Shown here piece after piece: positions 1 through 64,000 of a DNA stretch of 64,000 nucleotides (its first letter is position 1; every line of letters begins with the position of its first letter). The position numbers and the translations under genes are program-made. Source of the DNA: Deltaproteobacteria bacterium (GTDB lineage Bacteria; Desulfobacterota; Desulfobacteria; Desulfobacterales; B30-G6). Location: positions 62,001 through 126,000 of the forward strand of contig JAJDNW010000061.1 of NCBI GenBank assembly GCA_022340465.1, read 5' to 3'. The notes beneath the pieces are model-generated. The model worked only from the letters and a program-made list of their open reading frames with translations, ran no database searches and was not told the origin of the DNA.

Positions 1-80
1 TGAATGGCAGCGGCGAACTGAAACACCTGACGCAAAAATGGCTGCAGGACGGGTCGTGGATCTCGCAGCTGCCAGAGTAG
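1..80 (+). CDS. C-terminal end of an ABC-type solute-binding protein (partial)
   Basis: Only the last 25 codons lie in the window; they are read in the frame ending at the TAG at 78-80. The tail reads NGSGELKHLTQKW followed by LQDGSWISQLPE. This resembles the C-terminal helix of family 3 periplasmic binding proteins, which usually end with a G-x-L-x-x-L-x-x-K-W pattern. That family binds amino acids or related small solutes for ABC importers. A strong terminator follows 66 bases later, so this is probably the last gene of its transcript. The assignment rests on this short tail only and is tentative. Confidence 0.45.
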   Translation, partial: NGSGELKHLTQKWLQDGSWISQLPE

Positions 81-146
81 GGGATCGCAACCCGTTTAAA
101 GTACAACATTTCCTGCTGAAAACAGCTCTGCCAGCAGAACCCAAGT

Positions 147-180
147 GAAGGGTGGCATCTTTCGGATGCCACCCTTCTTT
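147..180 (+). terminator. Rho-independent terminator
   Basis: A perfect 13-bp stem (147-159 with 165-177) closes a TTTCG loop and is followed by TTT. The stem is GC-rich (core GGGTGGC). It ends the transcript of the partial binding-protein gene and insulates the polyamine-type transporter promoter just downstream. Confidence 0.85.
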
Positions 181-190
181 GTATGAAAAC

Positions 191-220
191 TTGACAAAGT
201 TTTAACACGACTCTAATAAT
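191..220 (+). promoter_or_regulatory. Predicted sigma-70 promoter of the polyamine-type ABC operon
   Basis: A consensus -35 box TTGACA (191-196) is followed after 18 bases by AATAAT (215-220, five of six matches to TATAAT). It lies just after the terminator and 164 bases upstream of the ATG at 384. The leader from about 227 to 383 shows no riboswitch I can recognise. A strong AGGAGG ribosome binding site sits at 370-375. Confidence 0.6.
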
Positions 221-383
221 TAGATTATATGTAGGTCACTTTCCCTGCACCCATTAAAGCGCCTTCAGTTAAACGTATTGCCGGTGGAACACATAAAGGC
301 ATGCCTTGTGACGCTGTTATACAAGACGGTTGCTTGCCTTTCATTCTGTTCACCATTGACCTCAACCAAAGGAGGATACAGAC

Positions 384-1538
384 ATGAGCAAACCCAACAA
401 CCCCAAAAAAGGCATCAGCCGCCGTGATTTCGTCAAGGGAAGCATGGCTGCGACAGCCGCCATGGCGACCGTCGGACCGTGGGTTATCAGTTCAAAGGCC
501 CTGGCCTCATCCGGAGAACTGAATGTTTTGATGTGGTCCGATTATCTGCCCCCTGACTGGATAGCGGCTTTCACCAAAAAAACCGGTATAAAGCTCAACT
601 ATACCGGCATTGGGTCGAATGAAGAGATCATCAACAAGATGAAGGCCACCAAAGGGGAGGGCATCGACATCTGTTCTCCGACCAATGTGCGCTCCGGACA
701 ATGGGTCGATCTGGAGCTGCTGCAGCCTTGGGATTACAGCCGCATCACCAATATTAAAAATGTTAACCCTTCAATGCTCAAAGTCGGCGACACCGAGTGG
801 AACTTCGGCGGCAAGGGATCCCACTGGCTGCCGCACATCTGGGGAACGGAAGCCATCGGCTGGCGGACGGACCTGTGGTCGCCCCAGGGCGGCATCCCCA
901 GCTATGGAGATGTTTGGTCCGATGAAAACAAGGGCAAAACCATGATCCGCCCCCATTCCGGCATGCTGGGAGCCGGACTCTACATGGAAACCATCGGCGA
1001 GCTGGAACCCGGAAGCATGTGGAAAGCTTACAGTGGTGAAGACGTAATGCGAAAAATCTGGAAAAAGGTGACTGACTGGTGCATCGCCCATAAAAGCCAC
1101 ATCAAGCTGTTCTGGAATGATGCCGACAGCCAGAAAAACGGCTTCATGAATGACGGCGTGGTGGTCGGCCAGACCTGGGACGGCCCCCCGCTGGCGCTGA
1201 AAAGTGCCGGCGAACCGGTTACCTATCAGGCTCCCAAAGAGGGGGCTCTGGCCTGGGTGGACGGCATGGCCCTTTCCAAAGCCGCCAAGAACGTCGACCA
1301 GGCCTACGAATTTGTAAAGTTCTGTTACATGCCGGAACCTGCCGGCAAGGCCATTGACAAGCACGGCTACAACTCCGCCGTCATGGGTGCGGATAAATAT
1401 GCCAGCGCTCAATACAAGAAAAATTTCTCGGAAGCATATCCCGGCGATGCCTTGTCCAACCTGAACCCATGGCCGGCAGAACCGCAGTGGTATGCGGATG
1501 TCAGAACCGAATTCCGCAATAAATTCGTTAACGCTTAA
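384..1538 (+). CDS. Periplasmic spermidine/putrescine-type substrate-binding protein, Tat-exported
   Basis: This 384-residue protein is the extracytoplasmic receptor of a polyamine-type ABC importer (PotD/PotF, SBP_bac_8 family). The N-terminus has a twin-arginine motif, SRRDFVKG, followed by an alanine-rich hydrophobic stretch and an AxA-like site (SKALAS, about residues 37-42), so export by the Tat pathway is predicted. The mature start, GELNVLMWSDYLP, is typical of PotD-like proteins, as is the conserved TWDGPP region near residue 265. The start is fixed by AGGAGG nine bases upstream. The gene heads a cluster with an ATPase and two permeases, separated from them by a strong terminator. The ligand could be a polyamine, a modified amino acid or a related cation; sequence alone does not decide. 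Confidence 0.85.
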   Translation: MSKPNNPKKGISRRDFVKGSMAATAAMATVGPWVISSKALASSGELNVLMWSDYLPPDWIAAFTKKTGIKLNYTGIGSNEEIINKMKATKGEGIDICSPTNVRSGQWVDLELLQPWDYSRITNIKNVNPSMLKVGDTEWNFGGKGSHWLPHIWGTEAIGWRTDLWSPQGGIPSYGDVWSDENKGKTMIRPHSGMLGAGLYMETIGELEPGSMWKAYSGEDVMRKIWKKVTDWCIAHKSHIKLFWNDADSQKNGFMNDGVVVGQTWDGPPLALKSAGEPVTYQAPKEGALAWVDGMALSKAAKNVDQAYEFVKFCYMPEPAGKAIDKHGYNSAVMGADKYASAQYKKNFSEAYPGDALSNLNPWPAEPQWYADVRTEFRNKFVNA

Positions 1539-1547
1539 CCTGGACCC

Positions 1548-1584
1548 CAAGAGAGGTTTCCACCGGAAACCTCTCTTGTTTTTT
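1548..1584 (+). terminator. Strong intergenic terminator between binding-protein and ATPase genes
   Basis: A perfect 14-bp inverted repeat (1548-1561 with 1565-1578) has a 3-base loop, ACC, and is followed by six Ts. It lies only ten bases after the receptor stop codon and inside the operon. It probably makes most transcripts end after the receptor gene, giving excess binding protein over membrane subunits. Confidence 0.85.
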
Positions 1585-1598
1585 CCGAAGGAAAAGAA

Positions 1599-2702
1599 AT
1601 GAGCGCCGATGTCAAGTTCGATAACATCTGGGTAAAATTCGGCAGTTTCGTTGCCGCCCGGAAAGTCAATCTACACATTCAACAGGGAGAGTTTTTCACC
1701 ATATTGGGCCCTTCCGGATGTGGTAAAACAACCCTTTTACGCTGTGTATCGGGATTTCAGACCCCTTCTGAAGGCCGTATCTACATTGGAGGCAAGGATA
1801 TGGCTGGCATCGGTCCCAACAAAAGGCCCACCGCCTTGATCTTTCAGAACCTCGCTCTCTTTCCCCTGATGAGCGTCAGAGACAACATCACCTTTGCCCT
1901 TGAGGTAAGAGGCGTCAGCAAGGCCAAGCGGCTTAAAAAGGGTGAAGAGCTGCTGGATCTCATTGCCCTCCCCGATGAAGGCGACAAATTCGTCAACGAA
2001 CTTTCGGGCGGCCAAATGCAACGGGTGGCCATTGCCAGGGCCATGGCGGCGGAACCGGACGTGCTTCTGCTCGACGAACCGTTGTCGGCACTGGATTTAC
2101 GGCTGCGGCAACACATGCGGACCGAACTGCGGACCATCCAGCAGCGGGTTGGTATTACCTTTATCTACATTACCCACGACCAGGGCGAGGCTTTGACCAT
2201 GTCCGATCACGTAGCCGTGATGCGCGAGGGCTGCATCGACCAGATCGGAGAGGGCACCACCATTTACGACCATCCCGAATCCGCTTTCGTGGCCAGTTTC
2301 GTGGGCGAAAACAACATGTTTCACGGAAAGGTCAGCCGGGTGGAAAAGGGCTATAGTTGGGTCGACACCCCCCACGGGTGCTTTCGCGCCAAAAGCGCTG
2401 CAACGAAAAAAGGTACGCTTTCAGTGGGGGATAGCGCCTACGTGTTCATCCGGCCGGAATCCCTGAAATTTGCCGCCAACGGCGATCATGAAAACCGTGT
2501 CACGGCCGGCGTCACCCAGGCCGAATTCGAAGGCAACTTCTGGCAGGTCTATTTTACCTTGCCCGGCACGGAAGAAACCATCAAGCTTTCCATGGTCAAC
2601 GACGGTCACGCCGTCGACAAAAAAATCGGAACCCAGATCGACCTGGGATTCGATCCTGAACTGGCTATTGCGCTTCCCGAAGGACCCTTGGCTTCCGAAT
2701 AG
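1599..2702 (+). CDS. potA: ABC transporter ATP-binding protein, PotA-like
   Basis: This 367-residue protein is the ATPase that powers the polyamine-type importer at the inner face of the membrane. Visible motifs are Walker A GPSGCGKTT (about residues 38-46), Q-loop FQNLALFP, signature LSGGQMQRVAIARA, Walker B VLLLDEP with the D-loop SALD, and the switch histidine in YITHDQGEA. A C-terminal TOBE-like domain (about 280-360) is typical of PotA and MalK-type ATPases. The ATG at 1599 is preceded by AAGGA. It follows the receptor gene across a terminator and precedes two permease genes, matching a potDABC-like order. The family assignment is firm; the substrate is inferred from the receptor. Confidence 0.9.
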   Translation: MSADVKFDNIWVKFGSFVAARKVNLHIQQGEFFTILGPSGCGKTTLLRCVSGFQTPSEGRIYIGGKDMAGIGPNKRPTALIFQNLALFPLMSVRDNITFALEVRGVSKAKRLKKGEELLDLIALPDEGDKFVNELSGGQMQRVAIARAMAAEPDVLLLDEPLSALDLRLRQHMRTELRTIQQRVGITFIYITHDQGEALTMSDHVAVMREGCIDQIGEGTTIYDHPESAFVASFVGENNMFHGKVSRVEKGYSWVDTPHGCFRAKSAATKKGTLSVGDSAYVFIRPESLKFAANGDHENRVTAGVTQAEFEGNFWQVYFTLPGTEETIKLSMVNDGHAVDKKIGTQIDLGFDPELAIALPEGPLASE

Positions 2703-2785
2703 CGTCAAATACCTGTTCGTTACGGAAGACGCCTTTATACTGCCGACCGGCCTACTGGAAACAACTGATTCGAGGGTTTTTTCGA

Positions 2786-3706
2786 ATGACATACTGGAAA
2801 CAATTCTTTCAAAAAAACGGTAAAATCCTGAGTGCCTATATTCTGATTGCCTGTTTCTTCTGGATGGTGGTCATGATCATCCTGCCACAAATTTTCATGA
2901 TCGACTTCTCCTTTAGGACCAACGTGCCCCCGCCCAAATGGGGCACCGCGGAACACGCTTACACCCTGGAACACTACAAATACATGGTCTATGGCAGCGC
3001 CAAGGCCCAACAATCCTACAATGTGGTGGACCTGTCTGTTTTTTTTCGCACTATCTGGGCCGCCATCCTGGTAACGGTCATCGATCTGTCGCTCTGTTAT
3101 CCGGTGGCCTATTACATTGCCCATGTCGCCAGGGGCGGGTGGGCACGGTTGATGGCCATCGCTCTGATCGTACCTTTCTGGATCAACGAGATCCTGCGCG
3201 CCTTTGCCTTCAAGATCATGTTCGGGTCTACCGGTGTGATCAACAACTTTCTTCTCTGGACCGGCATCCTCACCCAGCCCTATGATTTCATTCGCAACAA
3301 CTGGGCCCTGTGGGCAGGATTGAGCTATGCCTTTATACTGCTGATGATCTTCCCCATCTACAATGCCGTGGAAACACTGGACACAAACCAGATTGAAGCC
3401 GCCCGGGATCTGGGATCCCCATGGTGGCGCATTCACTGGCGGGTGGTGATCCCCCATGCCAAACCGGGTATCAGTTCGGGCTGTACCATGGTCTTCATGC
3501 TCACCGCCGGCACGCTGGCAGCCCCTCAGATTCTGGGAGGACCCAGCAGCCTGTGGTTTACCCAGATCATTTATCAAGCCTTCAACCAGGCCGGCAACTG
3601 GGCCAGGGGATCTGCCTATGCCCTCGTTCTACTGATCACCTGTATCTTGTTTGTCTTGTTGGTGATGAAGATATTCAAGGTCAAACTGGGAGAGATCGCA
3701 CGTTGA
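2786..3706 (+). CDS. potB: ABC transporter permease, PotB/PotH-like
   Basis: This 306-residue inner-membrane protein has about six hydrophobic segments. It carries the binding-protein-dependent transport signature near residues 205-225 (IEAARDLGSPWWRIHWRVVIP), the EAA loop that docks on the ATPase. An N-terminal segment (FFWMVVMIILPQIFMIDFSF) and the region FRTIWAAILVTVIDLSLCYPVAYYIA are characteristic of the PotB/PotH family. It follows the ATPase gene by 83 bases, and its TGA overlaps the TTG start of the next permease, suggesting translational coupling. Confidence 0.88.
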   Translation: MTYWKQFFQKNGKILSAYILIACFFWMVVMIILPQIFMIDFSFRTNVPPPKWGTAEHAYTLEHYKYMVYGSAKAQQSYNVVDLSVFFRTIWAAILVTVIDLSLCYPVAYYIAHVARGGWARLMAIALIVPFWINEILRAFAFKIMFGSTGVINNFLLWTGILTQPYDFIRNNWALWAGLSYAFILLMIFPIYNAVETLDTNQIEAARDLGSPWWRIHWRVVIPHAKPGISSGCTMVFMLTAGTLAAPQILGGPSSLWFTQIIYQAFNQAGNWARGSAYALVLLITCILFVLLVMKIFKVKLGEIAR

Positions 3707-4887
3707 AATCCTACCACATCAGCCGCTTTTTCACGGTCTTTTTCGTGCTCGGCTTTTTTGCATTTTTGTTCGGACCGCTGATTCTGATGAGCCTGACGGC
3801 CTTTAACTCCTCGTCTTTTCCCAGGGTAACGCCCTGGGAATGTTTTTCCGTGGAATGGTTCTCGGTATTGTCACAGGACACACGGCTTTTGGAAGGCCTG
3901 CGCAACAGCTTTTTTATCGGCATCGGCGTTGTCTGTCTGTCAGTACCGCTCGGGTTGGCCGGCGCTCTGATGCTGACCCAGGTTCGCGAGCGGATCCGGC
4001 CCTGGTATTACACCATCGTCATTTCGCCCATCCTGGTGCCCGGTGTCGTTTTGGGCATCTCCACACTGCTGTTCTGGGACAGGATTGGCACCATGTTCGG
4101 CATGAGTCGGGAATCCTTGTTCTATAATGGCATTTTTCTGACCATCATCGGCCAATCCACATTCATTTCCGCCTACACCATGCTGCTTTTCATTGCCCGC
4201 CTGCAGCGATTCGACCCGGGCCTGGAAGAGGCGGCCATGGATCTCGGGGCCACATCGGTCCAGGCCTTTATCAAAATTCTGCTGCCTTTTCTCAAGCCCA
4301 CCATCGCCTCGGCAGCGGTGCTGGCTTTCCTGGCATCCTTTGAAAACTACAACACCACCGTCTTCACCATCATCTCGGAAAGCACCCTGACCACGGTACT
4401 GGCCAGCAAGGTGCGCTACGGGATCAACCCGTCCATAAGCGCTTTGGCGGTGATCATCGTCGGGCTGACCCTGTTCGGGGCGTCCATCTTCGAAGTGCTT
4501 AAACGACGCGAGCAGGCCGCTGAAAAGGAAAAACAGCTCGTGGCCAAAGGGCGTATTGAAAAAAGCACCAAAAAGCGCTTCATGGGATGGATATTGGACC
4601 CCGCCCTCATCCTGATCTTCCTGATCACGATCGCAGGCGTCGGCACCGTCTACCTGGCGGGAACCCTGGGGGTGGATCAGTGCAAGGCCCTGGTACACGA
4701 AGAAAAACAGAAAATTATACGGGAAAAGGTCAGACGGCAGCAAATGAAGGCCATGTTCAAGAGCGCGGTGCCCGGCAAGGATCGGCCGGCAACCCGGACA
4801 CCCGAAAAAAAGGTCCGGGCCAAAGGCACGGCTCAGTTTAAAAGCGTGTTTGACGCTCAAAACCTAAAAAGTGCCGGCACGGAATAG
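3703..4887 (+). CDS. potC: ABC transporter permease, PotC/PotI-like, with extra C-terminal membrane segment and basic tail
   Basis: I place the start at the TTG at 3703, which overlaps the TGA of the upstream permease (TTGA) and has GGGAGA about nine bases upstream. An upstream extension in the same frame lies inside the previous gene and is not coding. The first 270 residues match PotC-type permeases, with the EAA loop LEEAAMDLGATSVQAFIKILLP. Unlike usual PotC proteins the chain continues to 394 residues. The added part has a hydrophobic segment (ALILIFLITIAGVGTVYLAG) and then about 75 charged, lysine/arginine-rich residues with no recognised domain. The permease assignment is firm and the role of the tail is unknown. 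Confidence 0.85.
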   Translation: MKSYHISRFFTVFFVLGFFAFLFGPLILMSLTAFNSSSFPRVTPWECFSVEWFSVLSQDTRLLEGLRNSFFIGIGVVCLSVPLGLAGALMLTQVRERIRPWYYTIVISPILVPGVVLGISTLLFWDRIGTMFGMSRESLFYNGIFLTIIGQSTFISAYTMLLFIARLQRFDPGLEEAAMDLGATSVQAFIKILLPFLKPTIASAAVLAFLASFENYNTTVFTIISESTLTTVLASKVRYGINPSISALAVIIVGLTLFGASIFEVLKRREQAAEKEKQLVAKGRIEKSTKKRFMGWILDPALILIFLITIAGVGTVYLAGTLGVDQCKALVHEEKQKIIREKVRRQQMKAMFKSAVPGKDRPATRTPEKKVRAKGTAQFKSVFDAQNLKSAGTE

Positions 4888-4892
4888 TTCGA

Positions 4893-6128
4893 TTGGGCCA
4901 TTCATTTAATCGCAACCGTTCATTCCAGGACGAATTCCACCATCCCGCCCGGTACGGATGGATCGTTATCGCCGCCTGCACCATCCTCATGATGGCCGGT
5001 CTCGGCATCTACTATTCCTTCAGCGTATTCTTCAGTTCACTGCAGGCTGAATTCGGATGGACGAGGGCTCAGACCGCCAGCGTCTTCTCGCTGTACCTGG
5101 TGTTTTCAGGCATCTTCTCCATCGCCGCCGGAAGGGCGCTCGACAGGTTGGGCCCCAGGGTTGTCGTTGTCGTCATGGGCCTTGCCACAGGGTTGAGCCT
5201 GGTACTGATGTCCGGCATACATACCGCCTTCGAGCTTTACATCTACTACAGCGTGCTCCTGTCACTGGGAACCGGCCCCGTGTATATTATCGCCATGGGC
5301 ACGGCATCCCAATGGTTCGTCAGGAAAAGAGGCACGGCCGTCGGCATCGTCGGCGCCGGGTCCGCACTGGGAACGGTCATTCTGTCGCCTATCGGCGCCT
5401 GGCTGATCACGGCTTACAGCTGGCGTCAAGCCTACCTGGTTATCGGTCTTCTTGCCGTTGCCGTCATGCTTCCCGCGGGACTGCTGCTGAAAAAGCCGCC
5501 CTTTGCCCCGGACCGCGTATCCGCAGCCGGCCTTTCAGGAGAATCCGCCCCCCGCACGGCACCGTTTTCAACCATGAAAATCACGGGCGCAACCAGTTTT
5601 CAGATCTTTTTCATCATCTGGTTCTGCTATTCCTTTTGCCTGCACCTGGTCATGGGGCACCTTGTCCCCAAAGCGGAGGATCTGGGTATGGACCGTATCA
5701 GCGCCGCCGCAACCATGAGCGTTCTGACCGCCACCGTAATACCGTGCCGTCTTTTCTCCGGCATCATCGCCGACAGGATCGACAGGAAAACATTTTTCGT
5801 CATCATGGCGCTGCTGCACATTCTGGTCATGGCATGGGCGACCTTTGCATGCCGCCCCTGGATGGTTTTCGTGTTTGCCGGCCTCTACGGTTTTGTCTAC
5901 GGCGCCATCGATCCGCCTGTCATTGCTCTGGTCGGCGATGCCTTCGGCGCAGCGAATATCGGTTCCATCATGGGTCTTTTAATGGTGGCGTGGGGCCTGG
6001 GATCGGCAATCGGACCTTATTTCGGCGGTTTGGTCTTCGATCTCACAGGCAGCTACTCCCCGGCTTTCATCGTCGGCGGCCTGTCCATGGGCCTGGCAGC
6101 TCTTTACGGCTGTCGGCTGAAATTATGA
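4893..6128 (+). CDS. Major facilitator superfamily transporter
   Basis: This 411-residue protein has about twelve hydrophobic segments and MFS signatures. These include the loop 2-3 motif GRALDRLGPRVVV and the second-half equivalent DRIDRKTF. It resembles the oxalate/formate antiporter-like or monocarboxylate-transporter-like families (YYSFSVFFSSLQAEFGWTRAQTASVFSLYL). The predicted start is the TTG at 4893, six bases after the potC stop; no ideal ribosome binding site is seen, and a later start is possible. It is likely co-transcribed with the ABC importer. The substrate cannot be read from sequence, but an organic anion is the usual guess for this group. Confidence 0.75.
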   Translation: MGHSFNRNRSFQDEFHHPARYGWIVIAACTILMMAGLGIYYSFSVFFSSLQAEFGWTRAQTASVFSLYLVFSGIFSIAAGRALDRLGPRVVVVVMGLATGLSLVLMSGIHTAFELYIYYSVLLSLGTGPVYIIAMGTASQWFVRKRGTAVGIVGAGSALGTVILSPIGAWLITAYSWRQAYLVIGLLAVAVMLPAGLLLKKPPFAPDRVSAAGLSGESAPRTAPFSTMKITGATSFQIFFIIWFCYSFCLHLVMGHLVPKAEDLGMDRISAAATMSVLTATVIPCRLFSGIIADRIDRKTFFVIMALLHILVMAWATFACRPWMVFVFAGLYGFVYGAIDPPVIALVGDAFGAANIGSIMGLLMVAWGLGSAIGPYFGGLVFDLTGSYSPAFIVGGLSMGLAALYGCRLKL

Positions 6129-6183
6129 CGTTCCTATTTATTGCTTGTCATTGTAAGCTGTTCATGTTTTTTTCAGCCTTCAC

Positions 6184-7371
6184 ATGCATACGACACCCGA
6201 CAAAAGCACATCGCAAGCATCCGAAAAGGTCGTGGTAACCGCCACCGCCCTGGTAACCGCTCTGGGCGACGACATTGAAACCGTGTGGCAGCGCCTTTTG
6301 AACCGGGAAAGCGCCATCCGGCTCATCGCGCGTTTTGACGTGGACCGGGAATGTTATGCGGCCAAGGTGGCTGCGCTGATTCAAGACCTGAAACGTCGGG
6401 GCGATCGCTCGCTTCTAATCCCCCTGCTGGACCGCCTCATCGATACGTTGGGAACGGTTCCGGCCGATGCCGCCCTGATTGCCGCCACCATCAAATCGGG
6501 CATCGACAATCTGGAATCGATCTGCCGCGGCGACCGGGCCGCTTTTGAAGATATATTGTTGAGCGCCCTTGGCAGGCAAATCGATCAATCGGCGGGACCG
6601 ATGAGGGCCAATTCCGGCGGGCCGGCGGGCAAACCGGTATGCATCAGCGCCTCCTGCGCCTCTTCGGCCATTGCCGTAGCCCAGGGCGCCGCCATGATCA
6701 CAAGCGGGCTGGCAGATGCCGTGCTGATTTGCTGTGCAGACATTGTCACCGAATATGTTTTTTCGGGCTTTTCCTGTCTGAAAGCGCTCTCGCCGTCACC
6801 CTGCCAACCGTTCGACCGCGACCGGCGGGGTCTTTCGCTAGGGGAAGGGGCCGCCGCCCTTTTGCTGATGTCTGACCGCAGAGCGAAAAAGGAAGGGCGC
6901 AACATCCTGGGAACCATCCGCGGATGGGGTGTCAGCAACGATGCCGCCCACATCACGGCACCTGCCCGCGGCGGGAAGGGGCTGATTCAGGCCGTCGATG
7001 ACGCGCTCAATGCAGCCCGTATCCCCACCGGAGAAATTGCCGCTATCTGTGCCCATGGCACCGGCACCGTTTACAACGACCGCATGGAGCTGGACGCCTT
7101 CGGCCATGTTTTCGGCCGGCGCAAACTGCCGGTTTTTTCAGTGAAGGGCTCCCTCGGGCATATGCTGGGTGCTGCAGGGGGGGTAGAGATCATCCTGAGC
7201 CTCAAAGCGCTGGCAGCCGGCACGGTACCCCCGACCGTCGGGTTCCAAAACCCCGACATCGGCGCCGCGGGGCGGGTCAGCGCCGATGCACAATCGATTG
7301 CAGCCGGTTGCCTGTTAACCACCAATTCGGGCTTCGGCGGCGTGAATGCCGCCGTTGTGGTCGGCCGTTAG
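6184..7371 (+). CDS. Beta-ketoacyl-ACP synthase, FabF-like (APE-type cluster)
   Basis: This 395-residue condensing enzyme has the complete KAS I/II triad: the nucleophile cysteine in SASCASS (about residue 158), a histidine in AHGTGT (about 290) and a second histidine in KGSLGHMLGAAG (about 325). It would extend an acyl chain on an acyl carrier protein using malonyl-ACP. It is followed twelve bases later by a shorter KS-like protein with no active cysteine, the usual layout of a KS and chain-length-factor pair in aryl-polyene and type II polyketide systems. The ATG at 6184 lies 56 bases after the MFS gene, so co-transcription with it is possible. Confidence 0.82.
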   Translation: MHTTPDKSTSQASEKVVVTATALVTALGDDIETVWQRLLNRESAIRLIARFDVDRECYAAKVAALIQDLKRRGDRSLLIPLLDRLIDTLGTVPADAALIAATIKSGIDNLESICRGDRAAFEDILLSALGRQIDQSAGPMRANSGGPAGKPVCISASCASSAIAVAQGAAMITSGLADAVLICCADIVTEYVFSGFSCLKALSPSPCQPFDRDRRGLSLGEGAAALLLMSDRRAKKEGRNILGTIRGWGVSNDAAHITAPARGGKGLIQAVDDALNAARIPTGEIAAICAHGTGTVYNDRMELDAFGHVFGRRKLPVFSVKGSLGHMLGAAGGVEIILSLKALAAGTVPPTVGFQNPDIGAAGRVSADAQSIAAGCLLTTNSGFGGVNAAVVVGR

Positions 7372-7382
7372 GGGATGCTTCT

Positions 7383-8114
7383 ATGAAATCGATACGGGCG
7401 GACATAACCGGTATCGGCTGGGTAACCACAGCCGGTGCGGGACGCGGCAGAGTGCAACGGGAATTCGGCATGCCGCGCGGCACATTGCCGGATATCCGGC
7501 CGGAACTGGTTTTTGACAGACCCTATCCCAACCTGAGGCGCATGGACGCCTATTCCCGTTTGGGCCTCACCGCGATCGGCCTGGCATTGAAGGACGCCGG
7601 CCTCGACGCCTGGTCCGAAAAACGCACCATCGGCATCGTTTCCGCTACCGTTCACGGTTGTCTCGGCGCCGACATAAATTATTACGAAACCGTCATTCCC
7701 GATCGAGGCGCCCACGCCAGCCCAGCCGTTTTCTCCTACACATCCGCCAACAGCTTTTTAGGGGAAGCCGCTATCCATTTCGGCCTGACCGGCGTCAATT
7801 TCGTGCTTTCCGAAGAGATCCGCACCGGCCTGTCCGGTATATCCTCGGCCCTATTGCACCTGGCCGGAGGGAACACGACCGGCATCCTGGGCGGTTTTTG
7901 CGACATCGGTTGTCCCGACCTTTTCAAGCAAAGGGATACGGTTTCACCCGCAGCCGTCTTTTGCATGCTGCAAAACGGCGGAGACAACCCGCGGCCGTCT
8001 TTGGGTTCCCTGACCCTGTCTTCAGAAGGCGACCTGCTCTTGAACGACAGCCCTGTCGACGATCTGTCCCTGCTGGTCAGGCAATGCCTGGCTGCCAACA
8101 CCCTGTTTGATTAA
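7383..8114 (+). CDS. Truncated beta-ketoacyl synthase-like protein without catalytic cysteine (chain-length-factor-like)
   Basis: The ATG at 7383 gives 243 residues; reading farther upstream in this frame would run into the previous gene. The N-terminal half matches the Ketoacyl-synt_2-type KS-like domain (ITGIGWVTTAGAG, then SRLGLTAIGLALKDAG). The expected nucleophile position reads VLSEEIRTG rather than an AxxC motif, and the C-terminal KS half is missing. It is therefore unlikely to condense substrates by itself. By analogy with ApeC-like proteins it may form a heterodimer with the ketosynthase encoded immediately upstream. The family is inferred from pattern recognition and not from a search. 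Confidence 0.68.
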   Translation: MKSIRADITGIGWVTTAGAGRGRVQREFGMPRGTLPDIRPELVFDRPYPNLRRMDAYSRLGLTAIGLALKDAGLDAWSEKRTIGIVSATVHGCLGADINYYETVIPDRGAHASPAVFSYTSANSFLGEAAIHFGLTGVNFVLSEEIRTGLSGISSALLHLAGGNTTGILGGFCDIGCPDLFKQRDTVSPAAVFCMLQNGGDNPRPSLGSLTLSSEGDLLLNDSPVDDLSLLVRQCLAANTLFD

Positions 8115-8150
8115 GAATCTGGCAACCTTCATCATCAATCCGGCGGGCAC

Positions 8151-8175
8151 AAAAAAGGCATCCTTTTGATATGCC
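8151..8175 (-). terminator. Candidate terminator downstream of the deacetylase gene
   Basis: On the minus strand a short GGCAT/ATGCC hairpin (8157-8161 with 8171-8175) is followed by six Ts (8151-8156). It lies 22 bases after the stop of the minus-strand deacetylase gene and between convergent genes. Confidence 0.5.
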
Positions 8176-8196
8176 GCCTTGCCACCTTTAGGTTGA

Positions 8197-9033
8197 TCAA
8201 CAGCGCATCATGACCGGCCGCCCGATCAGGTCGGATAGGGGCATCACCGCCAGGCCTTTTTTTTCGAGACCGTCCAGGATGGCTTCGACCTCTTTCAACC
8301 AAAGGGGAATCATGTTTTCGTCGGGGGGGCGTCTGTCGTGCAGCAATACGATGTCGTCGCCATGAATGCGTCTTAAAACCCGTCCTGAAAGGTTGCGGAG
8401 GCGACGGTTACCGCCATCCAGCGGGCGGCGGCTGAAATTGACCAGAGTCATGCCGGTTTTCAAGAGGGCCGACCCCAGCCTGGGGCTGACAATGCCGACC
8501 GGCGGTCGGTAAACCAGCGGTCGGATACCGCGCTGTCTTAAAACCACCTGCGTAGCTTCGATATCTTCAATCACGGCAGGAACGCTCTTGAAAAAGATGC
8601 GCGTACTGTGCCGGAAGGAGTGGTTTCCGATCAGGTGGCCGTGCCGGACGATGCTCTCGGCCAGTTCCGGATGGTTCCGGACATTTTCACCAATGACGAA
8701 AAAGGTGGCTGTTACACCGCGCCTTTTCAACAAGTTCAGCAAAACAGGGGTCGTCAATGGATCGGGACCGTCATCGAAAGTGATGGCAACCGCATTTCTC
8801 CCGGAACACCCCCGGTAAACCACGGGCGCATAAAAGCTGAAGCGGGGAAAAAACGGCGCCGCCAGACACAGCAGCAGAAATCCGGCCAGCAATGCCGCCG
8901 CAAGGGTTGCGTCCACCAAGGTCAGGATCCCCGCCAGCAAAAATGCCGCCAGGCCTATTTTAAGGGCCGGGGAGCCCCCGGGTACACAGCGGTCCGCGGC
9001 TTTCAAGACCGGATCGATGTTATGCTCCGGCAT
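8197..9033 (-). CDS. Membrane-anchored polysaccharide deacetylase-family protein
   Basis: This 278-residue protein has two hydrophobic segments near the N-terminus (about residues 25-65) and a NodB-homology domain (carbohydrate esterase 4). Motif 1 ITFDDGPD carries the aspartates, and the metal-binding HSFRHS motif 2 follows near residue 145. Such enzymes remove acetyl or related acyl groups from sugars or amino sugars in the envelope. Its ATG at 9033 overlaps the end of the MMPL exporter gene by 14 bases, so the two are translationally coupled. A G-rich run (AAGGGGGG) just upstream serves as ribosome binding site. Placement with an exporter suggests it modifies an exported glycolipid or envelope polymer; this is inference. 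Confidence 0.8.
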   Translation of the reverse strand: MPEHNIDPVLKAADRCVPGGSPALKIGLAAFLLAGILTLVDATLAAALLAGFLLLCLAAPFFPRFSFYAPVVYRGCSGRNAVAITFDDGPDPLTTPVLLNLLKRRGVTATFFVIGENVRNHPELAESIVRHGHLIGNHSFRHSTRIFFKSVPAVIEDIEATQVVLRQRGIRPLVYRPPVGIVSPRLGSALLKTGMTLVNFSRRPLDGGNRRLRNLSGRVLRRIHGDDIVLLHDRRPPDENMIPLWLKEVEAILDGLEKKGLAVMPLSDLIGRPVMMRC

Positions 9034-12000
9034 GTCGCCCCCCTTTTACGGCCACCAGCCAGCGAAGCTCCCCTTCACCGCCCGACACGCCGGCATCCTC
9101 CACCGTGAATCCGGCGTTCCGCATCAGGCCTTCGAGCGCATCGACCGTCCTGTAAAATGACGGTGTGCGGTTGATTCTGAGTCTCAGTTCTTCGATCCGG
9201 TAACGCAGGGGCGCCCGCCCCTCCGGCGGAACCGTACCCCTGAAAATCAGGCGGCCGCCCGGCCGCAGGCGTGCAAACAGACGTTGCAATGTCAGCTGCA
9301 ACGCCCCGTCATCGAGGTAGTGCACGATGTCGAGCATGATGACCAGGTCTGCCGGCTCCTCAAGCTCCGGAATCTCCGGGGCGCCGGCAACGTGCATGAA
9401 AGCTCTTTTCCCGGCAGCGGCTGCCGCCACCCGAATTCGATCGGCATCCGGATCGATGCCGACCACCTCGGCTTGCGGAAACCGCTCCAGGAGCCAGCAC
9501 GCCTGCACGCCATAGCCACAGCCGATATCCAGGATGATCCGAGGCCCTTTGCAAGCATCCAGGATACCCGGCAGTTCGTAAAACATGGGGTCGAGCCGCA
9601 TTTTAAAACGCGCAAATAACCGTGGATACGCCTCGAGCAAACGATAACGCGCCAACACCCGTTTACGAACGCCGCCCTTGTTGTCTCCGGCTTTTGCACC
9701 GTGTCTCATGCGATGCTCCAAAAGCGGCGGCAGGATGAAAAACGTCCCGACCAGGGCATAGCCGATTCCGAAGAACAGCGTCGTGCCGGCGCTTTTCAAC
9801 AGGGTGTGGTGGGCGGTACTCAACACCCCGAAACCGATGAGGGTCGAGGCGCCGGCCAGAAAAACCATCATGCGGATCAGCCCGAAATAGGGGTGTGCGG
9901 CCTCCCCGTAGCGCTGGTAGGAACGCACGAAAAACAGCGCATAATCGATGCCCATGCCGATGACGACGATGGCCAGCATCAAGGCGGGAATGTCCAGGGC
10001 CTGTCCCGTCAGTTTCAGCGTCCCCAGGGTGCATATAAGGGCAAAAACGACCGGCAGCAGACTGATCAGCGTCAACTTGACGTCCACAAAATAAAACAGC
10101 AGCAACCCCACGACGCTCAACCCGATAATGATCAGCATCTTGGTGAATGTGGTAAAGAGCAAGCCCCCCAACCGCTGCGAAAAGAGCACCGGATCGTATA
10201 TCTTGGCAATCCCGGCGTAGCGCTTCAGAAAGGTTTCCGCCCGGTATTCAGCGCCCGTGGTCACGCTGCTGATCTGTGTCCAGGATTGCCCGCCGGGTGT
10301 ATGGCGAATGCCCACCAGGTCGAAATACTTTTCCGGAACCGTCGCCGGCGCACCCGAGGAAGCCTCCTCGAAGGTTTTAAGCGTCAGCATCTCGAAAAAG
10401 GGCTCGAAAGCATCTGATGCAAAGCCGAGGTCATTGGCACCGTCCCTGAAAGCCTGCTTTAAAAAACTCACCCGCTGCACATGCCAAAATCGCTTCCAGG
10501 CGTCAAAATTTTCCCGCTGCCTCACCTCACCGGGGAAAACCATCGACGCTGCAAAGCCCGAGGAGAGTACCTCGGAATAGAGTTCCCTGGTCACCATCGC
10601 CGCCAGCCGATCGTCCTTGGTCTGAAGCTCGCCCAGGGTTTTCCCCTCGGTCATCAGGTAGACCCTGTCCATCCCCGCGCCCCACACCCTGGAAATCATT
10701 TTTTCCGCCTTTTTGGTTTCCACGCTAACCGTGTTCATGTCCTCAAGGCTGATGTTGAAATCGGGCTTGGCGAAAAAAAGCATTATCAAGGCCAGCGCCA
10801 GCGCAGCCACCAGTCCCTTGCGGCCGGTGTTGGACAGCGCGTCCACTACCCCTTTAAGAGGCATTCTCCGCGTCCGGGCCGCTGGCATTTCGGGAAAGAT
10901 GCGTGGAAATACCGTGTGCACGAAAAGGAACGAAAAGCCGACCCCCATGGCTGTAAAGCGGCCCAGTTGCTCCAGAATGGGAAATCCACTGAAGGTCAGG
11001 GCCGAAAAGGCACCAATGGTCGTCAGGGCGGCCACCAGGCCGACGGCCCGGACCTCCCGGGAGGCATCTTTGCCGAATGTACGCCGGGGCCGGTCCAGAA
11101 AAAGAAGATAGGCGATGCCGTGATCGACCGATATGGAAATGATGGCCCCGCCGAATCCCAGAACCATCAGGGAAATGGTTTTATAAAACAAAGAATACGC
11201 ACAAAAGGCGGCCGTCGTTCCCGCGAGTGCGGGCAGCAGGGACAGCACCCCCAGATAAGGCCGCGGAAAGCTGATAACCAGCAGTAGAAGGATGCCCATG
11301 GTCGCCAGCAGGACGGCATTGCGCACATCCTTTTTGGCTATCTGCTCGTTGTCCAGAGCGAACCGGTAGGCACCCAAAGGGGTAAGGGTAATCGTCGCGT
11401 TGGATTCAGCGTGGGCTTTTTCCAGCGTTGCGGCAAGCGTGTCCAACAAGGCGGCAATCTGCCGTCCGACACCGGTGTCGGTGCTCGATGCAGCCGTCTC
11501 TGCGACCACCATCACGTGACGTCCGTCACCCGAAATCACCTGGCCCTCATAAATCCTGGCCGATCTGACCGGCGCCAGGTCTGCCAGCCGGGACATGACG
11601 ATCTCTCTCATGCCCAAAGGATCCCTGGCTATAAATGCCGCCTGCCCGATGCCGCTGAGATCATAGAGGGAGGTTTGAACGGCGGCCATTTTTTTCCGGA
11701 CCGCCTGCCTTTCGATCAACGGCGCCACCTCATGCTGAAGCATTTCCTCTGAAAACAACAGCGGCAGGTGCTGCCACACATGGTAAGTCAGGTCCGGCAA
11801 CAGGGACTGAAACGCCTGCAATCCGACCTTTCTGAACAACCGGCTCTGACGCAGATACACTTCGGCGCGTTGGCCGCAATCGACCAGCAGGGCCGTATCT
11901 TCCACGTTAATGGCGATATCGATGACGAGTTGATCCTGGATCGGGTGGTTTGAAAAAACGGTGAGGGCATCGGCGACCACAGGGTCATTTTGGGGCAAAA

Positions 12001-12112
12001 GACCGACAACGTCGGCCTCGATGCCAAGGCGTGACCACCCCACAACGAAAAGCAGGGCCATCGACGCAAGGGTGATCGTCAATCGGCGCCAGTATGTTGC
12101 GGTTGCATTCAT
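9020..12112 (-). CDS. MMPL/RND-family lipid exporter fused to a C-terminal SAM-dependent methyltransferase
   Basis: This 1030-residue protein has two MMPL-type repeats, each with one N-terminal membrane segment, a large periplasmic loop and a block of five or so membrane segments (about residues 270-400 and 640-790). This is the RND/MMPL exporter plan found as ApeM in aryl-polyene clusters. After a soluble linker, residues from about 830 form a class I methyltransferase: motif I ILDIGCGYG (about 855-864), then VVGIDPDADRIR and DLVIMLDIVHYLDD. In known APE clusters exporter and methyltransferase are separate genes. The fusion would tether a methyltransferase to the cytoplasmic face of the exporter. 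The gene leads a two-gene minus-strand operon with the deacetylase. Confidence 0.85.
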   Translation of the reverse strand: MNATATYWRRLTITLASMALLFVVGWSRLGIEADVVGLLPQNDPVVADALTVFSNHPIQDQLVIDIAINVEDTALLVDCGQRAEVYLRQSRLFRKVGLQAFQSLLPDLTYHVWQHLPLLFSEEMLQHEVAPLIERQAVRKKMAAVQTSLYDLSGIGQAAFIARDPLGMREIVMSRLADLAPVRSARIYEGQVISGDGRHVMVVAETAASSTDTGVGRQIAALLDTLAATLEKAHAESNATITLTPLGAYRFALDNEQIAKKDVRNAVLLATMGILLLLVISFPRPYLGVLSLLPALAGTTAAFCAYSLFYKTISLMVLGFGGAIISISVDHGIAYLLFLDRPRRTFGKDASREVRAVGLVAALTTIGAFSALTFSGFPILEQLGRFTAMGVGFSFLFVHTVFPRIFPEMPAARTRRMPLKGVVDALSNTGRKGLVAALALALIMLFFAKPDFNISLEDMNTVSVETKKAEKMISRVWGAGMDRVYLMTEGKTLGELQTKDDRLAAMVTRELYSEVLSSGFAASMVFPGEVRQRENFDAWKRFWHVQRVSFLKQAFRDGANDLGFASDAFEPFFEMLTLKTFEEASSGAPATVPEKYFDLVGIRHTPGGQSWTQISSVTTGAEYRAETFLKRYAGIAKIYDPVLFSQRLGGLLFTTFTKMLIIIGLSVVGLLLFYFVDVKLTLISLLPVVFALICTLGTLKLTGQALDIPALMLAIVVIGMGIDYALFFVRSYQRYGEAAHPYFGLIRMMVFLAGASTLIGFGVLSTAHHTLLKSAGTTLFFGIGYALVGTFFILPPLLEHRMRHGAKAGDNKGGVRKRVLARYRLLEAYPRLFARFKMRLDPMFYELPGILDACKGPRIILDIGCGYGVQACWLLERFPQAEVVGIDPDADRIRVAAAAAGKRAFMHVAGAPEIPELEEPADLVIMLDIVHYLDDGALQLTLQRLFARLRPGGRLIFRGTVPPEGRAPLRYRIEELRLRINRTPSFYRTVDALEGLMRNAGFTVEDAGVSGGEGELRWLVAVKGGRHAGA

Positions 12113-12247
12113 GGATTCCCGAAAATTGATTGCCTGTTTCTGAGGAATGACGTAATAAAAGCGAGTTCCTCGCCTTTATGAAACGCGACATCAATCGCCG
12201 CGCCGTAACCTGAGTCGAGCGTTTCAACCCGCAGGAAGACTTGAAAC

Positions 12248-12607
12248 ATGAGCATCATGGAACGTATATCCAGAACCGCCTACGTCCGATCCGCCGTTGC
12301 CGACAGGGCCGATCTGAGCGCTTTCAGAAAAAAGCCCTCGTTGCGCATCCTTGTGGGCATCGCCATCCTTTGTTTCAGTTATGTCATCGCCTGGCCCGCC
12401 ATCGCCGTTTTGGGCTATTTTGCCGTTGCCGACGACAACGCCTGGCTGCTCGCCGTCGGCGGACCCTTACTGTACGGGTTTTCCCACCTGGTGTTTCTTC
12501 TGGGCATGTATCTCGCCGGGTACGACTACACCAAAATTGTTCTTCGCTGGGCGACCCGGGTAGTCATGGAACGATGGATGCGCGGACACGGTGGTCGGGG
12601 CCGTTGA
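12248..12607 (+). CDS. Small two-segment membrane protein of unknown function
   Basis: This 119-residue ORF starts at an ATG with AGGAAG nine bases upstream. It has two clear hydrophobic segments (about residues 33-56 and 63-87: ILVGIAILCFSYVIAWPAIA and LLAVGGPLLYGFSHLVFLLG) and a basic C-terminus, RWMRGHGGRGR. It is divergent from the exporter gene and stands alone inside the lipid cluster. I do not recognise a family. The membrane topology, ribosome binding site and cluster position make it a credible gene, perhaps an accessory subunit for the exporter or an acyltransferase. The following 247 bases to 12854 hold nothing I can identify. Confidence 0.55.
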   Translation: MSIMERISRTAYVRSAVADRADLSAFRKKPSLRILVGIAILCFSYVIAWPAIAVLGYFAVADDNAWLLAVGGPLLYGFSHLVFLLGMYLAGYDYTKIVLRWATRVVMERWMRGHGGRGR

Positions 12608-12854
12608 TCCCCTGTTTTTGCCACCCAAGGGGCTCATGGCACGCGGCGCGGGTCTCACCCTGGAAATATGCTGTTTTGATATCACCGTAACATGTAAATT
12701 CTAATTCCCAATATCGACATTCGGAACCAATCCAAATATCAAAGAACCTAATGAAAGAAGCCAAAATGACCGATGGATACATCTATCTCTGAATCATTTG
12801 AATTTTTGTCATTCGATATTGTTCAGGATTTCGATGCCGATCTAAGCGAGCGCC

Positions 12855-13202
12855 TCATGATTCGGCATAATGCACCACCCCGCTGCAGACCGCTTCATTC
12901 CGTATCGAGATGCGAAAAGTAAAAACCGCTGCATCTTTTTTAGACGGCGCGACAATGATTGTCAGGGGGTCGTCGGGTCGGACGATGCGCTTGAATCGTA
13001 TCCGGCTTACGCTCACTAGCTTCAACTCGCGGCCCAGGGCCCTTGCAACCACATCGTGCACCATCCCGATCTGAGCCACCCCTGGAAGAACCGGCTCCTC
13101 CGGAAAATGGCCGTCAAACCACGGTGACGTCGGCGGGACGTGGGTCTTCGCCCGGATTTCACCTTTTGCGCTGCGCGTTATCTCTTCCAACTGATACCAC
13201 AT
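12855..13202 (-). CDS. 3-hydroxyacyl-ACP dehydratase, hotdog fold (FabZ/ApeI-like)
   Basis: This 115-residue hotdog protein has the FabZ/FabA active-site motif WFDGHFPEEPVLPGVAQ (about residues 28-44), with histidine in GHFP. In FabZ or FabA the acidic partner lies four residues after PGV/PGC; here that position is glycine (PGVAQIG). The enzyme therefore resembles ApeI-type subunits, which work with a second hotdog protein of ApeP type, and an ApeP-like gene is present at 17235. It would remove water from beta-hydroxyacyl-ACP to make a trans double bond. It is the last gene of the minus-strand ACP / KS-CLF / radical SAM operon. Confidence 0.75.
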   Translation of the reverse strand: MWYQLEEITRSAKGEIRAKTHVPPTSPWFDGHFPEEPVLPGVAQIGMVHDVVARALGRELKLVSVSRIRFKRIVRPDDPLTIIVAPSKKDAAVFTFRISIRNEAVCSGVVHYAES

Positions 13203-13247
13203 ATAGCGTCATCAAACCCTATAACCCGCTTGGCCGCCGTCCCGGGG

Positions 13248-14600
13248 TCAGCTCAATTTGATCAAATACTCCCACATGGGACCGGTGTGACCGCGCTTGT
13301 AGAGGCTACGAATAACCTCAGCCGTTTCTTCTCCACCGGAGCCGGTAACCCAATTGATGCGGCCTCCAGCCCGGGCCTGCAGCCGCTCCACTATCTCCCC
13401 GGTACCGACGGTAGGGGGCCTGTAGAAAACCGGTTCGAGGATACTCCGCCCCTCTTCGACCTGTCCCTCCGCAAGGGCAATGCGGTAAAGCTCGGTTCCC
13501 GGATATATCCGCATGCCGCAAAAAAAGAAAAGCGCCGCTTTTTCAAGCGTATCCACCTTTTCCAGTGTTTCAGCGAGTGTCCGCCTGGTCTCGCCCACCC
13601 CGCCCAGCAGGAAATAATGGGCCACATACAGGCCGGCATCGATGGCTTCGCGATGAACCTTGAACACCCTGCGGTCCCTGAAAGGCTTGCGATAGGATGC
13701 CAATACCGAATTCGACAACGAATCCGTTCCAAACTCCACGTGCGTCAAGCCGGCCTCGGCCATCCTGTCAAAATAACCATCCGGCTGCTCCAGCGGGGTG
13801 AAAAAAGCGCCCCAGGGTATGGAAACCCCGTGCTTTTTAAAGGCCCTGGCCACGGCCAGACTGTGATCGATGTCGCTGTTGAACACCGAATCGGTGACAA
13901 AAAAATACCGGGCCCCTTGCTCCTGCAGCCTGCGAGCCGCCCTGGCGGCTTCATCCGGATTCGTCAGCCTCAACCGGCGGCCCTCGATGCGGGGATAGGT
14001 GCAATAAATGCACTTGAAATGGCAACCGCGCTTGGTTTGCAGGTTCAGCATCCCCCCGTTTTCAAGATAAAACGACAGGCAGTCCGGATGGGTGTCCAGC
14101 CTGCGGGAGATGTCACCTTCCCAGGGTTCCGGGACGACGGCCTGGCTGTCGACGGTAATGACGCCGGACAGGCCTCGAGCATCCCGGCCCGCCTCGATGG
14201 CGCTCAACAGCGGCCCCAGTCGTTCGCCCTCGCCCACGACACCGAAATCGGCACCCAGGGCCTGCATGGTTTCGGCCGGGAAGATGGTGAATCCGCTGCC
14301 TCCCAGTATCAACCTTGCCCGGCTGTGGCGGCGGATGGCCGCCACCAGGTCGCGGTATTGACCGATGAAGCCCCGCGGGTCCGTGGTGTCTGTATTGTCT
14401 ATGTTGCGCAGGGAAAGCCCGATGACATCCGGCGAGAAGGCCTCGATCGCGGACACGACGCCGGCCAGACCGTCCATGCCGTTCATGTCCACGATGCGTA
14501 CGGCGTGCCCTTCGATAGCGCCGGCCACGTAGTCCAGTCCCAGGGGGTATACCGGATAAGGCTCCTTCAGCGTATTGGTAGCTATGAGTAGAACCTTCAT
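13248..14600 (-). CDS. Cobalamin-binding radical SAM enzyme
   Basis: I choose the ATG at 14600 because it overlaps the TGA of the upstream ketosynthase gene (ATGA) and begins directly with MKVLLIATNTLKEPYPVYPLG. The 450 residues comprise an N-terminal Rossmann-like B12-binding domain (about 1-140) and a radical SAM barrel with the CxxxCxxC cluster motif in RGCHFKCIYC (about residues 190-200). Class B radical SAM enzymes use methylcobalamin to methylate unactivated carbons, or catalyse ring and C-C bond chemistry. The gene lies between a ketosynthase and a dehydratase gene, so its substrate is probably the acyl or polyene chain. The exact reaction cannot be read from sequence. Confidence 0.85.
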   Translation of the reverse strand: MKVLLIATNTLKEPYPVYPLGLDYVAGAIEGHAVRIVDMNGMDGLAGVVSAIEAFSPDVIGLSLRNIDNTDTTDPRGFIGQYRDLVAAIRRHSRARLILGGSGFTIFPAETMQALGADFGVVGEGERLGPLLSAIEAGRDARGLSGVITVDSQAVVPEPWEGDISRRLDTHPDCLSFYLENGGMLNLQTKRGCHFKCIYCTYPRIEGRRLRLTNPDEAARAARRLQEQGARYFFVTDSVFNSDIDHSLAVARAFKKHGVSIPWGAFFTPLEQPDGYFDRMAEAGLTHVEFGTDSLSNSVLASYRKPFRDRRVFKVHREAIDAGLYVAHYFLLGGVGETRRTLAETLEKVDTLEKAALFFFCGMRIYPGTELYRIALAEGQVEEGRSILEPVFYRPPTVGTGEIVERLQARAGGRINWVTGSGGEETAEVIRSLYKRGHTGPMWEYLIKLS

Positions 14601-16792
14601 GCGTTCATCACCTCGATGGCGGTGACGCACTTTCCCAAACCCAGCACCAGCGCCCCTTTGTCGGCCAAATCGGTATCACGTCCGTTGGCGAGCACCGACG
14701 GGATATTCCCCTTTTGCAGCATGTGCAGCGCCATGACCACCGCCACGGCCGAGGCGGTGGCAAACTCTCCCGTGTGTTTGCGATAATCGATGATCGTTCC
14801 CCGATACCCCGTCATCTCGATCAGAGCAGCGAGCTGCTCTACCGCCTCGCTTCGGACGGCCGCCGGCAGGCCGGCCAGAATGACGCCATAGCGTCGATCG
14901 AGGGGCCGATGCTTTTCAAGCGACGCCAGGAGACGGGACAGTATATCCGGGTTGTTGCGACCGGTTTCAAAAAAAAGCGGTTGGACGCTCGGGCCGGATG
15001 AGAGCTTGCCCCTGGTCAGATACAGGGCGCCGCCGCCGTCCGCGGGATCATCCGCCATGGCCACCGAGGGGTCGAGCCGCTGAGACAGCGTCGGGTGGTT
15101 TTCATCGGCACCCATCACCAGGAAATCGTCCTGGCCGCTGCCGGGCATCACAGCCGCCACGGTCAAGGCCTGTTCGAACGAATAATCGCCGCCCGTCATG
15201 GTCAGGTTGGCGCCGGTGGCCTTAAAATGCATGGCAACCTGGCCGGCGGCAGCATTGTGAACCGATCCCACAAAATCGGTCGGACTGGGGAACTTTTCAC
15301 CGGTTTCAAAAAGGCGCCTCAAAAAGTCGTTCGTTTCCGACAGGGCACCCCAGCCGGTTCCCATGAATACGGCCGTCGGTGGTCTTTTCTTCGAAGGGTT
15401 CGGACAGGCATCCGCGGCCAGCGAAAGGGCCAGTCGCGGAAAGCGCTTGAGCCGCCGAACCTGGCCGGATGCCAGGCCGGCGGCGATTTCTCCTGAATTC
15501 AGTACCCCCCCGCAGGCCCTCCCTTGTTCGAGGGCGATCATGGTTTCCCGGGTTTTACCGGCACCGGTGATACAACTGTGGCCCAAAACGGTCATGGGCA
15601 CTGTATCCATGCAATGGTTCCGGCCCTTTCCTTTTCCCGGAGCCCCCATGACAATGGCGGCGTTGCCGCCGCCGAATCCGAAGGAGTTGGACAACACGGC
15701 GCCGACGCGTTGGCCGGCCGGCCGCAACAGGGGTGTCAGCATCAAGGCGGGATCCGGTCGCATGCAGCCGGCATTGGCCGGCACCATACCGTCTGAAATG
15801 CAGCGGGCGGCAATCACGGCTTCGATGGCGCCCGCAGCGGCCAGACTGTGCCCGGTCGCGCCTTTCACCGAGGAACACGATGGCGTTTTTACGCCAAAAA
15901 GTGCCTGAACCGCCCTTGCTTCGGCAACATCGTTGTCGCGTGTGCCTGTTCCGTGAAGATTGATATAATCGATCTCGTGTGGATGAAGCCCCGCATCGGA
16001 CAGGGCCTCCCGCATGGCCTTGAGCGCGCCCGTTCCCTGCGGTTCGGGAGCGGCCGGATGGTAGGCGTCACAGGACAACCCGCCGCCCAAGAGTTCGGCA
16101 ATGACCGGCTTTGGCTCGTCGGCCGTCAGCAACAGCATGCCCGCCCCTTCACCCACCGACATGCCCCGCCGGTCTTCATCCAGCGGGCGGGCACCTTCGG
16201 GATCGATAAGCTGCAACGCATGGAACCCGTGGTAGGTCAGGCGGCAGAGGGAATCGGCCCCACCAGCCAGAACGCGTTTGGCCATGCCCGAACGGAGCAT
16301 GTTCAGGGCAATTTTCAGAGCGGCGGTTCCCGATGAACACGCCGTCGAAACCGTCAATGCCGGTCCTTTGCACCCGTATCTTTCCGCCAGGTCCTCGGCT
16401 ACGGAACCGACCGCGTGCCAGCGATACCGTCTTGGGTCCCGCTCCTCGTTCGCCAGCAGGTGTTCCGTACGCAACAAACCGCCGGTGGTCACCCCCATCA
16501 CAACGGCATCGGGCGGCTTCTGGCCGGCCGCCATGGCCTGGTCCCCGGCCAGCCGGGCCAGTTGATGGGTGCGGGGAGGATCCCCTAGCTCGCCGCACCA
16601 GGGGATTTCACCCACCGGCAACGGCTTGCCTGAAACGGTTGGAAAAAGGGTCAAGGGGCGAACGCCGGTGCGGTTGTCCGCCAGGGCCTCGCGGGTCTGC
16701 GCCCATCCAATTCCAAGCGCCGAAACGATACCCATCCCGGCAACGTAGGCCCTCACCGTGGCCGGGCGTTTATTTCGGTTATCCAGAGGCAT
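14597..16792 (-). CDS. Ketosynthase fused to a KS-like chain-length-factor domain
   Basis: From the ATG at 16792, which overlaps the end of the ACP gene by 14 bases, the protein has about 731 residues; an upstream ATG at 16843 is possible. The first half is an active KS with the triad STACSSG (about residue 150), LHGTGT (about 280) and KGATGHS (about 312). A linker near residue 400 leads to a second KS-like domain in which the nucleophile region reads MTGGDYSFEQ, with no cysteine. Known APE systems encode the KS (ApeO) and the CLF-like protein (ApeC) separately and they form a heterodimer; here the two are one chain. It is cotranscribed with the ACP upstream and the radical SAM gene downstream. 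Confidence 0.82.
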   Translation of the reverse strand: MPLDNRNKRPATVRAYVAGMGIVSALGIGWAQTREALADNRTGVRPLTLFPTVSGKPLPVGEIPWCGELGDPPRTHQLARLAGDQAMAAGQKPPDAVVMGVTTGGLLRTEHLLANEERDPRRYRWHAVGSVAEDLAERYGCKGPALTVSTACSSGTAALKIALNMLRSGMAKRVLAGGADSLCRLTYHGFHALQLIDPEGARPLDEDRRGMSVGEGAGMLLLTADEPKPVIAELLGGGLSCDAYHPAAPEPQGTGALKAMREALSDAGLHPHEIDYINLHGTGTRDNDVAEARAVQALFGVKTPSCSSVKGATGHSLAAAGAIEAVIAARCISDGMVPANAGCMRPDPALMLTPLLRPAGQRVGAVLSNSFGFGGGNAAIVMGAPGKGKGRNHCMDTVPMTVLGHSCITGAGKTRETMIALEQGRACGGVLNSGEIAAGLASGQVRRLKRFPRLALSLAADACPNPSKKRPPTAVFMGTGWGALSETNDFLRRLFETGEKFPSPTDFVGSVHNAAAGQVAMHFKATGANLTMTGGDYSFEQALTVAAVMPGSGQDDFLVMGADENHPTLSQRLDPSVAMADDPADGGGALYLTRGKLSSGPSVQPLFFETGRNNPDILSRLLASLEKHRPLDRRYGVILAGLPAAVRSEAVEQLAALIEMTGYRGTIIDYRKHTGEFATASAVAVVMALHMLQKGNIPSVLANGRDTDLADKGALVLGLGKCVTAIEVMNA

Positions 16793-17036
16793 CGGCTTGG
16801 ATGTATTCGGCCAGGGTCCGCAACGTGGCAAAAACCTTGACACCGAGCTCCCGGCTGTCGATTTTGATACCGTAGTCTTTTTCGATCATGATCACCATCT
16901 CCAACACATCGATGGAGTCGATTCCCAAAGCTCCCCCCACCAGTTGCTCGTCGGGATTCAGGTCTTCCGGCTCCACATCGGGCAGGTTCAGTACATTCAC
17001 GATCTTGATCTGAAGTTCTTCAATTAAATTTTCCAT
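16779..17036 (-). CDS. Acyl carrier protein
   Basis: The ATG at 17036 gives 85 residues beginning MENLIEELQIKIVNVLNLPDV, with AGGAC just upstream; an ATG farther upstream at 17075 is less likely. The phosphopantetheine attachment serine lies in LGIDSIDVLEM (about residue 42), the usual DS-x-D motif. The rest is acidic and helical. It is the first gene of the minus-strand operon with the KS-CLF fusion, radical SAM enzyme and dehydratase, so it probably carries the growing chain for those enzymes. It is one of two carrier proteins in the cluster. Confidence 0.85.
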   Translation of the reverse strand: MENLIEELQIKIVNVLNLPDVEPEDLNPDEQLVGGALGIDSIDVLEMVIMIEKDYGIKIDSRELGVKVFATLRTLAEYIQADASG

Positions 17037-17234
17037 CTTGTCCTGCAACGTCCTCAACGCATAACGATTACACAAATTTTAGGTTTTCTGCACCCACTTT
17101 ATATGCTAAAAAAATCGGCGACACGATGATGATGGCGCGTAGCCGTGAGAAAGGCCTTTGCGCCCATCCACTCAGGTGAAGCAAGAACGCTATAAAATCT
17201 TGGCAAGCTTTTCAATGCTTTTTGTCACAAACGC
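17037..17234. promoter_or_regulatory. Divergent intergenic region between the two APE-like operons
   Basis: This 198-base gap separates the minus-strand ACP operon from the plus-strand dehydratase operon, so promoters for both must lie here or the operons must depend on readthrough. I see TATAAA at 17191-17196 on the plus strand, but no convincing -35 box at the right distance. No operator or known riboswitch was recognised. Confidence 0.35.
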
Positions 17235-17717
17235 ATGAAAAATATTAAGGAAATCCCAGTTATGCCACCGGACAACCTGACATTGGAAGACCTTCTGCCC
17301 CATCGCAGCCGGATGCTGTTGATTGAGAAAATCTTGGAAGGGACTCCCCAAAAAGCGGTCAGCACCGCCGTCGTCAACGCATACTGGCCCTTTTTCAACG
17401 GCAGCGACGTGAGTCCGCTCGTACTGATCGAACTGACCGCCCAGACTGCCGGAATCTGCGCAGGATTGGCCCGTATAAAGGAACGTGGCCTGGAAACCGA
17501 CAAAAAAAGCTGGCTGGTGGGTATCAAGCGCGCCGATTTGTATGTGGAGACCCTGCATCTGAAGGACTGTATTACCACGCACGCGGAAAACAGCTTTGAG
17601 TACGAAGGGTACCGTCAGATAAAGGGGACGGCCTGGATCGGCGAAAAGCTCCTCGGCCGCATTGAACTGCAGGCCATTCAAGCCGAAGAAACGCATGTTG
17701 AACAACGGAGTCAATGA
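17235..17717 (+). CDS. Hotdog dehydratase-like protein, ApeP-type
   Basis: This 160-residue protein begins with the ApeP-like pattern LLPHRSRMLLIEKILEG (about residues 20-36) and contains ELTAQTAGICAG, where the glutamate in ELTAQ sits at the position of the FabZ/FabA acidic catalytic residue. The FabZ-like histidine motif is absent (YWPFFNGSDVSPLVLIE). It therefore complements the ApeI-like protein encoded at 12855, which has the histidine but lacks the acid. In characterised APE systems two hotdog subunits act together; applying that here is inference. It opens a plus-strand operon and its TGA overlaps the ATG of the reductase gene. Confidence 0.7.
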   Translation: MKNIKEIPVMPPDNLTLEDLLPHRSRMLLIEKILEGTPQKAVSTAVVNAYWPFFNGSDVSPLVLIELTAQTAGICAGLARIKERGLETDKKSWLVGIKRADLYVETLHLKDCITTHAENSFEYEGYRQIKGTAWIGEKLLGRIELQAIQAEETHVEQRSQ

Positions 17718-18457
17718 GCATGAAAACATCCAGCAACCAGCGCGTCGCCCTGGTTACCGGTGCCAGCAGAGGTATCGGCCGGGCCATCTGCGTCGAGCTG
17801 GCCAAAGCCGGCTATTGGGTCATCATCAACTACCGGTCGGATGCCGCCGGGGCCGCCGAGACCCTTAGGATGGTCAAAAACAGCGGATCCGATGGTCGCA
17901 CCATCGCGTTCGACGTTGCCGACCAAGAGGCATCGCATGCCGCCATCGAAACCATCATCCAAGAACACGGCGGCGTGGATACCCTGGTCAACAATGCCGG
18001 CATCACCGCCGACGGTTTGTTTCTGATGATGCCGCGTGACGATTGGAGCCGTGTGATCGATACCACCCTCAACGGCTTTTACAATGTCACCAAGCCCCTT
18101 TTGGAAAAAATGATCCGGCGGAAAAAGGGTTCCATTGTTTCGATCGCTTCGGTAGCGGCTCTGTTGGGCAACCGGGGCCAAGCCAACTATTCGGCAGCCA
18201 AAGCGGGACTGATAGCTGCCAGCCGATCGGTGGCCTCGGAAGTGGCCCGGTTGGGCATTCGGGTAAATGTGGTGGCACCCGGCCTCATAGAAACGGACAT
18301 GATCAAAGACGCTCCCGTAAACAACATAAAAACCCTGATTCCCATGGCCCGCATAGGAAAACCCCAGGAAGTCGCCAAAGCGGTGCGCTTTCTCTGCTCC
18401 GAGGACGCATCCTACATCACCGGACAGGTGCTGTCCGTTAACGGCGGCATGCTGTAA
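17714..18457 (+). CDS. 3-oxoacyl-ACP reductase, SDR family (FabG/ApeQ-like)
   Basis: This 247-residue short-chain dehydrogenase has the NADP-binding motif TGASRGIG (about residues 17-24), the NNAG motif (about 95), a catalytic serine in SIASVAAL, and YSAAKAG with the Tyr and Lys (about 155-160). The C-terminal GQVLSVNGGML is typical of FabG. It would reduce 3-oxoacyl-ACP to 3-hydroxyacyl-ACP ahead of the dehydratase step. Its ATG overlaps the stop of the ApeP-like gene (ATGA). Closely related enzymes serve normal fatty-acid synthesis, but the location points to the cluster pathway. Confidence 0.85.
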   Translation: MSMKTSSNQRVALVTGASRGIGRAICVELAKAGYWVIINYRSDAAGAAETLRMVKNSGSDGRTIAFDVADQEASHAAIETIIQEHGGVDTLVNNAGITADGLFLMMPRDDWSRVIDTTLNGFYNVTKPLLEKMIRRKKGSIVSIASVAALLGNRGQANYSAAKAGLIAASRSVASEVARLGIRVNVVAPGLIETDMIKDAPVNNIKTLIPMARIGKPQEVAKAVRFLCSEDASYITGQVLSVNGGML

Positions 18458-18463
18458 TCTACC

Positions 18464-19084
18464 ATGCATGCTTTCACATCATTCAAACATCTTCGCCGTC
18501 TCATACTCATTCCAGCCGCACTGGCATGCCTGGGGTGGGCCGATTCCATGCAGGAACTGCAGTCAACCGCCGCAACCGTGACCTCCGTCAAAGCCGCGTT
18601 CATCCAGGAAAAACACATGAAAATCCTGGCCCATCCCCTTACGTCCCAAGGCACCTTTCTTTTTAAGGCGCCGGATTCACTGCGGTGGGAATACGACCGG
18701 CCGGTCCGGAGCATTCTGGTGCTGCACAACGGTAAAATCAGGCGGTTCGTAAAAAAAAACGGCCGTCTGACCGAGGATGCATCGGCCGGGCTGCAGTCCA
18801 TGCAGGTGGTGGTGCAGGAAATAACCCAGTGGCTCGGCGGCCGGTTCGAGGAAAACCCCGCCTTTACCGCCACGCTGGAGCCAGGGGCAAAGATCGTCAT
18901 GACGCCCAGGGATGAAGCCATCGCCAGACTGGTCCGGCGGATCGAAATCCTTCTCTCCGACCGGCCGGGGGTCATCAAGTCCGTTACCATCTATGAAAGC
19001 GAGGACTCGTTCACCAGGCTGGACTTCCGGAATGTCACCCTCAACAGCGAACTGGACGCCGACGCTTTCCGGACAATCAAATGA
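18464..19084 (+). CDS. LolA-like outer membrane lipoprotein carrier protein
   Basis: This 206-residue protein has an N-terminal signal peptide (LRRLILIPAALACLGWA) and the LolA pattern SVKAAFIQEKHMKILAHPLTSQGTFLF, where a hydrophobic-pocket beta-sheet protein holds lipids in the periplasm. The motif LRWEYDRP is characteristic. LolA-like genes of this subtype occur in aryl-polyene clusters beside an MMPL exporter and a DUF3261 lipoprotein, exactly the set seen here. It probably ferries the lipid product from the inner-membrane exporter toward the outer membrane. It starts six bases after the reductase gene, and its stop overlaps the next ATG (ATGA). Confidence 0.78.
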   Translation: MHAFTSFKHLRRLILIPAALACLGWADSMQELQSTAATVTSVKAAFIQEKHMKILAHPLTSQGTFLFKAPDSLRWEYDRPVRSILVLHNGKIRRFVKKNGRLTEDASAGLQSMQVVVQEITQWLGGRFEENPAFTATLEPGAKIVMTPRDEAIARLVRRIEILLSDRPGVIKSVTIYESEDSFTRLDFRNVTLNSELDADAFRTIK

Positions 19085-19746
19085 AAGCATCCGTAATACT
19101 CCTCCTGATATGGGGCCTGCTGCTGTCGTGCAGCCGCCTTCCCGAAATCGTTCCCGCCGACCAGGCGCCCCTCCCGGTAGCGGATTTTGCTTGCCGGAAT
19201 TTGTTTCCGGAAGGCAACTGGCAGTTGACCCACGCTATCGAAGCCACGCTGCCGGGCAACCGGAAGGGGTTCATGTTGGGGGTGACGGTTCTGTCTTCCG
19301 CAACCAGGTCCGTAAAGATGGTGATCATGACCCTCGAGGGGTTCGTGGTTTTCGAAGCGCGGCATGAGGGCCAAACCACCAGCATCGACCGCGCCGTTGC
19401 CCCTTTCGACAGCGACGCTTTCGCCCGGGGCCTGATGGCGGATATCGACCTGATTTTTTTCAAACCCCAGGCGGTTCGTGAAATTAGGGGCGTCTTCAAC
19501 GGTGATACAGCCGGGTGCCGATATCATCTGCGGGACGATGGTGTCGTTGACGTGGTCAAAACGGCTGACAACCGGTGGGAAACGCGGCAATACCTTGCCA
19601 GCCACCGCCTGGTGCGTACCGTAAAGAGCGTATACGACCCCAAAAACAGCGGTATTGCCAAAAAAATTGCATTGACCGCTTACGGGCATCCGGGATATGC
19701 GCTGGCAATGGACCTGTTGGAGGCGATACCCCTGGGGGACGATTGA
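19081..19746 (+). CDS. Lipoprotein, DUF3261-like
   Basis: This 221-residue protein has a short signal peptide with a lipobox (LLLSC, cysteine at residue 17), so it is a predicted lipoprotein. The body resembles DUF3261 proteins found in aryl-polyene clusters (GNWQLTHAIEATLPGNRKGFMLGVTVLS). It is translationally coupled to the LolA-like gene. Its suggested role is a partner in periplasmic transfer or outer-membrane insertion of the cluster product. The family name is my recognition from pattern and context and not from a search. Confidence 0.65.
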   Translation: MKASVILLLIWGLLLSCSRLPEIVPADQAPLPVADFACRNLFPEGNWQLTHAIEATLPGNRKGFMLGVTVLSSATRSVKMVIMTLEGFVVFEARHEGQTTSIDRAVAPFDSDAFARGLMADIDLIFFKPQAVREIRGVFNGDTAGCRYHLRDDGVVDVVKTADNRWETRQYLASHRLVRTVKSVYDPKNSGIAKKIALTAYGHPGYALAMDLLEAIPLGDD

Positions 19747-19868
19747 AAAGAAGACGTCCCTTAGAAAAACAAACCTAAGCGTTGCAAAAGCGCGGTTGTA
19801 TGCAAGCGCAAAAAGCCGCATCCGCTCAGAAGTCAGAACAGCCCAAAAACAGATTGGAATGAATATCT

Positions 19869-21128
19869 ATGAAATTCAAATTGATATATCCTAAATGGCC
19901 CAAACTCGACCGTCAGTCGGAGTTTCACCTGCCTCCCCATGGACCCGTCGTTTTTGCGGCGTCCCTGCCCGAATACGTCCAGGTGTCCTTTACTGACGAA
20001 AACCTCGAAACCATCGACTTCGACGATCCGGTCGATTTTGTAGGGATCTCCATGATGCTGACGGTACAGGTCAAAAGGGGATGGGAAATTGCCGATATGT
20101 ACCGGCAAAAGGGTATTCCGGTTATCTTCGGGGGCATTGCCACCATGCTGCACGCCGAGGAAACGGCAGCACACGCCGACGCCGTTTTTCTGGGAGAATC
20201 CGAAGGCAGAATGGAAACGGTGATGACCGACTTTCGTAAGGGGCAGCTGCGTCGTCGCTACAACTATTTGCAGGATAGGCCGCCAATTGAATCGGTAGGA
20301 CCGGCCAGAAGGGACATCCTCAACCGGGATCTCTACAACTACAAAGGCATTCAAATGGTGGATCTGGTGCATGCCTCGAGGGGCTGCCGTTTTCACTGCT
20401 ACCCCTGTGCCGTGGCCTACCTGGGCGGGAGAAAGTTCCGGCCGCGACCCATCGAAACGGCCGTGGAAGAGATGGCCGGCATCGACAACAACCGCCTGTT
20501 CATCGTTGACAATTCCCTGGCCCAGGACACCCAGTGGGAAAAGGACCTGTTCCGTGAAATGATACCCCTGAAGAAAAACTGGTGCTGCCATCCCATAGAG
20601 GACAAACCGGAGGTCCTCGACCTGGCGGCCCAGGCAGGCGCCTGGTACGTCTACCAGGCCGTTTTCGACACCTCGAACCTTATTCGGGAGCGCATCCGAC
20701 GCTACCATGATCATGGCATCGCTGTCGAAGGCACCATTCTCCTGGGATTGGATCATCACACCGAAGACTTTATCAAACGGTTGATCGATTTTCTGTTGGA
20801 AATCGATCTGGACCTGGCCGAATTCACGGTCCTGACGCCCTTTCCCCACACCAAGGCCTACGATGACCTCAAACGACAGGAGCGTATTTTCTCTTATGAG
20901 TGGAACGACTACTCCGCCGACAAGGTCGTTTACCACCCGAAACAGATGACCGCCGGAAAACTGCAGGAACTGCTGGATGTCGCCTGGAACACGTTTTATC
21001 AGGATGAATCCCAGGAAATGAAGATGTTCAAGCTCTTTCACCGGGTCGTCGAAAGGGAAATGGCCAACGGCACGTTCAGGCCCCGTAACCGCGAACTGGC
21101 ATCAAGGGCCTTTGGGCGGGCCATTTAG
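19869..21128 (+). CDS. Second cobalamin-binding radical SAM enzyme
   Basis: This 419-residue protein starts with an N-terminal B12-binding-like domain (about 1-150: VDFVGISMMLTVQVKRGWEIA, then IPVIFGGIATMLHAEE) and continues with a radical SAM domain with CxxxCxxC in SRGCRFHCYPCAV (about residues 170-182). It is distinct from the radical SAM enzyme at 13248 in length and sequence. A GGAATGA ribosome binding site lies eight bases upstream of the ATG. It ends the plus-strand operon, with the 122-base gap after the lipoprotein gene holding no recognised element. Its 3' end overlaps the convergent acyltransferase gene by 27 bases. The substrate is unknown; a carbon methylation or rearrangement on the lipid chain is likely. 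Confidence 0.82.
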   Translation: MKFKLIYPKWPKLDRQSEFHLPPHGPVVFAASLPEYVQVSFTDENLETIDFDDPVDFVGISMMLTVQVKRGWEIADMYRQKGIPVIFGGIATMLHAEETAAHADAVFLGESEGRMETVMTDFRKGQLRRRYNYLQDRPPIESVGPARRDILNRDLYNYKGIQMVDLVHASRGCRFHCYPCAVAYLGGRKFRPRPIETAVEEMAGIDNNRLFIVDNSLAQDTQWEKDLFREMIPLKKNWCCHPIEDKPEVLDLAAQAGAWYVYQAVFDTSNLIRERIRRYHDHGIAVEGTILLGLDHHTEDFIKRLIDFLLEIDLDLAEFTVLTPFPHTKAYDDLKRQERIFSYEWNDYSADKVVYHPKQMTAGKLQELLDVAWNTFYQDESQEMKMFKLFHRVVEREMANGTFRPRNRELASRAFGRAI

Positions 21129-21899
21129 CGTTACATGCTGTTCTAACAAGTCCCTGGCCCTCTCCATCATTTCGGCAACGGAGAGACCCTGGTTCCGGTC
21201 ATCCGGATCGATGACGGCGACCCGTTCGACCGTGATCGCGGCGGGGGCAAGGGCGTTGAACAGAAACCGGCCGGGAAAAAAAACCTTGTCCGTGCCGCTG
21301 ATCCGCAACACCTCTATCGGTGCCTTGCAACGCCGGGCAAGCTTGAAGGCGCCCGTGTTGAATGGCCCGATCTCTCCGCTCCGGCTGCGCGTCCCCTCGG
21401 GAAAGACAAACAGGTTGCCGCCGCGTGCAAGATAGCCATCCATGGCCTCGACGCGTTCGATCATCAATTCCGCAAGACGCCCCCGGGCACTGTCGGGTAT
21501 AAATCCCGATTGCTTCATCATCCACCCGAAAATCGGAGCACTGAAAAATACACTCTTAACGATGGTTTTATGACAGGGAAACAGGGAGATCAAAATCAGC
21601 GGATCCAGGTAGGACAGATGATTGCTTACGACAACCGACGACCGAATGGATTTGATCTCGGGGGATACGCGCCACACCACCCCCGGCGACAACACCCTCA
21701 ACAACCGAAGAAATCCCCTGTAAAACAGATGGTTCAAGCGCTGAAAGGCGATTTCCCGCTGCCGGGAAAACAGGTAGGCCGCCAGGTAAAACGGCAAAAA
21801 CAAAATCACGAACCCGAGGGTGAAGTACAACCACAAAAGGGTTGTCACCAACAGATCGAACGCCGGATTCAGCAAGCCGGTACGACATGCTTTCATCAT
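21102..21899 (-). CDS. 1-acyl-sn-glycerol-3-phosphate acyltransferase-like protein (PlsC family)
   Basis: This 265-residue protein has a long N-terminal hydrophobic region (about residues 15-45), then the acyltransferase motifs: block I NHLSYLDPL with the H-x4-D pair (about residues 90-96), and the phosphate-binding block FPEGTRS (about 167-173). It would transfer an acyl group from ACP or CoA to a glycerolipid or similar acceptor at the membrane. It is the last gene of a minus-strand operon with a ketosynthase, an ACP, a second acyltransferase and a glycosyltransferase. Its 3' end overlaps the convergent radical SAM gene. Confidence 0.82.
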   Translation of the reverse strand: MMKACRTGLLNPAFDLLVTTLLWLYFTLGFVILFLPFYLAAYLFSRQREIAFQRLNHLFYRGFLRLLRVLSPGVVWRVSPEIKSIRSSVVVSNHLSYLDPLILISLFPCHKTIVKSVFFSAPIFGWMMKQSGFIPDSARGRLAELMIERVEAMDGYLARGGNLFVFPEGTRSRSGEIGPFNTGAFKLARRCKAPIEVLRISGTDKVFFPGRFLFNALAPAAITVERVAVIDPDDRNQGLSVAEMMERARDLLEQHVTLNGPPKGP

Positions 21900-21980
21900 C
21901 GGTTAGCCTAATGATATCTTTCGTGAAACAAGCATCGGTGCCGGAACGGGCTTATGCATCCTTGGGAAAAACAGCGGATA

Positions 21981-23216
21981 TTATTCCGGACGTTTTAGAA
22001 ACAAACAGGTGTTCACCCCACCGAAAGCGAAGTTCTGGATCCCTGCAATGCGGATGTTTTCCTCGCGTATTTCCTGAACATGCCTGATCATGGCGCATTT
22101 TTCGTCGATCTCGTCCAGATTCAGGGTCGGGGCGACAAAGCCTTCCTGCATCATATAGATCGTCATAATCGACTCGATGGCTCCGCAGGACCCCATGGTG
22201 TGTCCCGTGTAGCCCTTCAGGCCGGATACCAGGGGGGCGTTGCCGTATACCGCGCCGGTCGCCTGAGCCTCGATGGCGTCGCCCTGTTTCGTGGCCGTGG
22301 CGTGTGCGCTGATAAAGTCCACCTCGTCGGCATTTATGGCCGCATTCTCCAACCCCAGCCGGATGGTTTGCTTGATGCCGTCCGTGCTGGGCAGAATCAT
22401 GTCCCCGCCGTTGTTGTTGCAGGAAAAACCAATCACTTCCGCCAGAATGTCGGCACCTCTTTTCCGGGCGGATTCATACGTTTCGAGCAGCACGGCCCCG
22501 GCGCCTTCGCCCACGACCAGCCCGTCTCTGTGTCTGTCAAACGGTCTGGGGGTCAAGTGGGGCGTTGCATTGAACTCGGTGGAACAGGCCATCAAATTAT
22601 CGAAGACCGCAACCGTGGTCATGTCATATTCATCGGCGCCCCCGCAGATCATGGCATCCTGGAGGCCGAATTTAATCATCTCGTAGCCAAGTCCGATCGA
22701 CTGGCTGCTGGTGGTGCAGGCGGTGGATGACGAAATGACCCGACCGGTGATGCCGAACATCTTGGTAATGTTGACCGCCGTCGTGTGAACCATGAATTTC
22801 AGGTAATCCACCGCCTTGATGGACCCATAGCCGTCATAGGTGTCATCGAACAGCGCCTGGTAGAGGTCCCTCTGCACCAGGGGGCTGCCGTGGGTTGAGC
22901 TGAAGGCGACACCCAGCCGTCCGGAAACGATGAAGTCGTTGTCCAGACTTGCGCTCTCCAGGACCTCCTTGGCGACCTGACAGGCGTAATACGAAACCGG
23001 CCCCATGGTCTTACGATCCTTGCGCTTGAAATCATAATCAATGGGATAGTCCACGGAGCCGAATACCCCTGTGTCGATATATTTAGAGTACAAGGGGTCG
23101 TGCCTGATCTTCTTGACGCCGGACACCCCCTCGAGGAGATGTGCGACGATGGCATCTTTGCCGTGGCCGATGGGAGTTATGGCCGAGCATGAGGTGATGA
23201 CGACTCTGCGGGTCAT
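21981..23216 (-). CDS. Beta-ketoacyl-ACP synthase, FabF-like (ApeR-like)
   Basis: Starting at the ATG at 23216 (MTRRVVITSCSAITPIG) gives 411 residues; an in-frame ATG at 23252 is possible. The triad is complete: SSTACTTSS (cysteine about residue 170), AHATATKQGD (about 303) and KGYTGHTMGSCG (about 338). This is the third active ketosynthase of the cluster. Its placement beside an ACP, two acyltransferases and a thioesterase-containing operon suggests an initiating or dedicated elongation role, as for ApeR-like enzymes. The specific step is inference. Confidence 0.82.
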   Translation of the reverse strand: MTRRVVITSCSAITPIGHGKDAIVAHLLEGVSGVKKIRHDPLYSKYIDTGVFGSVDYPIDYDFKRKDRKTMGPVSYYACQVAKEVLESASLDNDFIVSGRLGVAFSSTHGSPLVQRDLYQALFDDTYDGYGSIKAVDYLKFMVHTTAVNITKMFGITGRVISSSTACTTSSQSIGLGYEMIKFGLQDAMICGGADEYDMTTVAVFDNLMACSTEFNATPHLTPRPFDRHRDGLVVGEGAGAVLLETYESARKRGADILAEVIGFSCNNNGGDMILPSTDGIKQTIRLGLENAAINADEVDFISAHATATKQGDAIEAQATGAVYGNAPLVSGLKGYTGHTMGSCGAIESIMTIYMMQEGFVAPTLNLDEIDEKCAMIRHVQEIREENIRIAGIQNFAFGGVNTCLFLKRPE

Positions 23217-23325
23217 GAATTTAAACGCTTCCGGGGATGCGTACGCTTGCATCCATTCCAGGCTGAAAACCGTTTTTTAAATGCTTACACATAAGGATTC
23301 AAGGATTCCGACGGTCACGTGACGG

Positions 23326-23580
23326 TCATGTACGGGTCTTCGCAATCAATTCGATATAATCGAGAATTTGACTGATGGTTCGGATTTCCATGGCCTTTTT
23401 TTTCTCGTCCCTCGTCAGCTCCGTTTGAAGCAGTTTTTCAATTTCTCCCAAGAGTTCGATGGCATCGATACTGTCGAATCCGTGCACGTCCCTCAGGTCG
23501 TCGTCGATCCCGGGATCTTCGATCTCGAACTGTTCGCTGAAGATGTTGATGATTTCCGCTTTTATCTCTTCTCTGTTCAT
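23326..23580 (-). CDS. Acyl carrier protein
   Basis: The ATG at 23580 gives 84 residues (MNREEIKAEIINIFSEQFE); an ATG five codons upstream at 23595 is an alternative. The phosphopantetheine serine lies in HGFDSIDAIELL (about residue 37). It sits between the LpxL-like acyltransferase and the ketosynthase genes on the same strand, so it probably serves this operon. Just downstream, 23313-23331 carries two copies of GACGGTCA separated by three bases, with an embedded GTCACGTGAC palindrome. Confidence 0.85.
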   Translation of the reverse strand: MNREEIKAEIINIFSEQFEIEDPGIDDDLRDVHGFDSIDAIELLGEIEKLLQTELTRDEKKKAMEIRTISQILDYIELIAKTRT

Positions 23581-23615
23581 TGCGAAAACACCCATAATAT
23601 AAACGCCCGGTCAGT

Positions 23616-24512
23616 TCAAATGGATTTTTCCTCTGCCGGGGTAAAAAAGGGCGAGAAATGGTACCATTGCAGGGGATACTGTTTCAATGCCGCTTCCAGT
23701 GTGTGTGCGTAAGATTGGACGGACCGGCGAATCGCATCCCTGCGTTCCGCCCGCGATCCTGACATCAGGTAATTGGCTTCGGACATGGTGAACCGGTATC
23801 CGCCGCCTTTTTCGCGAAAAGCGAAAAAGGTGAACAACGGCGCTCCCGACAGCAAGGCCAGCACATGCGGGGCCTCGGGCAGCAAAACATCGCGGTCTAG
23901 GAAGGCCGCGGGGACGGTCCGCTGGCGCCTGTTCCAGACCAAATCGCCGGTCATGGATACCACACCGCCGGATTCGATGAATTTGATCCCCTCGACCAGA
24001 TCCATGAGGGACCCGCCGCCCTCGTCCACCGCAATGATCCGAATCCCGCTTCGAGCGAGCGCTTCTTTTTGCTCGCCCTCAATCTGTTCCTTCTGCCTCC
24101 TGCCCATGTAAAGCAACAGATGAAGATTATTCAGTTTTCTTTTTAACAGGTGCGCGGCCACCTCCCAGTTTCCCATGTGGGACATGAGCAGAACGGCGCC
24201 TTCACCTTTTTGAAGCGCCGCTTCCAAATGCTGCATACCTTCGGACCGGTAGGCAATCTCCCCGGTTTGCTGCAGCACGTATCGGTCCAGGTACACATGA
24301 GTGAAATGATGAAACTGCCGCCAGGCGCACCACAGATGGTACCATGCACGACGCGCCGGATACAACGCACGGTAGGTGCTCATACTGTTGCCCACCCGTC
24401 CGGGGAAAAACAGAAAATAACCGGTGGCCACAAACCAGGCAAACAGCCGAAATATCCAAACGCCCCACTTCCTGGATAGGCAGGTCACGATTCTGTAAAA
24501 CAAGCCGCGCAT
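23616..24512 (-). CDS. Lysophospholipid acyltransferase, LpxL/HtrB-like
   Basis: This 298-residue protein has an N-terminal membrane anchor (WIFRLFAWFVATGYFLFFP) and the family motif SHMGNWE (H-x4-E, about residues 130-136), followed by a basic loop and a GDLVW motif. LpxL-like enzymes attach acyl chains to lipid A or related glycolipids at the inner membrane. Members of this family occur in APE clusters, where they may attach the polyene to a lipid acceptor. It follows the glycosyltransferase gene in the minus-strand operon. Confidence 0.8.
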   Translation of the reverse strand: MRGLFYRIVTCLSRKWGVWIFRLFAWFVATGYFLFFPGRVGNSMSTYRALYPARRAWYHLWCAWRQFHHFTHVYLDRYVLQQTGEIAYRSEGMQHLEAALQKGEGAVLLMSHMGNWEVAAHLLKRKLNNLHLLLYMGRRQKEQIEGEQKEALARSGIRIIAVDEGGGSLMDLVEGIKFIESGGVVSMTGDLVWNRRQRTVPAAFLDRDVLLPEAPHVLALLSGAPLFTFFAFREKGGGYRFTMSEANYLMSGSRAERRDAIRRSVQSYAHTLEAALKQYPLQWYHFSPFFTPAEEKSI

Positions 24513-24591
24513 ACCGATATTGACATCTCCCCTGAAACGCCGATTGTCATTACAGCCCCAACAGCCGGGTGCATAATGGCCGTTTGCATCA

Positions 24592-25314
24592 TCACAAAAA
24601 GATGGCCGCTTTATTCAACAACCGACGGGTAATCAACCGGGTGAACGTGTGTGTGTTCCGCATAAAATCGACAAAGGGGCGAAAGTGGGATACCCTCAAC
24701 CGCCCCTTGGGATAGGTTACCATGACCGGCACTTCAATGATCGGCATCTTTGACCAGTGGGCTTTTACCAGGATTTCCAACTCAAACTGGTACCGCCCGG
24801 ATGCAATCCTGAACGCCAGAGACTCCGGCAAGGGGTAGATCCTGAACCCGCTCTGGGTGTCGCTGATAGCCGGCCCCCCGGAAGCCCGTATCCAGAAGTT
24901 GGAAAACCCGCGACCGAAGCGGCTGGTCCAGGGCACCTCGCCGGCCTGCATGCCCTGCCGCGCGCCTACGATTATGGGCCGCCTGCCGTCGGGTATGGCC
25001 GCCATCAAGCCCGGCGCATCCTCGGGATGGTGCTGCCCGTCTGCATCCATGGTAATGGCCCAGTCCGCCACTTCCGCCGCCCGTTCGAACCCTGTCCTAA
25101 GGGCGGCACCCTTGCCCCTATTCATCGCGTGGCGCAGGACCTCGACGCCCTGCAGCGCTTCGAGACCGGCCGTGCCGCCATCCGTTGAACCGTCGTCAAC
25201 GACAATGACGGGTATTGCGAGGCGACGCGCCCGTTCGACGATGCCGGCGAGCGTGGTTCCATGGTTGTAGACCGGAATAACCACCGCAAATGACCGGTTT
25301 TCTCGTTTTTTCAC
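24592..25314 (-). CDS. Glycosyltransferase family 2
   Basis: I choose the GTG at 25314, 24 bases after the stop of the kinase fusion, with AAGGA at a short distance upstream; an open frame extends back to 25476 but would overlap that gene. The 240 residues begin with the GT-A fold pattern SFAVVIPVYNHG, followed by VIVVDDGSTDG, DADGQHHPED and the region SDTQSGFRIYP typical of DPM1-like family 2 enzymes. It would transfer a sugar from a nucleotide or lipid-linked donor on the cytoplasmic face. Combined with acyltransferases it suggests that the cluster product is glycosylated or attached to a glycolipid. Confidence 0.8.
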   Translation of the reverse strand: MKKRENRSFAVVIPVYNHGTTLAGIVERARRLAIPVIVVDDGSTDGGTAGLEALQGVEVLRHAMNRGKGAALRTGFERAAEVADWAITMDADGQHHPEDAPGLMAAIPDGRRPIIVGARQGMQAGEVPWTSRFGRGFSNFWIRASGGPAISDTQSGFRIYPLPESLAFRIASGRYQFELEILVKAHWSKMPIIEVPVMVTYPKGRLRVSHFRPFVDFMRNTHTFTRLITRRLLNKAAIFL

Positions 25315-25340
25315 GCCGTCCTTATTTTCGGAAAAAGACC

Positions 25341-27053
25341 TCACGACGGTAAGAAGGCGATGGCCCAGGTTCCGGGTCCCATGTGTACGGCGGATGTCAG
25401 GGAGAGAGGCTGCAGCCTTATTTCGGCCCTGGGACAGCGTGATGAAATCTCTTTTCTGACCACGCTGTCTATCCATTCTCGGTTGTCTGAATACTCGAGC
25501 ATGACAAACGGGGAGGCCTTGTCGTCGAAGGCTTCTTCGAACCGCTCCAGAGCGAATCTGAGCTGGCCCTTGCGGTTCTTTGTCGTCCCGATTTTTTCAA
25601 CCCCTTCGGCCATGGGGCTGACGATCGGTTTGACGTGCAGAACATCGCCGAAGACCGCCTTGGCCCTGGGCATCCGGCCGCCGGCCGCCAGATATTTCAG
25701 GCGGTCAAGAAAAATGTATTCCCGGCAGGTGGCCACGGCTCGACGCGCAAAGGCCACCACCGCCCGGGCATCATCGTTGTTGACTGCATACCTGGCCGTG
25801 GCGATGGCGATCAAACCCAGCCGGCCGGACGCCGCCCCCGTGTCGATGACGGTCATGCGGCCCTCGGGATCGTTTTGCTTTTTCCAGTCCACGGCGACCT
25901 CGTAATTGCCCGTATAAACGGATCCCACACAGAGATAGAGCACGTGCCGAAACTGGTTGACCACTCGTTGGTAGTATTGATGGCGTTCATACACCGAGGC
26001 CTGGGATGTGGAAACCCGGGTGCCCCGGCGCATGGTCGTATAAAGTTCCTCGGGGGAAAAAATCGTTTCGGGCAACGATTTATTGCCCGCAACGATGTAG
26101 CTGTCCAGAAGGGTGAGGCCCAATTCCCGGGCATCTTCCCGGGTAACCGACCCGGCGGCATCCGTCATAATGTGGACGGCTCCCCGTTTCTGCACGCGTT
26201 TGAAATCCTTGATCTGGAATCCAATATCGTCATCCGCCCATTGAACGACCTCCCCGAGGGATTCGATCTGAATCCTGGCCTCCTTCGAACTGCCGACGTG
26301 CAGATGAACCTTCATGTAGTTCCTGTGGGGAATAACCACCACGCTTTCTCCCTTGTCGGCCAGCTTTTCGATGGTTTCCCTCATCTTCTCATTGTTCTGG
26401 ATAACCGTGTCGATGCAATAGCCATCCTCGTCCTCCGCCTGATAGGAGGGCGCAATCTCAAGCATGCCCTCAAAGGTGGTGCGCACCGACCGATAACTGT
26501 TGTGCTGCCCGACAAGCCGTCGGAAAAAGGCTTCCAGAAACAGATACAATCCCAGGGCGCCGGAATCCACCACACCGGCCTTTTGCAACGCGGGCAAAAA
26601 ATCCGGCGTCGTTCTGACGGATTGCTCGAGTACGTCGACGACCCGCTCCACATATTCGACGCTGTTTACAAATTCATTGCCGTTCATAAAGGCGACAAGG
26701 TTGTCCAATACGGTCAGCATGGTTCCCGGTACCGGCTTGCGTACGGCCTTTAAAGCATTGTCCCTGCCGAATGCCGCGGCCCGGGGAAGGCCGGCGAGCG
26801 AATCGGCGTCCAGAAGCCCTGAAAAAAACTGGGCTGCGATGTTTCCCGAGTTTCCCCTGGCCGACAGAAGCAGCCGGTATACCGTGTCTTCCAGATTGTC
26901 TTCCAGATAGCGTAAGGGCGTGAGGCTGGCGATCAGGTTGCGACCGGTGTCGCCGTCGGCGACAGGGTAAACATTGATGTCGTCCAGGACGTCTGACCAG
27001 GCGGCCACCCTTTCGACCCCGGTTATGAGTGCTTGCTTGAAATCAGATGTCAT
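25341..27053 (-). CDS. Single-chain fatty acid kinase-like protein: FakA-type DAK domain fused to DegV/FakB
   Basis: The ATG at 27053 lies two bases after the TAG of the thioesterase gene, so the genes are coupled. The 570 residues have three parts. The first is a DhaL-like kinase domain with the metal/ATP motif NVYPVADGDTG (about 28-38) and ARGNSGNI. The second, a middle domain near 230-300 (VVVIPHRNYMKVHLHVGS), resembles the FakA middle domain. The third, from about 310, is a DegV/FakB fatty-acid-binding domain with TRVSTSQASVYE and a terminal GPGTWAIAF. In Firmicutes, FakA and FakB are separate proteins that phosphorylate free fatty acids. Here, beside a thioesterase and acyltransferases, it could reactivate released chains as acyl phosphates. 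Confidence 0.8.
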   Translation of the reverse strand: MTSDFKQALITGVERVAAWSDVLDDINVYPVADGDTGRNLIASLTPLRYLEDNLEDTVYRLLLSARGNSGNIAAQFFSGLLDADSLAGLPRAAAFGRDNALKAVRKPVPGTMLTVLDNLVAFMNGNEFVNSVEYVERVVDVLEQSVRTTPDFLPALQKAGVVDSGALGLYLFLEAFFRRLVGQHNSYRSVRTTFEGMLEIAPSYQAEDEDGYCIDTVIQNNEKMRETIEKLADKGESVVVIPHRNYMKVHLHVGSSKEARIQIESLGEVVQWADDDIGFQIKDFKRVQKRGAVHIMTDAAGSVTREDARELGLTLLDSYIVAGNKSLPETIFSPEELYTTMRRGTRVSTSQASVYERHQYYQRVVNQFRHVLYLCVGSVYTGNYEVAVDWKKQNDPEGRMTVIDTGAASGRLGLIAIATARYAVNNDDARAVVAFARRAVATCREYIFLDRLKYLAAGGRMPRAKAVFGDVLHVKPIVSPMAEGVEKIGTTKNRKGQLRFALERFEEAFDDKASPFVMLEYSDNREWIDSVVRKEISSRCPRAEIRLQPLSLTSAVHMGPGTWAIAFLPS

Positions 27054-27055
27054 TA

Positions 27056-27466
27056 CTAAAATCCAAGTGTTTTGCGGATATCGCCCGGTATCTCGAACAG
27101 AATCTCCGTTTCCGGATATTTCACGGCAACCTGTTCGCTTCTGCCCTTTGAGCACAGGGTGCCGTCGCCGTCCAAACGTATTTCGAAATCAACCACGATC
27201 TTGTAGTGCGCCTCCTTCACCGTGGCCTTGCAGGTGAACCGATCCCGGTAGCGCAGACTGACTATGTGCTTGGTGGATGTCTTTATGATCGGGAAAAGAA
27301 TGTTGGTGTCCCTGTAATACACCACCGGGTCGAAACCCATCGCATGACAGAGTTCTTCCCGCGTCGTGTCGAAATACTTCAAGTAGTTGCCATGCCAGAC
27401 CACCTGCATGGGATCCAGATCATAAAACGGTACGGTGAACTGCTTTTCATAACTTTTCATCGCCAT
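27056..27466 (-). CDS. Acyl thioesterase, 4HBT hotdog family
   Basis: This 136-residue protein shows the 4-hydroxybenzoyl-CoA thioesterase pattern FYDLDPMQVVWHGNYLKYFDTTREELC (aspartate near residue 17, then HGNYL). It resembles YbgC-like and ApeK-like thioesterases that hydrolyse acyl-CoA or acyl-ACP. It is the first gene of the minus-strand operon running through the kinase fusion, glycosyltransferase, acyltransferases, ACP and ketosynthase. It could release the acyl chain or edit stalled intermediates. Confidence 0.8.
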   Translation of the reverse strand: MAMKSYEKQFTVPFYDLDPMQVVWHGNYLKYFDTTREELCHAMGFDPVVYYRDTNILFPIIKTSTKHIVSLRYRDRFTCKATVKEAHYKIVVDFEIRLDGDGTLCSKGRSEQVAVKYPETEILFEIPGDIRKTLGF

Positions 27467-27531
27467 GGATGCTCATTGTCCCCTATGGTTTCGCTTTGCC
27501 GAATCTTCCTCTATAGCATATTCCGGTGCCG

Positions 27532-27549
27532 GTTGAAATTCGTTTCAAC
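27532..27549. repeat. Small perfect inverted repeat upstream of the thioesterase operon
   Basis: GTTGAAA and TTTCAAC flank TTCG, making a perfect 7-bp stem. It lies between the gdpD stop and the thioesterase start, with TATAGA (minus strand, 27510-27515) nearby. It could be an operator or a weak hairpin; it has no U-tract. Confidence 0.35.
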
Positions 27550-27572
27550 ATATTTTCTATAGCCCAACCCGA

Positions 27573-28325
27573 TCAGGTATAGCATTGCCGTGCCATGATA
27601 GGATCATCGGCGATCAGGCCGTCCACGCCCAGGGCAAAGGCGCGCTCAGCGCTCTTTTGTTCTTTGATGTTGTAGGGGAATACGCGCAAACCGGCCATTT
27701 GCAGCGCCTTGACCGTCGCATGATCCAGGTAGGCGAGGTCGGGATGATATGAAAACGCTCCCAGCGATCTGCTTAGACCGACACTTTCTACAGGATGCGA
27801 TCGCTCCGCAATGAGCGCAACCGGGATGGTCGCGTAGACCTGTTTGACCCGTTTTATCACCATCGGATCAAAGCTGGATACCAGCACACGCTCTTCCGCG
27901 TCGGCGTCCAGAACGTCTGTGAGAACCCCCTGTACAACCTTGCCTTTCCGCGCGGCATCCGTTGTCCGGTGCGATTTTATCTCTATGTTGATAACCACCC
28001 GGGTGTCGATTTTTTCCAGAACTTCCTTCAGTGTGGGAACCCTTTCCCCCGCAAACCCCGGATGGAACCAGCTCCCGGCATCCAACCGCTTAAGGGTTCC
28101 GAGCGTATAATCCGCCACGAATCCCCTTCCGTCGGTTGTCCGGTCAACCGTATCATCGTGCATGACCACAACCTGCCCATCCCGGGTCAAGGTCACATCC
28201 AGCTCAACAAGCTGGGCACCGGCGTCGACCGCTGCCCTGAATGACACCATGGTGTTCTCGGGATAGCGCGTCGGAAAGCCCCTGTGACCCATGATCAACG
28301 GCTTTTTAAATGTAGAAATATCCAT
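27573..28325 (-). CDS. ugpQ: Glycerophosphodiester phosphodiesterase (UgpQ/GlpQ-like)
   Basis: This 250-residue enzyme carries the GDPD signatures: IMGHRGFPTRYPENTMVSF (about residues 11-29), ELDVTLTRDGQVVVMHDDTVDRTTDGRG (metal and catalytic histidine region), and a C-terminal GVDGLIADDP. No signal peptide is visible, so it acts in the cytoplasm like UgpQ. It hydrolyses glycerophosphodiesters to sn-glycerol-3-phosphate and an alcohol. It lies close to a complete ugp-type importer, which would supply glycerophosphodiesters or glycerol-3-phosphate. A good promoter precedes it. Confidence 0.85.
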   Translation of the reverse strand: MDISTFKKPLIMGHRGFPTRYPENTMVSFRAAVDAGAQLVELDVTLTRDGQVVVMHDDTVDRTTDGRGFVADYTLGTLKRLDAGSWFHPGFAGERVPTLKEVLEKIDTRVVINIEIKSHRTTDAARKGKVVQGVLTDVLDADAEERVLVSSFDPMVIKRVKQVYATIPVALIAERSHPVESVGLSRSLGAFSYHPDLAYLDHATVKALQMAGLRVFPYNIKEQKSAERAFALGVDGLIADDPIMARQCYT

Positions 28326-28393
28326 ATTGTTTCAAAACCACGTGCGTTGCGGAACCTTGTTTTGTAAAATAGTATACCAATTATAAATTTGCG

Positions 28394-28422
28394 ACTATAG
28401 TGCCGTTTTTGTTGCTTGACAA
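28394..28422 (-). promoter_or_regulatory. Predicted sigma-70 promoter of the glycerophosphodiesterase gene
   Basis: On the minus strand TTGTCA (28422-28417) and TATAGT (28399-28394) are separated by exactly 17 bases, each matching consensus at five of six positions. The predicted start site near 28387 leaves a leader of about 60 bases before the ATG at 28325. Confidence 0.6.
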
Positions 28423-28453
28423 TCCTTAATCACACCGTGTAACCCGCTATGGT

Positions 28454-29245
28454 ATGGAATCATTTCACGCCTTTCCACAAGCGCATAAAAAAAAGATCGA
28501 CTACGTCCTGACCGATATCGATGACACCCTCACACTAAAGGGGCGGCTGCCGGCCGTCGCCTATCGTGCCATGGAGCGGCTGCACCGTAACGGCATTCAG
28601 GTCATACCGGTTACCGGGCGCCCCGCGGGATGGTGCGACCACATCGCCCGCATGTGGCCGGTGGCCGGTATTGTCGGTGAAAACGGCGCCTTTTATTTCC
28701 GTTACGATGAGCACGAGAGAAGAATGTTGCGCAGGTATTTCACCTCCGAAAAACAACGCCATGAAAATCACCGCAGGCTGGAGGAACTGAAAGACCGTAT
28801 TCTTTCCCGGGTGCCCGGTTCGAGCATATCCGCCGATCAGGCCTACCGGGAGGCGGATCTGGCCATCGATTGCTGCGAGGACGTGCCGCCGTTGACCCGG
28901 GAAGCAATCGACACGATCGTCAAGATGTTCGAGGAAGCGGGCGCACAGGCCAAAGTCAGCTCCATTCATGTCAACGGCTGGTTCGGCGATTACGACAAGC
29001 TGACCATGACCAACATATTTTTCGAGGATGTTTTTTCCCTTGCGCTGGACCGGCACAAAGATCGCGTCATCTATGTCGGCGATTCACCCAACGACTGCCC
29101 CATGTTTGCCTTTTTCCCCCATTCCGTAGGCGTCGCCAACATTCTTGACTTCAAGGGGCGCCTGGATTGTGAGCCCTCCTGGATCACGGTCGCGAGCGGC
29201 GGACGGGGGTTCGCCGAAATGGCGGAGGTGTTGCTGTCTGCTTGA
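28454..29245 (+). CDS. HAD-superfamily IIB phosphatase (Cof-like)
   Basis: This 263-residue protein has HAD motif I in VLTDIDDTLTL (nucleophile aspartate about residue 20), motif II in VIPVTGRP, and motif IV in YVGDSPNDCPMF. The layout fits the type IIB cap family, which includes phosphatases acting on sugar phosphates such as mannosyl-3-phosphoglycerate or sucrose phosphate. No strong ribosome binding site precedes the ATG. It is divergent from gdpD and convergent with the permease genes, so its partner pathway is not clear. A sugar or glycerol phosphate is a plausible substrate. Confidence 0.72.
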   Translation: MESFHAFPQAHKKKIDYVLTDIDDTLTLKGRLPAVAYRAMERLHRNGIQVIPVTGRPAGWCDHIARMWPVAGIVGENGAFYFRYDEHERRMLRRYFTSEKQRHENHRRLEELKDRILSRVPGSSISADQAYREADLAIDCCEDVPPLTREAIDTIVKMFEEAGAQAKVSSIHVNGWFGDYDKLTMTNIFFEDVFSLALDRHKDRVIYVGDSPNDCPMFAFFPHSVGVANILDFKGRLDCEPSWITVASGGRGFAEMAEVLLSA

Positions 29246-29272
29246 ACCGCAAGGTGGCAGATATAATCTAAC

Positions 29273-30193
29273 CTATTTCTCGGTGTCAACCAGGCCCTTT
29301 ACAAACCAGCGCTGCATCATCAGCACCACCAGTATCGGCGGCAGCATGACGATCAGGGCACCGGCCAGGGCCACGTTCCAGTAGGGCAGGTCATCGGCCT
29401 GGGGTATCAGGTTCTGCAGCCCGATAACCGCCGTCATCATTTTCGGGTTGGTGGTTATCAAAAGCGGCCACAGGTACTGATTCCATCCGTACACGAACTC
29501 GATTACCACCAACGCCGCTATGTTGGTTTTCGAGAGGGGCAGCAGGATCTTTCTGAAAAAAACCATCGGTGAAGCGCCGTCCATTTTGGCCGCCTCGCAC
29601 AGTTCCTCCGGAACCGTCAGAAAGAACTGACGGAACAGAAAGGTACAGGTGGCCGATGCCACCAGAGGCAGAATCAACCCCTGATAACTGTCCAGAAGGC
29701 TCAGGTCCAGGTTGACCTCTATGTCATGCCCTGCAATCCAGGCGGCAATCCCATCCAGGTGCAGCGCCGACCATAGAGAATTGAAGGGACCAAACAGGTT
29801 GGCGGCGATCTCGTATGTGGGCAGAATCCGGACCTCAACCGGCAGCATCAGGGTACAAAATACCGTTACGAAAGCAACCGTCCGGAACCGATAGTCGAAA
29901 TAGACAATGGAAAAGGCACCCAGCATGGATACGATGATTTTACCGATGGTGATCCCGGAAGCCATAATGAACGAATTGACAAGCTGGGTTCCCAGATCTC
30001 CCTTTTCCCAGGCAGCCTGAAGATTGGCCGCTAACTGGTCGCCGGGGATCAACGGCATGGGTACGCGCGAGACCTCATCGATGGGCAGCGTGGCCGCTAT
30101 CACCGCATAGATGATGGGAAAGCCGACGATCAAGATCCCCAGCATCAGTAAAATATAGGTAGCGGTATCCAGTATCGGTGTTTTTTCTACCAT
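29273..30193 (-). CDS. ugpE: sn-glycerol-3-phosphate ABC importer permease UgpE-like
   Basis: This 306-residue membrane protein has six predicted segments and the EAA docking loop CEAAKMDGASPMVFFRKILLP (about residues 195-215). It is the last of three minus-strand genes in the order binding protein, UgpA, UgpE. The region PIDEVSRVPMPLIPGDQLAANLQ near the N-terminus resembles UgpE. Substrate assignment follows from the closely UgpB-like binding protein in the same operon. Confidence 0.82.
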   Translation of the reverse strand: MVEKTPILDTATYILLMLGILIVGFPIIYAVIAATLPIDEVSRVPMPLIPGDQLAANLQAAWEKGDLGTQLVNSFIMASGITIGKIIVSMLGAFSIVYFDYRFRTVAFVTVFCTLMLPVEVRILPTYEIAANLFGPFNSLWSALHLDGIAAWIAGHDIEVNLDLSLLDSYQGLILPLVASATCTFLFRQFFLTVPEELCEAAKMDGASPMVFFRKILLPLSKTNIAALVVIEFVYGWNQYLWPLLITTNPKMMTAVIGLQNLIPQADDLPYWNVALAGALIVMLPPILVVLMMQRWFVKGLVDTEK

Positions 30194-30223
30194 TTGCTCA
30201 CAATCGCATTAACCGGAGAACCG

Positions 30224-31114
30224 CTATCCGGTGTATTGAACCTTTCTTTCCACATATTTGAACTGCAAAACCGTTATCAAGATGATCAACAGCATCAAAA
30301 CGATGGACTGGGCGGAAGACGAGCCCAGGTTCAGGCCGATAAATCCGTCCTGGTAAACCTTGTAAACCAGAATATTCGTGGCCCCGCCGGGGCCGCCCTG
30401 GGTCACCGTGTGGATGACACCGAAGGTTTCAAAAAACGAATAGATAATGTTCATGACGGTTACAAAAAACAGGGTAGGGGACAAAAGCGGCAGCGTGATG
30501 GACCAAAAGCGCCTGAACGGATTGGCACCATCCATGGCGGCCGCCTCGATCAGGGATTTCGGAACGGACTGCATACCGGCCAGAAAAAACACGAAATTGT
30601 AGCTGATCTCCTTCCATGCACTGGCCATCACGACCATGACGAGGGCATCGCCTCCCCTGAGCACCGGGTTCCAGTCGATCCCGAACCAGCGCTTGATGGC
30701 CAACGCAACGATGCCGTAGGAGGGATGCAGCAGGAACAGCCATAAAATTCCGGAAATCGCCGGGGCCACGGCGTATGGCCAGATCAGCAGCGTCCGGATC
30801 AGGGCCTTGGCTTTTAACGCCCGGTTGGCCATGGTAGCGATGAAAAGGCCCAGGGTTATGGACACAAAGGCCGTGGAGGCGCTGAACAGCAAGGTCGTGA
30901 CCACCGAGCGAAGATACAGCGGATCCTTGAACAAAGCGATAAAATTGTCAAACCAAACAAACGTGTTGTGCAGGCCAAAAGGATCGCTGAGCATAAATGA
31001 CTGCATCAATCCCTGGGCGGCCGGCCAGTAAAAAAAGGTCGCCGTAATCAGTATCTGGGGCAGGATCAACAGATACGGTAAAAATCTCGATTTGAAAATG
31101 GATCGTTTTATCAT
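30224..31114 (-). CDS. ugpA: sn-glycerol-3-phosphate ABC importer permease UgpA-like
   Basis: This 296-residue inner-membrane protein has six segments and an EAA loop (IEAAAMDGANPFRRFWSITLPLL, about residues 205-227). N-terminal FYWPAAQGLMQSFMLSDPFG matches UgpA-type and related sugar permeases. It lies 80 bases downstream of the binding-protein gene, across a strong hairpin, and 30 bases upstream of the UgpE-like gene. Confidence 0.82.
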   Translation of the reverse strand: MIKRSIFKSRFLPYLLILPQILITATFFYWPAAQGLMQSFMLSDPFGLHNTFVWFDNFIALFKDPLYLRSVVTTLLFSASTAFVSITLGLFIATMANRALKAKALIRTLLIWPYAVAPAISGILWLFLLHPSYGIVALAIKRWFGIDWNPVLRGGDALVMVVMASAWKEISYNFVFFLAGMQSVPKSLIEAAAMDGANPFRRFWSITLPLLSPTLFFVTVMNIIYSFFETFGVIHTVTQGGPGGATNILVYKVYQDGFIGLNLGSSSAQSIVLMLLIILITVLQFKYVERKVQYTG

Positions 31115-31130
31115 GCGGCTTGAAGGCAGT

Positions 31131-31165
31131 TGCAGTGTTTCCCCCGGTATGGAGGAAACACTGCA
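31131..31165 (-). repeat. 12-bp perfect hairpin between binding-protein and permease genes
   Basis: TGCAGTGTTTCC (31131-31142) and its reverse complement (31154-31165) flank an 11-base loop. No U-tract follows on the minus strand, so it is less a terminator than an mRNA 3'-end stabiliser or processing site. That would raise binding-protein over permease expression. Confidence 0.6.
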
Positions 31166-31194
31166 TTGTTCATCGGAGTTGAGCGGTTGCCAAG

Positions 31195-32523
31195 CTACTT
31201 ATACGTTTTTTCGAACTCCCTGAGTTTCAGATTGCTGCGTTTCACGGCGCTGTCCAACGCTTCCTGAGGTGTTTTGGTATCATTCCAAACGAGCTCCAGT
31301 TCCTCGTTGATGATGTTTCGGATCTGAATGAAGTACCCCAGTCGCAGGCCGCGTGAGATCTTGGTCGGATCACGACGGGTCATCTGATGGATGCCGACCT
31401 CCTGATAGGGGTTGGCATCGAAATAGCCGACATCCTTGAGGCTTTTGTATGAGGTCAGGGTGATGGGAAAATAACCGGTTTCCATATGCCAGAACCCCTG
31501 CATCCTGTTGGTGGCCAGAAAGGCTAAAAAGGCGGCCACGCCTTTGTACTCTTCTTTGCTGTGTCCCTTTAGAACCCAGTTGGACGCCCCGCCGATGATG
31601 GAGTTCTGGGGTTCTTTCATCCAGGATTCCACCGGGAGGGGAGCGACGTCCCACTTGAAGTCCTTGACCGCTTTTTTCAGTTTGGCAATGCCGCTGATGG
31701 AATCGATATAAAGGCCGGCATTCTGAGCAATGAATTCCGCCTTGGGCCCCTGATATTTCTGGCCACCGTAAAAAAAACGTCCATCGGCCATCCATGACTT
31801 CAAGCGGGCGATGTGATTCACCACCTTCTCGTTATTGATCAACAATTCACAATCCAACCCCTCGTATCCGTTGGCCTTGCTGGCAAAGGGAATGTTGTGA
31901 ATAGCGCTGTAGTTTTCGATCTGCGTCCAGGACTGCCAGGCCGTCACCAGTCCACCGGGAACCCCCGATTTCACTAGTTTTCCCGTTATTTCGGCCATGT
32001 CGTCCCAGGAGATCGGCTTCGTCTTGGACAACAGGGGGATGCCCGCCTTTTTAAACAGATCGACGTTGTAATACATAACCGGCGTCGAAGAATTGAACGG
32101 CATGGACATCAAGTTGCCGTCAGCGTTCATGTAATAAGACAGCACCGGCTGAAGGTAGTCTTTCCAGTTTATATCGTACCCCATATCCTTCATCAGTTCA
32201 TATACCGGGTATATCGCTCCGGAAAGCATCATGGTCTGGGTGCCGACCTCGAAAGACTGAAGAATGTGGGGTTGTTTATTCGCCCGGATAGCCGCCACAC
32301 CGGCATTGACGGTTTCGTCGTAGTTGCCCTTGTTGGTGCCGACAACAACGTACTTGTCCTGAGACTCGTTGAATTGCTTGATCATGTAGTTGCACACCTC
32401 ACCTCGTGCACTTCTCATGGCATGCCACCAATGGATGGTAATCGGTGCTGCCGCAACCTGGCCGGCAAAAAATATCACAATGGCCAAACACATCAATACG
32501 GTTACAGATCGACGCTTTTTCAT
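31195..32523 (-). CDS. ugpB: Periplasmic glycerol-3-phosphate/glycerophosphodiester-binding protein UgpB-like
   Basis: The ATG at 32523 is chosen for its strong AGGAGGT eight bases upstream; it opens a signal peptide MKKRRSVTVLMCLAIVIFFA ending near QVAAA. The 442-residue protein follows the E. coli UgpB pattern closely: HWWHAM, YVVVGTNKGNYDE, ILQSFEVGTQTMM, SMPFNSSTPVMYYN. UgpB binds sn-glycerol-3-phosphate and glycerophosphocholine-type diesters in the periplasm. With UgpA, UgpE and the divergent UgpC ATPase it forms a full importer, and the nearby GDPD enzyme cleaves diesters. Confidence 0.88.
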   Translation of the reverse strand: MKKRRSVTVLMCLAIVIFFAGQVAAAPITIHWWHAMRSARGEVCNYMIKQFNESQDKYVVVGTNKGNYDETVNAGVAAIRANKQPHILQSFEVGTQTMMLSGAIYPVYELMKDMGYDINWKDYLQPVLSYYMNADGNLMSMPFNSSTPVMYYNVDLFKKAGIPLLSKTKPISWDDMAEITGKLVKSGVPGGLVTAWQSWTQIENYSAIHNIPFASKANGYEGLDCELLINNEKVVNHIARLKSWMADGRFFYGGQKYQGPKAEFIAQNAGLYIDSISGIAKLKKAVKDFKWDVAPLPVESWMKEPQNSIIGGASNWVLKGHSKEEYKGVAAFLAFLATNRMQGFWHMETGYFPITLTSYKSLKDVGYFDANPYQEVGIHQMTRRDPTKISRGLRLGYFIQIRNIINEELELVWNDTKTPQEALDSAVKRSNLKLREFEKTYK

Positions 32524-32913
32524 AACACATACCTCCTTTGGTTGATGTTGGCGCATATCCTTGAAAAGCATTCTCATTACATCACCTTCTTCTCCATTTA
32601 ACCTAGTTATTTTCAAACATGGGTGGAGTCAAGGGTTATTATCCCGCTTCGCCGCGCCGGCAACATTTAAATAAAAGCATCCTGGCGGATTAAAGAAAAC
32701 TTGACTTTGGAATGCAAAACATGATCAATTTCATGGATGTGCATGATACAGTATTCGCCATAATATCCTGCATATTTCTTAGGCGTTACGGTTCTCATCA
32801 TCGCCTGTCGCAATCATCGCCCAAAGGATCGGAAATGCCTGAATTGAGCAATTTTCGGGCTTGCCGCAGACGCAGGGAATTTGAAACGCTCAACTTGAGA
32901 AGTGGTGTCCTGT
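32524..32913. promoter_or_regulatory. Divergent regulatory region between ugpB and ugpC
   Basis: This 390-base region separates ugpB (minus) from ugpC (plus). A minus-strand TTGACT lies at 32632-32627 and a plus-strand TTGACT at 32701-32706, but neither has a convincing -10 box at standard spacing. Around 32720-32752 CATGAT occurs twice and CATG-GATGTG-CATG forms a small inverted repeat, which could be an operator, for example for phosphate control. The open frame at 32712-32933 has no ribosome binding site or recognisable product and is not annotated. Confidence 0.4.
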
Positions 32914-34011
32914 ATGGCAAAAGTTATTCTTGAACATGTGACCAAGGCGTTCGGTAAAACCGAAGTGGTCCACGGCATCGACCTCGAAATAGCGGACCAG
33001 GAGTTCGCGGTATTGGTAGGACCGTCGGGGTGTGGCAAATCGACGGTGCTGAGAATGATCGCTGGCTTGGAACAGATTACTGGTGGACGCATAGAGATCG
33101 GCGACCGCATCGTCAATGATGTGGCTCCGAAAGACCGAAGCGTGGCCATGGTTTTCCAGAATTACGCCCTGTATCCCCACATGAATGTATTCAACAACAT
33201 GTCATTCGGACTTAAACTTCGAAAAACACCCAAATCCGAAATCGAAAAACGCGTTAAGGACGCCGCCCACATTCTCGGTCTCGAAGATCTTCTGATGCGC
33301 AAACCGTTCGAGCTTTCCGGAGGGCAACGGCAGCGGGTGGCCATGGGACGCGCCATCGTCCGCAAACCGTCCGTGTTTCTGTTCGATGAACCGCTTTCGA
33401 ACCTGGATGCCAAACTGCGCACCCAGATGCGCACGGAAATAAAGCGACTTCATCAGAACGTCCAGTCCACCATCATATACGTCACCCATGATCAAGTAGA
33501 AGCCATGACCCTTGCCGACCGCATCGTCGTCATGAAAGATGGAAATGTCGAACAAGTCGGAAAACCGCTCGACCTGTTCGAAAAACCGGACAACACCTTT
33601 GTCGCCGGTTTTATCGGAACCCCCCCCATGAATCTGGTGCCGGCCCGGGTGGTATCCGACCAATCCGGCCTGTCGCTTCAATTCAACCCGGACATACGGC
33701 TTCCCATTCCTGAAAAGACAAACCACCAGGTCAAAGATGGGATGTCGGTTATCGTGGGACTGAGGACGGAAGATCTCACCATCGATAACGGCAACCACGG
33801 CTTTCCCGATGACTGGAAGATCAGCGGCATCGTCGAAGTGGTCGAGCCCCTCGGCGGAGAAACCATTATGCACATGGATTTCGGAGGTGTTACCTTCATC
33901 GCCAAAAGCGAAGGGCGGCGCATCATTCGCCCCGGCGAAAAGATCCATATCGCCATGAACCTGGAACACCTGCATGTGTTCGATGCAGCGTCATCCCTTT
34001 CGATATACTGA
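32914..34011 (+). CDS. ugpC: Glycerol-3-phosphate ABC importer ATP-binding protein UgpC-like
   Basis: The ATG at 32914 (MAKVILEHVTKAFGKTEVVHG) is preferred over a GTG four codons upstream. The 365 residues contain Walker A GPSGCGKST (about 37-45), Q-loop FQNYALYPHM, signature LSGGQRQRVAMGRA, Walker B FLFDEPLSNLD and switch VTHDQVEAMT, followed by a TOBE/OB regulatory domain. It matches the UgpC/MalK family of sugar and glycerol-phosphate importer ATPases. It is transcribed divergently from ugpBAE. Confidence 0.87.
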   Translation: MAKVILEHVTKAFGKTEVVHGIDLEIADQEFAVLVGPSGCGKSTVLRMIAGLEQITGGRIEIGDRIVNDVAPKDRSVAMVFQNYALYPHMNVFNNMSFGLKLRKTPKSEIEKRVKDAAHILGLEDLLMRKPFELSGGQRQRVAMGRAIVRKPSVFLFDEPLSNLDAKLRTQMRTEIKRLHQNVQSTIIYVTHDQVEAMTLADRIVVMKDGNVEQVGKPLDLFEKPDNTFVAGFIGTPPMNLVPARVVSDQSGLSLQFNPDIRLPIPEKTNHQVKDGMSVIVGLRTEDLTIDNGNHGFPDDWKISGIVEVVEPLGGETIMHMDFGGVTFIAKSEGRRIIRPGEKIHIAMNLEHLHVFDAASSLSIY

Positions 34012-34059
34012 TCTAAACAGAAAAACCACTATGCAATCACCACAAACAAGGAGGATATG

Positions 34060-35124
34060 ATGCAAGTAACCGTAACCAAATCCAAGACCCTGAAACCCAG
34101 ACCGGATGAATCCAACCTCGGTTTCGGCACCATATTCACCGACCACATGTTCAACATGGACTACAGCGTTGAAAAGGGCTGGCACAATCCGAGAATCGAA
34201 CCCTATGGCACCATTCCCATGGACCCGTCGACCATGGTGCTGCACTACGGCCAGGGCGTCTTCGAAGGCCTGAAGGCATACCGCACCGACGCGGGTGGTG
34301 TGCAGCTTTTCCGCCCCCTGGACAACTTCAAGCGCATGAACCGCTCGTCGAAGCTCCTCTGCATTCCCGAACACGACGAAACGCTCGCCCTGAAAGCCCT
34401 CAAACAGCTGCTTGAAATCGAAAAGGACTGGGTGCCCGGCCAACCGGGAACCAGCCTCTACATTCGGCCAACCATCATCGCCACCGATCCTTTTTTGGGG
34501 GTGCGCGCTTCCTTTACCTACCGGTTCTTCATTATTTTGTCACCGGTGGGCGCCTACTATCCGGAAGGATTCAATCCCGTAAAGATCCTGGTTTCCAAAG
34601 ACCATGTTCGGGCCGTAAGGGGAGGCGTCGGCGAAGCTAAAACGCCGGGAAACTACGCCGCCAGCCTGCTGGCCGGGGAAAAGGCCCACGAGGAAGGCTA
34701 CACCCAGGTCCTCTGGCTGGACGGTGTGGAAAAGAAATATATCGAGGAAGTCGGATCCATGAACATCTTCTTTGTTATCGACGACGTCATCGTAACGCCC
34801 ATGTTGAGCGGGAGCATCCTGCCCGGCATCACCCGCAATTCAGTCATCCAGCTGGCCGACCACTGGGGCTTGAAGGTCAGTGAAAGAAAAATCAGTATCG
34901 ACGACGTCATGCAGGCTCAGGCATCCGGAAGCCTGACCGAAATATTCGGCTCCGGAACCGCAGCCGTTATCTCGCCGGTGGGTGAGCTCAAGTACGGCGA
35001 TAAGGTCATTCCCATTGGCGACGGCGGTGTCGGACCCATCGCCAAGCGCCTTTTCGATGCGATCCAGGATATTCAGTACGGCAAAATCGAGGATCCCATG
35101 GGATGGACCGAACCGGTGGTGTAA
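34060..35124 (+). CDS. ilvE: Branched-chain amino acid aminotransferase
   Basis: AAGGAGG at 34048-34054 favours the second of two adjacent ATGs (34060 rather than 34057). The 354-residue PLP enzyme has the class IV signatures: LHYGQGVFEGLKAYRT, RPLDNFKRMNRSSKLLCIP, the PLP lysine in GEAKTPGNYAAS, and EVGSMNIFFV. Length and motifs match the BCAT type (EC 2.6.1.42), which interconverts leucine, isoleucine and valine with their 2-oxo acids. It follows ugpC by 48 bases but is functionally unrelated, so it may have its own promoter. Confidence 0.9.
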   Translation: MQVTVTKSKTLKPRPDESNLGFGTIFTDHMFNMDYSVEKGWHNPRIEPYGTIPMDPSTMVLHYGQGVFEGLKAYRTDAGGVQLFRPLDNFKRMNRSSKLLCIPEHDETLALKALKQLLEIEKDWVPGQPGTSLYIRPTIIATDPFLGVRASFTYRFFIILSPVGAYYPEGFNPVKILVSKDHVRAVRGGVGEAKTPGNYAASLLAGEKAHEEGYTQVLWLDGVEKKYIEEVGSMNIFFVIDDVIVTPMLSGSILPGITRNSVIQLADHWGLKVSERKISIDDVMQAQASGSLTEIFGSGTAAVISPVGELKYGDKVIPIGDGGVGPIAKRLFDAIQDIQYGKIEDPMGWTEPVV

Positions 35125-35150
35125 CGATTAACGCCAAAAAACGTTAATCG
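35125..35150. repeat. Perfect inverted repeat after ilvE
   Basis: CGATTAACG (35125-35133) and CGTTAATCG (35142-35150) flank the loop CCAAAAAA. It begins directly after the ilvE stop. Plus-strand terminator activity is weak because no T-run follows; it may be a 3'-end stabilising hairpin. Confidence 0.45.
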
Positions 35151-35174
35151 CGAGAATCGAAACCCTGAAAGCCT

Positions 35175-36560
35175 ATGTTAAACCGTAAAAGCCCTCTGGC
35201 GGCATTTGTAGAAAAAATGACGGCGGCGGATATCGCACCTTCGGTTATCGCCACGTTTTCCCATTACTACCAACAGATCGCCGATGGCGAGACCGGGCTT
35301 GTGCCCGAAAAAGACCTTGCACCGGTAGCCACAGAAGAGGTGCCGGCATTGGCGGACCTGTCCCGATACAGGGATGCCGGCAAAAAGGCCCTGAAAAATG
35401 CGGCCGCTATCATCCTCAACGGCGGCCTGGGCACCAGCATGGGCCTCACCGGCGCCAAATCACTTCTCGAGATAAAAAACGGCCTGTCGTTTCTTGAGAT
35501 CAAGCTGCGCCAGGCCGAAATGAGCGGGGTTCGTCCGGTGTTCATGAACTCCTTCAACACCCACGCGGATACCCTTGCAACCCTCGCGCGCCTCCGGCCG
35601 GCAACCGCCCCCTACTATTTTATTCAGAATAAATTCCCAAAAATACGGCAGGCCGATCTGCGTCCGGCCACCTGGCCCCAAAACCCCGACATGGAGTGGA
35701 ACCCGCCCGGCCATGGCGACATCTATTCCGCCCTGCATGGTTCCGGATTGCTCCAAAAACTATTGGACGAAGGCATTGAATACGCCCTGATTTCCAATTC
35801 CGACAACCTTGGCGCCACCCTGGATCCCGTGCTGCTGGGCTATGTTGCCGACAACCATTATCCCTTCATGATGGAGGTCGCCCGGCGGACGCCGGCGGAC
35901 CGGAAGGGCGGCCACATCGCCCGTCATAAAAAGGGCAACCTTATTCTGCGGGAAATTGCCCAGTGCCCGCCGGATGAGGTCGAGGCGTTTCAGGACATTC
36001 GGCGCTACAGTTATTTCAACACCAACAACATCTGGGTGAACCTGGTCCATTTAAACGCCCTGATTCAGGAACACGGAGCCGTCTATCTGCCGATCATCCT
36101 GAATCCCAAAACCCTCGATCCCCGAGCTGCAGACAGCCCGCCGGTATTTCAGATTGAAACCGCCATGGGAGCGGCCATCTCTCTTTTTCAAAACGCGGCC
36201 GTCGTTCAGACCACCGACACCCGTTTTTTTCCGGTAAAAACATGCAATGAACTTCTGGTTATACAGTCCGATCGATATCAACTGACGTCGGACTACCGCA
36301 TCGTCGACAATCGGAACAGCCCCCCCGGTCGCATCCATATTCATCTCGATCAGAAATATTTCGGAAAAATAGACATGTACCACGATCGGTTCGGCAAAGG
36401 AATTCCCAGCCTTGTCGCCTGCGAATCCCTTGAAGTAGAGGGCGATGTTTTCTTTGAAGCCGATGTGCAGCTGCAGGGCCGTGTCGTCATCCGAAACCGA
36501 ACCGGTGCACCGGCTACCATCAAAAAGGGAACCGTCATCGAGGGTGAGCTTCTGTTATGA
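35175..36560 (+). CDS. UTP-glucose-1-phosphate uridylyltransferase family (UGP2/UDP-sugar pyrophosphorylase type)
   Basis: This 461-residue protein belongs to the eukaryote-like UDPGP family: the nucleotide-binding loop LNGGLGTSMGLTGAKSLLEI (about residues 80-100), PGHGDIYSALHGSGLL, and SNSDNLGATLDP. It would form UDP-glucose, or a related UDP-sugar, from UTP and a sugar-1-phosphate, with a left-handed beta-helix-like C-terminus. It precedes the glycogen genes, so it may supply nucleotide sugar for storage polysaccharide or for cell-surface glycans. Bacterial GalU is a different family. The exact sugar is not certain. Confidence 0.82.
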   Translation: MLNRKSPLAAFVEKMTAADIAPSVIATFSHYYQQIADGETGLVPEKDLAPVATEEVPALADLSRYRDAGKKALKNAAAIILNGGLGTSMGLTGAKSLLEIKNGLSFLEIKLRQAEMSGVRPVFMNSFNTHADTLATLARLRPATAPYYFIQNKFPKIRQADLRPATWPQNPDMEWNPPGHGDIYSALHGSGLLQKLLDEGIEYALISNSDNLGATLDPVLLGYVADNHYPFMMEVARRTPADRKGGHIARHKKGNLILREIAQCPPDEVEAFQDIRRYSYFNTNNIWVNLVHLNALIQEHGAVYLPIILNPKTLDPRAADSPPVFQIETAMGAAISLFQNAAVVQTTDTRFFPVKTCNELLVIQSDRYQLTSDYRIVDNRNSPPGRIHIHLDQKYFGKIDMYHDRFGKGIPSLVACESLEVEGDVFFEADVQLQGRVVIRNRTGAPATIKKGTVIEGELLL

Positions 36561-36611
36561 ATCCTTGGTGGACAATTTATTTGAAAATGCTTATATTGTT
36601 GTTGATAAAAG

Positions 36612-36637
36612 GGCGTCATTCGGGACCGAATGGCGCT
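36612..36637. repeat. Hairpin between the pyrophosphorylase and usp genes
   Basis: CATTCG (36617-36622) pairs with CGAATG (36627-36632) around GGAC, and pairing extends outward through GCG/CGC with a wobble. No U-tract follows on the plus strand. It is one element in the 191-base gap before the universal stress gene. Confidence 0.35.
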
Positions 36638-36751
36638 GAAACCGTAAATGGTTGCTGATTCATTGCCTGCGTTCGCATGTCACCGATTCCATCCACACCG
36701 CATACCTTCCCGTTGCAGGCAACCGGAAGTATGTATCTTGGAGGTGTAATG

Positions 36752-37633
36752 ATGAAAGTCCGCTTCAAAAAAATTCTCTGCACCACGGACTTGTCGGATC
36801 TTTCCAACACATCCATCACCTACGGAATGGCTCTGGCCCAGGAATTCAACGCCAAGCTGTTCGTCGCGCATGTTGTGGATCTGACATCCGCCGTGGCTTA
36901 CGGCGAGGTGCTGTTCGCGCCCGCTGAAATTCAGGAAAAAACCGTCGTTTTTGCAAAGGAGCAGATCGAAAGCCAGATGCGGAATGCTTCCTGCGACTGG
37001 GAGACCATCGTTCCGATCGGCCACCCGGCCGATGAAATATTCAACATCGTGGAAACACAGGGCATCGACCTGGTTATTTCAGCAACCCATGGGCGTACCG
37101 GACTGAAGCGCATTGTTCTCGGATCCGTTACCGGCAGGTTAATGCGGTCGCTGCCGTGCCCCTTCATGATCGTCCGGAGGAAGGAAAACCAAACCGCATT
37201 CTTCAAGCGGATTCTGATCGGATGCGATTTTTCACAGGATTCCAACCTGGCTTTTGAGTATGGACTCAGTCTGGCCCAGGAATTTCAATCGGAGCTCCAT
37301 CTGGTGCATGTCATGGAAACCGACGACTACAGGGATTTGCTGAAAAACGGAAAAGAAGCGCAATCCGAATCGAAGGAGCAGGAAGAATCGCGGGAAAGGA
37401 TGCGGCAAATGCTGCCGGCGGAGTCCTACAACTGGTGCCAGCCGAAACTTGTTTTACTGGCGGGGCGGCCCTTCGAGGAAATCACAAAATACGCCCTTTT
37501 TAACCACATCGACCTGATTGTACTGGGCATCCGCGGGCACAACCTCATCGAAACCCTGTTTGCCGGATCCACCACGGACCGTGTTTCCCGTCAATCGCCC
37601 TGTCCGATTCTTTCGGTCTGCCCGGTACCGTGA
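36752..37633 (+). CDS. Universal stress protein, tandem Usp domains
   Basis: The second of two adjacent ATGs (36752) has GGAGG seven bases upstream; 36749 is equally in frame. The 293 residues form two UspA domains. Each ends with an ATP-binding-like G-x(2)-G-x(9)-G-S/T pattern: GRTGLKRIVLGSVTGRLMR (about residues 118-136) and GHNLIETLFAGSTTDRVSR (about 265-283). Tandem Usp proteins are general stress and low-energy survival proteins. Its position just before the glycogen genes suggests coordinated energy-storage or starvation control, as inference. Confidence 0.85.
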   Translation: MKVRFKKILCTTDLSDLSNTSITYGMALAQEFNAKLFVAHVVDLTSAVAYGEVLFAPAEIQEKTVVFAKEQIESQMRNASCDWETIVPIGHPADEIFNIVETQGIDLVISATHGRTGLKRIVLGSVTGRLMRSLPCPFMIVRRKENQTAFFKRILIGCDFSQDSNLAFEYGLSLAQEFQSELHLVHVMETDDYRDLLKNGKEAQSESKEQEESRERMRQMLPAESYNWCQPKLVLLAGRPFEEITKYALFNHIDLIVLGIRGHNLIETLFAGSTTDRVSRQSPCPILSVCPVP

Positions 37634-37681
37634 AAGGCTTTTCCCGTCACTCCCTGACTATCGATTACCTGTTTTGATGCC

Positions 37682-40600
37682 ATGGCTCCTCATCTGCGAC
37701 TGACCCAAAAGCCCCTGCCCGGAAACCATGTAAGCATGGTCCAGGGAGACACCCTTGAAATTACGCTGGAAAGCGCCCCCCCCGCTAAGGGCGGCGCCTG
37801 GCTCCGCACCAACGTCGGTCATGCCGCCCCCGGACGGGACGCAATCATCGCCCATGTGGACGACAACGCGCCCCTGTTGGGCCGCGACTGGTTCGATATC
37901 CCCATGCAGCGGTTGCCCAACGGTTGCCATTCGATTGTATTGGGATTGTCCGAAGTCGGCCACTTTCAGGCCAAATGCTTCCTGCTCCCTGAGAATACGC
38001 AGGAACCGTTGTGGCCTTCAGGCGAGAACCTGGTCATCAACGTCGGACCTGCCGACACCTGCTGCGGCAACACCATCTACAATGCTTTCGTCCGCCTTTT
38101 CGGACCCAACAAACACGGGCCGGCGCACGCGAAAAACGCCTATGCCGAAACCATAAAAGCCCTGGACCAGGCCGGTTATACCATCATTCCACCCTCCGGT
38201 ACCTTTCGGAGCCTGATATCCGACCTGGATTTCATTATCGGAACCCTGGGCTGTAGAATCATCCAACTGCTTCCCATTCATCCCACGCCGACAACCTACG
38301 CCCGCATGGGGAGATTCGGCAGCCCATACGCCTCCTTGAGTTTTACGGCCGTTGACCCCGCGCTGGCGGAATTCGACCCCAAGGCGACACCGCTGGATCA
38401 ATTTCTCGAGCTCGTGGATGCGGTGCACACCCGCAACGGAAAGCTCTTTCTGGATATCGCCATCAACCATACCGGCTGGGCCGCCAGCCTGCATGCCACC
38501 CACCCACACTGGCTGGCGCGCACCCCGGAAGGGGAGATCGAAGTGCCGGGCGCATGGGGTGTCACCTGGGCCGACCTGACCAGGCTTGACTATCGCCATA
38601 AAGCGCTCTGGCAATTCATGGCCGAGGTTTTCATCACCTGGTGCAAGCGCGGCGTCGACGGTTTCCGCTGCGATGCCGGCTATATGATTCCCTTACGCGC
38701 CTGGCAGTACATCATCGCCCGTGTCCGCAACCAGTTTCCCCAAACCTGCTTTCTCTTAGAGGGGTTGGGTGGAAAAATAAGCGTTACGCGCGACCTGCTC
38801 AATCGCGCCAATTTCAACTGGACCTATTCTGAGCTGTTTCAAAATTACGAACGCGAACAGGTGGAAACCTATTTGGACCAGGCCCGGGACATATCGCAAA
38901 GCGATGGGTTGACCGTTCATTTTGCCGAAACCCACGACAACAACCGGCTGGCCGCCAATTCGCACACCTATGCTCGCATGCGAACGTCGCTCTGCGCGCT
39001 GCTTTCGTTTCAGGGCGCCTTTGGGTTTTCCAACGGTCTGGAGTGGCTTGCCACGGAGAAAATCAATGTTCACGAGGCAACCTCGCTCAACTGGGGCGCC
39101 GGCGACAATCAGGTGGATCATATCCGGCGGCTCAACACGATCCTTAAAACACATCCCTGCTTTGACCACAAAAGCCGGTTTGTATCCATCCACCCCGAAG
39201 ACCGCCGCTGCATCGGGATGCTCCGGCATCATCTCCCCTCGGGTAAGAATCTGCTCATTCTGATCAACCTCGATGACAAGCATGTGACGATGGCACGATG
39301 GTTGCCTGCGCAACATCGAGCGACGGGCGCCCTTTACGACCTTTTGAGCGACCGCCGGATACGGCTCGGCCGTGCGGGAGATAACTGGGAAATCGAACTG
39401 GCGCCCGGCGAGGCGCTTTGCCTGAGTGCCGATCGAGACGACTTGCAGCGGTTGGAATCCAGCGAAAACCGTCATTTGAACCTGCCGAAGCTGATCGTCC
39501 GCCAAACCCTGCGCGCCAAAGTTCTCGCAATCTTCAGGGCAATCGGTTACGGCGACGACCTTCGCGGGGTGGATGTGGACGACGAAGCCTCCCGTTTGGA
39601 GAACGATCCGCTCTCTTTTTGCAAAAAACTGAACCGAAACAGCGAGGAATCCCGGGTCATCACCTGGACATGGCCGCGTGATATTCGACGGGAAGTCATG
39701 CTGCCGCCCGGCCATTTTCTCCTGATTCAGGCACCAACACCGTTTCAATGCCGGCTACTGACATCTGACGATACCGTTATCTTCACGGAAAACGGTTTCG
39801 AGTGTACCTCGGGCATCTTCTTTGCCCTGGTCTTGCCCACGGCGGCACCCCAAAAGCATACCCGTCAACGTCTTCACATCGCCCTTTTTGAAAAGCGTGG
39901 TTGCGTACACCAAGAGGCCCCGATTCTGTACCTTTCCGACGCCGAAACGGCGAGCGTCCAAACCATGTTCCGCAAGGAAAACGCCACGGAGGCCAACCGG
40001 CTCGCGCTCGGTACGAACGGTATGGGATCCATGATGCGCGCGCATGTGGTAGAGTGGGACCGTCTCGACAGCCGCTATGACGGCCTGCTGGCGGCCAACC
40101 TGGATGAACGCTACCCGGTTGACCGTTGGATGATGCTGGCCCGTTTCCGGGGATGGATCGTTTATCAGGGCTATTCACAGGCAATCGGGCCGGAAACCCT
40201 CGACAGGTCTTCCTTTACCTATGCATCCACGGTTTTCTGGCATCACAAGATCCCCACCGGAAACGGCGAGCACATCGAGCTCAGCCTCTGTTTAGAAATG
40301 ATCGACGGAAAAAACATGATCCGCCTGAGCCTGTTTCGCCACCCGACCAGTGGTCGCTACGACCGTTTGAGCGATGCAAAGGCGGTTACCGTGATTCTGC
40401 GGCCGGATATCGAAGATCGGAATTTCCACGATACGACCAAAGCCTATACCGGACCGGAAACACAGTGGAAAAACAGTGTTTCACCCTCTGAAAAGGGCTT
40501 CGTTTTTCACCCTCACCCGGAACGCCGAATGCACGTCGACATGCAGAAGGGGCGCTTCATCCATCAGCCGGAATGGCAGTATATGGTGTCGCGCCCAATC

Positions 40601-41992
40601 GAATCGGAACGGGGGCTGGACGCCGATTCGGATCTATTCAGCCCGGGTTACTTCACCGCCGGGCTGCTGGGTGGAGAAACCCTGAGTGTGGTCGCCGCAA
40701 TCACCCGGAACCCGGATGAGGCCCCAGCGACTGCCGGCGCTCCTTTGACTGCCGATCCTCCCGATTTCTACAGTCAACTTAAAAGCTCCCTTCCCCTGCC
40801 GGACGCCTTGCAAAAGGCCCTCGATCAGTACCTTGTCAAAAGGAACGGCCTGAGCACCATCATTGCGGGATATCCGTGGTTTTTAGACTGGGGCAGGGAT
40901 ACCCTGATCGTCGCCCGCGCCCTGGTTGCAGTTGGAAAAACGGATGCCGCCAAATCCATTGTCAAACAATTTGCCGGGCTCGAAAAAGGCGGTACCATCC
41001 CCAACATGCTGCATGGAGCGGATTCAGGCAACCGCGACACATCGGATGCACCCCTTTGGCTGTTCACTCTCTGTTCAGACCTGGCCGCAACCGAAGACGG
41101 ACCCCGGCTTTTTGAGATGGATTGTGCCGGAAGACCGTTGCAATTGGTACTGAGCTCCATGGCGCGAGCCATGATGTCCGGAACGCTCAACAACATTAAA
41201 ATGGATTCCGAGTCGGGCCTGATCTTCAGCCCTGCGCACTTCACCTGGATGGATACCAACCACCCGGCATGTACCCCCCGGCAGGGGTATCCCATCGAAA
41301 TACAGGCGCTTTGGCATGCCGCCCTGGCACTGCTGGCACGGATCGACCGCACGGACGAACGCTCGAAATGGCGGGATTTGTCCGCGCGGGTAAGCCATTC
41401 CATACAGGAACGTTTTTATCTACCTGAAAAAGGCTATCTTTCCGATTGCCTGCATGCGGCTCCCGGCATGTCCGCCTTCGAAGCGACCCCGGATGACGCC
41501 CTGCGGCCCAACCAGCTGCTGGCCGTCACCCTGGGAGCCGTCGGGGAGATAGCCATCGCAAAAAAGATCCTGTCAGCCTGCGAAGCTCTGCTTGTCCCGG
41601 GCGCCATCCGCAGTCTCGCCGATCAACCCGTGCATCCGCCCCTCGAAATTATTGACCGGCAACAGCGGATCAACACCCTTGAAACACCTTATCAGGGCCG
41701 TTACCAGGGGGATGAAAACACCAGTAGAAAGCCGGCCTACCACAACGGTACGGCATGGACCTGGTTGTTTCCCTCCTACTGCGAAGCCTGGTACCGAATT
41801 TACGGTGAAGCCTCGAAGGCAACCGCATTGGCCTGGTTGTCCAGCAGCACCCGCCTGATCAACAGCGGCTGTGTGGGACATGTTCCGGAAATCCTGGATG
41901 GCGACGCTCCTCACAGGCAGCGTGGATGCGATGCCCAGGCCTGGGGGGTCAGCGAGCTCTTGCGGGTGTGGACCCTGATCGAGAAAGGTTGA
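37682..41992 (+). CDS. Glycogen debranching protein: GH13 alpha-amylase-like domain fused to GDE_C amylo-1,6-glucosidase
   Basis: This unusually long 1436-residue protein has three parts. Residues 1-110 form a beta-rich N-terminal module. A GH13 domain follows with the catalytic residues in GVDGFRCDAG (about 323-332, nucleophile Asp), LLEGLGG (about 360, acid Glu) and ETHDNNR (about 417, Asp). After a middle region the C-terminal GDE_C domain has GYPWFLDWGRDTLI (about 1063) and LRPNQLLAV (about 1276), with YHNGTAWTWLFPSY near the end. This plan parallels the eukaryotic-type debranching enzyme, which combines 4-alpha-glucanotransferase and amylo-1,6-glucosidase. It heads a block of glycogen genes. 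Confidence 0.85.
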   Translation: MAPHLRLTQKPLPGNHVSMVQGDTLEITLESAPPAKGGAWLRTNVGHAAPGRDAIIAHVDDNAPLLGRDWFDIPMQRLPNGCHSIVLGLSEVGHFQAKCFLLPENTQEPLWPSGENLVINVGPADTCCGNTIYNAFVRLFGPNKHGPAHAKNAYAETIKALDQAGYTIIPPSGTFRSLISDLDFIIGTLGCRIIQLLPIHPTPTTYARMGRFGSPYASLSFTAVDPALAEFDPKATPLDQFLELVDAVHTRNGKLFLDIAINHTGWAASLHATHPHWLARTPEGEIEVPGAWGVTWADLTRLDYRHKALWQFMAEVFITWCKRGVDGFRCDAGYMIPLRAWQYIIARVRNQFPQTCFLLEGLGGKISVTRDLLNRANFNWTYSELFQNYEREQVETYLDQARDISQSDGLTVHFAETHDNNRLAANSHTYARMRTSLCALLSFQGAFGFSNGLEWLATEKINVHEATSLNWGAGDNQVDHIRRLNTILKTHPCFDHKSRFVSIHPEDRRCIGMLRHHLPSGKNLLILINLDDKHVTMARWLPAQHRATGALYDLLSDRRIRLGRAGDNWEIELAPGEALCLSADRDDLQRLESSENRHLNLPKLIVRQTLRAKVLAIFRAIGYGDDLRGVDVDDEASRLENDPLSFCKKLNRNSEESRVITWTWPRDIRREVMLPPGHFLLIQAPTPFQCRLLTSDDTVIFTENGFECTSGIFFALVLPTAAPQKHTRQRLHIALFEKRGCVHQEAPILYLSDAETASVQTMFRKENATEANRLALGTNGMGSMMRAHVVEWDRLDSRYDGLLAANLDERYPVDRWMMLARFRGWIVYQGYSQAIGPETLDRSSFTYASTVFWHHKIPTGNGEHIELSLCLEMIDGKNMIRLSLFRHPTSGRYDRLSDAKAVTVILRPDIEDRNFHDTTKAYTGPETQWKNSVSPSEKGFVFHPHPERRMHVDMQKGRFIHQPEWQYMVSRPIESERGLDADSDLFSPGYFTAGLLGGETLSVVAAITRNPDEAPATAGAPLTADPPDFYSQLKSSLPLPDALQKALDQYLVKRNGLSTIIAGYPWFLDWGRDTLIVARALVAVGKTDAAKSIVKQFAGLEKGGTIPNMLHGADSGNRDTSDAPLWLFTLCSDLAATEDGPRLFEMDCAGRPLQLVLSSMARAMMSGTLNNIKMDSESGLIFSPAHFTWMDTNHPACTPRQGYPIEIQALWHAALALLARIDRTDERSKWRDLSARVSHSIQERFYLPEKGYLSDCLHAAPGMSAFEATPDDALRPNQLLAVTLGAVGEIAIAKKILSACEALLVPGAIRSLADQPVHPPLEIIDRQQRINTLETPYQGRYQGDENTSRKPAYHNGTAWTWLFPSYCEAWYRIYGEASKATALAWLSSSTRLINSGCVGHVPEILDGDAPHRQRGCDAQAWGVSELLRVWTLIEKG

Positions 41993-42317
41993 ACCCCGAC
42001 AGCAAGCGCATCATCGGTGCTGTCTACCCCAAAATGATTTAATTGCCAGCCGGTGCCACGCCTTAATATTGTAGACAGGTTCACGCATCGTCATGGGCCT
42101 CGATCCTTCGCCCCATCCCTATTTCTAATTTGCATTCTTAATAAAACCGTTCTATGGTTTCCTCTGTTGTGTTGCTTGATCGATGACACCATGTGAGAAA
42201 ACGGCTGGTCTGCTGACCGGTCCGTCACCAATCCATTTGGAAACAGCGAAAATTCCGCGGTTGTCGTATAATCAGGGTGAACACTTGAATCCACATGAAA
42301 AAGGAATGAAATAAATA
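41993..42317. promoter_or_regulatory. Intergenic region upstream of glgP
   Basis: This 325-base gap contains an exact TATAAT at 42267-42272, with no good -35 box at 16-18 bases, and a small GGTC/GACC hairpin near 42210. AAGGAA upstream of the ATG at 42318 is a distant ribosome binding site. A 67-codon minus-strand open frame (42091-42294) has no support. Nothing else was recognised. Confidence 0.35.
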
Positions 42318-44855
42318 ATGAACGGATTGCAAACCTATCAGGTGTTTCCGGCGATCCCGGAACCGCTCACGTTTTTGGAAACACTGGCCAGGAACTTATG
42401 GTGGTGCTGGCATATCGACGCCATAGAGCTTTTTCGCCGCATCAACCCCTCGCTTTGGAGGCAATCGGGCCGCAACCCCATTCTTTTTTCGACCCTGGTG
42501 CCACAAACGCGGCTGGATGAGCTGGCCAAGGATGAGGGATATCTGGCGCACCTGGAACGCGTTAAAAGAAAATTTGACGCCGAGGTGCCCGCTGAAAACA
42601 ACATCCAGGATATTGACAGAGAGATCGCCTATTTTTCCATGGAGTACGGCCTGCACGAAAGCCTGCCGCTTTTTGCTGGCGGCCTTGGCGTTCTGGCCGG
42701 CGACCACCTCAAAGCTGCCGCCGACAAGCAGATGCCGCTCGTGGGGGTGGGATTGCTCTACCGCCAGGGGTATTTTCATCAGTACCTCAATAAAGAGGGG
42801 TGGCAACAGGAGGAATATCCCGACACCGATATTTTCAATTTGCCGGTTTCCCGGGCCAGGAATAGTGCCGGCGATGTGATCCAGATATCCGTGATCGGCC
42901 CCGATGGGGAAATCCGTGCGATCGTCTGGAAAATATACGTGGGCTGCATTCCACTGTTACTGCTGGATACGAACATTCCCGAAAACCCGGTCGAAGTGCG
43001 CAACATTACCGACCGGCTCTACGACGGTGATCCCAATAAACGGCTGGCTCAGGAGGTTCTGCTGGGGATCGGCGGCCTGCGGGCCCTCGAGGCCGTCGGC
43101 ATCACCCCAAAGGTGGTCCACATGAACGAAGGACACTCGGCCTTCTGCGGGTTGGAACGACTTTGCCAGGTGAGAGCTTCCTACAACATCAGCTTGAAGG
43201 AAGCGCTGGAAATCGTGCCGCGAACCACCGTTTTCACCACCCATACGCCGGTGGCGGCCGGCCATGACGAGTTTCCAAAAAACCTGGTCGAACCCTATGT
43301 AAGGCCCCTCCAGGAATGCCTCGGCGCCACGTCGGATGAGATCATTGCATGGGGCCAGGCCAATGGGGTCGGCGCCGACGCTCCTCTCTCCATGTTCGTA
43401 CTGGGCCTGCGCCTGTCGCAGTATCACAACGGGGTCAGTGAACTGCACGGGAAGGTTGCCCGCAAAATGTGGTCGCATGTCTGGCCGGGATGGCCGGTGG
43501 ATGAAGTTCCGATCCACCATGTCACCAACGGCGTGCACTCCCCTTCCTGGGTTTCCGTCGAAAATGCCCAGCTGTTCGATCGTTACCTGGGGCCGGAATG
43601 GTATCTCCACCTGAACAACCCTGACGTTTTCTACGGCATCGACCAGATCTACGACGAAGAATTGTGGCAGGCACGGCGCATGAGCCGTACCCGGTTGATT
43701 CGCTCCTGTCGAGAACTGCTGGTGAAGCAGTATGCCCGTCGCAACGCCCCCTTGGAAATGATGGAAGCCGCCGAGAACACACTGGATCCGGATGTGTTGA
43801 CCATCGGTTTTGCCCGCCGATTCGCAACCTATAAACGCGCGACCCTCTTATTGAGGGATGTTGAGCGGCTCGAGGCCATGATCATGTCGGAAAGTCGCCC
43901 GGTGCAATTTATTTTTGCCGGCAAGGCGCATCCCAAGGACGACGAGGGCAAAGCCGTCATTAAAAAGCTGGTCGGTTTCTGCCGCAAAGCAGAAATAAGG
44001 CAACGGATCGTTTTTTTGGAGGATTATAACATCAACATCGCCAGGGATCTGGTCCAGGGCGTGGATGTCTGGCTCAATACGCCTCGCCGCCCGCTCGAAG
44101 CCAGCGGTACATCGGGTATGAAAGCCGCCGTGAACGGCGTTCTCAATGTCAGTGTCCTGGATGGTTGGTGGTGCGAGGGCTACAGCCCCGACACGGGCTG
44201 GGCCATCGGCCAGGGCGAAGAGTATCTGGATCATGAATACCAGGACCTGGTTGACAGCCAGGCCCTTTACAACATACTGGAAAATGGCGCTATCCCGGCG
44301 TTCTACGAAAGAAATAACGGGGACGCCCCTAATGGTTGGATCAAGATGATGAAGAGCTCTATGAAAATGGCCCTGGTTCAGTTCTGCACCCATAGAATGG
44401 TGGCCGAATACCGGGACCTCTTCTATACGCCGGCCCTCGAGATGCACGCCAAAATTACCGCTGATGGCGCCATAGAAGCCAGGAACCGGTTGGTACAAAG
44501 AGAACGTATCACCTCCCACTGGGACCGTGTGCAGGTTAAGCCGGTCGTAAAAAACCAGGAGGGGCCCTTCAGGGTCGGACAGACCATGCACATGACAACT
44601 GAGGTTAACTTAGGTGATCTACAACCTGGTGAGGTCGATGTAGAATTCTTTTACGGCAAAATGAAACCGGACGGTTCACTCTCTTCCGGACAAACGCAGC
44701 CCATGGTTGTTAGTGAAGAACTGGGAAACGGACGCTACCTGTACAGTGCAGAATTGACCTGTGATATTTCCGGTCGCTTCGGCTACACTGCCCGGGTGAC
44801 CCCTGGAAACGACGACCTCCTGAAATTTACGCCCGGGCTGATCACCTGGGCCTAA
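42318..44855 (+). CDS. glgP: Alpha-glucan phosphorylase (GT35)
   Basis: This 845-residue enzyme begins with the N-terminal DUF3417-type region (FLETLARNLWWCWHIDAIELF), then the phosphorylase core: YFSMEYGLHESLPLFAGGLGVLAGDHLK, VVHMNEGHSAF, and the PLP and substrate loop PRRPLEASGTSGMKAAVNGVLNVSVLDGWW. The family removes glucose-1-phosphate from the ends of alpha-1,4-glucans using phosphate and PLP. The layout fits the short bacterial/archaeal maltodextrin-phosphorylase subtype. It sits between the debranching gene and glgA, so it degrades stored glycogen alongside debranching. Confidence 0.9.
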   Translation: MNGLQTYQVFPAIPEPLTFLETLARNLWWCWHIDAIELFRRINPSLWRQSGRNPILFSTLVPQTRLDELAKDEGYLAHLERVKRKFDAEVPAENNIQDIDREIAYFSMEYGLHESLPLFAGGLGVLAGDHLKAAADKQMPLVGVGLLYRQGYFHQYLNKEGWQQEEYPDTDIFNLPVSRARNSAGDVIQISVIGPDGEIRAIVWKIYVGCIPLLLLDTNIPENPVEVRNITDRLYDGDPNKRLAQEVLLGIGGLRALEAVGITPKVVHMNEGHSAFCGLERLCQVRASYNISLKEALEIVPRTTVFTTHTPVAAGHDEFPKNLVEPYVRPLQECLGATSDEIIAWGQANGVGADAPLSMFVLGLRLSQYHNGVSELHGKVARKMWSHVWPGWPVDEVPIHHVTNGVHSPSWVSVENAQLFDRYLGPEWYLHLNNPDVFYGIDQIYDEELWQARRMSRTRLIRSCRELLVKQYARRNAPLEMMEAAENTLDPDVLTIGFARRFATYKRATLLLRDVERLEAMIMSESRPVQFIFAGKAHPKDDEGKAVIKKLVGFCRKAEIRQRIVFLEDYNINIARDLVQGVDVWLNTPRRPLEASGTSGMKAAVNGVLNVSVLDGWWCEGYSPDTGWAIGQGEEYLDHEYQDLVDSQALYNILENGAIPAFYERNNGDAPNGWIKMMKSSMKMALVQFCTHRMVAEYRDLFYTPALEMHAKITADGAIEARNRLVQRERITSHWDRVQVKPVVKNQEGPFRVGQTMHMTTEVNLGDLQPGEVDVEFFYGKMKPDGSLSSGQTQPMVVSEELGNGRYLYSAELTCDISGRFGYTARVTPGNDDLLKFTPGLITWA

Positions 44856-45010
44856 ACCCGTTGGCCGCGGGGGGTCCCAACTGAACGCCCTGCAGCCGGG
44901 AACCGTGATGTATTCGAGCAAGCTTGTAGGGAATGCGTGCGCTATAGCGGCTAAGGCACCGGATTCCAACCCTGGTCGACCGCCTGCGATCGAGGAGCCC
45001 GTAATCATTT

Positions 45011-46519
45011 ATGGCTGAATCACCCAAAAATCCCCGCGTTCTCATCATCACTCCGGAAGTCACCTACCTTCCGGACCGTATGGGAAATCTGTCCAGATAC
45101 CTCACGGCAAAGGCTGGCGGGCTGGCGGATGTTTCCGCAGCCCTGATCAGTGCGCTCTTCAACAGGGGGGTGGATGTGCATGTCGCGCTGCCTGATTATC
45201 GGGCCATTTTCAAAGAACACCTGGCCCCGTTTCTGGAAAAGGAACAGAATAAAATCAGAAACATCATGCCCGATGACCGGGTGCACCTGGCTTCCGACCG
45301 GGCCTTTTTCTACTTGAACCGCGTCTACTCCAGTTATGGTGGTGAAAACACGAAAATGGCCCTGGCCTTCCAGCGGGAAATCATCAACAATATCATTCCT
45401 CGTGTGGACCCGGATCTGATCCACTGCAACGACTGGATGACCGGGCTCATACCGGCCATGTCGAGAAAAGCCGGCATCCCTTGCCTCTTCACCATCCACA
45501 ACGTCCACACGGTGAAAAGCCACCTGTCCCATATCGAAGACAGAGGCATCGATGCCGCCTATTTCTGGGAACACCTCTACTACGAGAACATGGCGGTCGA
45601 ATACGAAAGCACCCGCGAATCGAACCCGGTGGATTTCCTGGTAAGCGGTGTGTTTGCAGCCCATTTCGTAAATACGGTCAGCCCCAGGTTTCTCGAAGAG
45701 ATCGTCGAGGGCCGGCACGGGTTCGTTGAAAAACCATTGCAGCAGGAACTGACCAACAAGTGGCATGCCGGATGTGCAAGCGGTATTTTAAACGCTCCCG
45801 ACCCTGCCTACAATCCGGTAACGGACCACCACCTCGAGCAAACCTATACGCCGGAAACCCATGCTGAAGCAAAAAGGACCAACAAGCGTGCCCTTCAAAA
45901 AATGCTGGGTCTGCTTCAGGATGAGACGGCGCCCCTTTTTCTGTGGCCCTCGCGGCTCGACCCGGTCCAGAAGGGATGCCAGCTACTGTCCGAAATTTTT
46001 TATGCCGTTTTGTCGCGCTATTATGACCAGAACCTGCAGATCGTTTTCATCGCCGATGGTGAGTATCAGAAACACTTCAGAGATATCGTCAACTTCCATC
46101 ATTTTCACGATCGCGTGGCGGTCTGCGATTTTAACCAGGACCTTGAACACCAGGGATACGGCGCCTCCGATTTTATGCTGATGCCGTCCAGTTTCGAACC
46201 CTGCGGACTGCCTCAGATGATTGCCCCGATTTACGGATCACTACCCGTGGCTCACGACACCGGCGGAATCCACGATACGATCACGCATCTGAATCCCGAC
46301 CGTGATACCGGCAACGGGTTTCTGTTCAAAAGTTATGACACCGGGGGACTGTACTGGGCGATCGAAGAAGCCATGCGCTTCCACAACCTGGAACCATCCA
46401 TTAAAACCGCTCAGATCAAACGCATTATGACTCAGAGCCGGGAAACCTTCACCCACTCGGTTACGGCCGCCCATTACTCGGATCTTTATGAAAAAATGCT
46501 CCAGCGTCCATTGATTTAA
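45011..46519 (+). CDS. glgA: Glycogen/starch synthase (GT5)
   Basis: This 502-residue enzyme contains the GT5 N-terminal substrate motif in the form AKAGGLADV (about residues 32-40; KTGGL or KVGGL in most family members), DLIHCNDWMTGLIPA, PCLFTIHNV, and the C-terminal nucleotide-sugar region MLMPSSFEPCGLPQ with YGSLPVAHDTGGIHDT. It transfers glucose from ADP- or UDP-glucose to growing alpha-1,4-glucan. It is eight bases upstream of the branching enzyme gene. The 155-base gap after glgP has no recognised element. Confidence 0.87.
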   Translation: MAESPKNPRVLIITPEVTYLPDRMGNLSRYLTAKAGGLADVSAALISALFNRGVDVHVALPDYRAIFKEHLAPFLEKEQNKIRNIMPDDRVHLASDRAFFYLNRVYSSYGGENTKMALAFQREIINNIIPRVDPDLIHCNDWMTGLIPAMSRKAGIPCLFTIHNVHTVKSHLSHIEDRGIDAAYFWEHLYYENMAVEYESTRESNPVDFLVSGVFAAHFVNTVSPRFLEEIVEGRHGFVEKPLQQELTNKWHAGCASGILNAPDPAYNPVTDHHLEQTYTPETHAEAKRTNKRALQKMLGLLQDETAPLFLWPSRLDPVQKGCQLLSEIFYAVLSRYYDQNLQIVFIADGEYQKHFRDIVNFHHFHDRVAVCDFNQDLEHQGYGASDFMLMPSSFEPCGLPQMIAPIYGSLPVAHDTGGIHDTITHLNPDRDTGNGFLFKSYDTGGLYWAIEEAMRFHNLEPSIKTAQIKRIMTQSRETFTHSVTAAHYSDLYEKMLQRPLI

Positions 46520-46526
46520 GGCTTTA

Positions 46527-48569
46527 ATGAATTCTATCGACGTATCACCGGACCGATTGCTCGAGATCGACCCCTATCTGAAACCTTATCACGAGGCTCT
46601 TACCCGGCGCCTTATCAACCATCGGACCGTCGAAGCGCAATTGTTGGCCCCGGGAACCGACCTGACAGCGTTCGCCCTCGGCCACGAATATTTCGGTCTC
46701 CATCGTGAAAAGGACACCTGGGTCTTCAGGGAGTGGGCGCCCAATGCAACGGCGGTCTACATCATCGGCGAAATGACCGCTTGGAGGGAATTGCCGGCAT
46801 TTGCCCTGGAACGCATCGGTGCCAACGGCGTGTGGGAGATTCGACTGCCCCCCGGCGCGTTTTGGCACAAAGCCCTTTATCGTCTGAAAATTTACTGGAA
46901 AGGAGGAGGCGGCGATCGTATTCCCGCCTATGCACGACGGGTCTTGCAGGATCCCGATAGCCTTATTTTCAATGCCCAGGTATGGCACCCGGCCGCGCCT
47001 TATGTGTGGCAATCCGCCGTTCAAACGGTTCCCAGAAGATCAATTTATGTTTACGAGGCCCACGTCGGCATGGCCCAGGAAGCACTGAAAATCGGCACGT
47101 ATCTGGAATTTAAAGATCAAATCCTCCCAAGAATCGTCGATGCCGGCTACGATACACTGCAGCTCATGGCCCTGCAGGAACATCCCTACTACGGCTCGTT
47201 TGGATATCACGTTTCCAACTTCTTTGCGGCATCTTCCCGTTTCGGCACGCCGGAAAACCTGAAAGCGCTCATCGATGCAGCCCATGCAGCGGGGCTTGCC
47301 GTTATTATGGACCTGGTTCACTCCCACGCGGTTTCCAACCAGGTGGAAGGCATCAGCTGTCAGGACGGTACCCTGTATCAGTATTTCCACGACGGTCCGC
47401 GTGGCTTTCACCATGCCTGGGATTCCCGGTGTTTCAATTATGCCAAACCCGAGGTCTTGCACTTTCTTCTTTCCAACTGTCGTTTCTGGCTGGACGAATA
47501 CCGTGTTGATGGGTTTCGTTTCGACGGGGTCACCAGCATGCTCTATACCCACCATGGGTTGGAAAAAGCCTTTGTGTCCTACAATGACTACTTCAATTCG
47601 TCCGTGGATGAAGACGCCCTGACCTATCTCTGGCTGGCAAACAAGCTGATTCATGAGCTGCGCCCGGAAGCCATTACCATCGCCGAAGATATCAGCGGCA
47701 TGCCCGGTCTCGCGTTTCCTATTCGGGACGGCGGCATTGGATTCGACTATCGCTTCGCCATGGGCGTTCCCGATTACTGGATTCGGCTGGTTAAAGACAC
47801 CCAGGATGAGCAATGGCCCATGGGGGCTCTTTGGTATGAACTGACCAACCGAAGACCCGGTGAGAAAACCATCAGCTATGCCGAGTCCCATGATCAGGCC
47901 CTGGTGGGCGACCAGACGCTTGCCTTTCGCCTCATGGGAGCGGACATGTACGACCATATGCATCTGGACGACCGCCATATCAACATCGAACGCGGAATGG
48001 CCCTGCATAAACTGATCCGGCTGATTACATTGGCCTCGGCAGGCAGCGGTTATCTGAATTTCATGGGCAACGAGTTCGGCCACCCGGATTGGATCGATTT
48101 TCCGAGAAGGGAAAACGCATGGTCCTATCAATATGCCCGCCGCCAGTGGCATTTAGCGGACGACCCCCATCTAAAATATGCCGCACTCCAACGCTTTGAC
48201 CGGAAGATGATAGCTCTCCTGAAAACGAACGATCTTCTGGAAACCCAGAAGATCGCTCTGCTTCACGAGCACTCCGAAGACAAGATTATCGCGTTCCAAA
48301 GAAAGGGGCTGCTCTTTGTATTCAATTTTCACCCGACCCGGTCGTTTAGCGATTACCGGATCAATGCGCCCGCCGGCAAATACCGGATGATTTTCGACAG
48401 CGATCGCAACGAATACGGCGGGCATGGGCGACTAACACCGGACCAGATTCATTTTACCTTGTCGGATCGAATGGGGGGCCGTGAGAATGAGGCCTTAAGC
48501 CTCTACCTGCCCAATCGTACGGCGGTGATTCTCAAACGGGTTGATGCGTGTCGAGACCACGTCGCGTAG
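46527..48569 (+). CDS. glgB: 1,4-alpha-glucan branching enzyme, GBE1-like (GH13)
   Basis: This 680-residue protein has a CBM48 module (FREWAPNATAVYIIGEMTAW, about residues 68-90) and a GH13 domain with YVYEAHVGMAQE, VDGFRFDGVTSM (nucleophile Asp about 335), ITIAEDISG (Glu about 390) and ESHDQAL (Asp about 455). The pattern YGSFGYHVSNFFAASSRFG and the overall length resemble the eukaryote/GBE1 subtype more than enterobacterial GlgB. It introduces alpha-1,6 branches. It ends the glycogen block and converges with pspC. Confidence 0.87.
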   Translation: MNSIDVSPDRLLEIDPYLKPYHEALTRRLINHRTVEAQLLAPGTDLTAFALGHEYFGLHREKDTWVFREWAPNATAVYIIGEMTAWRELPAFALERIGANGVWEIRLPPGAFWHKALYRLKIYWKGGGGDRIPAYARRVLQDPDSLIFNAQVWHPAAPYVWQSAVQTVPRRSIYVYEAHVGMAQEALKIGTYLEFKDQILPRIVDAGYDTLQLMALQEHPYYGSFGYHVSNFFAASSRFGTPENLKALIDAAHAAGLAVIMDLVHSHAVSNQVEGISCQDGTLYQYFHDGPRGFHHAWDSRCFNYAKPEVLHFLLSNCRFWLDEYRVDGFRFDGVTSMLYTHHGLEKAFVSYNDYFNSSVDEDALTYLWLANKLIHELRPEAITIAEDISGMPGLAFPIRDGGIGFDYRFAMGVPDYWIRLVKDTQDEQWPMGALWYELTNRRPGEKTISYAESHDQALVGDQTLAFRLMGADMYDHMHLDDRHINIERGMALHKLIRLITLASAGSGYLNFMGNEFGHPDWIDFPRRENAWSYQYARRQWHLADDPHLKYAALQRFDRKMIALLKTNDLLETQKIALLHEHSEDKIIAFQRKGLLFVFNFHPTRSFSDYRINAPAGKYRMIFDSDRNEYGGHGRLTPDQIHFTLSDRMGGRENEALSLYLPNRTAVILKRVDACRDHVA

Positions 48570-48587
48570 CAGCGCCACATGGTGATA

Positions 48588-48971
48588 TCACGCCTGGAAC
48601 TTTCTCTTCCAGTCGAACTCGCGCGATGTTACCGTGTCCTCCATGCGCCTTATGCGCCGCTCCAAATTTCGAAAACGCCGTTTCAGGCGTGCGGCGGCAT
48701 TGGCTCTCGAATTTACGTAGCTGTCATAAAACTCCGCCTCTGCTTCAGTTTCTATGGGCCGCACCGGTTCCGGCTTCATCACCAGCGAAGCGATGATGTA
48801 TATGAATATCACCGGCCATATGCCGCTTACCAGTAGCATGGCGACCACGATCATGCGAACCCAAAACACCCTGAAATTAAAATAATCCGCCACCCCCCGG
48901 CAAACGCCGAGAACAACTCCCTTGCGGGAACGATACATCGGACGGCCATATCTGCTTTTCCATGCTTTCAT
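48588..48971 (-). CDS. pspC: Phage shock protein C (PspC domain)
   Basis: This 127-residue protein has the PspC pattern PMYRSRKGVVLGVCRGVADYFN (about residues 11-32), followed by a hydrophobic segment (VRMIVVAMLLVSGIWPVIFIYIIA). A charged, coiled-coil-like C-terminus follows (RLKRRFRNLERRIRRME). PspC senses inner-membrane stress and relieves PspA inhibition of PspF in the classical system. Its ATG overlaps the pspB stop (ATGA), so the genes are coupled. Confidence 0.88.
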   Translation of the reverse strand: MKAWKSRYGRPMYRSRKGVVLGVCRGVADYFNFRVFWVRMIVVAMLLVSGIWPVIFIYIIASLVMKPEPVRPIETEAEAEFYDSYVNSRANAAARLKRRFRNLERRIRRMEDTVTSREFDWKRKFQA

Positions 48972-49216
48972 TCTCTGTGATCCTCTCTACGGTTTTCCAT
49001 CAGAATGGTTTCCAGGCTTTCCACGCGTTTTTCCATATCCAGCAACCCCTGGTACAACTCCTGAAACAGACGCGCTTCGTCGGCCTGGTCCTTTCGGCTG
49101 CGCCTCGACATGCCGCCGTGCCTGATGCGCATACCCATGAGAATGGTCCCGGCAATAATACCGACACTCAATACGATTCCGCCAAAAACAATGGCAACGA
49201 TAAAAATTGCGGTCAT
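48968..49216 (-). CDS. pspB: Phage shock protein B
   Basis: This 82-residue protein has one N-terminal membrane segment (FIVAIVFGGIVLSVGIIAGTIL), then a charged helical region (DEARLFQELYQGLLDMEKRVESLETIL) typical of PspB. With PspC it forms the membrane sensor of the Psp response. It lies 129 bases downstream of pspA on the same strand, under the sigma-54 promoter. Confidence 0.82.
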   Translation of the reverse strand: MTAIFIVAIVFGGIVLSVGIIAGTILMGMRIRHGGMSRRSRKDQADEARLFQELYQGLLDMEKRVESLETILMENRREDHRE

Positions 49217-49345
49217 GGTCGATCCATCCTGAAATTTTCTTCACATTCGCGAACAACCATTATTGCCGACTCTCATCTGATTAATCGATCCTACGTTCAA
49301 TTCAGGTCGCCGTAAGATCCCCTGCTGCACGCTCTATCTGAAAAA

Positions 49346-50026
49346 TCACGAGGGCCCGGGCTGTTTTTTTTCCTTCCTGGCCGTTTTCAACGCCGCAAGC
49401 TCTTTTTCAATATCACCGTCCACACTTAAATTGTCAAATTCTTCCTGCAGATTCATCTTTCTGCCGTAATTAACCAGATCCGCTTCGGCTTCCATGCGCT
49501 CGATCCTGTTTTCAAGGCTGTCAAAACGGTTCATGGATTCAAAATTGTCCATGCGCCGGATATCTTCCTGAGCCCGTCTTTTCCTGCGCGCCCGAATGTG
49601 CCGTTGAACGAGAAGACGCTGTTTTTCCCTGGCGTTCTGAAGTTTATCTTCGAGTTGGCGGATATCTTCCTGGTAATGAGTGACCATTTCTTCCAGTTCT
49701 TCCATCTCCTTTTTCATGGCAGCGGACATCTCGGCAAAGCGCCGCCTTTCACTTAAAGCCTCCCTGGCCAGATCGTCCCTGTCCTTGTCGACCGCCAGGC
49801 TGGCCATCTCCTGCCAATACGCCTCACGGTTGTCGGCCTCTTCCAGCCGCCGGCCGAGTTTCTTGCGATTGGCGATTACTCCGGCGCAAGAGGCTTTTAT
49901 CTCCACCAGGGTGTCTTCGATTTCCCTGATCATTAATTTGATCAACTTTTCCGGATCTTCGGCCCTGTCCAGCATGGCATTGATATTCGAACTGACGATA
50001 TCCCTGAATCGTGTAAAAATTCCCAT
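49346..50026 (-). CDS. pspA: Phage shock protein A (PspA/IM30 family)
   Basis: This 226-residue, almost wholly helical, coiled-coil protein starts with GIFTRFRDIVSSNINAMLDRAEDPEKLIKLMIREIED, the PspA/IM30 N-terminus that binds stressed membranes. PspA also inhibits the activator PspF until membrane stress removes it. It is the first gene of the pspABC operon and is transcribed from a -24/-12 promoter about 110 bases upstream. The 3' part of the family, often absent in PspA as against Vipp1, is not extended here. Confidence 0.9.
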   Translation of the reverse strand: MGIFTRFRDIVSSNINAMLDRAEDPEKLIKLMIREIEDTLVEIKASCAGVIANRKKLGRRLEEADNREAYWQEMASLAVDKDRDDLAREALSERRRFAEMSAAMKKEMEELEEMVTHYQEDIRQLEDKLQNAREKQRLLVQRHIRARRKRRAQEDIRRMDNFESMNRFDSLENRIERMEAEADLVNYGRKMNLQEEFDNLSVDGDIEKELAALKTARKEKKQPGPS

Positions 50027-50144
50027 TGTCCAACCCCCATCGTTTTCATCGGTCTTTTATGGAACTGAACTTACCAACAACGCTTGTCTTCTTTATTCTC
50101 CCCGGAGAAACGCATGCAGACATGAAGACGTGTTTTTTTGTTAC

Positions 50145-50161
50145 AGCAGGTTTCATGCCAA
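50145..50161 (-). promoter_or_regulatory. Sigma-54 (-24/-12) promoter of pspABC
   Basis: On the minus strand the sequence TTGGCATGAAACCTGCT matches the -24/-12 consensus YTGGCACGRNNNTTGCW at 15 of 17 positions, including the invariant GG (50159-50158) and GC (50147-50146). Transcription would start near 50134, leaving a leader of about 108 bases before pspA. This agrees with the PspF-type enhancer-binding protein encoded divergently. Confidence 0.8.
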
Positions 50162-50174
50162 CGAGGACAAAGAC

Positions 50175-50187
50175 AATCAACCAGTAA
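50175..50187. promoter_or_regulatory. Candidate IHF-binding site in the psp regulatory region
   Basis: AATCAACCAGTAA matches the IHF core consensus WATCAANNNNTTR at all but one position. It lies about 45 bases upstream of the predicted sigma-54 start site and between it and pspF, the place where IHF bends DNA in the E. coli pspA promoter. Function here is inferred. Confidence 0.55.
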
Positions 50188-50276
50188 CAATTATTGAAAA
50201 ATATAGGGTTGCGCTCCCAATTGGTTTGTGGTAATTTAGACAATATTATAGTAAATAAAACCATTATCTGGTAAAA

Positions 50277-51311
50277 ATGACCACTTCAAAATCATCCTCG
50301 TCTCCACTGGTGCCCACCGATGCCATCGGGCAATCGGAGGTATTTCTCGATTTTCAGGAAAAACTTTCAAGCGTGGCAAGGATTAACCGTCCGTTGCTGC
50401 TGTTGGGGGAACGCGGCACGGGAAAGGAACTGGCCGCCGCCAGACTGCACTACCTTTCGCTTCGTTGGCAGGAACCGTTTGTTGCCCTCAACTGTGCAGC
50501 GCTTTCCCCCACGCTCATCGAATCGGAGCTGTTCGGTCATGAAATGGGCGCTTTCACCGGTGCCATTCAACAGCGCAAAGGCCGTTTTGAGGCCGCCGAC
50601 GGCGGCACCCTTTTTCTGGACGAGATCGGCATGATTCCACTGGAAACACAGGAAAAAATTCTTCGTGTCGTTGAATACGGTAAATTCGAGCGGGTGGGCG
50701 GATCTCGAGTTATCGAGGCGGATGTGCGCATCGTCGGCGCCACCAATGCAGATCTGATCGAACTTTCGCGCCGGGGAAAATTCAAGAGAGACCTCTTGGA
50801 CCGTCTTTCCTTCGAGGTTCTTTTCCTGCCCCCTTTGAGGGAACGTCACGGCGATATACCTCTCATGGCCGACCACTTCGCCCGCAGGATGGCGTATGAA
50901 CTGCAGTGGGAAAATACGCCATCATTCAGCCGGGAGATCATGGCTCTGCTCGAAAACCATCCATGGACGGGCAATGTGCGCGAATTGAAAAATGTCGTTG
51001 AAAGGGCGGTGTACCGTTCCCGAACACCGGTGATAACCCGTATTGATTTTGATCCTTTCGTTTCCCCCTATGCGCTCCAAAAAACCTCCCCTGGTGTCCA
51101 AAAAACCGACGCCGCGCCTTCTGCGAAAACGGAGGCCGTTGCAGGATATGAAGGCCTGCCTCTCAAAGAGGCCGTGCGAAAACTGGAGACAACCTTGCTT
51201 AAAAATGCCATGAATTCAACTCAATACAACCAGAAGAAGGCGTCGAAAAAACTGGGGCTCACCTACGACCAGCTCAGGGGGCTTTTACGCAAATATAAAA
51301 AAGAGATGTGA
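50277..51311 (+). CDS. pspF: Sigma-54-dependent activator PspF
   Basis: This 344-residue protein has no N-terminal receiver domain, as in PspF. It starts almost directly with the AAA+ domain: Walker A GERGTGKE (about residues 43-50), the sigma-54-contacting loop GAFTGA (about 92-97), Walker B GGTLFLDEIG, and the RWVG-like region EYGKFERVGGSR. A C-terminal Fis-type helix-turn-helix (QKKASKKLGLTYDQLRGLLRKY) binds upstream sites. TATAGT at 50247-50252 may be its own -10 box. It activates pspABC divergently and is inhibited by PspA. Confidence 0.9.
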   Translation: MTTSKSSSSPLVPTDAIGQSEVFLDFQEKLSSVARINRPLLLLGERGTGKELAAARLHYLSLRWQEPFVALNCAALSPTLIESELFGHEMGAFTGAIQQRKGRFEAADGGTLFLDEIGMIPLETQEKILRVVEYGKFERVGGSRVIEADVRIVGATNADLIELSRRGKFKRDLLDRLSFEVLFLPPLRERHGDIPLMADHFARRMAYELQWENTPSFSREIMALLENHPWTGNVRELKNVVERAVYRSRTPVITRIDFDPFVSPYALQKTSPGVQKTDAAPSAKTEAVAGYEGLPLKEAVRKLETTLLKNAMNSTQYNQKKASKKLGLTYDQLRGLLRKYKKEM

Positions 51312-51344
51312 TACCCATTCGAAAAAGGGCATCGCATCTCTTTT
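51301..51344. terminator. Bidirectional terminator between pspF and the transglycosylase gene
   Basis: AAGAGATG...CATCTCTT form an outer 8-bp stem (51301-51308 with 51334-51341 approximately). An inner paired segment (GATxCCC with GGGxATC) and T-runs follow on the plus side. It overlaps the pspF stop codon and lies between convergent genes. Confidence 0.7.
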
Positions 51345-51920
51345 TTATTTTTCGCGGAACGCGTAGTAGTACGTCATCACCTTCTCAACATATGCTTCGG
51401 TTTCCTTGATGGGCGGAATACCGCGGTAGCGATCGACGATATTGGGGCCGGCATTGTAGGCCGCCAGCGCCAGGGGAAGTTGGCCGTCGTAACGCGCCAG
51501 CAACTCCCGGAAATAGAGCGACCCCCCCATGATGTTCTCGCGGGGATCGAAGGGGTCTTCGATGTTGAAGGCCTCCAGGTTTTCCGGCATGATCTGCATC
51601 AGTCCCATAGCCCCTTTTTTTGACACGGCTTCGGGGTTGAAGTTCGATTCCACCTGGATCATTGCCTTGATTAATGCAAAGGATATCCCCGCGGTGTAGG
51701 CGGCATCGGAAATAATGTGGTCGTATTTGGAAGTGGCGGCCTGTGTATTGGCGATTTTCTTCGGCTTTTCCTTCAAGTACAGTTTGTAATGCGAGGATGT
51801 GGGTGTATTGGTAAAATGAAGAATGCCGTCGCTGTCGAGATACATATATATGTCCGCAACAGCCGGTGTTGACAGTTGAAAAAGGCTCACGAGCAGGGTG
51901 ACGGCCATGTATTTTTTCAT
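51345..51920 (-). CDS. Lytic transglycosylase, SLT family, with N-terminal DUF4124-like segment
   Basis: This 191-residue protein has a signal peptide (MKKYMAVTLLVSLFQLSTPAVA). A short domain with IYMYLDSDGILHFTNTPTSSHYKLY resembles DUF4124. It is followed by a lysozyme-like SLT domain with catalytic Glu in IKAMIQVESNFNP (about residue 93), GAMGLMQIMP and LALAAYNAGPNIV. These enzymes cleave the MurNAc-GlcNAc bond of peptidoglycan to form 1,6-anhydro ends in the periplasm. It is two bases downstream of the helicase fusion gene, suggesting co-transcription, and ends at a bidirectional terminator. Confidence 0.85.
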   Translation of the reverse strand: MKKYMAVTLLVSLFQLSTPAVADIYMYLDSDGILHFTNTPTSSHYKLYLKEKPKKIANTQAATSKYDHIISDAAYTAGISFALIKAMIQVESNFNPEAVSKKGAMGLMQIMPENLEAFNIEDPFDPRENIMGGSLYFRELLARYDGQLPLALAAYNAGPNIVDRYRGIPPIKETEAYVEKVMTYYYAFREK

Positions 51921-51922
51921 GA

Positions 51923-54900
51923 TTAGAACAATTCCAGTTGGGTATGGCCCCTTTTTTTTAAGGGGCTTTCGTCGATCTTACGGTAATTTTTCAGACCCTG
52001 CCGAATGTCGAACATAAATTTGGACGGCTCACGAGCTTCCTTTTTTCCAAAAACACTGCGTTTTTGGGCGTAGGATAGAAAAAGAGCCTGTTTGGCACGC
52101 GTCATGGCTACGTACAACAACCTGCGCTCTTCATCCTCGTCGGTCCCATGTTTCCCCTCACGCACAAATGGCACAAGGCCACGCTCACAGCCGCTAATGA
52201 AAACCACCGGAAATTCAAGCCCTTTTGATGCATGCATGGTCATCAGGGCGACTTTTTCCGCTCTCGAATCGAACATATCCGTATCCGTGTCCAGCGCCGA
52301 TGCCAGGCACAATGCCTGTTTCGAGTCGTATTGTCCCGATGTAACAATGAAATTGTCCAACACATCCCTTTTTTTTGCATCGTTCGCCGTTTTTTCACGA
52401 ATAGTGGTATTTATTAAAATATAATCGATGGTTTCCTGAAGATCACAGTCTTTCGTTTCCAAACGCATGCGCTCGAGCTTATCGATGAATTGCACAAATT
52501 TTAACTGGCGTTCCTTTTTCATCTGTTTCAGTGGAAAACGGCGAATATTTTTCAGGCTTTCGTCCAGGCTGAAACCGTTTTCAAAAGCCCAATCTCTCCA
52601 CGTAGTCACGGTTTTACGACCGACCCCGGAGCCGGAATATTCGCAAACCCTCTCCACATCCAGGTATGATCCGATGCGGGACACTATTTTTAAAAAGGAG
52701 AGGAGCGCAAGAACGCATTTTTCCGAATAGGCCTCTTTTTTTGAGACGACCTGACAGGGAATTCCGGCCCGTTCGAAGACTTCGGCAAAAATGTTGCACT
52801 GGCGTGCGGTCCGCATCAACACGGCAAAATCGCCAAAAGAATAATCCGACGCGGTTGAATTGAGGTCCGTTTTATCGAAATCGATGGAATAAAAACCGAC
52901 CCCGCCCACCATTTTTTCGATCTCCTTGCCGATGGTCACCGCTTCGCCCTTTTCATCGAAACAAGGCAATATCTCTATGTGTTCAGGGCCGTCTATCTTC
53001 GAAAACACGGTTCCGGTTCCCGCCGCCCGGTTTTCCCTTGCCGATCGTATCAACTGCTGGGATGCTTCGAGAACGACCCGAACGGAACGGTAATTCTGAG
53101 AAAGATTGATGGATTCAGCACCGGGGTAATCCCGGGTAAAACGATTAAAATACCTGACGTCCGAACCTCTGAATCCATAGATGGACTGGTCAGGATCACC
53201 GATGACGCATATATTGGCATCCGCGGGCGCCAGTTGCCTTATCATGCGATACTGGGCAAAATTGACGTCCTGATACTCGTCTATAAAAAGAAATCTATAT
53301 CTATTTCGAATCGTTTCCTTCCGCGCCGGGTCATTTTCAAGGGTATTGACCACATTACATAAAAGATCCTCATAATCCCACAAACCCTCCCTTGAAAGCA
53401 GTTTCTGATAAAACGCGTAAACCCTCTGAAAATTTATCTCATCATCGTCTTTGATGCGACCGGGGGTATGGTGGGGGCCGCGGATGTGTCGCTTTTCCTG
53501 AGCGATCCTCTCAAGCAGTTCGGAAATATCGAATAATGCATCTGGATCCGATCGTTTCAACCAGCTGACCGCCCGCTCCAAAAAGTATCGACGTTCACTT
53601 TCGTCGACAACCCTGAAAGAATCATATGCCTCGTTTTCCGCCAACATCTGAACACAGAAGGCATGAAATGTCGCTGCCAAAGGCACTCTTTTTTCATCTT
53701 GCAGAAGGTGTTGCAACCGTTGACGCATTTCTTGGGCGGCTTTGTTGGTAAAGGTCAACGCCAATATTTGATCCGGCCCCGCCTGCCCGTTTTCAATGAG
53801 AGAAGCAATTTTGTGGGTGATGGTCAGGGTCTTGCCGGTGCCCGGACCGGCAACAATGATCATGGGGCCGTTTGTGTGGCGAATCGCCCGCTGCTGCCGG
53901 TCGTTAAGCGTTGGTGACGTTTTCACGACGCCCCTGCACCGGTTAGAACGCTTCTCAGGACCGTTTTTTTTTTGAAAAAAGATTCGTTCGCCCTCAGCAG
54001 CACCTTTCTTTTTTTTCACATTCGGCATTTTGAAAAGAGGTTTCTGGCCGAATAAAAATGCCCTTTCCTCCTTGTCGAAAATTTCTATTTTTCCGAATTC
54101 ACCATCGAATCCGGGATCTATATTCACTTTTTTCCGGCGCACCCGCTGAATGGCTTCACTCAAATGGGGTAATTCGACACGTTCGAGATTCTCAAAGGAT
54201 AAACTGTTTACGATCTTCAGTTCCGGACCCAGATGATCCAGCAGGCGTTCATAGTGATAGGACACCTTTTTGGTATTGGGTCCCACGCCCAGAAGCTCAG
54301 ATAATATTTCTTCCAGTGGGATGATGCTTTGGTAGGGATGGCAAATCGAAGGCATTTGCCCCTCCAAACGGCTTGCCAGTTCTTCTACCCTGTACAGAAC
54401 ACCCAGCGTCATCGGCCTTTTGCACACCGGGCAGATGCCGGCTTTTTCCATGGTGCCGGCGGGCCATGAACGAACCCCGCATTTCCGATGCCCGTCAAGG
54501 TGATATTTTCCCTCCTCCGGATAAAATTCCAGCGTTCCTAAAAACCGATCGGGATCTCCCGATTCCATCGCCCCGCGAATGCTGTCGAACGACAAATCCG
54601 TGTCGAACCTATTGGCTTCCCTGCCCAGTTTGCCGGGCGAATGCGCATCTGAATTCGAAATGAGGGTCAAACCATCCAGAAATTTTACACGCCAGTTCAT
54701 GGGAGGATCCGATGACAATCCGGTTTCAACGGCAAATATATAGGGGGTCAGATCTTCGAAACACGCTTCGACGGTATCAAAACCGGATTTAGATCCAAGA
54801 AGCGAAAACCAGGGAGTCCAGATATGTGCGGGTATGAGAAAATTTTTTTCCGAGGTTTCGAGTACAATTTCCAGCAGATGCTTGGCATCGAGACCCAGAA

Positions 54901-55315
54901 TCGGCCTTCCATCGGAATGAACGTTGCCTATTTTTGCAAGTTCAGCGTTGAATTTTTTCGCGATATGTAAATCAGGAATAAATATAAGGTTGTGATTTTT
55001 TCTGGTTTTTCCATTTTTCTTATATATGTTGCTTATTTCACATGTCAGTATGAAACGGATATCGTCACGGCAGGATTTTGGAATGTGGCGTTCCAGCGAT
55101 GAAGCGATATCTTCCTTTAATTTAAAAAGACCATCCTCCGCGGGCGTTAGTTTGGCTTCTATTTCGGAAAACCACCCCGGATGGGTGAAATCGCCGGTGC
55201 CGATCACCTTCAATCCTTTTTTCTGAGCGGCGATATACAGATTTTCCAGGTCTAAATTTTTTGAGGTTGCGCGAGAATATTTTGAATGGATGTGAAAGTC
55301 AGCAATAAATTTCAT
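51923..55315 (-). CDS. Fusion of an EndoQ-like PHP DNA endonuclease with a UvrD/PcrA-type SF1 helicase
   Basis: This 1130-residue protein is a fusion. The first 430 residues match endonuclease Q: a PHP domain starting DFHIHSKYSRATSKN, TGDFTHPGW, SNSDAHSPGKLGREAN, and a zinc-finger region with KCG and CPVC near residues 278-300. EndoQ cuts DNA 5' of deaminated bases in archaea and some bacteria. From about 465 to the end is a superfamily 1A helicase: Walker A AGPGTGKT (about 487), FIDEYQD (about 678), GDPDQSIYGFRGS, NYRS, MTMHASKGLEFPVV and LLYVAMTRAK. Nicking followed by unwinding in one chain fits repair of hydrolytic base damage. It is divergent from dnaN. Confidence 0.8.
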   Translation of the reverse strand: MKFIADFHIHSKYSRATSKNLDLENLYIAAQKKGLKVIGTGDFTHPGWFSEIEAKLTPAEDGLFKLKEDIASSLERHIPKSCRDDIRFILTCEISNIYKKNGKTRKNHNLIFIPDLHIAKKFNAELAKIGNVHSDGRPILGLDAKHLLEIVLETSEKNFLIPAHIWTPWFSLLGSKSGFDTVEACFEDLTPYIFAVETGLSSDPPMNWRVKFLDGLTLISNSDAHSPGKLGREANRFDTDLSFDSIRGAMESGDPDRFLGTLEFYPEEGKYHLDGHRKCGVRSWPAGTMEKAGICPVCKRPMTLGVLYRVEELASRLEGQMPSICHPYQSIIPLEEILSELLGVGPNTKKVSYHYERLLDHLGPELKIVNSLSFENLERVELPHLSEAIQRVRRKKVNIDPGFDGEFGKIEIFDKEERAFLFGQKPLFKMPNVKKKKGAAEGERIFFQKKNGPEKRSNRCRGVVKTSPTLNDRQQRAIRHTNGPMIIVAGPGTGKTLTITHKIASLIENGQAGPDQILALTFTNKAAQEMRQRLQHLLQDEKRVPLAATFHAFCVQMLAENEAYDSFRVVDESERRYFLERAVSWLKRSDPDALFDISELLERIAQEKRHIRGPHHTPGRIKDDDEINFQRVYAFYQKLLSREGLWDYEDLLCNVVNTLENDPARKETIRNRYRFLFIDEYQDVNFAQYRMIRQLAPADANICVIGDPDQSIYGFRGSDVRYFNRFTRDYPGAESINLSQNYRSVRVVLEASQQLIRSARENRAAGTGTVFSKIDGPEHIEILPCFDEKGEAVTIGKEIEKMVGGVGFYSIDFDKTDLNSTASDYSFGDFAVLMRTARQCNIFAEVFERAGIPCQVVSKKEAYSEKCVLALLSFLKIVSRIGSYLDVERVCEYSGSGVGRKTVTTWRDWAFENGFSLDESLKNIRRFPLKQMKKERQLKFVQFIDKLERMRLETKDCDLQETIDYILINTTIREKTANDAKKRDVLDNFIVTSGQYDSKQALCLASALDTDTDMFDSRAEKVALMTMHASKGLEFPVVFISGCERGLVPFVREGKHGTDEDEERRLLYVAMTRAKQALFLSYAQKRSVFGKKEAREPSKFMFDIRQGLKNYRKIDESPLKKRGHTQLELF

Positions 55316-55511
55316 TTAATCATTATTTTAAACGGTTCAGGTATCGAATATGCTTGTATAGTCTTGCCAAAAAGGCTATATATTTATATTTAATACGTTA
55401 TTAACTACAACATATAGTATTCTGTCGCTGTTTTTCCTTCTTAACAGATCGTATGTTGTCAATAAGTATGGAATTATGAACAACATCGGAGACACTGCAC
55501 AAAAAATGGTC

Positions 55512-55534
55512 GTTGTTGATAGGTAATCAACAAC
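55512..55534. repeat. Perfect inverted repeat upstream of dnaN
   Basis: GTTGTTGAT (55512-55520) and ATCAACAAC (55526-55534) flank AGGTA. The 9-bp arms are perfect. It is a candidate protein-binding operator for dnaN or the divergent helicase gene. Confidence 0.6.
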
Positions 55535-55600
55535 TTTATTGTAAAGTATTAAATATATTTATGTAAATATATTCAATATATTATGTGCTTTTTGTAGTTA

Positions 55601-55633
55601 TTGACAGCATATATATATAATTACTTTTATACT
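55601..55633 (+). promoter_or_regulatory. Possible dnaN promoter
   Basis: An exact TTGACA lies at 55601-55606. Downstream -10 candidates are TTTTAT (55625-55630, spacing 18) and TATACT (55628-55633, spacing 21). AAGGA upstream of the ATG at 55651 gives the ribosome binding site. The exact -10 is uncertain. Confidence 0.45.
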
Positions 55634-55650
55634 TTAAATAAGGAATAGAT

Positions 55651-59210
<3,560 letters not shown>

Positions 59211-59229
59211 AATAGATGATTCGGCTTTT

Positions 59230-59397
59230 ATGGTAACGGCAAATCTCACCGGGATTTGCCGTATCCTATCGGCCGGCCGGGTGGGCAAAGCGGACGAGGT
59301 GACGGCCTGCATCTGCTTTCTGGCATCCCATATGGCCCCGTTTGTGGTGGGCGCAGCCTGGTCCAAAGATGGTGGTTTGACGGCTTTCGGCTATTAG
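59230..59397 (+). pseudogene. Remnant of a short-chain dehydrogenase (FabG-like) C-terminus
   Basis: This 55-codon stretch encodes AGRVGKADEVTACICFLASH and then FVVGAAWSKDGGLTAFGY, ending at a TAG. This is the C-terminal end of an SDR enzyme (GRxGxxxEV, LAS, G-x(3)-S/D-DGG). No upstream SDR sequence, including the TGxxxGxG or YxxxK motifs, is found: gyrB ends at 59210 directly before it. It is best read as a decayed gene fragment left between gyrB and the convergent KASIII-like gene. A short translated product from the ATG at 59230 is possible but would not be a functional SDR. Confidence 0.65.
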
Positions 59398-60914
59398 AGA
59401 ATCTGCAGAAAAGAACTTCGCGTCATTCCGGCACCGACAGAGTCATTCAGGATGATCCTGGCGGATTGAAGCGTCTTCACATTGCGGTTGACAGGAAATC
59501 CATTGATGGTATCGGGTTTGAGTGCGCCTCTCGCCAGGTCGTATGGCAACCGTTGCATGCATACAACGGAGCAGTTGCCCCTTTCGTGAACGTTGGTGAT
59601 CATCTTGTTGGCCAAATAATCCGTGACATCCTTTTTCAAGTCGGGTTGTCCGTTTTCCAGCACCTTTTCAAGGGTTAGGGGCAGCATGGCAAAATTGGCC
59701 TGGTGTTCGATCAGCAGGTCGAGTTTTTTCATGGACAGGTTGTTGTTCGAAAGCAGGGTGTGGATGTGGTGCGTGGCACCTCTTGTCGCGTAAAGAAAGA
59801 CGCCTTTGCCGTTCATGTCTCCAAAAACATCGTTTTCGAGTTCGAGGGCCTGTATATACTCCGCAAAGCATCCGTGGGTTCTGGTGCGGGCATCCACAAT
59901 CCCTTTTTCCGGTTTCAGGAAAGGAAAGGGTCCGCCACTGTGGATCGTCAGGCGGAAAGTCAAATCCGCGCGCAGGTAGATGGACACGATGGTGCGATGT
60001 TTTCCCGCAAGGATGTAGGCTTGAGCCAGGGTTTCGACCATCTGGGGGTCGTCTGCTAACGTATTGATGTCATAAGCAAAAGAATCAACATCGCCGTCGT
60101 ACAAGTCGAGCAGGCCTTTAAAACCCCTGGCCTGTTTTATCTTTTTCGGAAAAGTGCGCTCGACCAGGCTGTGCTGAAGTCTGGCGGCCGTGGCCGGAAC
60201 CCTGTGGGGCAGTGAACCCAACTTGTTGTCTAAGATGATTCCGTCTATTTTTTCGCCTTGATTTAAATCGTGTATGATTTCAGCCAGGTGATCGATAAAA
60301 TCCGGCCTGAGCACTCCCTGGAAAACCCTGGTTTCAATGGTGTTGTCCGGAGGATCCACTTGTGCGGTTGTTTCGAGGGCCGTTGCCAGGGAGTCATCAC
60401 CAAAAATGATGTTGGAGGTATCCAGAGGTGTAAACGCCTGGCAACGGTGAATGTTTTCAGCCCCGACGACAATGGATATGTCTCCCTTTTTGAGAAAACC
60501 GGAGAGGGAGAGCATGAGGAGCAGTTCCACACTGACGTTGTATCCCGGGCAACCGGCATACAGGTCGAAGGGAACCGCTGTTGGGCATTGCTCCCTGATT
60601 ACGTCGAAGGGATATCTGATCAGCGGTCCGGCGTCGTGTTTGTCGTCACCGACATTGGTGGCTCCGATGACGATCTTGACGCGGGCGGGATCGAATTCCG
60701 CTTTATCCATCAGGTCTTTCAGCGAAAGCGTTCCAATCCGCGTATCCTGAGGGGCGACGACGCGGGTCCTGACGCCGACGCGTTCTTGAATGGTTTTGTT
60801 GTTGACGGGAATATTGCCTTTGAAAAACATTCCCTTGTTTTCGTACATGGCGTTATCCGTGAGGGTACCGCCGTTCCATGCGCCGTAATCGATGATTTGC
60901 AGGGCAGAATTCAT
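59394..60914 (-). CDS. Long KASIII (FabH)-like 3-oxoacyl-ACP synthase family protein
   Basis: This 506-residue protein is far longer than FabH (about 320). It has FabH/thiolase-fold landmarks: a nucleophilic cysteine in LYAGCPGYNVSVELLLML (about residue 130), GAENIHRCQ, a histidine-containing motif LLIEHQANFAML (about 405), and GNCSVVCM (about 455) at the position of FabH GNTSAAS. The C-H-N triad thus appears complete. About 180 extra residues lie between the cysteine and histidine regions. It may condense an acyl-CoA or ACP starter with malonyl-ACP, but its substrate is unknown. It converges with the SDR remnant. Confidence 0.7.
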   Translation of the reverse strand: MNSALQIIDYGAWNGGTLTDNAMYENKGMFFKGNIPVNNKTIQERVGVRTRVVAPQDTRIGTLSLKDLMDKAEFDPARVKIVIGATNVGDDKHDAGPLIRYPFDVIREQCPTAVPFDLYAGCPGYNVSVELLLMLSLSGFLKKGDISIVVGAENIHRCQAFTPLDTSNIIFGDDSLATALETTAQVDPPDNTIETRVFQGVLRPDFIDHLAEIIHDLNQGEKIDGIILDNKLGSLPHRVPATAARLQHSLVERTFPKKIKQARGFKGLLDLYDGDVDSFAYDINTLADDPQMVETLAQAYILAGKHRTIVSIYLRADLTFRLTIHSGGPFPFLKPEKGIVDARTRTHGCFAEYIQALELENDVFGDMNGKGVFLYATRGATHHIHTLLSNNNLSMKKLDLLIEHQANFAMLPLTLEKVLENGQPDLKKDVTDYLANKMITNVHERGNCSVVCMQRLPYDLARGALKPDTINGFPVNRNVKTLQSARIILNDSVGAGMTRSSFLQIL

Positions 60915-61089
60915 TGTCGAACCAATCTCCTGAATCGTGACATGCGATTGTATTTTTTTAGTTGATTATGAATAGTACAAATGGGATTAAGATGAAAAGT
61001 GCTTTAAACGGATTTTGAGGAAAGTTTTGTAAAAGAATTGTAAAAACGAGAAATGCTGCGCATTCTTTCATGAAACAAGGAGATTTCTT

Positions 61090-61881
61090 TTGAAGATTCA
61101 TATGGTAAAAGCGAGGGATTTACCGGACCTTTGGTTTCAGGCGGTTCACGATATTCTGGACAACGGCAGACGCTTCACCATCGACCGCGGGTCATACGCC
61201 GGACAGACGCGGTTGGAGTATGACTATTTTTGCGGACACGTTATCCATCCCTACACCATCCCCCTGATACCCGACATTCCGCCTTCCTGCGGCATCCCCA
61301 ATCCTGTGGAAGATGCCTATATCTACGGCGGTGATGGCTACGAACGCTCCTATATCGAATATCTGATGACCGGCCACAAGGAGCCGGGTGAGTCCTACAC
61401 ATACGGCGAGCGGTTGACCCGCGCCCCGATAACCGGAAACAAAAAGATGTGGTGGGATGAAAACAACCGGGAGATTATCGACCGGCGGGACACGGATGGC
61501 AGGATCGTTTTCGAAGAGGAGGGGGCGCTTTACCTCAATCAGATCGAGTGGATCATCGATACGTACAAGCATTTCGGTTATCGCAACAATCAAATGGTTC
61601 TCCAGGTGGCACATCCATCGGACATGACCCTCCTGGACCCCCCCTGTCTGCGTTCCATCGACACCCGCATTCAGGATGGAAAACTTAATTTTATCGTTTA
61701 CTTCAGGTCGTGGGACCTCTGGGGCGGCCTGCCGGCAAACCTGGCAGGCATTCAGAATTTAAAAAGTTACATGGCTGCCGAGATCGGGGTCGAGGACGGC
61801 GAGATGATCGTTGAAAGCAAGGGCCTGCATCTTTACGGGTATGCCGAGGACCTCGCCAAGTTGCGTTGTCTGCGCACATAA
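61090..61881 (+). CDS. Archaeal-type thymidylate synthase-like protein (ThyA superfamily)
   Basis: This 263-residue protein has the ThyA core features: YGERLTRAP, the catalytic-cysteine region LLDPPCLRSID (corresponding to ThyA LPPCH; cysteine about residue 185), then LNFIVYFRSWDLWGGLPANLAGIQNLKSYMA, matching the ThyA R-S-x-D-x(3)-G-L-P-x-N block, and ESKGLHLYGYAEDLA. It resembles the archaeal TYTS-type enzymes (methanogen-like) rather than bacterial ThyA. It would methylate dUMP with methylene-tetrahydrofolate or methanopterin, though a dCMP-hydroxymethylase-like or hypermodification role cannot be excluded. AAGGAGA (61077-61083) upstream of the ATG, which reads TTGAAG or ATG in different start choices, is its ribosome binding site; the TTG at 61090 starts MKIHMVK. 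Confidence 0.75.
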   Translation: MKIHMVKARDLPDLWFQAVHDILDNGRRFTIDRGSYAGQTRLEYDYFCGHVIHPYTIPLIPDIPPSCGIPNPVEDAYIYGGDGYERSYIEYLMTGHKEPGESYTYGERLTRAPITGNKKMWWDENNREIIDRRDTDGRIVFEEEGALYLNQIEWIIDTYKHFGYRNNQMVLQVAHPSDMTLLDPPCLRSIDTRIQDGKLNFIVYFRSWDLWGGLPANLAGIQNLKSYMAAEIGVEDGEMIVESKGLHLYGYAEDLAKLRCLRT

Positions 61882-61882
61882 A

Positions 61883-61897
61883 AAATGCGGCGCATTT
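61883..61897 (-). terminator. Weak terminator between thyA-like gene and asnS
   Basis: AAATGC (61883-61888) and GCATTT (61892-61897) flank GGC. On the minus strand the stem is followed by a T-rich stretch, so it may end asnS transcription. The stem is short. Confidence 0.35.
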
Positions 61898-61901
61898 GTT
61901 G

Positions 61902-63287
61902 TTAAAATTCGATGCTGTTGGGGGTACGGGGAAAAGGGATGACGTCCCGTATGTTAGACACGCCGGTGAGCAGCATGAGCAGGCGCTCGAACCCCAGGCC
62001 GAAGCCGCTGTGGGGCACGCTGCCGAAGCGGCGTGAGTCCAGGTACCACCAGTAGCTTTCCCTGGAAAGGCCCGTTTCATCGATTCTGCGCTCCAATACC
62101 TGCAGGCGTTCCTCCCGCTGAGAGCCGCCGATGATTTCACCGATCTTGGGCACCAGGACATCCATGGCGCCCACGGTTTGATCGTCGTCGTTGAGGCGCA
62201 TGTAGAACGCTTTGATCTCTTTGGGGTAATCGTAGACGATGACCGGTTTTTTGAAGTGCTCTTCGGTCAGATAGCGTTCGTGTTCAGACTGCAGGTCCCT
62301 GCCGACATCGACGTCGAATTCAAAGTTCTTTTTTGATTTTTTCAGGATGTCGACAGCTTCCATGTACGGTAACCTGACAAAGGGCTTGGAGACGATCGTT
62401 TGGAGGGTTTCCAAAAGCGTCTTATCCACGAAGCGGCCGAACAGTTCGATGTCTTCCCTGCAGTTATCTAGGGCATAACGGCAAAGGTGCCGGATCATTT
62501 CCTCACCCAGGTCCATACACCCGTTCAGGTCGCAAAAGGCCATTTCCGGTTCCACCATCCAGAATTCGGCTACATGGCGGCTGGTGTTGGAGTTTTCGGC
62601 GCGGAAGGTGGGGCCGAAGGTGTACACGTCACCCAGGGAGAGGGCGAACATTTCAGCGGAGAGCTGTCCGGAAACGGTTAGGCCGGCCTCTTTACCGAAA
62701 AAGTCGCGCAGGTAATCCGGTTTGCCTTCCTTCAGCGGCAGGCTCTCGAGGGGCAGGGTGGTAACGCGGAACAGCTCACCAGCCCCTTCGCAGTCGGAAG
62801 CCGTGATGATGGGCGTGTGAATATAACGGAAGCCCTTGGTTTTAAAAAAATGGTGAATGGCATAGGATAGCTCGGAGCGAATACGGAATATGGCCCCATA
62901 TTTGTTCGTTCGAGGACGCAAGTGGGCGATGGTTCTTAAAAATTCGTCGCTGTGTCTTTTTTTCTGCAGGGGAAAGTCTTCCGGGGCCAGGTGCACGATG
63001 TCGAGCTTTTGGGCGACAAGTTCCCAGCGCTGCCCTTTTCCCTTGGAAGCGACCAATGTTCCTTCAATGGCAACAGCGGATCCGGTGGTGATTTTTTTTA
63101 CGTCAGCGTAGTTGGGCAGCGTATCGTCGGCGATCACCTGTATGTTTTTAAGGCAGGACCCGTCGTTGACCTCGATAAAAGAGAAGGTCTTGGTGTCCCT
63201 GCGCGTCCGCACCCATCCCTTGATCAGTACGTCGTCCCTGGGTTCCGATAAATTTAATACCGTATGGATTTTGCTTCGTTTTGCCAT
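61902..63287 (-). CDS. asnS: Asparaginyl-tRNA synthetase
   Basis: This 461-residue class IIb synthetase begins with an OB-fold anticodon-binding domain ([25 protein letters not shown], about residues 20-45). Class II motif 2 lies in [24 protein letters not shown] (about 230-253) and motif 3 at the C-terminus, [15 protein letters not shown] followed by [11 protein letters not shown], the AsnRS signature ending. It charges tRNA-Asn. AspRS would differ in the C-terminal motif and has an additional GAD insertion in bacteria, absent here. Confidence 0.93.
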
Positions 63288-63384
63288 GGCCCCCTCATTA
63301 GCGTTCGATCGATGGCATCGCCTATGAATAATACCGCTGCAACCGTGAAAAACTCGGCTCTATTTTATTATCATATTAAAAACG

Positions 63385-63446
63385 CTAACTTCTTCGGCAT
63401 TAAAATTAGTAATTGCGTAAGCTAAGTTTAATGCCGAAGAAGTTAG
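63385..63446 (-). terminator. Large perfect inverted repeat terminator after the PDZ protease gene
   Basis: A perfect 20-bp inverted repeat (63385-63404 with 63427-63446) has a 22-base loop that itself contains TTAG/CTAA. On the minus strand it is followed by TTTTTAATATG. The right arm includes the stop codon of the protease gene (63443-63445). It functions most likely as the terminator of that gene; the long arms are unusual. Confidence 0.65.
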
Positions 63447-64000
63447 AGTTTGACGCTGATATAATATCCCTGCCCTCCACGCTGGATAAGCAGGACCACC
63501 GTTTTCTTCTGCCGGCTTTTGACCATGGCCTTTTTGAAATCGTCGAGGGTTTCGATGACGATATCGTCCATTTGCCGGATGACGTCGCCCGGTTCGACCC
63601 CTATTTTGGCAAGATAAGCCCCGGGCATGACGTTCGCTACCATTACCCCTTTCTTCGCCGTTATTCTGAAGGAATCGCGGTTTTTGGACGAAAGAGGCTC
63701 CACCTTGATACCCAGCAGGCTGTTGGCCAGGTCCAGGGCGCGGTCTTCGGGAAAAACTTCCGTTTCGAGTGCGACGGTCATCTTTTTTCCCCTGCGCAAA
63801 ACGGTGATGTGTATGGTCGACCCCACCGGGTAATCCCTCAGCACCTGGTGGTAGTCAACGATCGAAGCGACAGGTCTTTTTTCTATGGACAGCAGGATGT
63901 CCCCCGGTTTTATGCCGTGGCGTGCGGCCGGGCTGCCCGTTTCCACGGTTTTGACGAGCAATCCTTTCTCCCCGGGCACCTTCATGTACAGGCTGAGATC
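63443..64000 (-). CDS. Do/DegQ-type periplasmic serine protease, C-terminal part with two PDZ domains (partial)
   Basis: The window ends within this minus-strand gene: the reading frame stays open past 63985 to the edge. The visible 186 residues form two PDZ domains. The first has ETGSPAARHGIKPGDILLSIEKRPVASI, then an RRGKKMTVALE strand; the second starts NVMPGAYLAKIGVEPGDVIRQMDDI and ends with VLLIQRGGQGYYISVKL. This arrangement and the linker LGIKVEPLSSKN match DegP/DegQ C-termini. The trypsin-like catalytic domain would lie outside the window. The protein would act in periplasmic quality control. Confidence 0.8.
   Translation of the reverse strand, partial: DLSLYMKVPGEKGLLVKTVETGSPAARHGIKPGDILLSIEKRPVASIVDYHQVLRDYPVGSTIHITVLRRGKKMTVALETEVFPEDRALDLANSLLGIKVEPLSSKNRDSFRITAKKGVMVANVMPGAYLAKIGVEPGDVIRQMDDIVIETLDDFKKAMVKSRQKKTVVLLIQRGGQGYYISVKL

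Follow-up and report, generated by a model that had tools for sequence, protein, structure and literature searches.

We describe an open reading frame, encoded in the 64-kb stretch of Deltaproteobacteria DNA analyzed here (the window), that joins an endonuclease Q (EndoQ)-like domain to a UvrD-type helicase, and whose product is probably a nickase-helicase for damaged bases that is tethered to the replication sliding clamp. The frame (51923-55315) has an ATG start and is intact, encoding 1130 aa, and its start (MKFIADFHIHS) aligns with the starts of its homologs. The original prediction had placed an EndoQ fused to a UvrD-type helicase at these coordinates, beside dnaN and gyrB. Each of these points is borne out: the gene lies on the minus strand, both folds occur in the predicted model of a single intact frame, and dnaN and gyrB, confirmed by Pfam, are divergent on the plus strand, 335 bp away. 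The features are as follows:

51923-55315, minus strand: EndoQ-UvrD fusion gene, 1130 aa, intact, with its start as in homologs
54044-55315, minus strand: EndoQ-type domain, residues 1-424, with PHP catalytic, zinc, and C-terminal regions (5zb8 matched at E 1.1e-48 and 4e-50; catalytic residues conserved; pLDDT mostly 85-97)
54422-54490, minus strand: zinc site H276, C279, C295, C298 (PfuEndoQ C249, C252, C268, C271), from the alignment to PfuEndoQ and 49 fusions
54032-54049, minus strand: internal clamp-type motif GQKPLF, residues 423-428, at the EndoQ/linker border (conserved in the same order; disorder from 424 on)
53912-54031, minus strand: Lys-rich disordered linker, residues 429-468 (pLDDT <50 for 424-467; column conservation mostly <35%)
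51986-53911, minus strand: SF1A (UvrD/PcrA/Rep-like) helicase core, residues 469-1110 (profile and structure matches, motifs, predicted fold)
Within 51986-53911, minus strand: helicase motifs Walker A AGPGTGKT (489-496), DEYQD (679-683), GDPDQSIYGFRG (706-717), and motif VI (1062-1074)
51926-51940, minus strand: C-terminal beta-clamp-type pentapeptide QLELF, residues 1126-1130, in a disordered tail (Q1126 and F1130 invariant in a 34-row same-order alignment)
55651-56769, plus strand: dnaN, beta sliding clamp, divergent neighbor and predicted partner (Pfam DNA_pol3_beta, three domains)
56769-59210, plus strand: gyrB (Pfam)

The N-terminal ~430 residues had been read as carrying EndoQ features (a PHP domain and a CPVC zinc region). 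Residues 5-414 match PfuEndoQ (5zb8) with 36% identity (E 1.1e-48), a relation that, judged by sequence similarity, is far above chance, and the CPVC lies at residues 295-298. With positions mapped from the alignment to PfuEndoQ, the conserved catalytic residues of the fusion are D6, H8, H10, D42, E93, H108, H164, D223, and H225. Among these, E93, H108, and H164 correspond to PfuEndoQ E76, H84, and H139, mutation of which abolishes activity (PMC8307549), and the remaining PHP ligands of PfuEndoQ (D6, H8, H10, D193, and H195) are identical in the fusion. The lesion-pocket residues G169, S171, and H139 correspond to G199, S201, and H164. Across 49 fusions from many phyla, E93, H108, H164, G199, and S201 are invariant, and the catalytic and metal positions are invariant or conserved in 48/49; the loss of metal ligands, named in the original prediction as one finding that would count against it, is thus not what the alignment reveals. 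The zinc site is HCCC, compared with four Cys in PfuEndoQ, and its first position is His in 48/49 fusions while the three Cys occur in 49/49; this set could plausibly still bind zinc. Overall, the fusion shares with endonuclease Q (PfuEndoQ, TkoEndoQ, and Bacillus EndoQ; TIGR00375) the full-length domain, all catalytic and pocket residues, the zinc region, and a C-terminal motif for a clamp (PCNA or beta). It differs in its added helicase, its insertions, the Cys to His zinc ligand, and a score below the TIGR00375 cut-off; in addition, the clamp motif of the domain no longer stands at the end of the protein, where a second one is found instead.

The rest of the protein had been described as a complete SF1A helicase, and residues 469-1110 do match PcrA, UvrD, and Rep across the whole core, with Walker A, DExQD, motif III, motif VI, and the UvrD fold all present. 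The same 49 fusions all keep Walker A Lys495, D679-E680, R743, and R1073. None of the NCBIfam equivalog cut-offs is reached (PcrA, 433.6 vs. 911.2; UvrD, 352.8 vs. 1144; Rep, 353 vs. 951), and the PcrA profile match ends at position 637 of 725, indicating that the C-terminal extension is missing. The fusion therefore has the entire helicase core, the motifs, and the fold of UvrD-DNA complexes in common with the SF1A helicases PcrA, UvrD, and Rep, whereas it falls mostly in its own tree group, carries a clamp motif in place of the C-terminal extension, and has an N-terminal nuclease. An AlphaFold model built with 49 homologs predicts both folds with high confidence (mean pLDDT 85.4) and shows residues 424-467 and 1116-1130 as disordered, and a Foldseek search with this model matched PfuEndoQ (TM 0.88) and UvrD-DNA complexes (TM 0.87; TM by target length). 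The linker is flexible, and the model does not define how the halves are arranged relative to each other (pTM 0.61).

The conserved clamp-type motifs, which the original prediction did not mention, are more informative about function than the dnaN-gyrB neighborhood. The protein ends in QLELF, and in the same-order alignment of 34 rows L1129 is conserved at 97% between the invariant Q1126 and F1130, with the preceding columns mostly <45%. QxxLF occurs within the last 15 aa of 88/105 fusions vs. 3/994 other ORFs of the same loci, and a looser form of the C-terminal motif is found in 101/105 fusions. QxxLF is present in 0/44 of the unrelated ORFs that have Lys/Arg-rich tails and, at the C-terminus, in 0/12 true stand-alone helicases of the same genomes (the negative control); the background in random 53-residue windows is 44/4970. 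Because the homologs are related, an exact test on these counts overstates significance; it argues more strongly that the motif persists although the tail leading up to it diverges. One candidate stand-alone helicase with a clamp motif (L200) was rejected, as it appears to be a contig-cut fusion of genome G002.

A second motif, QKPLF, occupies residues 424-428, where the fold ends and disorder begins, and is conserved in the 34 same-order fusions (Q424, 97%; L427, 88%; F428, 100%). Stand-alone bacterial EndoQ ends at this same place with (G)QxxLF in 20/32 cases, which suggests that the internal motif is the former tail motif of EndoQ. Both motifs are found in 27/33 same-order fusions and 33/72 other fusions; 13/105 fusions have strict QxxLF at neither site, most of them with a C-terminal near-match (e.g., QLRLL). 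The marks of a beta-clamp client, namely a QLxLF-type pentapeptide in a disordered, exposed segment that is conserved across homologs, are all present, and from these sequence features the two motifs are likely to dock the protein on the replication sliding clamp. In archaea, PCNA stimulates EndoQ, which binds it via a PIP box at its C-terminus (KD 55 nM), and the clamp consensus at bacterial EndoQ C-termini was already noted in 2016 (PMC4858679). Like the archaeal EndoQ-PCNA complex, the fusion would be a lesion nickase tethered by a C-terminal peptide to the sliding clamp. The archaeal complex differs in having no helicase and in pairing PCNA with a PIP box, where the fusion would pair DnaN with QLxLF.

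In the mechanism we propose, the C-terminal QLELF and the internal QKPLF would dock the protein on the DnaN ring, possibly with one motif per protomer. The EndoQ domain would flip out the lesion (hypoxanthine, uracil, or an AP site) and cut on its 5' side, and the damaged strand would then carry a 3'-OH and a 5'-phosphate at the nick. The 3'-5' SF1A motor of the same protein would next load there, on the undamaged strand, and displace the damaged strand as a 5' flap, after which a polymerase and a flap nuclease would replace the patch and ligase would seal it. The nick, its chemistry, and the helicase polarity are presumed by analogy with characterized EndoQ and UvrD enzymes. We infer clamp binding, strand choice, and the coupling of nicking to unwinding, the last of these from the covalent linkage of the two halves, and the earlier suggestion of nicking and unwinding in one protein is plausible. 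Helicase strand removal after EndoQ incision has already been proposed for archaea (PMC4357722). Strand choice could be set by clamp orientation. To remove the damaged strand starting at a 5' nick, a 3'-5' motor has to travel along the undamaged strand, as Rep does on a leading-strand template. Incision by EndoQ does not itself produce a 3' single-stranded tail, and loading of the motor may therefore require an additional step. Counting against the mechanism, some members of the order appear to have lost the helicase, and a few fusions are without canonical clamp motifs.

Other readings of the protein were weighed against this mechanism. The PHP part might instead be a different phosphoesterase (a PolX/DnaE-type 3' exonuclease or a phosphatase) and not a lesion-specific nickase, which we regard as highly improbable. 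Its TIGR00375 score is below the curated cut-off (159.5 vs. 326.6 bits), for which reason the domain is named EndoQ-like and not a TIGR00375 equivalog, and Pfam gives only a sub-threshold match, to PHP_C alone; however, this cut-off is reached by 0/296 phylum genomes, and is thus set tightly around other branches. Among solved structures, EndoQ alone was significantly matched, over nearly its full length and including the zinc and C-terminal regions, with no significant match to other PHP enzymes, and the lesion-pocket residues are conserved; the assignment to EndoQ over another phosphoesterase family, on which the original prediction also depended, is accordingly retained. It is also conceivable, albeit rather unlikely, that the two halves act separately, with the helicase as a general UvrD/PcrA substitute (in NER, mismatch repair, and fork restart), EndoQ as an independent base-damage nickase, and a fusion that only co-expresses and co-localizes them on the clamp. 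Apart from the fusion, the host genome has just one UvrD-type helicase of ordinary length (670 aa), neither it nor the fused one reaches the PcrA, UvrD, or Rep cut-offs, and stand-alone EndoQ is kept in many lineages, all of which would suit this reading; yet most of the 13 genomes searched encode both the fusion and a separate UvrD-type helicase of ~650 aa, and most fused helicases stay tied to EndoQ (fused or adjacent) across phyla. In the helicase tree, most fused helicases group together, and most fused and gene-adjacent helicases are likewise apart from the stand-alone PcrA/UvrD-like ones of the same genomes, although strict monophyly of the fused helicases is not claimed, given the long branches of this quick tree and the three fused and two adjacent rows that it places near the stand-alone side.

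A role in defense, as an anti-phage nuclease-helicase acting on uracil- or hypoxanthine-containing foreign DNA with a logic like that of Gabija, appears very unlikely. While Bacillus EndoQ has been proposed to act in defense (PMC8307549) and GajB models do match the helicase, the scores of these matches reflect generic UvrD similarity, and the EndoQ half has no PADLOC match. Furthermore, the EndoQ domain is nearly universal in the order (52/58 relatives) and absent from phage and plasmid records, the sampled loci have no consistent defense neighbors (one Uma2-type ORF lies beside L134), no GajA was found among the neighbors examined, and the protein carries clamp motifs. Gabija GajB and AddA/RecB similarly couple a helicase of the same superfamily to a nuclease, whereas the fusion has a nuclease of the PHP/EndoQ class, clamp motifs, and no defense neighborhood.

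For a clamp-tethered nickase-helicase, the reading that we prefer, the repair genes of the host bear on the choice of lesion. The host genome carries UDG and Nfo, and uracil and AP sites therefore have other routes. Neither EndoV nor an AAG-type glycosylase is detectable in this genome (completeness 95%; the search covered AAG-type, as distinct from AlkA-type, glycosylases), which leaves room for a role in hypoxanthine repair, and of the candidate lesions it is hypoxanthine that most likely requires the fusion. EndoV occurs in 11/58 relatives. Replacement of EndoV by EndoQ was considered and rejected, since the EndoQ-less genomes are too few (six, two with EndoV) to show it.

Published accounts present EndoQ as an archaeal enzyme that is found in few bacteria, and the bacterial carriers given in a 2015 paper were Bacillus and Desulfovibrio (PMC4357722). 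The original prediction accordingly took the fusion for an uncommon bacterial route, a view that the distribution overturns: EndoQ-like genes, stand-alone and fused, are present in 183/278 good genomes drawn from the phylum, and a scan of genome contigs located the fusion in at least ten bacterial phyla. These include Chloroflexota, Gemmatimonadota, Myxococcota, Actinomycetota, Bacillota, Fibrobacterota, Latescibacterota, Elusimicrobiota, Planctomycetota, Binatota, KSB1, and others; the scan covered 80 loci and was seeded from the source lineage, and so shows presence, not frequency. In relatives from the order, the domain lies mostly in frames of 1,100-1,200 aa. Many of the carriers are MAGs, and sequenced isolates also have the fusion, among them the named strains Desulfonema magnum, Phytoactinopolyspora halophila, Actinoallomurus soli, Frankia sp. 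CIT1, and Bacilliculturomica massiliensis.

A tree of EndoQ places every fusion in a single 113-row group (SH-aLRT 95), in which splits and losses are scattered. EndoQ and a related helicase are instead encoded by two neighboring genes in Peregrinibacteria, Omnitrophota, Nitrospirota, and Elusimicrobiota (L135, L142, L161, L169), and in L142 and L161 the adjacent EndoQ and helicase both end in a clamp-type motif. This arrangement, with the tree read without an inferred root, fits a single old joining of neighboring genes, each with its own clamp tag. A mobile origin of the fusion was rejected, the EndoQ domain being without a match in phage or plasmid records. In four loci of the same order (L045, L050, L044, L034), an EndoQ-only gene ends approximately where the clamp motif would begin, and these genes seem to have lost both the helicase and the motifs.

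No description of an EndoQ-UvrD fusion was found in the open-licence PMC literature. The sequences themselves are very probably already in protein databases, and our claim is consequently one of an undescribed architecture with a proposed mechanism, not of unseen sequences. We give an even chance to the broader proposition that many bacteria have a self-contained, clamp-riding excision machine, with two clamp-docking peptides, a nick 5' of the deaminated base, and its own helicase to strip the damaged strand. If true, this would constitute an undescribed, glycosylase-independent bacterial repair pathway parallel to archaeal EndoQ-PCNA, in which the strand-removal motor would give a concrete downstream step after the EndoQ nick, and hypoxanthine and uracil repair would be tied to the replication clamp in bacteria.

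The position of the gene beside replication genes, to which the original prediction also pointed, holds at this locus and fails as a general link. The dnaN-gyrB pair is near the fusion gene in 21 of 40 stretches from the same order, many of which are truncated at contig ends, and in some additional contigs from this lineage; it was not found in the sampled loci of clearly other phyla, where the neighbors are unrelated, and the neighborhood was rejected as a general functional link because it is lineage-specific. Within the window, cumulative GC skew has its minimum at 52000-58000, and G+C drops to 42% around the gap between the fusion and dnaN, as at a replication origin. DnaA boxes are not enriched, and none lies in this intergenic gap; no replication origin is therefore claimed.

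In many relatives, two consecutive ORFs separate the EndoQ-UvrD gene from dnaN (L027:4848-5999, L049:6523-7660, L052:9283-10454, and other same-order loci). The first has a weak match to RdgC (PF04381) and the second has no Pfam match; together they may represent a split or divergent RdgC, and both are absent from the 64-kb window. Phage-shock genes (pspC, pspA, and a PspF-type activator; 48588-51311) are located near the fusion, with a lytic transglycosylase gene (51345-51920) in between. Beside gyrB, a 506-aa ORF (59394-60914, minus strand) has a sub-threshold match to the C-terminal domain of ketoacyl-ACP synthase III.
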